IMG/VR virus record: IMGVR_UViG_3300038682_000244
Location: 1-21,787 of that record
Strand: one strand, 5' to 3'
Source: a virus
Length of the DNA: 21,787 nt
The position numbers and the translations under genes were made by a program. A model generated the notes under the pieces. It was given only the letters and a program-made list of their open reading frames with translations. It made no database searches and was not told where the DNA came from. This document shows, in pieces, positions 1 to 21,787 of this stretch (position 1 is the stretch's first letter; each line of letters opens with the position of its first letter).

Positions 1-52
1 GGTTAAATTCGTTCCAGAATTCGTTGAAAGCCTCCTTGTCGGTATCGGTCAT
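1..52 (-). CDS. partial gene running off the left edge, unknown function
   Basis: The first 17 codons of a minus-strand gene are visible, starting MTDTDKEAFNEFWNEFN, and the frame stays open to the window edge. A good ribosome site (GAAGG, 6 bases before the ATG) supports the start. The gene lies 2 bases downstream of the 51-aa ORF and is the last visible member of the leftward recombination operon. The acidic, aromatic N-terminus is of a kind common in small phage proteins, but no family can be named from 17 residues. Confidence 0.55.
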   Translation of the reverse strand, partial: MTDTDKEAFNEFWNEFN

Positions 53-54
53 GT

Positions 55-210
55 TCAGCCTTCAAGAGTTGGTGCTGGAGATGTCGCGCTTGGCCCCCTG
101 TTCAATGCCCCACCTAGATAGGTGGTCCCCGCCAAGGCACTGGCAGCAACGACTGTCTGGACGCTCCAGCCCGCCTCATAGGAGTTGGCAGGGAAAGGAA
201 AACCACTCAC
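55..210 (-). CDS. 51-aa small protein with a hydrophobic segment
   Basis: This is a GTG-started ORF whose start overlaps the stop of the upstream HNH gene by 4 bases (GTGA). GGAGGG sits 7 bases before the GTG. It begins MSGFPFPANSYEAG and contains a mostly apolar stretch of about 20 residues (roughly 17-36, rich in Val, Ala, Gly, Leu), so it may be a single-pass membrane peptide. The next gene starts 2 bases after its stop, so coupling is tight on both sides. Its size, position and ribosome site argue for a real gene. No function can be assigned. Confidence 0.55.
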   Translation of the reverse strand: MSGFPFPANSYEAGWSVQTVVAASALAGTTYLGGALNRGPSATSPAPTLEG

Positions 211-638
211 CTGCACGCCCTCCGGTGCGCCAAAACAATCAGCGTCATCTTCGGAACATCACCGCGCGATCGCCATAGATCGGAGGCAAGCTGCAGAGCA
301 TCGTCAAAGCCCCACTTCTCAAACTGTGCCGGCTCATTCCTGGAGCCAACACGCTCGATTTCTTCGTGGTGGTCCCGGCACAATGGGACAGCCCATTTGT
401 CTGTCGAACGCATGCCGGCACCACGTTCGTTAGTTCCGTTCTTCAAGTGGTGTGCTTCGCCGGACGGGACTTTGAGGCAGGCGCAGCATGGCAACTTGCG
501 GACGTCCACCAAGTGATCCTCGGACATCCCTGGGCGCTTGGCTGCTGCCGGCTTCTTAGTGCGCTTGGCCTTCAGCCTGGCTGACTTCGACGGCTTGAAA
601 TTGCCAAGCACATGCTCGCGTGGGATCTCGGTGGCCAT
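207..638 (-). CDS. HNH-type nuclease, DUF968 / Ref-like
   Basis: This 143-aa protein has a basic, Lys/Ala-rich N-terminus (residues about 15-36) followed by a compact metal-binding nuclease-like core: CCAC at 51-54, HH at 63-64, a Gly/Arg-rich turn (ERGAGMRSTD), and CRDHH at 87-91. The Cys-Cys, His-His, RGxGM, CxxHH arrangement is that of DUF968 and of the P1 Ref recombination nuclease. Known members are phage-encoded and tied to recombination, and Ref nicks DNA in RecA-made D-loops. It sits at the end of the ERF/YqaJ operon, which fits a recombination or junction-processing role. Its ATG overlaps the previous stop by one base (TAATG). The nuclease fold is likely; the exact activity is inferred. 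Confidence 0.72.
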   Translation of the reverse strand: MATEIPREHVLGNFKPSKSARLKAKRTKKPAAAKRPGMSEDHLVDVRKLPCCACLKVPSGEAHHLKNGTNERGAGMRSTDKWAVPLCRDHHEEIERVGSRNEPAQFEKWGFDDALQLASDLWRSRGDVPKMTLIVLAHRRACR

Positions 639-1228
639 TACGCTGCATCCTCAGTTTCTTTGAAAACCTGCTTGGCAATCAGTCCTGTCTCTGACTCGAA
701 TGCAGCGGCTACGTCGTCGCACAGTCTGCAAAAATCACGATGTTGCATCTTCTCGTAGGCAATCGACTTTGGCTTAAAGACAACTATTTCACCGTTGTAG
801 ACGACCGGATATGCATACCCATCAACCGCTTCAACGCCGGCCTTCACAAGCATTACTGCAAGCCCGTGAGACATGTTGTTGATCGGGTATCTGCTGCTAA
901 CTTCGCGATACTCAGGACCGGCCTTCATTTGAATCCACTTGCGGAAATCGTATTCGCTGTCGAACTGCTCAGGGTGTTTCGAAGGCCAATTCTGCAAAAA
1001 CGCTCGAAGCATCGCGAAGTACCTGCGAAGCTGAGGAGTCGAGCGAGGGTTTTCAAAGTCGATCTTGCAATCACAGTGTGGGCATGCTTTCGGCGCCACC
1101 AAGCGCTTCATCCGGCGCTGGATAGCTTCAACAGTCTTCAATCCCAGTTCACGGCCGTGCGGAAACAGAAAGCTTTTGCCTTCGTGCACCACTTCCTTTT
1201 CTTTGAGCCATGCAACGGCATCGAACAT
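638..1228 (-). CDS. phage accessory protein, possibly NinB/DUF1367-like
   Basis: This 196-aa protein starts at MFDAVAWLKEK, chosen because GGAG lies 7 bases upstream and the ATG is 4 bases after the YqaJ stop; the frame is open further upstream but there it only overlaps YqaJ. A CPHCDC knuckle occurs near residue 50. The C-terminal two thirds has the pattern RSTPQLRRYFAML, then a DFRKWIQMKAG segment, and ends with an 'IAYEKM..DFCRLCDDV' helix. That order (short-handed 'kQ/R..yF..L', then 'sia..kM...eF..f.d..') is typical of phage recombination-accessory proteins of the NinB or DUF1367 kind. The family name is tentative; the gene itself is solid given its coupling on both sides. Confidence 0.62.
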   Translation of the reverse strand: MFDAVAWLKEKEVVHEGKSFLFPHGRELGLKTVEAIQRRMKRLVAPKACPHCDCKIDFENPRSTPQLRRYFAMLRAFLQNWPSKHPEQFDSEYDFRKWIQMKAGPEYREVSSRYPINNMSHGLAVMLVKAGVEAVDGYAYPVVYNGEIVVFKPKSIAYEKMQHRDFCRLCDDVAAAFESETGLIAKQVFKETEDAA

Positions 1229-1232
1229 GGTC

Positions 1233-1874
1233 TTACTCCGCTGCCTGCGGCATGAACCGGCTCTTGAGATCTTCGACCATGTCGTCCAGTTCGGATACGA
1301 AGTCCCGCACAGCCTTTTCCATTTCAGCAATGCGGATTGGATCTCGCTTCACTCGAGTTATCGACAATTGCATTTCGGCCGGCAGCCGAGGATCGAACGA
1401 TAGGAAGTCGCACCAATCGCGCTCGCACGTCGCCATCTGCCACTGCATTTGCGAGACGTAGTCTGGGTCAATTGCCTTACCCAAAAGCGAGTCGATGTGG
1501 GTGGCAGTGTTCGGGCACTTGATCTCAAGCATGCCGTCGTCGCCGATCAGCCGATCAGGTGACACGCCGGACATGTCGATCTTGGGATGAATGACGAAGC
1601 CGACTTTCACCGGATCGACACCGTGCATGAACGAGTAGGTATCGACGGCAAGTTGCTCGTTGTCCTTGCCCCACTGCATTTCTTTGCTGGTGAAGCCTTC
1701 CGTCTGGAATCCCGATAAGCGCTCAGCAACGAGCTGGCCCATGTAGGTCTTCCTGGATGCGCTGACGCCGGACTTCGTGCGCCGCATGATATCTGCAACG
1801 CGAGATCCTGTGACGCGCCCTGCTCGGGCAGCGTTCCATTCAGGTGTGCCTTGTTCGCAGTCAATTATCTTCAC
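1233..1874 (-). CDS. YqaJ-type recombination exonuclease (lambda Exo fold)
   Basis: This 213-aa PD-(D/E)XK nuclease of the YqaJ family would digest one strand of a duplex end 5'-3' to expose DNA for annealing. The N-terminal QGTPEWNAARAGRVTGS matches the family opening (Q-G-[ST]-x-E-W-x-x-x-R...T-[GA]-S). MQWGKDNE near 66-73 is the conserved glutamate helix, SPDRLIGDDGMLEIKCP at 105-121 carries the metal ligands D107, E117 and K119, and QMQWQMA (142-148) is the trailing helix. The length is normal for the family. It uses GTG with GGGAGG 6 bases upstream and overlaps the previous gene by 14 bases. With the ERF protein in the same operon it forms the phage's Red-like pair. Confidence 0.93.
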   Translation of the reverse strand: MKIIDCEQGTPEWNAARAGRVTGSRVADIMRRTKSGVSASRKTYMGQLVAERLSGFQTEGFTSKEMQWGKDNEQLAVDTYSFMHGVDPVKVGFVIHPKIDMSGVSPDRLIGDDGMLEIKCPNTATHIDSLLGKAIDPDYVSQMQWQMATCERDWCDFLSFDPRLPAEMQLSITRVKRDPIRIAEMEKAVRDFVSELDDMVEDLKSRFMPQAAE

Positions 1875-2091
1875 GGAGCGCCTCCCTCATGCGAAGCATT
1901 TCATCGGCATAGGCGTACGCTCTATCCGCAGCATCTCTTGGCGGAACATTTCCGGATTTCTCCTTGCCGACAATCCCAACCAATGCCTGACCAGCGAACC
2001 AGTCACGCAAGCTCATTCCCTGGTCGAAATGCTGAAAGGCATGCGATACGCAAAGCGGGAATGCGCGCTCAACCTCTTTTTGACTGCTCAT
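1861..2091 (-). CDS. small phage protein of unknown function (76 aa)
   Basis: The start chosen is MSSQKEVERAF, because AGGAGG lies 11 bases upstream; an in-frame ATG at 2136 would add 15 residues but lacks a ribosome site. A central MSLRDWFAGQALVGI segment followed by a helical 'AADRAYAYADEML..RE' tail is a recurrent layout in small proteins of phages and prophages, known only as hypothetical. It overlaps the exonuclease gene by 14 bases, so the two are translated together. No enzyme motif is visible. Confidence 0.68.
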   Translation of the reverse strand: MSSQKEVERAFPLCVSHAFQHFDQGMSLRDWFAGQALVGIVGKEKSGNVPPRDAADRAYAYADEMLRMREALREDN

Positions 2092-2170
2092 CGTTCTGAA
2101 AGCCTCCTGCGTCGTGCGTATAGTAGGCAAAAACATAGATGCTCACTTGGTATCGTCCTCTCAATTCCGC

Positions 2171-2383
2171 TCAGTCTTGCCCAAGCGCATCGCTGTCAAA
2201 TGGATGCGTATCATCATCAGCGTAATAATCTGGGCTGTTCTGGTTTAGATGGGAAAAGAAGCCTCGCGGATTGCGGTCGTTGTGATAGCGGTCCCGACAT
2301 TTTTGTTTGCAGAACTTCTTGTTTGGGTGGCCAATAACCACCTTTCCGCAGTTCGGACAGCGGCGCTTTTTGGTGGTATTCAT
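2171..2383 (-). CDS. small zinc-ribbon protein (70 aa)
   Basis: The N-terminal half carries RRCPNCGKVV and CKQKCRDRYHN, a CxxC...CxxxC pair about 15 residues apart. This looks like a treble-clef or zinc-ribbon knuckle of the sort that ends in a short helix (CRDRYHN). The rest is acidic and probably unstructured (DYYADDDTHPFDSD). It begins 6 bases after the stop of the preceding gene, with AGGA about 10 bases before the ATG. Small zinc proteins like this are common in phage recombination operons and may bind DNA or a partner protein, but no role is established. Confidence 0.66.
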   Translation of the reverse strand: MNTTKKRRCPNCGKVVIGHPNKKFCKQKCRDRYHNDRNPRGFFSHLNQNSPDYYADDDTHPFDSDALGQD

Positions 2384-2389
2384 TGCCGA

Positions 2390-2584
2390 CTAATCCTGGA
2401 TATGTTCGAGTAGTGTTGGATCAAGCTTTTCAGCCAAATCGTCGAGGCTACTGACGTTGGATTCCAGCATACTTGCCAGCTCATCCATGGCTTCAAGAAG
2501 CGGCATGTTTTCCATACCTGCTGCCTTGGTTACGCGTCGCGCTGCGACCACTACCTGCCTGTTGAAAGAATCCTGCTCAGACAT
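2390..2584 (-). CDS. small helical phage protein of unknown function (64 aa)
   Basis: The start is taken at the second ATG (MSEQDSFNRQ), which has GAGGGG 6 bases upstream; the ATG two codons earlier sits directly against the same ribosome site. The sequence is mostly helical, ending in an acidic amphipathic stretch (MDELASMLESNVSSLDDL). It starts about 10 bases after the coiled-coil gene. Nothing identifies a family. Confidence 0.62.
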   Translation of the reverse strand: MSEQDSFNRQVVVAARRVTKAAGMENMPLLEAMDELASMLESNVSSLDDLAEKLDPTLLEHIQD

Positions 2585-2594
2585 CGCCATCCCC

Positions 2595-3611
2595 TCAATA
2601 GTTGATCGTCACGGCCGGAATTTTTCCGGCGGCGATCATTGAAACAACAGCCTGCGCGTTGCCTTCCGATAGACCGTTAGCAACAATGGCAGCGACGGCG
2701 GCGCGGTTTATCTTGCGGCGATGTTCTTTGTCGGCCGCACGCTTGGCGTCTTCGGTGCGCTGCTTTTCGGCTGCTTCTTCAGCTTCGCGCTTGGCATTGG
2801 CTGCGGCCTCGGCGGCGGCTTTTTCCGCTCGCTCCTTGGCTTCGATCAGATCGCGCTCGCGCTGGGCTGCTGCTTCCCTCTCTTTGGCAACGGCTGCATC
2901 TGCCGCTTCTTTCGCGCGGCGCTCTTCCTCTGCCTTTCGGTCGGCTTCGGCTTCCAGCTTCTCACGTTCTTCTTTCTGCTTGCGAAGTTCTGCGAGTTCT
3001 GCTGCTTCGGCTTCGCGCTTGACCGCCTTCGCGTGCTGTTCATTGAGATGCGATAGTGCCCTTTCTTTCAATTCCTCGGCGGCTTCCGCATATTCAGCAA
3101 AGGCGTCTTCGCAAGTGTCCACGCGCTGCACTTCGCTGATTCTTTCGGCAAACTCATCTGGCGTCAGTTCACGCACTTCGCTGCCGGCCTGCTCTAACCA
3201 ACCAAGCTGCGACCTGAGATTTTCGACACGATCTTCTTCGGCCTTTTCCCATGCGGTGAGAGGCGCGCGCACTTCATCGCGCCAGGTGTCCATGGTTTCC
3301 TTGACGTATCGACGAGTGGCGTCGATCCTCTTTGGTATCTTCTTCTGCTCGTCGGCAACCTCTTTTCCCTTTTCCTCGATGCGCGTTTTGGCTGACGAGA
3401 TGCGGGCTGCAAAGGTGCGCATTGCTGCGCGGCCTTCCTTTGTTTCAACGTCGGCGTTGAAATTGTCGATCGCGTCACGAAGAGGCTTCAGGATCTTGTC
3501 AATCGGATGCTCTACGTCCGGTTCGCGTTCCGTCGAGAAGATGGTGAACGCGTCACCAGTAATGACGACGAGATCGGTGGCTTCAGTTGGGTCGATGGTT
3601 TCAGCATCCAT
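2595..3611 (-). CDS. long coiled-coil recombination-operon protein (TolA-like composition)
   Basis: This is a 338-aa protein. Residues about 1-160 are a mixed helical domain (AMRTFAARISSAKTRIEEKG, then KKIPKRIDATRRYVKETM). Residues about 175-300 are a very Ala/Glu/Lys/Arg-rich continuous coiled coil. The C-terminus is a short globular unit (INRAAVAAIVANGLSEG... ending IPAVTINY). Automatic pipelines often mislabel such phage proteins as TolA because of composition alone; there is no signal peptide or membrane anchor. Similar proteins commonly sit beside ERF/RecT and YqaJ genes, so a structural or scaffolding role in recombination is a fair inference. AGAGG lies 9 bases before the ATG. Confidence 0.8.
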   Translation of the reverse strand: MDAETIDPTEATDLVVITGDAFTIFSTEREPDVEHPIDKILKPLRDAIDNFNADVETKEGRAAMRTFAARISSAKTRIEEKGKEVADEQKKIPKRIDATRRYVKETMDTWRDEVRAPLTAWEKAEEDRVENLRSQLGWLEQAGSEVRELTPDEFAERISEVQRVDTCEDAFAEYAEAAEELKERALSHLNEQHAKAVKREAEAAELAELRKQKEEREKLEAEADRKAEEERRAKEAADAAVAKEREAAAQRERDLIEAKERAEKAAAEAAANAKREAEEAAEKQRTEDAKRAADKEHRRKINRAAVAAIVANGLSEGNAQAVVSMIAAGKIPAVTINY

Positions 3612-3688
3612 TTATCTGGGCCTCTTTTCCAAAATATCAGCAGGGGGCCGGGAGTTTCTGCATTCGCAGCGCCGCCCCGCTTGTGGCC

Positions 3689-3778
3689 TCACTCTACTGG
3701 TGCATTGCGCGCAACCACCGTTCGAGCGACCAACCCCATGCCTGTCCAAGACGGTGCTAGCTCCCGTCTCAGCATCAT
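3689..3778 (-). CDS. possible 29-aa mini-ORF in the 3612-3850 gap
   Basis: The 239-base gap between the coiled-coil gene and the next upstream gene holds one short ORF (MMLRRELAPSWTGMGLV...) with AAGGA 8 bases before its ATG. The ribosome site is its only support. It is small, basic and resembles nothing known, and the gap might instead hold an internal promoter or a decayed gene. No other signal is seen in this gap. Confidence 0.22.
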   Translation of the reverse strand: MMLRRELAPSWTGMGLVARTVVARNAPVE

Positions 3779-3850
3779 TTCGGTGATCCTTTTCTCTCTC
3801 TACGATCCAAGGGCCGAAATGTTTGTTAGCCTGCTAGCCGGCTCTAAATT

Positions 3851-4081
3851 CTACAGTGGCGCAACTTCCGGTTCATCCCAGACAACACGTCCTGTCGTCT
3901 TTGCAGACACCGATTGCCACAGCACATCGCCGCGCTTTATGTGAAACCATGCAAGGCCATGGTCCCCGTAATTCTCGACCTCATGCTCAATGCTCGTGAC
4001 GCCATCGCAACCAACTGCAAAAGACCACCGCAAGTCGCAGTTCTGATCCTCTTGAGCGCTATAGATTTCACGCGCTTTCAT
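3851..4081 (-). CDS. small phage protein of unknown function (76 aa)
   Basis: Begins MKAREIYSAQEDQNCDLRW with AAGGA 9 bases upstream. The composition is that of a small beta-rich globular protein with several Trp residues (WSFAVGCDG, HGLAWFHIKRGDVLW, VVWDEPEV). It overlaps the end of the next upstream gene by 14 bases. No known motif is seen and function is unknown. Confidence 0.62.
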   Translation of the reverse strand: MKAREIYSAQEDQNCDLRWSFAVGCDGVTSIEHEVENYGDHGLAWFHIKRGDVLWQSVSAKTTGRVVWDEPEVAPL

Positions 4082-4274
4082 GCTGCTTGGTCCTTCTCTC
4101 TAAAATCATGTGCCGTACTCTCCGAGCTGTCACGTCATCGCAGGTTTGTCCGTCGTATCGCGCCCGAAGGCCAGCTACGGAGCCTGCTAGTGTCTTTGTT
4201 AGACCGGCGGCGTCCCCGGCAGGTATTCCCCTGCTGATAGTCCCTAGCGACCACGATGGTTTCCCATCCTCCAC
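4068..4274 (-). CDS. possible 68-aa protein of unknown function
   Basis: This ORF uses GTG and lies between the ERF gene and the 76-aa gene, overlapping the latter by 14 bases. The protein is basic and soluble (TKTLAGSVAGLRARYDG, then TARRVRHMILERRTKQ). The ribosome site is weak (AGGG very close to the GTG), so the exact start, and to some extent the gene, are uncertain. Its support is that it fills an otherwise empty interval in a compact operon and ends in the same overlap pattern as its neighbours. Confidence 0.42.
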   Translation of the reverse strand: MEDGKPSWSLGTISRGIPAGDAAGLTKTLAGSVAGLRARYDGQTCDDVTARRVRHMILERRTKQHESA

Positions 4275-4324
4275 AGCCCTAGCGGCTAGGCATTGCTGTC
4301 TGTGGATCTCTATGACTTACTCGC

Positions 4325-5359
4325 TTAATTCGCCGTCTCGGCCTGCTTCGCTTTCTTCATGCGGTTTGCGTGGGCTTTACGGATCATCGTCATTGCGTTC
4401 GCAAAGTTCACCGCATGAATGACTGCTAGACGCTCCTTGATGGCGGCAGGACCGCGGTCTTCTCCAAGAGGCTCCAGCTTTCCGGTCTTCAGGAACCCAT
4501 CGATGTCTGTACCGGTCTCGGCGATGAGATCGTACATTTCGTCGATCTGCTTTTCGCTGATTGTCGCCGGCCGCTTCGCACTGGCCGCGTTGCCGTCGTC
4601 GTCGGCGGTGGCAATGTTGAAGATCATGCAAAACAGATAGCGCCGGCCGTAGGTCATCGTGGAGCCGAACGTGTGCGTCGCTGTCTTGTTGGCGTTGCCC
4701 TTCAGACCCGTGCCATCCATCGGAATGTCGGCCTTGTAGGTCTTCGAGAAACCTCCGTGCGAAACTTCGCAGGTGACGCGATAGTGGTTTGGAACGTCGC
4801 AAGGTTCTGTGCCGAACGAAGTCGAAAGGCCGTGCTTGGCAATGATCGGCTGGGCGACTTCCAGGATGGCAGCCAGATCGGCATACTTTGAATGCGTCTG
4901 GTCATTCCTCTTCTTGGCAACGACCGGGCCTATTTCGAACTGGGCCGCAGCCATGGCGTCTTTAAATGCGACTTCAGCCTGCTTGCTCTTCATGGCTTCG
5001 TGCATGCTGAAAAGACGCTCCATGCGATCCAAATCTACTTCTGGGTCGCGAGCGGCACGCTCGATCAAAGCCATTAGGGCGGAAGTGTCGCTTTGCACGG
5101 AAACGTGCGTAGCTTCGGATTGAACTGCTGGTGCGGCGCCGTTTTTGACTACGGCAACCTCTTGGATGCGCTGAGGCTCTTCGAAATACTTGCCGACGGC
5201 GGACTTGAATTCATCCCAATCGTCCGTCGTGAATTTCTCGGCTTTATTTTGGTATTCGAAAGCTGGAACGAAGGTCATAGATTTGTCCTCATTCCGGTAC
5301 ATCATGCCGACGTTGCGACCGTTCCACTTGATTTCGTCGTGTTGGCCTAGTTCAATCAT
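4325..5359 (-). CDS. erf: ERF-family single-strand DNA annealing protein
   Basis: This 344-aa recombinase anneals complementary single strands made by the exonuclease. The start MIELGQHDEIKW is chosen because GGAG lies about 8 bases upstream and the ATG is one base after the previous stop; the frame is open for 26 more codons upstream but only over the neighbour. The N-terminal ~90 residues are a variable region. The ERF core follows: EVAFKDAMAAAQFEIGPVVA, then HSKYADLAAILEVAQPIIAKHGLS, a beta region ending in TFGSTMTYGRRYLFCMIFNI, then ATADDDGN. The Y-G-R-R-Y-x-x motif and the 'KYADLA.IL..' helix are diagnostic. The C-terminus is Lys/Ala-rich and could bind DNA or host SSB. It pairs with the YqaJ nuclease in the same operon. 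Confidence 0.93.
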   Translation of the reverse strand: MIELGQHDEIKWNGRNVGMMYRNEDKSMTFVPAFEYQNKAEKFTTDDWDEFKSAVGKYFEEPQRIQEVAVVKNGAAPAVQSEATHVSVQSDTSALMALIERAARDPEVDLDRMERLFSMHEAMKSKQAEVAFKDAMAAAQFEIGPVVAKKRNDQTHSKYADLAAILEVAQPIIAKHGLSTSFGTEPCDVPNHYRVTCEVSHGGFSKTYKADIPMDGTGLKGNANKTATHTFGSTMTYGRRYLFCMIFNIATADDDGNAASAKRPATISEKQIDEMYDLIAETGTDIDGFLKTGKLEPLGEDRGPAAIKERLAVIHAVNFANAMTMIRKAHANRMKKAKQAETAN

Positions 5360-5360
5360 T

Positions 5361-5684
5361 TCATGCTCCAATTGGGTGCAAGCGGTCGGCGCCGGCATCG
5401 AAATACGTGTCGCGAGGCTCGCGCTGGTATTGCGCAAGCTTCAGCATCAAACGCTCGTAGGTGTCGGGGCAGCGATGGATGGCACGCTCTGCCATTCTGC
5501 ACTTGTCGAAGTCTTTGAATGACGTGGAGCCAGCAGTCGTGGTGATCGTCAGTTCTTCGACACACCAGTTCAGATCACACCGGTTGTCGACGTAAATGCT
5601 GACTTCGCCGCTCATGGCATTCGGCAGCCATTGGCCTGGCGCGAACTCGTAATCAAGATCTTCAATGTCAAATGAAAAGCTCAT
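5361..5684 (-). CDS. small phage protein of unknown function (107 aa)
   Basis: Starts MSFSFDIEDLDYEFAPGQW, overlapping the previous stop by 4 bases (ATGA). An N-terminal beta-rich half (VSIYVDNRCDLNWCVEELTI) is followed by a charged helical half. It lies directly before the ERF gene with a 1-base gap, so the two are co-translated. No recognised domain; a role linked to recombination or host takeover is only guilt by association. Confidence 0.66.
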   Translation of the reverse strand: MSFSFDIEDLDYEFAPGQWLPNAMSGEVSIYVDNRCDLNWCVEELTITTTAGSTSFKDFDKCRMAERAIHRCPDTYERLMLKLAQYQREPRDTYFDAGADRLHPIGA

Positions 5685-5881
5685 AAGCGCGCTCCGTGAA
5701 CGAGGCGCATCATGCGAGCTGTGCGGTTGAAAACTGCTTCGATGTCGTCGACTTGGTTTTGAAGGACGGCCTTCCTTCCAAGATCGCTGGTTGTCGCGAT
5801 CTCATCGACAAGCGCATTGCGCTGCTTGGCGCGCCGCTTCTGTATCGTTTCAAGGAATTCGCTGGTTATGACGTCGGCCAT
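5681..5881 (-). CDS. first gene of the leftward operon, unknown function (66 aa)
   Basis: The start MADVITSEFLE is preferred because AGG lies 7 bases upstream; an ATG five codons earlier has no ribosome site and sits inside an operator-like repeat. The protein is almost wholly helical and charged (ETIQKRRAKQRNALVDEIAT). As the first gene behind the proposed leftward promoter, it would be among the earliest phage proteins made after infection or induction. Function unknown. Confidence 0.62.
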   Translation of the reverse strand: MADVITSEFLETIQKRRAKQRNALVDEIATTSDLGRKAVLQNQVDDIEAVFNRTARMMRLVHGARL

Positions 5882-5888
5882 GAAAATA

Positions 5889-5972
5889 CCTGACATATTG
5901 CGTGGCGGAACCTTACCTTTCCGTCAGCATATGTCAGGTTAAAACCTTACGTCAAGTTTTTCCTTACATTTT
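5889..5972. promoter_or_regulatory. left operator region (four related sites)
   Basis: An 11-base inverted repeat (ACCTGACATAT at 5888-5898, ATATGTCAGGT at 5929-5939) lies here. Two further sites read TTGACGTAAGG (minus strand, 5945-5955) and AATGTAAGGAAAAAC (5956-5970). All resemble the 13-mer TTGACATGTAAGG found on the other side of the repressor gene, and the 14-mer ATGTAAGGAAAAAC is identical in both regions (5956-5969 and 6723-6736). This is the expected layout of a left operator controlled by the neighbouring repressor. Binding is inferred. Confidence 0.5.
5926..5955 (-). promoter_or_regulatory. putative leftward early promoter (PL-like)
   Basis: On the minus strand TTGACG (5955-5950) is followed after 18 bases by TATGCT (5931-5926), a good match to a sigma-70 type promoter. 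Transcription would start near 5919, about 40 bases before the first gene's ATG at 5881. Operator-like repeats overlap both the -35 and -10 boxes and lie just downstream, so bound repressor would block it. Confidence 0.5.
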
Positions 5973-5983
5973 GTCCAAAAGTT

Positions 5984-6616
5984 TTATGGGCGCCGCGGCC
6001 ATTTGCGTCTGCGGTGCTCAATTAGAGTTGCCAAAACCATGCCTGGCTGGTCGTCATTTATTGTTACGGTGAGATAGTCAGAGCTCAAGGGGACGAGATC
6101 GTAGGCATTTCCCCTTGGCCTATATCGACGCAGCACCGGGCTGTCGTTGTAGGTGGCAACAACATCATCGCCGTCACGAGGCGGTATTGATGGGCTTACG
6201 ATAGCGATGTCTCCAGGCACATAATCTGGAGCCATCGACTGGTCTTCAATTAAAACGCCGTAACAATCTTCTGGGTATTCAGATTCGACAGGTATAGCCG
6301 TTCGAGACTCATGCCGCATTGGTCCCTCGGATGTGATGTCGCTTAGATTTATGACTGGGATGAATTTTGATGCATTATCCACCGAGTAGGGATTTTGTTG
6401 CAACTTTATGACACCCGGCAAGGAGAAAGTGTCGATGGACCCCCTCTCCAGGCCAAGAATTCTTTCCAAGTCTTTAAATCTTCTAGCACGCGGAAATCCC
6501 CTGCGGTTTTCCCAGTCGCTTATAGCTTGGCGGGAAACGCCAAGCTTTTCAGCCAGTTCGACCTGAGAAAGACCGATCGCTTCGCGTCGGGCCTTGATGA
6601 TATCCGCTAAGTCCAT
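5984..6616 (-). CDS. CI-like prophage repressor, HTH plus S24 domain
   Basis: A 210-aa protein. The start MDLADIIKARREAIGLSQ is chosen because AGGA lies 4 bases upstream of this ATG; a TTG four codons earlier is possible. Residues 10-40 form an HTH_3 domain (LSQVELAEKLGVSRQAISDW). Residues about 85-205 are an S24/LexA-like C-terminal domain with EDQSMAPDYVPGD (S127 is the nucleophile position). The partner lysine appears to be replaced: the aligned stretch reads PVLRRYRPRG. The usual Ala-Gly or Cys-Gly cleavage site is also not evident (DITSEGP there). It would hold the lysogenic state by binding the operators on both sides of its gene. Loss of the dyad suggests it may not self-cleave in the SOS response. 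Confidence 0.88.
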   Translation of the reverse strand: MDLADIIKARREAIGLSQVELAEKLGVSRQAISDWENRRGFPRARRFKDLERILGLERGSIDTFSLPGVIKLQQNPYSVDNASKFIPVINLSDITSEGPMRHESRTAIPVESEYPEDCYGVLIEDQSMAPDYVPGDIAIVSPSIPPRDGDDVVATYNDSPVLRRYRPRGNAYDLVPLSSDYLTVTINDDQPGMVLATLIEHRRRKWPRRP

Positions 6617-6684
6617 GCCATCCTGCAATCAATTGTTACGCAGGAACACTGACGCGGGTATTTGCCGACGAAAACGACGGTTTT

Positions 6685-6730
6685 AACTTACATGCCGGTT
6701 AACACAAAAAGCAATAGTTGACATGTAAGG
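6685..6730. promoter_or_regulatory. right operator region (two related sites)
   Basis: AACTTACATGCCG (6685-6697, reading CGGCATGTAAGTT on the minus strand) and TTGACATGTAAGG (6718-6730) are two copies of the element also seen left of the repressor gene. They lie between the divergent repressor and Cro-like genes and overlap both proposed promoters, which is the classical position of a right operator. Confidence 0.48.
6687..6714 (-). promoter_or_regulatory. putative repressor promoter (PRM-like)
   Basis: On the minus strand TTGCTT (6714-6709) and TGTAAG (6692-6687) are 16 bases apart. The -10 box falls inside an operator-like site, so the repressor could regulate itself. The match is only moderate. 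Confidence 0.3.
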
Positions 6731-6746
6731 AAAAACCGGCCACTGT
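6718..6746 (+). promoter_or_regulatory. putative rightward promoter (PR-like)
   Basis: A perfect -35 box TTGACA (6718-6723) lies within an operator-like site. The -10 position 17 bases on reads CACTGT, a poor match, so the promoter may need help or be weak. The predicted start point falls at or very near the ATG at 6753. Confidence 0.38.
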
Positions 6747-6752
6747 GGACAC

Positions 6753-6992
6753 ATGATGACCGAAGCTATCAATCGAGCTTTCAAGCAAGCTGGCGGTGTC
6801 GGCAGGCTAAGTGAGCACTTCAAATTGTGTCGACAGTCGATTTACGACTGGAAGAAACATGGAGTGCCATCGAAGCGCGTGCTTGAGCTTGCTCGGCTAG
6901 CCCAAATGGATCCCGGCGAGTTGCGTCCGGACCTTTATCCAAACGGGTATCAGGTGGCATCGGACGTCGATTCGGTAGTCTTATCAGACTGA
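6753..6992 (+). CDS. Cro/YdaS-like transcriptional regulator
   Basis: A 79-aa single-domain HTH protein of the YdaS/Cro type: INRAFKQAGGVGRLSEHFKL, then RQSIYDWKKHGVPSKRVLEL (recognition helix region about 25-40), and a DPGELRPDLYP C-terminal signature typical of YdaS. It is transcribed divergently from the repressor, so it is the natural Cro counterpart that favours lytic growth by binding the shared operators. YdaS proteins have sometimes been labelled antitoxins; the divergent arrangement here speaks for a Cro role. No Shine-Dalgarno sequence is visible before the ATG, and the predicted transcript start coincides with it, so the mRNA may be leaderless. Confidence 0.85.
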   Translation: MMTEAINRAFKQAGGVGRLSEHFKLCRQSIYDWKKHGVPSKRVLELARLAQMDPGELRPDLYPNGYQVASDVDSVVLSD

Positions 6993-7083
6993 GTTTCCAG
7001 ATTTTGTATCCGCGCGTTTATGCGGATTGGTTGCCCCGCGGCTGGTGGTTTGTACGCGTCACCACCATGCGTGGATTTGTGTG

Positions 7084-7161
7084 TGCAGGGTAGAGCAGTC
7101 CGGTCAGCTCGCTTGGCTCATAACCAGGAGGCCGTCGGTTCGAATCCGACCCCTGCAACCA
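7084..7161 (+). tRNA. tRNA-Met (CAU), initiator-like
   Basis: A full cloverleaf can be drawn: acceptor TGCAGGG (7084-7090) with CCCTGCA (7151-7157), D-stem GAGC/GCTC (7093-7096, 7107-7110), anticodon stem CTTGG/CCAGG with loop CTCATAA (7117-7123, anticodon CAT), T-stem GTCGG/CCGAC with loop TTCGAAT, discriminator A and encoded CCA (7159-7161). Its A11:U24 D-stem pair and the GAGCAG..CCGGT..GCTC D-arm are those of initiator tRNAs, whereas elongator tRNA-Met normally has a pyrimidine at 11 and a purine at 24. The 1:72 pair is a weak U:A. It may charge formyl-Met for phage mRNAs. Lysidine-type Ile tRNA also carries CAU but does not share this D-arm. Confidence 0.92.
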
Positions 7162-7280
7162 AATCACTTCGGCGATAGCGCCGGGAGGATAGATGCGACG
7201 CACTGCGAAGTTCGTCGATCATGCTTAGCGGTTTTCCGATCCCGCAATGGCATGCGCCTGTTCATCTGTCCTCCCTGCCC

Positions 7281-7448
7281 TGCCGCCCGAACGAGCAGGA
7301 TTCTCCTACCCAGGGTCACGGCCAGGTGCGCTGGCCGTGGCTTGGTAGGGCGGCAACACAAATGTCTGCGTCGTTGATTGTCTTTCGTCTCAACCGCACT
7401 TGAGGCGACCCTAGCAACTTGGCCGGGGCATCGCTCCGGCCATTTTTC
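7281..7448 (+). ncRNA. candidate structured small RNA between tRNA and terminator
   Basis: The 300 bases from the tRNA to the next gene (7162-7461) hold no convincing ORF but much base pairing. TGCCGC (7281-7286) pairs with GCGGCA (7350-7355), CCTACC (7305-7310) with GGTAGG (7344-7349), and CACGGCCAG (7317-7325) with CTGGCCGTG (7331-7339) around the 5-base loop GTGCG. These nest into one long interrupted hairpin. A rho-independent terminator closes the region at 7421-7448. This is the shape of a small RNA gene or a long leader. No known RNA family is recognised, and the 5' end is unknown. Confidence 0.42.
7421..7448 (+). terminator. rho-independent terminator or attenuator
   Basis: GGCCGG (7421-7426) pairs with CCGGCC (7436-7441) around a 9-base loop, followed by ATTTTTC (7442-7448). 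It lies after the tRNA/structured-RNA region and only about 14 bases ahead of the next gene's ATG. Rightward early transcription would therefore be cut here unless it is antiterminated. Confidence 0.72.
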
Positions 7449-7461
7449 TTGAGGTTGGCGA

Positions 7462-7635
7462 ATGATCATCAACGCAAATAGCAGCTACGCCGTTGGCGCC
7501 AAGGCTGCTTTGCGTCCGGTGTTCGTCAATCGTCGCAAGCTGGCGGCAGTGAATATCGAAACTATGGCAAAGCAATGTTTTTGCCCGATCGAGGAAAGAG
7601 CGATGCGCTTGGCTGCCGAGAAAAACAGCAATTAG
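7462..7635 (+). CDS. 57-aa small protein of unknown function
   Basis: Starts MIINANSSYAVGAKAALRP with GAGG 7 bases upstream. It is a short basic protein with two cysteines near each other (KQCFCPIEERAMRLAAEKNS). It sits between a terminator and a strong hairpin that begins 15 bases past its stop. There is no recognisable domain. The good ribosome site and the early position after the control region support it as a real early gene. Confidence 0.55.
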   Translation: MIINANSSYAVGAKAALRPVFVNRRKLAAVNIETMAKQCFCPIEERAMRLAAEKNSN

Positions 7636-7649
7636 ACCCGAAAATACAA

Positions 7650-7680
7650 ACGCCTCGAGCGGCTGCAACCGTCGAGGCGT
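7650..7680. other. strong hairpin downstream of the 57-aa gene
   Basis: ACGCCTCGA (7650-7658) and TCGAGGCGT (7672-7680) form a 9-base perfect stem, with CGG/CCG able to extend it. In the plus direction no T-tract follows; read on the minus strand it is followed by TTTGTATTTTC. It could be a leftward terminator or a plus-strand mRNA structure. Confidence 0.45.
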
Positions 7681-7743
7681 AAATCGTTTCATGGCGTGAA
7701 ACTGAAAGGAGATTTGCGACAGAGCATAGCGAGGGGAATTGGA

Positions 7744-8160
7744 ATGTCAACACAAAGCCTGGACGCAATGGGTCTGGCACTGCAGCGACTTGGTCTTAAA
7801 GAGGATCAATTCGAGCCGTTCGAATGGCCGTGTGAGCTCATGAGCTTCGTGCGGAAGCAGTGCCGTGAAATGCTTGGGACGGTCTTTGCTAAGCGGGCCA
7901 GCACCAAGTCATTTGCTCTTTGGCTGGTTGAACACGGGGAAGATCAAGACATTCCGCGGCGCCTGCTGCACACGCTTTACGAGGAGTATTGCTGTCTCGA
8001 AAAGGTGCGGCCGATGAGAATGAAGGCGCTTGAGAGAGACATTCGCAAGAACGGGTTCGACACGGTCAGGCCATTGACGAAGGACGGTCCTCAGCGTCGA
8101 CCGACGATCTACAGCGTCAATCGCTCCGCGGTATTCCCTCCGCTCAGAAAAGTAGCCTGA
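7744..8160 (+). CDS. early protein of unknown function (138 aa)
   Basis: Start MSTQSLDAMGLALQRLGL, with GAGGGG 7 bases upstream; an in-frame GTG at 7696 would add 16 residues but has a weaker setting. The protein is helical in the middle (FVRKQCREMLGTVFAKRAS, then FALWLVEHGEDQDIPRRLLH) and basic at the C-terminus. It lies just before the replication initiator and is bracketed by two strong hairpins (7650-7680 and 8171-8192). No family is recognised. The position suggests an early regulatory or replication-linked role, which is inference only. Confidence 0.68.
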   Translation: MSTQSLDAMGLALQRLGLKEDQFEPFEWPCELMSFVRKQCREMLGTVFAKRASTKSFALWLVEHGEDQDIPRRLLHTLYEEYCCLEKVRPMRMKALERDIRKNGFDTVRPLTKDGPQRRPTIYSVNRSAVFPPLRKVA

Positions 8161-8170
8161 AAAGAATAAA

Positions 8171-8192
8171 CCCCGGCTGGCCGGCCGGGGTC
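8171..8192. other. strong hairpin upstream of the replication initiator
   Basis: ACCCCGGC (8171-8178) pairs with GCCGGGGT (8185-8192) around a 6-base loop. In the plus direction it is followed by CATCCTAG with no T-tract; on the minus strand it is followed by TTATTCTTTTC. It resembles the hairpin at 7650-7680 in this strand bias. Confidence 0.45.
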
Positions 8193-8260
8193 ATCCTAGA
8201 GGTTTGAGGCTGCGCACATTGCTTGGCGGCAGACGCAGCGAAGATTGAAGGTACGGGACA

Positions 8261-9373
8261 ATGGATACCATAATTTGTGGCTCTGTCAACAGTTCACACA
8301 CAAGCTACGAACAGGACTACGGCACAATTCTGCATCCCGATCAGAGTGACATGTTCGGCGCCGGCTCAACTTACCCGGCGAATGGCGGACCACCGATCGA
8401 GGACGACGAAGACCAGATGAGCGAGTTCGTAGACTGGCAGAAAATCCGCGCCGGCTTCGTCGCAATCAACCGTGAAATTCGCAACCACTGGCTTGTTGGC
8501 TTCGGGCAGCGCGCACCGAAAGCGATGGACGACAAGCGTCCGCAGTACGCCAAGTCGGAAGCCTGGATGGATCTCATCATGGAGTGCCAGTACAGAGCCG
8601 GCTCGGTGAACAACAATGGCCGTCGGATGGAGCTCAAGCCAGGCCAACTTCTAGGTGCCGTTTCGTGGTTGGCGGACCGCTGGAATTGGACGCCGAAGGC
8701 CGTTCGCTACTTCCTGGATCAGCTCGAAGAAGAGGGAATGATCACTAGATCGAATGGCGAACAGGATGGGGTCAAAACAGAAACGTTGCCGAACTCGGAC
8801 AGAACCCGGTCTAAAAAGGGCAATAAAAAGGGCAAGTTCGCAAGCGTCCTAACAATATGTAAATACTCACTTTATCAGCTTGGGGCTAATTCAGATTGGC
8901 AAGTTGAAGGAAGCGAGATTGGCAAGTTAGGGGCAATTAAGGGGCAAGTTAAGGGCAACATTATAAGGAAGGAACAAAGAAACAAAGAAACAAATAAGAA
9001 GATAGGGCCTTCGGCCGATGACGTGCGCTGGGCGCACGCCCGATGGAACGATCTTGCCGACAAGGTCGGATTGCCGAACAGCCCGAAGCTGACACCCAGC
9101 CTGGAAAAAAACATCCGCGCCCGACTTCGCGAACATGGTCGCGATGGATGGGAGTCGGCACTGCGCAAGGTTTACGATTCCGCGTTCCTGCAAGGCAAAA
9201 ACGACCGAGGCTTCACCGCAAGCCTGCCGTGGTTCGCCGGCCCCCAGAATTTCGACAAGGTCGCTTCCGGCTCGTACAGCGGCAAGCAGTCGGCGCCGAA
9301 GACGCGACAGCAATCCGTCGAAGATGCTTCCCGTGACGCGTTCATGGACTCGATCCTCAACGGGAGATCGTGA
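8261..9373 (+). CDS. lambda O-like replication initiator protein
   Basis: A 370-aa protein. Residues 1-52 are an acidic, low-complexity leader (an alternative ATG at 8417 would begin MSEFVDWQKIRAGF). Residues about 55-165 look like a winged-helix initiator domain: IRNHWLVGFGQ, KSEAWMDLIMECQYRAG, LKPGQLLGAVSWLADRWNWT, KAVRYFLDQLEEEGMITRS. A Lys/Gly-rich linker (about 185-245) is encoded by the iteron cluster. The C-terminal part (about 250-340) has DDVRWAHARWNDLADKVGLP and a helical DnaD/O-like tail. It should bind the origin within its own gene and load the helicase, whose gene follows directly with overlapping stop and start. Confidence 0.82.
   Translation: MDTIICGSVNSSHTSYEQDYGTILHPDQSDMFGAGSTYPANGGPPIEDDEDQMSEFVDWQKIRAGFVAINREIRNHWLVGFGQRAPKAMDDKRPQYAKSEAWMDLIMECQYRAGSVNNNGRRMELKPGQLLGAVSWLADRWNWTPKAVRYFLDQLEEEGMITRSNGEQDGVKTETLPNSDRTRSKKGNKKGKFASVLTICKYSLYQLGANSDWQVEGSEIGKLGAIKGQVKGNIIRKEQRNKETNKKIGPSADDVRWAHARWNDLADKVGLPNSPKLTPSLEKNIRARLREHGRDGWESALRKVYDSAFLQGKNDRGFTASLPWFAGPQNFDKVASGSYSGKQSAPKTRQQSVEDASRDAFMDSILNGRS
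8818..9002. repeat. iteron cluster plus A-rich tract: putative phage replication origin
   Basis: Inside the initiator gene, copies of a GGCAAGTT-type element occur at 8818 (GGGCAAT), 8830 (GGGCAAGTT), 8896 and 8919 (both within GATTGGCAAGTT, 23 bases apart), 8930 (GGGGCAATTAA), 8941 (GGGGCAAGTTAA) and 8953 (GGGCAACA). The last four are 10-12 bases apart, one helical turn. A purine-rich, AT-rich run (about 8957-9002, with repeated ACAAAGAA) follows directly. Iterons within the O gene next to an AT-rich strand-opening tract is the arrangement of the lambda origin. Confidence 0.62.
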
Positions 9374-9375
9374 TC

Positions 9376-10830
9376 GTGAACTTCGAGCCCAAGCAATCCG
9401 ATTTCAAATACGCTGGCGAACGGACCGACTTGACGCGTCAAGCCATCGACGTCGAGCAGGCGGTTATCGCCTACGGCTTGGCAGAGCCTGCGCGATACAT
9501 GCCGATGATTTCGCAGATTTCGATCGACGACGTCACCGAACCTCTGCACCAACAGATCATCAGCCTGATGCAGTCGCTGCACGATGACAAACGCAACCCG
9601 TCGGTGGAGCTCGTCGCCGACGCGATTGGAAACAAAACCGAGATCGAGCCTGGACTGACCGTCCGGCAGTACCTGCGCAACATCGTCAACTCAGGGTTTG
9701 ACGGTGCATGGGTAAGTTCGATTGAATCTTTGATTGACGCCCTGGCGGATAATTCATCCAAGATCGCGCTCCAGAGGGCCGCCAACCAGCTTCAAGCATG
9801 CCTGGGTGGATCATCCTACCGGACAACGCGAGAAACCGCTCAGGAAGCCGCTATGGCGATTGACGAGGTTCTTGCAAAGCTCCGCACCGGCAAGCTTCGA
9901 ACCTACGACGCGGAAGGCGCCGCAGAAATCGCGCTTGCCCACATGCGGGGCGAAAGCCCTGATTGGCCAACAACCGGACTAACAGCGCTCGACAACCTGA
10001 TCGGCGGCTGGCCGCGAGGTCAGATGACGATCATCGCCGGCCGTCCCGGCATGGGTAAATCGGCGATCGCGACGTCCGCAGTTCTTCGCGGCGCCATGGC
10101 CGGACATCCAACAGCTTTCTTCAGTCTCGAAATGGTTGGCGAGCAGCTTGGGTCTCGACTGCTGACCGATCTGGCTTTCCGGCATGACCGACCGATCTAC
10201 TACCAGGACATCATGCGCAAGCGCATCGAGATGGATATCGACGTGCGCCGGCTGGAGGACGCCAGGAATCGCCTCAAAGATCTTCCGCTAATGATCCACG
10301 AGCAGCGCGGCATGACGCTGACCGACATCTACGTCAACGCCCGCAAGTTCGCCAATGAGTTTGACCGTTCCGGCCAGCGTCTTGAGACAATCGTTGTCGA
10401 CCACATGCTGCTCGTAAACCCGCCACCAAACTGCAAAAGCCGATACGACGAGGTTCGCAAGATCTCGAAAGCTCTATCCGAGCTTGGCGACGAATTGGAC
10501 GTTTCCATGGTTGCTCTTTGCCAGCTCAGCCGTGGAGTAGAGGGGCGCGACAACCGGCGCCCGACCATGTCCGACCTGCGCGATTCTGGAACGATCGAGG
10601 AAGACGCCTCTTTGATCATCTTCCCGTTCCGTCCGGAATACTACCTCCGCAACAAGGAGGACAACCCAGACAAGGAAGCCAAGCGTCAGGACGCCCTTGA
10701 GAAGGTCAAGGGATTGATCGAGTTCGGCGTTGATAAAAACCGCAATGGCGAGACTGGAACGATTGAAGCGTTCTGCAGCATCGGCGCCAACGTTATTCGT
10801 GATCTTTCTTATCGAAGTGGGGCGGCATGA
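9376..10830 (+). CDS. DnaB-family replicative helicase
   Basis: A 484-aa helicase. The GTG at 9376 has GGGAG 9 bases upstream; the GTG at 9370, which overlaps the initiator stop, would add two residues. The N-terminal domain (about 1-130) is the DnaB helical bundle (AVIAYGLAEPARYMPMI...). The C-terminal RecA-like domain has TGLTALDNLIGGWPRGQM, Walker A GRPGMGKSA, FFSLEM, the Walker B region TIVVDHMLL, LCQLSRGVEGRDNRRPTMSD (sensor), and the arginine-finger region SGTIEEDASLIIF. It unwinds DNA at the fork and would be recruited by the O-like initiator upstream. The length is normal for DnaB. Confidence 0.95.
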   Translation: MNFEPKQSDFKYAGERTDLTRQAIDVEQAVIAYGLAEPARYMPMISQISIDDVTEPLHQQIISLMQSLHDDKRNPSVELVADAIGNKTEIEPGLTVRQYLRNIVNSGFDGAWVSSIESLIDALADNSSKIALQRAANQLQACLGGSSYRTTRETAQEAAMAIDEVLAKLRTGKLRTYDAEGAAEIALAHMRGESPDWPTTGLTALDNLIGGWPRGQMTIIAGRPGMGKSAIATSAVLRGAMAGHPTAFFSLEMVGEQLGSRLLTDLAFRHDRPIYYQDIMRKRIEMDIDVRRLEDARNRLKDLPLMIHEQRGMTLTDIYVNARKFANEFDRSGQRLETIVVDHMLLVNPPPNCKSRYDEVRKISKALSELGDELDVSMVALCQLSRGVEGRDNRRPTMSDLRDSGTIEEDASLIIFPFRPEYYLRNKEDNPDKEAKRQDALEKVKGLIEFGVDKNRNGETGTIEAFCSIGANVIRDLSYRSGAA

Positions 10831-10994
10831 AACCACACCACTGCGCTGATTGCGGCTGCGAGATCTTACGCCGGTCAAAAGGCAGCGGCCGTCAGAAGAA
10901 GCGCTGCAACGACTGCCAGGAGAAAGACCGTCTCAAGAGGGTCAGGTTGCGTTCTCAAAGGCGCAGAGATGCGGACAGGGAGAGCAGGGCATGA
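10827..10994 (+). CDS. 55-aa zinc-finger protein
   Basis: ATG overlaps the helicase stop by 4 bases (ATGA). MKPHHCADCGCEI and KKRCNDCQEKDR give a CxxC...CxxC pair 18 residues apart, a small zinc ribbon, followed by a strongly basic tail (RVRLRSQRRRDADRESR). This layout suggests nucleic-acid binding. It is translationally coupled to the helicase and to the HTH protein that follows. It has no assigned family. Confidence 0.66.
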   Translation: MKPHHCADCGCEILRRSKGSGRQKKRCNDCQEKDRLKRVRLRSQRRRDADRESRA

Positions 10995-11407
10995 TGTACG
11001 ACGATATCAAAAAATTGCTTGCGGAAGGATTGACGCAAGCAGAGGTGGCGAGGAGTGTCGGGTGCTCATCTGGATATGTCAGTAGAGTCAGCAGAGCGGC
11101 GCAAGAGACCCGTATGCACCAGGCCGGACGAGAGACATTGGCCAGCAAGATCATGGCGCTTGACGACGGAAAACGGACGACAAGGCAAATTGCGGATGAG
11201 CTTGGCACATCCATTGAATATGTCCGCGTTGTTATGCGTCAGCGAAAGGGTGGTGGGTCCAGCGATATCGATCGCAGATACCGCAGCAGCAGACTTGGCA
11301 AGGCGACGGATGACAGGCGCGCGCAAAAGCACCTTGCCTATCAACGCACACTTGCTGTCACCGGAGACTACTCCGAAGCACGCAAGGCCTACAGGGAGGC
11401 CAAATGA
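10991..11407 (+). CDS. DNA-binding protein with two HTH motifs
   Basis: A 139-aa protein beginning at ATGATG (10991 or 10994), with GGGAG 8 bases upstream; the frame is open further left but that part only overlaps the zinc-finger gene. Two helix-turn-helix units are visible: GLTQAEVARSVGCSSGYVSR (about 14-33) and KRTTRQIADELGTSIEYVRV (about 57-76). The tail is basic. Tandem HTH units of this resolvase/sigma-like kind suggest a phage transcription regulator of the middle or late genes, a Q-like role being one possibility. This is inferred from position and fold only. Confidence 0.75.
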   Translation: MMYDDIKKLLAEGLTQAEVARSVGCSSGYVSRVSRAAQETRMHQAGRETLASKIMALDDGKRTTRQIADELGTSIEYVRVVMRQRKGGGSSDIDRRYRSSRLGKATDDRRAQKHLAYQRTLAVTGDYSEARKAYREAK

Positions 11408-12198
11408 TGACCTACAAGCGAAAGGAAGTCATTGGCCCCCACACTCTCTACCTGGGAAACTGCCTAGAGATAATGAAATCGCTGGGGCGATTTTCTCATA
11501 TTGTGTCAGATCCGCCTTACGAGAACTGGATGCATGCCGCCAAGAATAGCAAAAGCGGTCCGTCTCGGATCGATGGTGGCCCAACTCTAAAATCATTGGA
11601 TTTCAAATCAATTGACGAAATTAGAGAGCCATTCGTCCATTGCGTAGAACAATTATGCGATGGCTGGCTGATTGTTTTTTGCACCCCAGAGGGCATTGCA
11701 AAATGGGCCGACGAGATCAATTGCAGTGCACTCAGATACAAGCGCGCATGTGTTTGGGTGAAGCCGGATGCAACCCCCCAACTCAATGGACAAGGTCCGG
11801 CGCAGGGTGCCGAAAACATCGTCACAGCATGGTGTGGATCTGGGTATTCAAAATGGAATGCTGGAGGAAAGCGCGGCGTCTATACGCACCTGACAAATAA
11901 CAAAGATCGACACGGCGAGCATCCAACTGAAAAACCAGTATCTCTTATGATGGAACTCCTTTCCGATTTTACATCGGGAGGAGACGCAGTTTTGGATCCT
12001 TTCATGGGGAGCGGAACCACAGGCGTTGCTTGTCAAAAATTAGACCGTCGGTTCACTGGCATAGAGGTGTCTGAAAAATATTTCGACATTGCGTGTCAGC
12101 GCATTGAGGAAGCTATGAGACAGCCTGACCTTTTCATGGGTGAAAGAAAGAAGGCTGATCAATTGTCGATGGATATGACGTGCGCGCAAGGCAATTAG
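11407..12198 (+). CDS. orphan DNA adenine-N6/cytosine-N4 methyltransferase
   Basis: A 263-aa SAM-dependent DNA methyltransferase. Motif IV is SDPPYENW (about 34-41); the target-recognition region lies in the middle; motif I follows in the C-terminal half as LDPFMGSGTTGVAC, with FTGIEVSEKYFDIA as motif II. Motif IV before motif I marks the beta class. No restriction enzyme adjoins it, so it is probably an orphan enzyme that marks phage DNA against host restriction or times replication or expression. GGAGG lies 7 bases before this ATG; ATG at 11404 is an alternative. Base composition looks somewhat more AT-rich than its neighbours. Confidence 0.93.
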   Translation: MTYKRKEVIGPHTLYLGNCLEIMKSLGRFSHIVSDPPYENWMHAAKNSKSGPSRIDGGPTLKSLDFKSIDEIREPFVHCVEQLCDGWLIVFCTPEGIAKWADEINCSALRYKRACVWVKPDATPQLNGQGPAQGAENIVTAWCGSGYSKWNAGGKRGVYTHLTNNKDRHGEHPTEKPVSLMMELLSDFTSGGDAVLDPFMGSGTTGVACQKLDRRFTGIEVSEKYFDIACQRIEEAMRQPDLFMGERKKADQLSMDMTCAQGN

Positions 12199-12210
12199 TG
12201 GGGAAATTCA

Positions 12211-12540
12211 ATGAAGCTTAGTGATCTTCAACGGCTCGTCGAGCTCGTGAATGAACGCAACGATGCCGCAGCATTGGCCACAAATCTTGGAAGAATGGGC
12301 CCGGCAGAAAAGAAGAAACTTGCGGTCTTGTTGTTCGACGACAACACGCTTCTGCGGCTTGGCCAGTTGAATTTCGCCCATGAAGACGATCTTTGCCGGG
12401 CGCTACTCCAGCACAGCCTCAAAGCTTCGAAAGACATTGAGACTGAGATCCGGTCTCTTGGTGTTGAGGTCGACGACGATCCATTCACCGACGGCAATGA
12501 TCTTCTCGACATGGAGGTTTCCGATGCAGCAGCAGAATGA
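12211..12540 (+). CDS. phage protein of unknown function (109 aa)
   Basis: Starts MKLSDLQRLVELVNERNDAA with GGGG 7 bases upstream. It is largely helical (KKLAVLLFDD, LCRALLQHSLKASKDIE) and acidic at the C-terminus (DDDPFTDGNDLLDMEV). It lies 12 bases after the methyltransferase and overlaps the next gene by 17 bases. No motif suggests a function. Confidence 0.7.
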   Translation: MKLSDLQRLVELVNERNDAAALATNLGRMGPAEKKKLAVLLFDDNTLLRLGQLNFAHEDDLCRALLQHSLKASKDIETEIRSLGVEVDDDPFTDGNDLLDMEVSDAAAE

Positions 12541-12721
12541 AGCCGATGCGATCGGACCTCTTGGGCCTCGCCCGGCGCCGGCAGACGAAGTCATAGAGCT
12601 TGGGCGCTGGCCAATCGTGATCGAAGGCAAGCAGATCGCAGAGTATCACGACATTGAATGCCAGCAGGTTCGCAGAGCCTACAGTTACGCAAAGCCGGAA
12701 ACTGGAGACGAACTCGGATGA
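12524..12721 (+). CDS. small phage protein of unknown function (65 aa)
   Basis: Starts MQQQNEADAIGPLGPRPAPA, with GGAGG 6-7 bases upstream, and overlaps the previous gene by 17 bases. A Pro-rich, flexible N-terminus is followed by a small folded part (ELGRWPIVIEGKQIAEYHD). The frame continues open upstream, but only over the neighbour. Function unknown. Confidence 0.62.
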   Translation: MQQQNEADAIGPLGPRPAPADEVIELGRWPIVIEGKQIAEYHDIECQQVRRAYSYAKPETGDELG

Positions 12722-12770
12722 CGACCGGCACCGGGCCCAAACTATCAGCCAGAAACGGAGATGACAGAAA

Positions 12771-13184
12771 ATGACTACACAGACCGACCTTGGAAACAAA
12801 TCTGTTCAGGATCTCGCCGGATTCATCGCCCGCATCGAGTCGCTGCAGGAAGAGCGTGCCGAAGTCAACGCGATGATCAAGTCCGAATTCGAGAAGGCAC
12901 ATGGCGACGGCTTCGACAAGAAGGCGCTGAAGCAGATCCTCAAGGAACGCGCTGCAGACGGTGAGAAGACCGTCAAGCACCGTGCCATCGTCGAGACCTA
13001 CCGGCGGGCGCTGGGCGGTCTGTCAGGGACGCCTCTCGGTGATTGGGCGCGCGGATGGCTGGCCGACGACGAGCGCAACAAAATGCGCGAGGAAGAGGCA
13101 AAATCGTTGCTGACCGATTGGATCGATCGCAGCAAGTCGAAGCAGTCGAACGAGGCCGGCGAGGGCACGGACGGCGAGGCATGA
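12771..13184 (+). CDS. GapR/DUF2312-like nucleoid-associated protein
   Basis: A 137-aa protein. Residues about 10-90 match the DUF2312/GapR pattern: LAGFIARIESLQEERAEVNA, IKSEFEKAHGDGFDKKALKQ, ILKERA, then an 'ETYRRALG' helix. In Caulobacter, GapR is an essential AT-rich-DNA binding protein that encircles overtwisted DNA ahead of forks and helps topoisomerases; the family is characteristic of alphaproteobacteria and their phages. The C-terminal ~45 residues (LGDWARGWLADDERN, then a charged tail) are an extension. A phage copy next to replication genes may assist phage fork progression or compete with host GapR. Confidence 0.82.
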   Translation: MTTQTDLGNKSVQDLAGFIARIESLQEERAEVNAMIKSEFEKAHGDGFDKKALKQILKERAADGEKTVKHRAIVETYRRALGGLSGTPLGDWARGWLADDERNKMREEEAKSLLTDWIDRSKSKQSNEAGEGTDGEA

Positions 13185-13257
13185 CTAAAGCAACGGAGAG
13201 TAAATTCGAATCTGCCTGTAAGGCGGCAGCCGTTTGATGGAACACCGGGGTACACCA

Positions 13258-13572
13258 ATGTCGACAGAAGAAGAGCATCTTGTCAGTTCGCTTCAGGAAG
13301 TCCTGAACGTGATCGAACAAAACCATCAGCGCGAGCAGAAGATGATCGAACATATCGATAACAGGATGAAAGCCTGTGACGATAATTTGCGAGCAGAGCT
13401 CGAGTTGGTGTTCGCCAGAGCGCGTCAGCGACGCGAATTGATCAAGGCTGACGTGTCAGACGCAATTCACGAGATCGTCGGCGCCAAGCCTCAACTGAAG
13501 AACGTGACACCGCCGCCGCTTCCTTACGATCACGACGCGGATCCTCTCAACATTCACGGAAAGACCCATTGA
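13258..13572 (+). CDS. coiled-coil phage protein of unknown function (104 aa)
   Basis: The start MSTEEEHLVSSLQEV is chosen because GGGG lies 7 bases upstream; TTG/ATG at 13234-13237 is possible but poorly supported. Residues 5-75 look like a continuous charged helix (LNVIEQNHQREQKMIEHIDN). The C-terminus is a Pro-rich flexible tail (VTPPPLPYDHDADPLN). Function unknown. Confidence 0.62.
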   Translation: MSTEEEHLVSSLQEVLNVIEQNHQREQKMIEHIDNRMKACDDNLRAELELVFARARQRRELIKADVSDAIHEIVGAKPQLKNVTPPPLPYDHDADPLNIHGKTH

Positions 13573-13808
13573 TGGCCGAGAAGATCGCTCTCGACCGGCA
13601 GGTCAATGCCGGACAGACGGCTTTGTACCAAGCGCTCAGCGACGGTGTCGTTGAAGACCGGGAAGCCGTCGAGCAACTGTGCAAGACACTTGAGTGGATG
13701 AAAGAGAACGAGGCGACACTGAAGATCGCCATTGAACTGAAGGACGATAGAGCGTTGAAGGCAGCGCTCGAAGAATTTCCAGACGCAGAGGTATCGCTAG
13801 CAGAATGA
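13572..13808 (+). CDS. small helical phage protein of unknown function (78 aa)
   Basis: MAEKIALDRQVNAGQTALYQ begins on an ATG that shares its first base with the previous stop (TGATG). The protein is all-helical and acidic (EDREAVEQLCKTLEWMKENE). It ends with a 4-base overlap into the next gene. No family is recognised. Confidence 0.64.
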   Translation: MAEKIALDRQVNAGQTALYQALSDGVVEDREAVEQLCKTLEWMKENEATLKIAIELKDDRALKAALEEFPDAEVSLAE

Positions 13809-14632
13809 CAGGCAGCCAGCAGCAGCAGCACGACTACTACCACCCTTCTGAACTCTATTCTGAAGGCCGAGTGGTTTATGTGCGCGTTGGCGGAGAAGAC
13901 GTCTACGGGTTCTGTAAGTTCACAGCGGCCGGGAAACAGAAATGGCGTGTTGGAACGTTGCGCGAGGCGCGCGAAGTGCCTGCAAACCGAATTGAGGCTT
14001 GGCGTCCTGTCGATCTTTCGAAATGGCGGGATCCGCTGCCTGATCCAATGGCAATGCAGAAGAACGTTGAATGGGCAAGCTCGCCTGAGCCACCAAGCGA
14101 GCCAGAGAGCTCCATCGGCGACGACTGGTGGGTCAACCCTCGCGTTCGTCTCGGCGGCGCTGGTGAGCCTCCCGTGACCGCTTTGGAGTGCGAAATAAGG
14201 ATACTCCGGCGCATCTGCACACTTGAGATGCTGATGCACGAGCACAAGCGCATAGGAGCGTGCTGGCCAAAAGACCTACTGATCTCGTCCCGCGTTGTTC
14301 AGAAGAACTTGCGATCAAGCCGCACCGGTCGGCTGCCTGGTTTGCGCCAGGAAGACTATCAGGACTTCCATGTTGACGCGTCAGAGCTGGAAGCACGCAT
14401 TGCGCGCTGGGATGCAACGAACCGTGACGTGTCAGACGTCGAAAGCTGGCCGTCAGGACTGGGACCCTACCATTGGGCACATCCAGATGACGCGTTCCTG
14501 TTTCAGTTGAGAGCCGAAAGATATTCGACCGGCGCCGTCGCCCGGGCAATGCGCATTCCAGAAAAGGAAATCGTGCAGGCCTACGCTGATGCGCGCCAGG
14601 AAGCATTCAGGAGATCGCGCAGTGAATCTTGA
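13805..14632 (+). CDS. phage protein of unknown function with HTH-like C-terminus (275 aa)
   Basis: ATGA overlap with the previous gene. The N-terminal ~60 residues look like a small beta-barrel (GRVVYVRVGGEDVYGFCKF, KQKWRVGTLREAREVPANR). An acidic linker follows (SPEPPSEPESSIGDDWW). The C-terminal half is helical, with AVARAMRIPEKEIVQAYAD (about 247-265) resembling a helix-turn-helix. This could be a regulator, but the resemblance is weak. It is one of the longer unknowns of the nin-like region. Confidence 0.7.
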   Translation: MTGSQQQQHDYYHPSELYSEGRVVYVRVGGEDVYGFCKFTAAGKQKWRVGTLREAREVPANRIEAWRPVDLSKWRDPLPDPMAMQKNVEWASSPEPPSEPESSIGDDWWVNPRVRLGGAGEPPVTALECEIRILRRICTLEMLMHEHKRIGACWPKDLLISSRVVQKNLRSSRTGRLPGLRQEDYQDFHVDASELEARIARWDATNRDVSDVESWPSGLGPYHWAHPDDAFLFQLRAERYSTGAVARAMRIPEKEIVQAYADARQEAFRRSRSES

Positions 14633-15140
14633 AGAACTCGATGTCGCCGCTCGCCTTCGGAGGCTGCCGTCTGATTTTGAGGAGGCTTGGCGCCGTGAAG
14701 GGCTGTGTGCCGTTTATCTGGCGAGCTCCGACGGACCTATACCGCGCTATTCCGGCGACAACGCTCTCGGGCGCCCGCTCAAGATTGGAGTGACGGTTCC
14801 GTTTGATGACAACACCAGCCGGCGAATGCTTGAGCAGTGTCCGTATCACGATCTCAAGGTCAAATCGCGGGTCTGGTTCATCGGAGCACACGGTGAAGGC
14901 CGCAAGAAGGCTGAGCGAATGGCGAGGCTGGCCAAGCAATATGTGCTGAAGGACTCCGACGCCATCCGGCGAGGCTGGGCACACATGGCTGGCGACTACG
15001 ACATAGCTTCGCTGGAGCATTGGATTTTTGAGCGCGCCAAGGAACTGCGCATCGACGGATTCAACGATCTTACGATCCTGCGAATGATTGACCGCGTCGA
15101 GCGCGAGAAGATCCTGCTTCGAGGAATGGGAGCGCTTTAG
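14622..15140 (+). CDS. possible GIY-YIG-like protein (172 aa)
   Basis: Start at GTG (MNLEELDVAARLRRLP when read as Met), supported by GGAGA 7 bases upstream and an 11-base overlap with the previous gene. CAVYLASSDG (about 29-38) and RPLKIGVTVP (about 52-61) have the spacing and feel of the 'VY.....G..KIG.T' opening of GIY-YIG and T5orf172-like domains, followed by an Arg-containing helix (TSRRMLEQCP). The C-terminal half is helical. No catalytic glutamate can be assigned with confidence, so the nuclease idea is tentative. Confidence 0.66.
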   Translation: MNLEELDVAARLRRLPSDFEEAWRREGLCAVYLASSDGPIPRYSGDNALGRPLKIGVTVPFDDNTSRRMLEQCPYHDLKVKSRVWFIGAHGEGRKKAERMARLAKQYVLKDSDAIRRGWAHMAGDYDIASLEHWIFERAKELRIDGFNDLTILRMIDRVEREKILLRGMGAL

Positions 15141-15143
15141 ACC

Positions 15144-15473
15144 ATGAACCGGCCAGGCACGCACCACAAAGACAGACTTCGCACGGCGCTTCTTCGTCGG
15201 GACGGAAGACACTGTCACTGGTGCGGCGATCGCATGCGTTGGCCATCCCAATGCGGGACGATTCATAGGCGGGACGACATGACGCTTGAGCACATTCGTC
15301 CGATATCGAGGAGCGGAAACAACAAGCTTTCGAATCTCGTTCTGGCTTGTCGAGATTGCAATGAGGAGCGCGGTGACGAACTTCTGACATTCGTCGACAT
15401 CGTTGCAGCGGAACGGCCAGTACCAACGGCACTGGAAGAGCAGCTTAGAACATGGATGGAGACGGTAGCGTGA
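15144..15473 (+). CDS. HNH endonuclease
   Basis: A 109-aa stand-alone HNH nuclease: HCHWCGDRM (zinc CxxC, about 23-31), the catalytic strand MTLEHIRPISRSGNNKLSNL (about 46-65), and LACRDCNEERGD (second CxxC and the closing helix). All key residues of the HNH/McrA-type beta-beta-alpha-metal fold are present. Small phage HNH proteins act in packaging, homing or host DNA breakdown; with no terminase here, a homing or DNA-processing role is more likely. Its last codons overlap the Fic gene (GTGA). Confidence 0.87.
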   Translation: MNRPGTHHKDRLRTALLRRDGRHCHWCGDRMRWPSQCGTIHRRDDMTLEHIRPISRSGNNKLSNLVLACRDCNEERGDELLTFVDIVAAERPVPTALEEQLRTWMETVA

Positions 15474-15991
15474 CCTTCGGACTTCAGGTTGACAAGCATA
15501 TTAGAGCGGCACACCAAAGTTCTGGGATCAGACACTTTATTGTCGAGAGCAACAAGATTGAAGGCATCGTTCGAACTCCTACTGAAGAAGAGGTTCGAGC
15601 GCATCGAGACTTCATTCGGCGCAAGCGTATCCAGGTTCGGCATGTTGTCGACATCGTAAAGGTTGTTCAGCCGAACGCTGTGCTTCGATCCACAACAGAT
15701 ATTCATGGCGTCAGAGTCGGCAATCACATAGCGCCATCGAGCGGCCCAGAAATTGCCGACCGGCTTTCGTCGCTTTTGAAGCGCATTGCCAGCAACTCCA
15801 TCCATCCATGGGACGCCCACGTTGAATACGAGACGCTGCATCCGTTTACCGACGGCAATGGCCGGTCAGGGCGTGCGATCTGGCTATGGCATATGACCTT
15901 GATTGGCCAGCAGGGCAAAGCCCTAAACCTCGGTTTCATGCATGCGTTCTATTACCAGACTTTGGAGCGAAGCAGCCATGGCCGTAACTGA
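15470..15991 (+). CDS. Fic-domain protein with built-in inhibitory motif
   Basis: A 173-aa Fic enzyme. GTG at 15470 overlaps the HNH stop by 4 bases and has GGAG 8 bases upstream; an ATG at 15452 is possible but without a ribosome site. The active-site loop HPFTDGNGRSGR (124-135) has every conserved residue (catalytic His, acidic residue, Gly-Asn-Gly-Arg, second Arg), so it should transfer AMP or another nucleotide moiety to a target protein. SNKIEG (27-32) fits the (S/T)xxxE(G/N) inhibitory helix at the N-terminus, as in class II Fic proteins, so activity is probably self-restrained. The target is unknown; known bacterial Fic targets include DNA gyrase, topoisomerase IV and EF-Tu. Confidence 0.92.
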   Translation: MTFGLQVDKHIRAAHQSSGIRHFIVESNKIEGIVRTPTEEEVRAHRDFIRRKRIQVRHVVDIVKVVQPNAVLRSTTDIHGVRVGNHIAPSSGPEIADRLSSLLKRIASNSIHPWDAHVEYETLHPFTDGNGRSGRAIWLWHMTLIGQQGKALNLGFMHAFYYQTLERSSHGRN

Positions 15992-16202
15992 TCCATTAAG
16001 CGTTGCCTACAAGGGACTCGTTGAAGAGCTTCTGAGGCGCTGCGAGACCGGCACCGATAGCCATGCTTGCCAGTGCTTGGCAGCACTCAGTCTTCTTGCT
16101 GAAGGCTGGCGCTATGGCGATCCAGATCCGGAAGACGATCCTGGCGGCGGTGAGCGCGTAGTCGACATCAGTCATTATCTGAAACTCAGGGAGGCGGCTT
16201 GA
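15978..16202 (+). CDS. small phage protein following Fic (74 aa)
   Basis: MAVTDPLSVAYKGLVEELLR starts 14 bases inside the end of the Fic gene, with GGAG 10 bases upstream. It is acidic overall, with a helical first half and a DPDPEDDPGGGE linker. It is not an obvious antitoxin: Fic already carries its own inhibitory motif, and no such motif is seen here. Function unknown. Confidence 0.62.
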   Translation: MAVTDPLSVAYKGLVEELLRRCETGTDSHACQCLAALSLLAEGWRYGDPDPEDDPGGGERVVDISHYLKLREAA

Positions 16203-16208
16203 ACTGCT

Positions 16209-16427
16209 ATGGCTGGAATCACTGAAATCACTTTGCAGCAGAAGCTAGACGAAGCTTTGCGGTCGGCCGTGACCGAAGCAGTCGAGAAGGCAGCAGACGA
16301 GGCCGCTGAGAAGGTCCGCGAAGCCGTTCGAAAGCGAATTGGATCTATCGCTGCCGGTCTTACCAGTGAGTACGATCTTATGAGAGACGGGCGGACGATT
16401 GTCATTCGCGTCAAGATTGATGATTGA
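16209..16427 (+). CDS. small phage protein of unknown function (72 aa)
   Basis: MAGITEITLQQKLDEALRSA leads into a long Ala/Glu-rich helix (EAVEKAADEAAEKVREAVRK) and a short beta hairpin at the end (DGRTIVIRVKIDD). The best ribosome-like sequence (GGGAGG) is about 14 bases upstream, a little far. The family is unknown. Confidence 0.6.
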   Translation: MAGITEITLQQKLDEALRSAVTEAVEKAADEAAEKVREAVRKRIGSIAAGLTSEYDLMRDGRTIVIRVKIDD

Positions 16428-16472
16428 ACGCCAAAGGTTGCGCTTCCAGAAGATGAAGTAGAGGACGGATTG

Positions 16473-16805
16473 ATGAGCGTATCACCACTTACAATTCAGA
16501 CAATGCTGGCCTGCTACGTTAGCCCGGAGCCGGACGCCATTATGGGAAAAATATGGTCGAGCCCGGCATGCGTTGACGCTCAACGATGGCTTCAAGATCA
16601 GCAGTTGATAGACGCCGACGGAAGATCCACTTCAAAAGGTGATGCCTGGGTATCTTTCATTTGCGGGGTTCCGTTGCCGGAAGCAGAATGGGTGCTGCCT
16701 GAAGACGCAGTGAAGCAGATGAATCGCGACCTGGATGAACCGCCCAGACCTAACGACAATCTGAAAGCTCTTCTTGCAAAAGAGCCAATCTGGAACGCGT
16801 CATGA
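16473..16805 (+). CDS. phage protein of unknown function (110 aa)
   Basis: The start MSVSPLTIQTMLACYVSPEP is supported by GAGG 8 bases upstream; a TTG one codon earlier is an alternative. The N-terminal half resembles a small helical domain (VDAQRWLQDQQLIDADGRST, which looks like the wing end of a winged helix, then KGDAWVSFICGVPLPE). The 'L...gLI......T.KG..wv' arrangement suggests a winged-helix fold but not a specific function. Confidence 0.66.
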   Translation: MSVSPLTIQTMLACYVSPEPDAIMGKIWSSPACVDAQRWLQDQQLIDADGRSTSKGDAWVSFICGVPLPEAEWVLPEDAVKQMNRDLDEPPRPNDNLKALLAKEPIWNAS

Positions 16806-16975
16806 CAGGCCATCGCATTCGCCTTCCAAAAGGCACCAAGATCAAAGACGGTAAAGTCTTGAACGAGCGCCGTCCGCGGAACGTGTCAGAAGCGATCGCG
16901 ATGAAGAAATCGAAGAAGCAGCGTCCAGTTGCTGCTGGCCGTGTCGAGATAGAAAATTCAAAGAGGTCGAGATGA
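16802..16975 (+). CDS. small basic protein (57 aa)
   Basis: ATGA overlap with the preceding gene, and its own stop overlaps the next start. MTGHRIRLPKGTKIKDGKVL followed by basic clusters (NERRPRN, MKKSKKQRP) gives a very high positive charge, so nucleic-acid binding or an unstructured role is likely. No family is recognised. Confidence 0.52.
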   Translation: MTGHRIRLPKGTKIKDGKVLNERRPRNVSEAIAMKKSKKQRPVAAGRVEIENSKRSR

Positions 16976-17127
16976 ACAGCAAAGAGCTGGCCGCACTGAT
17001 CGACGCGTGCCTGAAGGACGGCGGGCTGGTTCTATCAAAAAGCGAGAACTCGACCAAGAACGTTGGCAAGAAACCGTCACTTGTCTTGGCCGAAACGTTG
17101 AGGCTTCGCAGTGGCGGCAGGATTTGA
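16972..17127 (+). CDS. small protein of unknown function (51 aa)
   Basis: MNSKELAALIDACLKDGGLV starts with AGAGG 5 bases upstream and overlaps the previous stop by 4 bases. It is basic towards the C-terminus (STKNVGKKPSLVLAETLRLR). It is too short for a domain call, but the coupling on both sides fits the pattern of the operon. Confidence 0.5.
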   Translation: MNSKELAALIDACLKDGGLVLSKSENSTKNVGKKPSLVLAETLRLRSGGRI

Positions 17128-17137
17128 GGAACAAGCA

Positions 17138-17629
17138 ATGGCATCGACAAAGATAACTGATCCGCATATTGAACAAGAGTTCATCAAAGCTTGGGCCAAT
17201 TCAGAGGATGGAAAAAGATGGGCCGATCAATTGAAAGCCTGTGTCGTTGAAAGCACGCACTTCGCCAAACTGCTTGACCGGGACGATGGCAGGCCAAACC
17301 TAATGGCCCACAATCCTTACGCCAACATGACAGCAACAGAACTTGCCGATGTCCGCCGCCGCGGCTTAGACCAAGTTGTCGGGCGATCTGCCGAAATTCT
17401 TATTGTTGATGATCCAGTTTGCGACCGACAACCATCGTCAGAAGTTTTAATTCTGCAAGAACGCGTTCGCCATCGGGACAGCGTCATTGAGTACCTTCAA
17501 AAACGTGTCGCTGAACTTGAATCCCAATTGCCACCGGAAGAACAGCCAGACCAATTCGATCCATGCTCAGAACACGAAAATGTATCTGGAGCAATTGCCA
17601 TGCGCCGGGATTGGCAATGGCAGAAGTAG
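17138..17629 (+). CDS. phage protein with coiled-coil tail (163 aa)
   Basis: The start MASTKITDPHIEQEFIKAWA is supported by GAGG 8 bases upstream. The first half is a mixed helical domain (EDGKRWADQLKACVVESTHF). Residues about 110-140 form a leucine-rich coiled coil (LILQERVRHRDSVIEYLQKR, then VAELESQLPPEEQ). The short acidic end overlaps the next gene. Function unknown. Confidence 0.64.
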   Translation: MASTKITDPHIEQEFIKAWANSEDGKRWADQLKACVVESTHFAKLLDRDDGRPNLMAHNPYANMTATELADVRRRGLDQVVGRSAEILIVDDPVCDRQPSSEVLILQERVRHRDSVIEYLQKRVAELESQLPPEEQPDQFDPCSEHENVSGAIAMRRDWQWQK

Positions 17630-17793
17630 CTATCAAGCAGCGCCGTCGGCGCAAGTGTCCACACTGCGGAATTATCTCGATGCGCCCATGCGTTTCTGAG
17701 GAAACCCGCGCGATATGTATCCACTATGCGGCGATAGCTGCGGGAGATAGCGAAAATGCCAAAGGAAAGACTGTTCTCGGTGACACGAGCTGA
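17617..17793 (+). CDS. small zinc-binding protein (58 aa)
   Basis: MAEVAIKQRRRRKCPHCGII gives a basic N-terminus and a CPHC knuckle. Further cysteines at MRPCVSEETRAICIHYAA could complete a zinc site. GGGA lies 6 bases before the ATG. It overlaps the genes on both sides (12 bases and 38 bases). It is one of several small zinc proteins in this phage and has no assigned role. Confidence 0.52.
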   Translation: MAEVAIKQRRRRKCPHCGIISMRPCVSEETRAICIHYAAIAAGDSENAKGKTVLGDTS

Positions 17794-18145
17794 CTGCGAA
17801 TGGAATTACTATTCAGGATCCGGTGCTGGCGGCCAGCACAGAAACAAGCACAGGAATTGCGTCAGGGTATTCCACAAGCCGTCAGGCGCCCGGGGCAACA
17901 GCCAGGACCACAGGGACAAGTTATCGAACGAGAAGACTGCCTTTGAGAGAATGGCACACTCGCCTGAGATGCAGAAATGGCTTCGCATCGAGATGGCGAG
18001 ACATACCGGTGCTCTCGCTGCTGCTGAAGAGGCAACAGACATCGCAATGCGTCCCAGCAATCTTCTCGTTCAAGCGAAGGACGAAAACGGCAAGTGGGTA
18101 GCCTGGGAAGACAGGCACCAAGACGAACCGGAGATTGAGATTTGA
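17756..18145 (+). CDS. GGQ release-factor-like protein (RF-1 domain)
   Basis: A 129-aa protein with YYSGSGAGGQHRNKHRNCVR (about 18-37), the GGQ loop that triggers peptidyl-tRNA hydrolysis in class I release factors, followed by the matching 'VRVFHKPSGARG' strand and NEKTAFERM helix of the RF-1 domain. The stop-codon-reading domains of RF1/RF2 are absent, so it is like ArfB/YaeJ or other stand-alone GGQ proteins that free stalled ribosomes. The C-terminal tail is acidic, unlike ArfB's basic mRNA-channel tail, so it must reach the ribosome differently or act on another substrate. A ribosome-rescue or peptidyl-tRNA hydrolysis role is inferred from the motif. Confidence 0.88.
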   Translation: MPKERLFSVTRADCEWNYYSGSGAGGQHRNKHRNCVRVFHKPSGARGNSQDHRDKLSNEKTAFERMAHSPEMQKWLRIEMARHTGALAAAEEATDIAMRPSNLLVQAKDENGKWVAWEDRHQDEPEIEI

Positions 18146-18348
18146 AGCACCCATTCCTTGATGCAGTCATCCAAGACGGGCCAAACAATGGTTTGACTGT
18201 CGGCCAGTGCATAGCTTTTGGGCTAGCCCTGACAGGGGACAATAATTTTGATGAGGGCAGGGCGGAAAATGTCAGAGACAATTTAACAGAGCGCCGTCTG
18301 AAAGCACAACGAATGCTCAAGATGGGCGATGAGCACAGGAGGGGATGA
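18142..18348 (+). CDS. small phage protein of unknown function (68 aa)
   Basis: This uses a TTG start (MKHPFLDAVIQDGPNNGLTV when read as Met) that overlaps the previous stop by 4 bases, with GGAG 8 bases upstream; no ATG occurs in frame until very late. The protein has a small globular first half and a basic helical end (NLTERRLKAQRMLKMGD). Its stop overlaps the start of the DHH gene. No family is known. Confidence 0.58.
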   Translation: MKHPFLDAVIQDGPNNGLTVGQCIAFGLALTGDNNFDEGRAENVRDNLTERRLKAQRMLKMGDEHRRG

Positions 18349-19310
18349 TGTGGAAGCCTGAAATTTGTATCTATCACGGCAACTGCGATGACGGTTTTGG
18401 TGCTGCTTACGCAGTGTGGAAGCGATGGGGAGACAGCGTCGAATATGTTGCCGGTATCTACGGCAAAGCACCACCAGATGTAACGGACAAGAACGTCATA
18501 ATGGTCGACTTCTCATACAAGCGAGATGTGTTGGCCGCGATGGGGCGTGTCGCAAAATCGATCGTTGTTTTGGATCATCACAAGACGGCCAAGTCGGAAA
18601 TGATGGAGTGGGGATCTAAACAGCCGCCTTCAACACTTGAAAACAAACTCGCCAATTCTGAGTTCGATGTGGCGCATTGCCTGATGCAGAACTGCCTGCC
18701 GATTATCGCTTGGTTTGACATGGATAAATCGGGAGCCCGAATGGCTTGGGAATTCTGCCATCCAGGACTTCCAGTGCCGAAGTTCATTCTGCACGTCGAA
18801 GATCGCGACCTGTGGCGCTTCGATTTGCCGTATACACGTTACGTGTCTGCTGCAATTCGTAGTTATGATCACAGCTTCGAGCGTTGGGATGCTTGGGCCG
18901 ACGATGAGAATCTTATTGGCCTGATCCGCGATGGTGGGGCGATCGCTAGAGCGGAAAAGAAGCTGATAGCGCAGTTCGTAGAACAATCTTTTCAGGACAA
19001 GATCGGCGGATACAAAGTTCCAACGGTTAATGTTCCTTATCACTTTGCCAGTGACTGCGCGAACGACCTTCTTGCGAAATTTCCGGACGCCCCATTTGCC
19101 GCTGCTTGGTTTAAGCGAGGAGATGGTCGGTTTCAGTGCTCGTTGCGCTCAACTGACGACCGCGTTGATGTGTCAAAGGTCGCTGAGACTTATGGTGGTG
19201 GTGGTCATAGAAATGCTGCCGGGTTCGAGGTTCCAAGCGAAGCAGGGTTCCTAAAGGATGATCAGAGCACCATCGCCACTCCCCCACCCTCTGAGACAGG
19301 AGGGGAGTAG
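18348..19310 (+). CDS. DHH/DHHA1-family phosphoesterase
   Basis: A 320-aa phosphoesterase with the DHH motifs in order: ICIYHGNCDDGFGAAYAVW (motif I, paired Asp about 13-14), VIMVDFSY (motif II), VVLDHHKTA (motif III, the DHH signature, about 75-83), and WFDMDKSGARMAWEFC. The DHHA1 substrate-binding domain ends in ETYGGGGHRNAAGFEVP (GGGGH motif). Relatives include NrnA (nanoRNA and pAp hydrolase), cyclic-dinucleotide phosphodiesterases and RecJ. Its size fits the NrnA/GdpP-core group, not RecJ. Possible roles are nucleotide salvage, oligonucleotide recycling, or destroying nucleotide signals of host defence; the substrate cannot be told from sequence alone. AGGAGG lies 5 bases before this ATG. 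Confidence 0.93.
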   Translation: MWKPEICIYHGNCDDGFGAAYAVWKRWGDSVEYVAGIYGKAPPDVTDKNVIMVDFSYKRDVLAAMGRVAKSIVVLDHHKTAKSEMMEWGSKQPPSTLENKLANSEFDVAHCLMQNCLPIIAWFDMDKSGARMAWEFCHPGLPVPKFILHVEDRDLWRFDLPYTRYVSAAIRSYDHSFERWDAWADDENLIGLIRDGGAIARAEKKLIAQFVEQSFQDKIGGYKVPTVNVPYHFASDCANDLLAKFPDAPFAAAWFKRGDGRFQCSLRSTDDRVDVSKVAETYGGGGHRNAAGFEVPSEAGFLKDDQSTIATPPPSETGGE

Positions 19311-19312
19311 AG

Positions 19313-19753
19313 ATGGAGTGTGTCGAAGAAATCCTTGGTTATTCGGAACGTGAAGCAATGGACTGTTTCATTGGTCTGCGCTGGGATGACGACAGCAATC
19401 CAATGCGATGCCGCTATTGTGGTTCTGGGGATCGGTATCTTCGGCGGCTGTCGACCAGACCAGTTATCAAGTGCAATAAATGCGGATGCCATAACGGGGT
19501 TACTGCTGGGACCATATTTCATTCGACAAAGATGACTTTGAAGCAATGCCTTCTAGCTTGTGCATTGTACTGGGACACTTGTGGAATCGCCAAGACATCT
19601 GACTATGAAACGGTCGTCGGCATCACAAACAAATCTGCTTCCGTGCTCAGAAAGAGGCTGGACGAGGTCGAAGGCTGTCCATTCGACTCAAAAAGCCGTT
19701 TTGTAGGGCTTTGGCGGTCAGTTAGAGACAGAAATAGACGGGTGCTGGCATGA
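19313..19753 (+). CDS. free-standing IS1595-type zinc-ribbon protein
   Basis: A 146-aa protein with CRYCGSGDRYLRRL (CxxC about 33-36) and VIKCNKCGCHNGVTAGTIFH (CxxC about 54-57, then V-T-x-G-T-x-F), followed by a helical region (KMTLKQCLLACALYW) and an HTH-like end (ITNKSASVLRKRLDEV). This is the N-terminal zinc ribbon plus HTH of IS1595/ISXO2-like transposases, yet the DDE catalytic domain is missing and the ORF ends cleanly with a 4-base overlap into the next gene. It therefore looks like a domesticated DNA-binding module, perhaps a phage regulator, and not an insertion sequence. No terminal inverted repeats are seen around it. Confidence 0.78.
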   Translation: MECVEEILGYSEREAMDCFIGLRWDDDSNPMRCRYCGSGDRYLRRLSTRPVIKCNKCGCHNGVTAGTIFHSTKMTLKQCLLACALYWDTCGIAKTSDYETVVGITNKSASVLRKRLDEVEGCPFDSKSRFVGLWRSVRDRNRRVLA

Positions 19754-19947
19754 GCGAAGTGGAACAAGAATTCTCCTATTGCCACACCTGCGTATTTTGG
19801 GACGAGGCCGATAAGTACGACAGGAAAAGAACTTCGGCCATGGCTCACGGGAAGTGTAGATGCAGGCCGCCCCAAATTCACAATGGCCATGCTGTTTGGC
19901 CAATCACTGAGGCTGGTGATTGGTGCGGCGAACATGAGGGACACTGA
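19750..19947 (+). CDS. small cysteine-rich protein (65 aa)
   Basis: ATGA overlap with the previous gene. Conserved-looking positions are FSYCHTCVFWDEA, KCRCRPPQI, VWPITEAGDWCGEHEG: two CxxC/CxC knuckles plus a final Trp-Cys-Gly. This pattern recurs in small phage proteins annotated only as hypothetical. It probably binds one zinc ion. Function unknown. Confidence 0.68.
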   Translation: MSEVEQEFSYCHTCVFWDEADKYDRKRTSAMAHGKCRCRPPQIHNGHAVWPITEAGDWCGEHEGH

Positions 19948-19950
19948 CCC

Positions 19951-20001
19951 ATGAAAATCCTTGAACCAACACCTGAGTACATCAAAAGGATGGGGGAGTG
20001 A
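19951..20001 (+). CDS. possible 16-aa mini-ORF before dUTPase
   Basis: MKILEPTPEYIKRMGE begins 3 bases after the previous stop and ends at the base where the dUTPase ATG begins. A GAGGG lies 10 bases upstream of its ATG. It might couple translation into the dUTPase gene or be meaningless; its fit between its neighbours is the main support. Confidence 0.28.
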   Translation: MKILEPTPEYIKRMGE

Positions 20002-20441
20002 TGGATAACCCAACACTACTATTTAAGCGGATGCGAAATCACGATCTACCTTTGCCGTGCTACGAGACAGACGGATCGTCAGGCATGGACCTTCGTGTTG
20101 TAGAGGATATCAGCATCCAGCCTCTGAGCGTTGCCAAGGCACCAACCGGCTGGGCGGTTGAGATCCCAAAAGGCTATGAAGGCCAGATCAGGATTCGCTC
20201 AAGCGCTTCACAGCAAAACCTAATAATTCCAAACTCGCCAGGCACGATTGACAGCGATTACCGCGGCGAAGTCATCATTCTTCTTCGAAACATGTCGCTC
20301 GACCGTATCGTGATACCGGCCGGACGGCGGATCGCTCAACTAATCATCGCCCCAGTTGCATTGGCGCACGTTCAAGTCGTCGACGATTTGTCGACGACTG
20401 AGCGCGCAGATGGCGGCTTTGGAAGCACTGGCCAGGACTAA
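20001..20441 (+). CDS. dut: dUTP diphosphatase (dUTPase)
   Basis: A 146-aa trimeric dUTPase that turns dUTP into dUMP and pyrophosphate, keeping uracil out of phage DNA and supplying dTMP synthesis. All five motifs are present: 1 GSSGMDLR (about 26-33), 2 RIRSSASQQN, 3 GTIDSDYRGEV (with the uracil-binding Tyr), 4 RIAQLIIAP, 5 RADGGFGSTG at the C-terminus. Motif 2 is unusual in reading RSSAS where RSGLA is common. GGGGAG lies just upstream; a GTG at 19998 is an alternative start. It is the last recognisable enzyme of the operon. Confidence 0.95.
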   Translation: MDNPTLLFKRMRNHDLPLPCYETDGSSGMDLRVVEDISIQPLSVAKAPTGWAVEIPKGYEGQIRIRSSASQQNLIIPNSPGTIDSDYRGEVIILLRNMSLDRIVIPAGRRIAQLIIAPVALAHVQVVDDLSTTERADGGFGSTGQD

Positions 20442-20702
20442 ATGGAATTGAAGTGGCCATATATCTATCGCTGGGAGCGCTTAGGCCGCAAGGGTCAATT
20501 ATGCCGGGTAACTGCCAGGGGTAGAATGAACTCGATCTGCGTTGAGTTTGAAGACGGTTTCACGATGATTACAAGTGGCAATGCGATCAGAAAAGCACAT
20601 GCAAATGTTGCAACCAAGTCGCAACCAAGAAGAAAACAAAATTTGCCGCCGATCTCGATGAATATTGATGTTTTCACGTATGAAAACGTGAAATCCAAGT
20701 GA
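20442..20702 (+). CDS. small phage protein of unknown function (86 aa)
   Basis: Its ATG directly follows the dUTPase stop (TAAATGG). The N-terminal two thirds (MELKWPYIYRWERLGRKGQL, RGRMNSICVEFEDGFTMIT, SGNAIRKA) forms a basic, compact, SH3-like beta unit; similar 'WPYIYRWERLGRKGQ' proteins recur in rhizobial phages as hypotheticals. The last ~25 residues are Lys/Gln-rich, and an 8-base inverted repeat lies within the final codons. Function unknown; RNA or DNA binding is possible from charge. Confidence 0.7.
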   Translation: MELKWPYIYRWERLGRKGQLCRVTARGRMNSICVEFEDGFTMITSGNAIRKAHANVATKSQPRRKQNLPPISMNIDVFTYENVKSK

Positions 20703-20732
20703 TTGCCGTGAAATTGATATGCAAAAGTGAAA
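20672..20732. repeat. GTGAAA repeats at two-turn spacing with an inverted partner
   Basis: TTTCACGT (20672-20679) and ACGTGAAA (20686-20693) form an 8-base inverted repeat. Further GTGAAA copies lie at 20708-20713 and 20727-20732, giving three direct copies about 20 and 19 bases apart. Such helical phasing suggests a protein-binding array at the end of the operon, in an AT-rich stretch. Confidence 0.35.
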
Positions 20733-20748
20733 CAGATAGTTGAAAACG

Positions 20749-20778
20749 TTATACGCCAATATTCAACCAAGCGTATAA
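20749..20778. repeat. 8-base inverted repeat in the AT-rich gap
   Basis: TTATACGC (20749-20756) and GCGTATAA (20771-20778) are perfect inverted copies with a 14-base spacer; GTTGAA/TTCAAC overlap the same place. In the 129-base gap before the last small gene this is a candidate operator or promoter element. No T-tract follows. Confidence 0.35.
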
Positions 20779-20831
20779 ACTTGGAATTTAAAACCAAATC
20801 ACCTACCGTTTAATAAATCATTGGGGGTGGT

Positions 20832-20987
20832 TTGTTTTATAGAATAATATTCGGAGCGCTGGCGGTCATGGCAATAGCGTACACGGTGCTGCATTACGCA
20901 TTTGTTGGCAAGCCGTCACCGCACATTGGCGACATGATGTCTCTTGTCGCTTGTCTCTACTGCGCCGCAGATTTTCTGGAGATTTAG
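20832..20987 (+). CDS. 51-aa small membrane protein
   Basis: A TTG-started ORF with GGGGG 4-5 bases upstream. It begins (M)FYRIIFGALAVMAIAYTVL, a clear apolar segment of about 20 residues with a positive residue near the front, then a short polar loop (GKPSPHIGD) and a second weakly hydrophobic stretch (MMSLVACLYCAADFLEI). It therefore looks like a one- or two-span inner-membrane peptide. It ends just ahead of a hairpin terminator. A lysis or membrane-stress role is possible, but its early-operon position argues against a normal holin. Confidence 0.5.
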   Translation: MFYRIIFGALAVMAIAYTVLHYAFVGKPSPHIGDMMSLVACLYCAADFLEI

Positions 20988-20990
20988 AAA

Positions 20991-21017
20991 TAAAAAAGCC
21001 CGGGCTTTCCCCGGGCT
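20991..21017. terminator. hairpin terminator, strongest on the minus strand
   Basis: AGCCCGGG (20997-21004) and CCCGGGCT (21010-21017) form a perfect 8-base stem with a 5-base loop. On the minus strand it is followed by TTTTTTATTTC; in the plus direction the tail is GGTTTCATT. It probably ends leftward transcripts from the right-hand gene and may also help end the rightward operon. Confidence 0.72.
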
Positions 21018-21093
21018 GGTTTCATTGCTTCCTCCGTTGGTTTCCACTGCTTGGACACTCGGAATCTAGCCGTCGAATAATTTAGCATATTCG

Positions 21094-21133
21094 CAAAAAA
21101 CAAAAAAGGGGCCAGCGCGCTAGCGCCAGCCCC
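21094..21133 (-). terminator. rho-independent terminator of the right-hand minus-strand gene
   Basis: Read on the minus strand, GGGGCTGGCGC and GCGCTGGCCCC form an 11-base stem (two central G-U pairs) with the loop TAGC, followed by TTTTTTGTTTTTT. Read on the plus strand the two G-U pairs become mismatches, so it is strand-specific. It lies 6 bases past the stop at 21139. Confidence 0.87.
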
Positions 21134-21138
21134 TCTGA

Positions 21139-21770
21139 TCAGTTCTTCACAAGGTCTATGCAGACCTCCTTTCCGTTCGGCTCTTTCCACTTCACCAGCT
21201 TGCCCTGGGCAACAAGCGCCTTTACAACTCTGTGCGCCTTTGTGTCGTCGCCCCGGATTGCTCTAGCGACCTCCCTATTGCTGAGCGGGCGGCCAGCCTT
21301 CCGGCGAGCAACCTCAATAGGGTGGAGATGCGGGGTTATGTCTTTCATCTTGTGATCGACGGTCCCAGCGAATTGTTGTCGCCGGTCGATGATCGGCCCA
21401 AGGTTTGAGAAAATCAGGACCGACAAAGCCGGAAAGAATGTGCCGCCAAGAAACAACGCCAGCGGCTGGAAGAATGGCTGATACAAGGCAACCGTGTCTT
21501 CCGTCATCCAAAAGAGCAGAGCAGCAAACCGCTTTGCTCCGCTGTTCACCACCTTGCGAGCTCCAAGATCTGCCCGACGACTGCGGGCTTCGTCCAGGCG
21601 CTGCTTAGCGATGGCAGCAGCTTTCCAATGACCGACGCATAGCGGCCACCGGCCAGGATCAAGCGTTGCCGGATCCTTCCCGTCACATTCAGCCATGATG
21701 CCGCGCTGGGCGGCAGCCAGACTGTCTGAATTGGTTTCGATGTCGGTTTTGGCTTCATCGATCGCCAGGC
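21139..21770 (-). CDS. partial membrane protein with C-terminal winged helix
   Basis: The 3' part of a minus-strand gene, cut by the right end; the frame stays open past 21696 (the first visible ATG) into the edge, so the start is missing. The last 17 bases (21771-21787) are adapter and must not be translated. About 210 residues remain: a helical region (HWKAAAIAKQRLDEARSRRA), an apolar segment FFQPLALFLGGTFFPALSVL extending to about 30 residues (one or two membrane spans), then PLSNREVARAIRGDDTKAHR and VVKALVAQGKLVKW, a winged-helix-like end. A membrane-anchored DNA-binding or regulatory protein is possible. No family name is offered. It ends at the strong terminator. Confidence 0.66.
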
Positions 21771-21787
21771 GATCGTGACTGGGAAAC
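21771..21787. other. random-PCR (SISPA) primer sequence, not biological
   Basis: GATCGTGACTGGGAAAC is the exact reverse complement of GTTTCCCAGTCACGATC, the 17-base constant part of the tagged random primer commonly used to amplify virome DNA or RNA. It sits precisely at the end of the window. A 17/17 match at the very end is not plausible by chance. The few bases next to it (about 21762-21770) may derive from the primer's random 3' part. Confidence 0.93.

Follow-up and report, generated by a model that had tools for sequence, protein, structure and literature searches.

The window analysed here, a stretch of 21,787 nucleotides, spans the whole of its virus record (21787 bases) and appears to be part of a phage of the temperate type; its features are collected in Table 1. 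A tRNA-Met (CAT) gene is located on the plus strand (7084-7161), with the repressor region on one side and the replication genes on the other; a minus-strand open reading frame that overlaps it (7018-7203) is probably spurious. A small RF-1-domain protein with a GGQ motif is encoded at 17756-18145 on the plus strand (PHROG 3122, E 2.8e-27); it resembles a ribosome-rescue or release factor, here in a phage. No near match to the whole window at the DNA level was found among GenBank phages, and the right end, where the last minus-strand frame runs into the contig boundary, had no relative in blastn and tblastn searches of GenBank phages and plasmids. This last frame matched nothing in Pfam or PHROG, and no homologue of the gene was found in IMG/VR, GenBank phages, plasmids or genomes, protein-pattern scans included.

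Table 1. Features of the window, by position
Feature	Position	Strand	Basis or remark
YqaJ nuclease	1233-1874	-	
ERF recombinase	4325-5437	-	
S24-type repressor	5984-6628	-	
DnaB helicase	9370-10830	+	
DNA methylase	11404-12198	+	
HNH endonuclease	15144-15473	+	
DHH phosphoesterase	18345-19310	+	
dUTPase	19998-20441	+	
Last minus-strand open frame	21139-21770, into the tag up to 21786	-	ORF list; ATG at 21696, open upstream to the contig end
Probable random octamer, GCCTGGCG	21763-21770	-	Inferred from the G bias at listed ends and the published N8 form (PMC6016902)
Fixed 17-base tag of random-PCR (SISPA) primer A/B, GTTTCCCAGTCACGATC, untrimmed	21771-21787	-	Exact match; published primer; tag at contig ends only (IMG/VR matches listed)

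The final 17 bases of the window read GATCGTGACTGGGAAAC and match the reverse complement of GTTTCCCAGTCACGATC at all 17 positions. The latter sequence is given in PMC261870 as primer B of a random-primer amplification, whose primer A has nine random bases added to it; it recurs as primer B alongside a primer A with nine random bases (PMC5492393) or in nonamer-tailed form (PMC5242460), and with eight random bases it constitutes SISPA-A (PMC6016902). The tag lies on the minus strand with its 5' end outermost, reading inward from the contig end, and because the window is the entire record, it is flush with the true end of the contig. Nothing else in the 21,787-nt window matches the tag at three or fewer mismatches, shuffled sequences averaging 0.04 such matches, and the probability that this exact 17-mer would arise, pointing inward, at one end or the other was calculated from base composition to be approximately 1.4e-10. 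At the left end, which starts GGTTAAATTCGTTCC, both the full tag and partial forms of it were sought and neither was found. An earlier, sequence-only reading of this DNA had recognized the last 17 bases as the reverse complement of the SISPA/random-PCR tag and had described the left end as lacking it; both observations are borne out.

That reading had also proposed a search for the tag in reads and related contigs. In IMG/VR, the exact sequence was found on at least 120 contigs, and the counts of position that follow apply to the 153 matches listed on them: 146 were flush with a contig end (offset 0), the other seven lay 2-16 bases from one, and none was interior. The forward matches listed occurred at left ends and the reverse ones at right ends, so that all of the listed tags point inward; in the stored contig ranges, the locus ends of the listed tagged stretches coincided with the contig ends. 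Among the tagged contigs listed, whose lengths span about 4 to 70 kb, many bear the tag at one end only and several at both. The reversed 17-mer, used as a control, gave no matches in IMG/VR. Within 84,980 bacterial and archaeal genomes (257 billion bases), the tag was found 16 times, always in the interior and never at a contig end. The end-only, inward distribution in IMG/VR is the pattern of a primer, unlike that of a natural motif. Seven of the contigs (L016, L022, L032, L034, L061, L062 and L082) carry 2-16 extra bases outside the tag near one end, which suggests that fragments were joined (chimeras) or primers concatenated; in L032, the sequence adjoining one of its two tags is nearly the reverse complement of that adjoining the other.

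Pairs of overlapping contigs allowed the site at which similarity stops to be located. From the first base past its tag, the right end of L085 is 100% identical to L092 over 383 bases (bases 18-400), and opposite the tag itself L092 carries unrelated sequence, the 17 tag bases being unlike the template. The same behavior was seen with L119 and L039 at lower identity. As identity breaks off at the tag in both pairs, the tag in these contigs does not stem from the template. With respect to the window, the 25 bases adjoining its probable octamer were found in no other IMG/VR contig.

The footprint of the primer probably extends beyond the tag. At the 153 listed ends, each of the first eight bases past the tag is G in 34-50% of cases vs a background of 22%, and at the ninth base the value is 21%; confinement of the bias to eight bases points to a random octamer, with G-rich primers favored. 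Positions 21763-21770 of the window are thus probably also derived from the primer, the length of eight being deduced from this bias, and the primer-derived stretch as a whole appears to comprise 21763-21787, within which the 17-base tag is the only part that is certainly foreign. Having annealed to the template, the bases of the octamer are probably mostly right, albeit less reliable than the rest of the window, and they may include mismatches to the true phage sequence. The terminal 48 bases can form a short hairpin (CGATCGC-CAG-GCGATCG, 7-8 base) over the border of tag and octamer within 21763-21787 (z -2.0). Stems of at least six bases between the tag and its adjoining sequence were counted at 12 of the 153 listed tagged ends against approximately 2.7 in interior stretches, a comparison uncorrected for the G-rich octamer; other tagged ends may carry a mild excess of such short pairings.

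The consequences for the last minus-strand gene follow the same boundaries. In its frame, five codons (F P S H D) lie wholly within the tag and a sixth, mixed codon (R) combines tag and random primer, all of them false, which agrees with the earlier estimate of about six false codons on the 5' side of this gene; the ATG at 21696 is well within real sequence. The G+C content by codon position is 0.62/0.46/0.67 over the 24 codons from the ATG to the mixed codon, compared to 0.64/0.45/0.63 downstream of the ATG. Given this similarity on both sides of the ATG, the contig end probably cuts the gene, beyond the mere lengthening by the tag, as judged from this short stretch.

A number of other origins for the terminal 17 bases can be considered. 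They could be genuine phage sequence that equals the primer by chance, the contig happening to stop there; natural copies of the 17-mer do exist, as the 16 genomic matches attest, and an open frame passes through the tag of the window without a stop. The calculated chance across two ends, noted above, speaks against such a coincidence, and the natural copies are interior whereas all 153 listed IMG/VR matches are at contig ends or within 16 bases of them, making this origin extremely improbable. A variant in which real phage DNA coincidentally equals the primer, the tag anneals there preferentially, and the contig stops at this natural tag-like site is likewise very unlikely.

The presence of the same terminal sequence on many viral contigs would also be compatible with a real end of the genome or a terminal sequence conserved among phages, such as a packaging site. 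However, the sequences adjoining the tag are unrelated and vary freely past the G-rich octamer, the tagged contigs listed differ widely in length, and the sequence is that of a published laboratory primer; moreover, at the site of the L085 tag L092 continues with different sequence, and for L085 this overlap refutes the reading as a true end or packaging site. For the window, a natural terminus is most improbable. Cloning-vector sequence offers another conceivable source, as the forward (-40) region of M13 resembles the tag; the M13 (-40) primer, GTTTTCCCAGTCACGAC, is similar to it. Unlike this primer, the window has GTTTCCC, with three T residues, and the GATC end, which together are exactly those of the random-PCR tag, and inward of the tag the open frame of the phage contig continues, leaving a vector origin with very little likelihood.

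A primer tag from random PCR (round A/B) is, with near certainty, the explanation, and positions 21771-21787 are almost surely a known technical artefact, an untrimmed laboratory primer rather than phage DNA, without biological novelty. The earlier proposal that the primer discloses how the sequence was made is upheld by the publication of the tag, its restriction to contig ends among the IMG/VR matches listed and its rare, interior occurrence in genomes; its companion, that the right boundary is artificial, finds support in the identity of the primer, the end-only recurrence and the contig pair that loses similarity at the tag. The source library is inferred to be a virome from the usual use of the primer and the presence of the record in IMG/VR. 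Primer A, comprising the tag and about eight random bases, would have bound phage DNA at approximately 21763-21770 through the random bases at its 3' end and been extended; primer B, which is the tag by itself, would then have served to amplify the resulting fragment by PCR. With the tag left on the reads and no other fragment spanning the site, the assembler would have closed the contig on the primer. In one published study, the 17-base tag is stated to have been removed from reads ahead of analysis (PMC5492393); for the window, this trimming was evidently omitted or incomplete.

The importance of these observations is one of quality control only. As the right boundary is artificial and five to six codons are false, claims concerning the phage terminus or the N-terminus of the last gene should be discarded, and positions 21771-21787 are best trimmed off. 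At least 120 further viral contigs in the public collection bear the untrimmed tag, which could likewise create false codons there and, where present at both ends, constitutes an artificial terminal inverted repeat.

Compared with the random-PCR (round A/B, SISPA-type) primer GTTTCCCAGTCACGATC-N8/N9, the window has all 17 fixed bases the same, placed at the contig end and directed inward, and the base composition past the tag fits a random stretch. The one difference concerns the length of that stretch: the primers of PMC261870, PMC5492393 and PMC5242460 carry nine random bases, whereas the bias at the tagged IMG/VR ends extends over eight, like the N8 form of PMC6016902.
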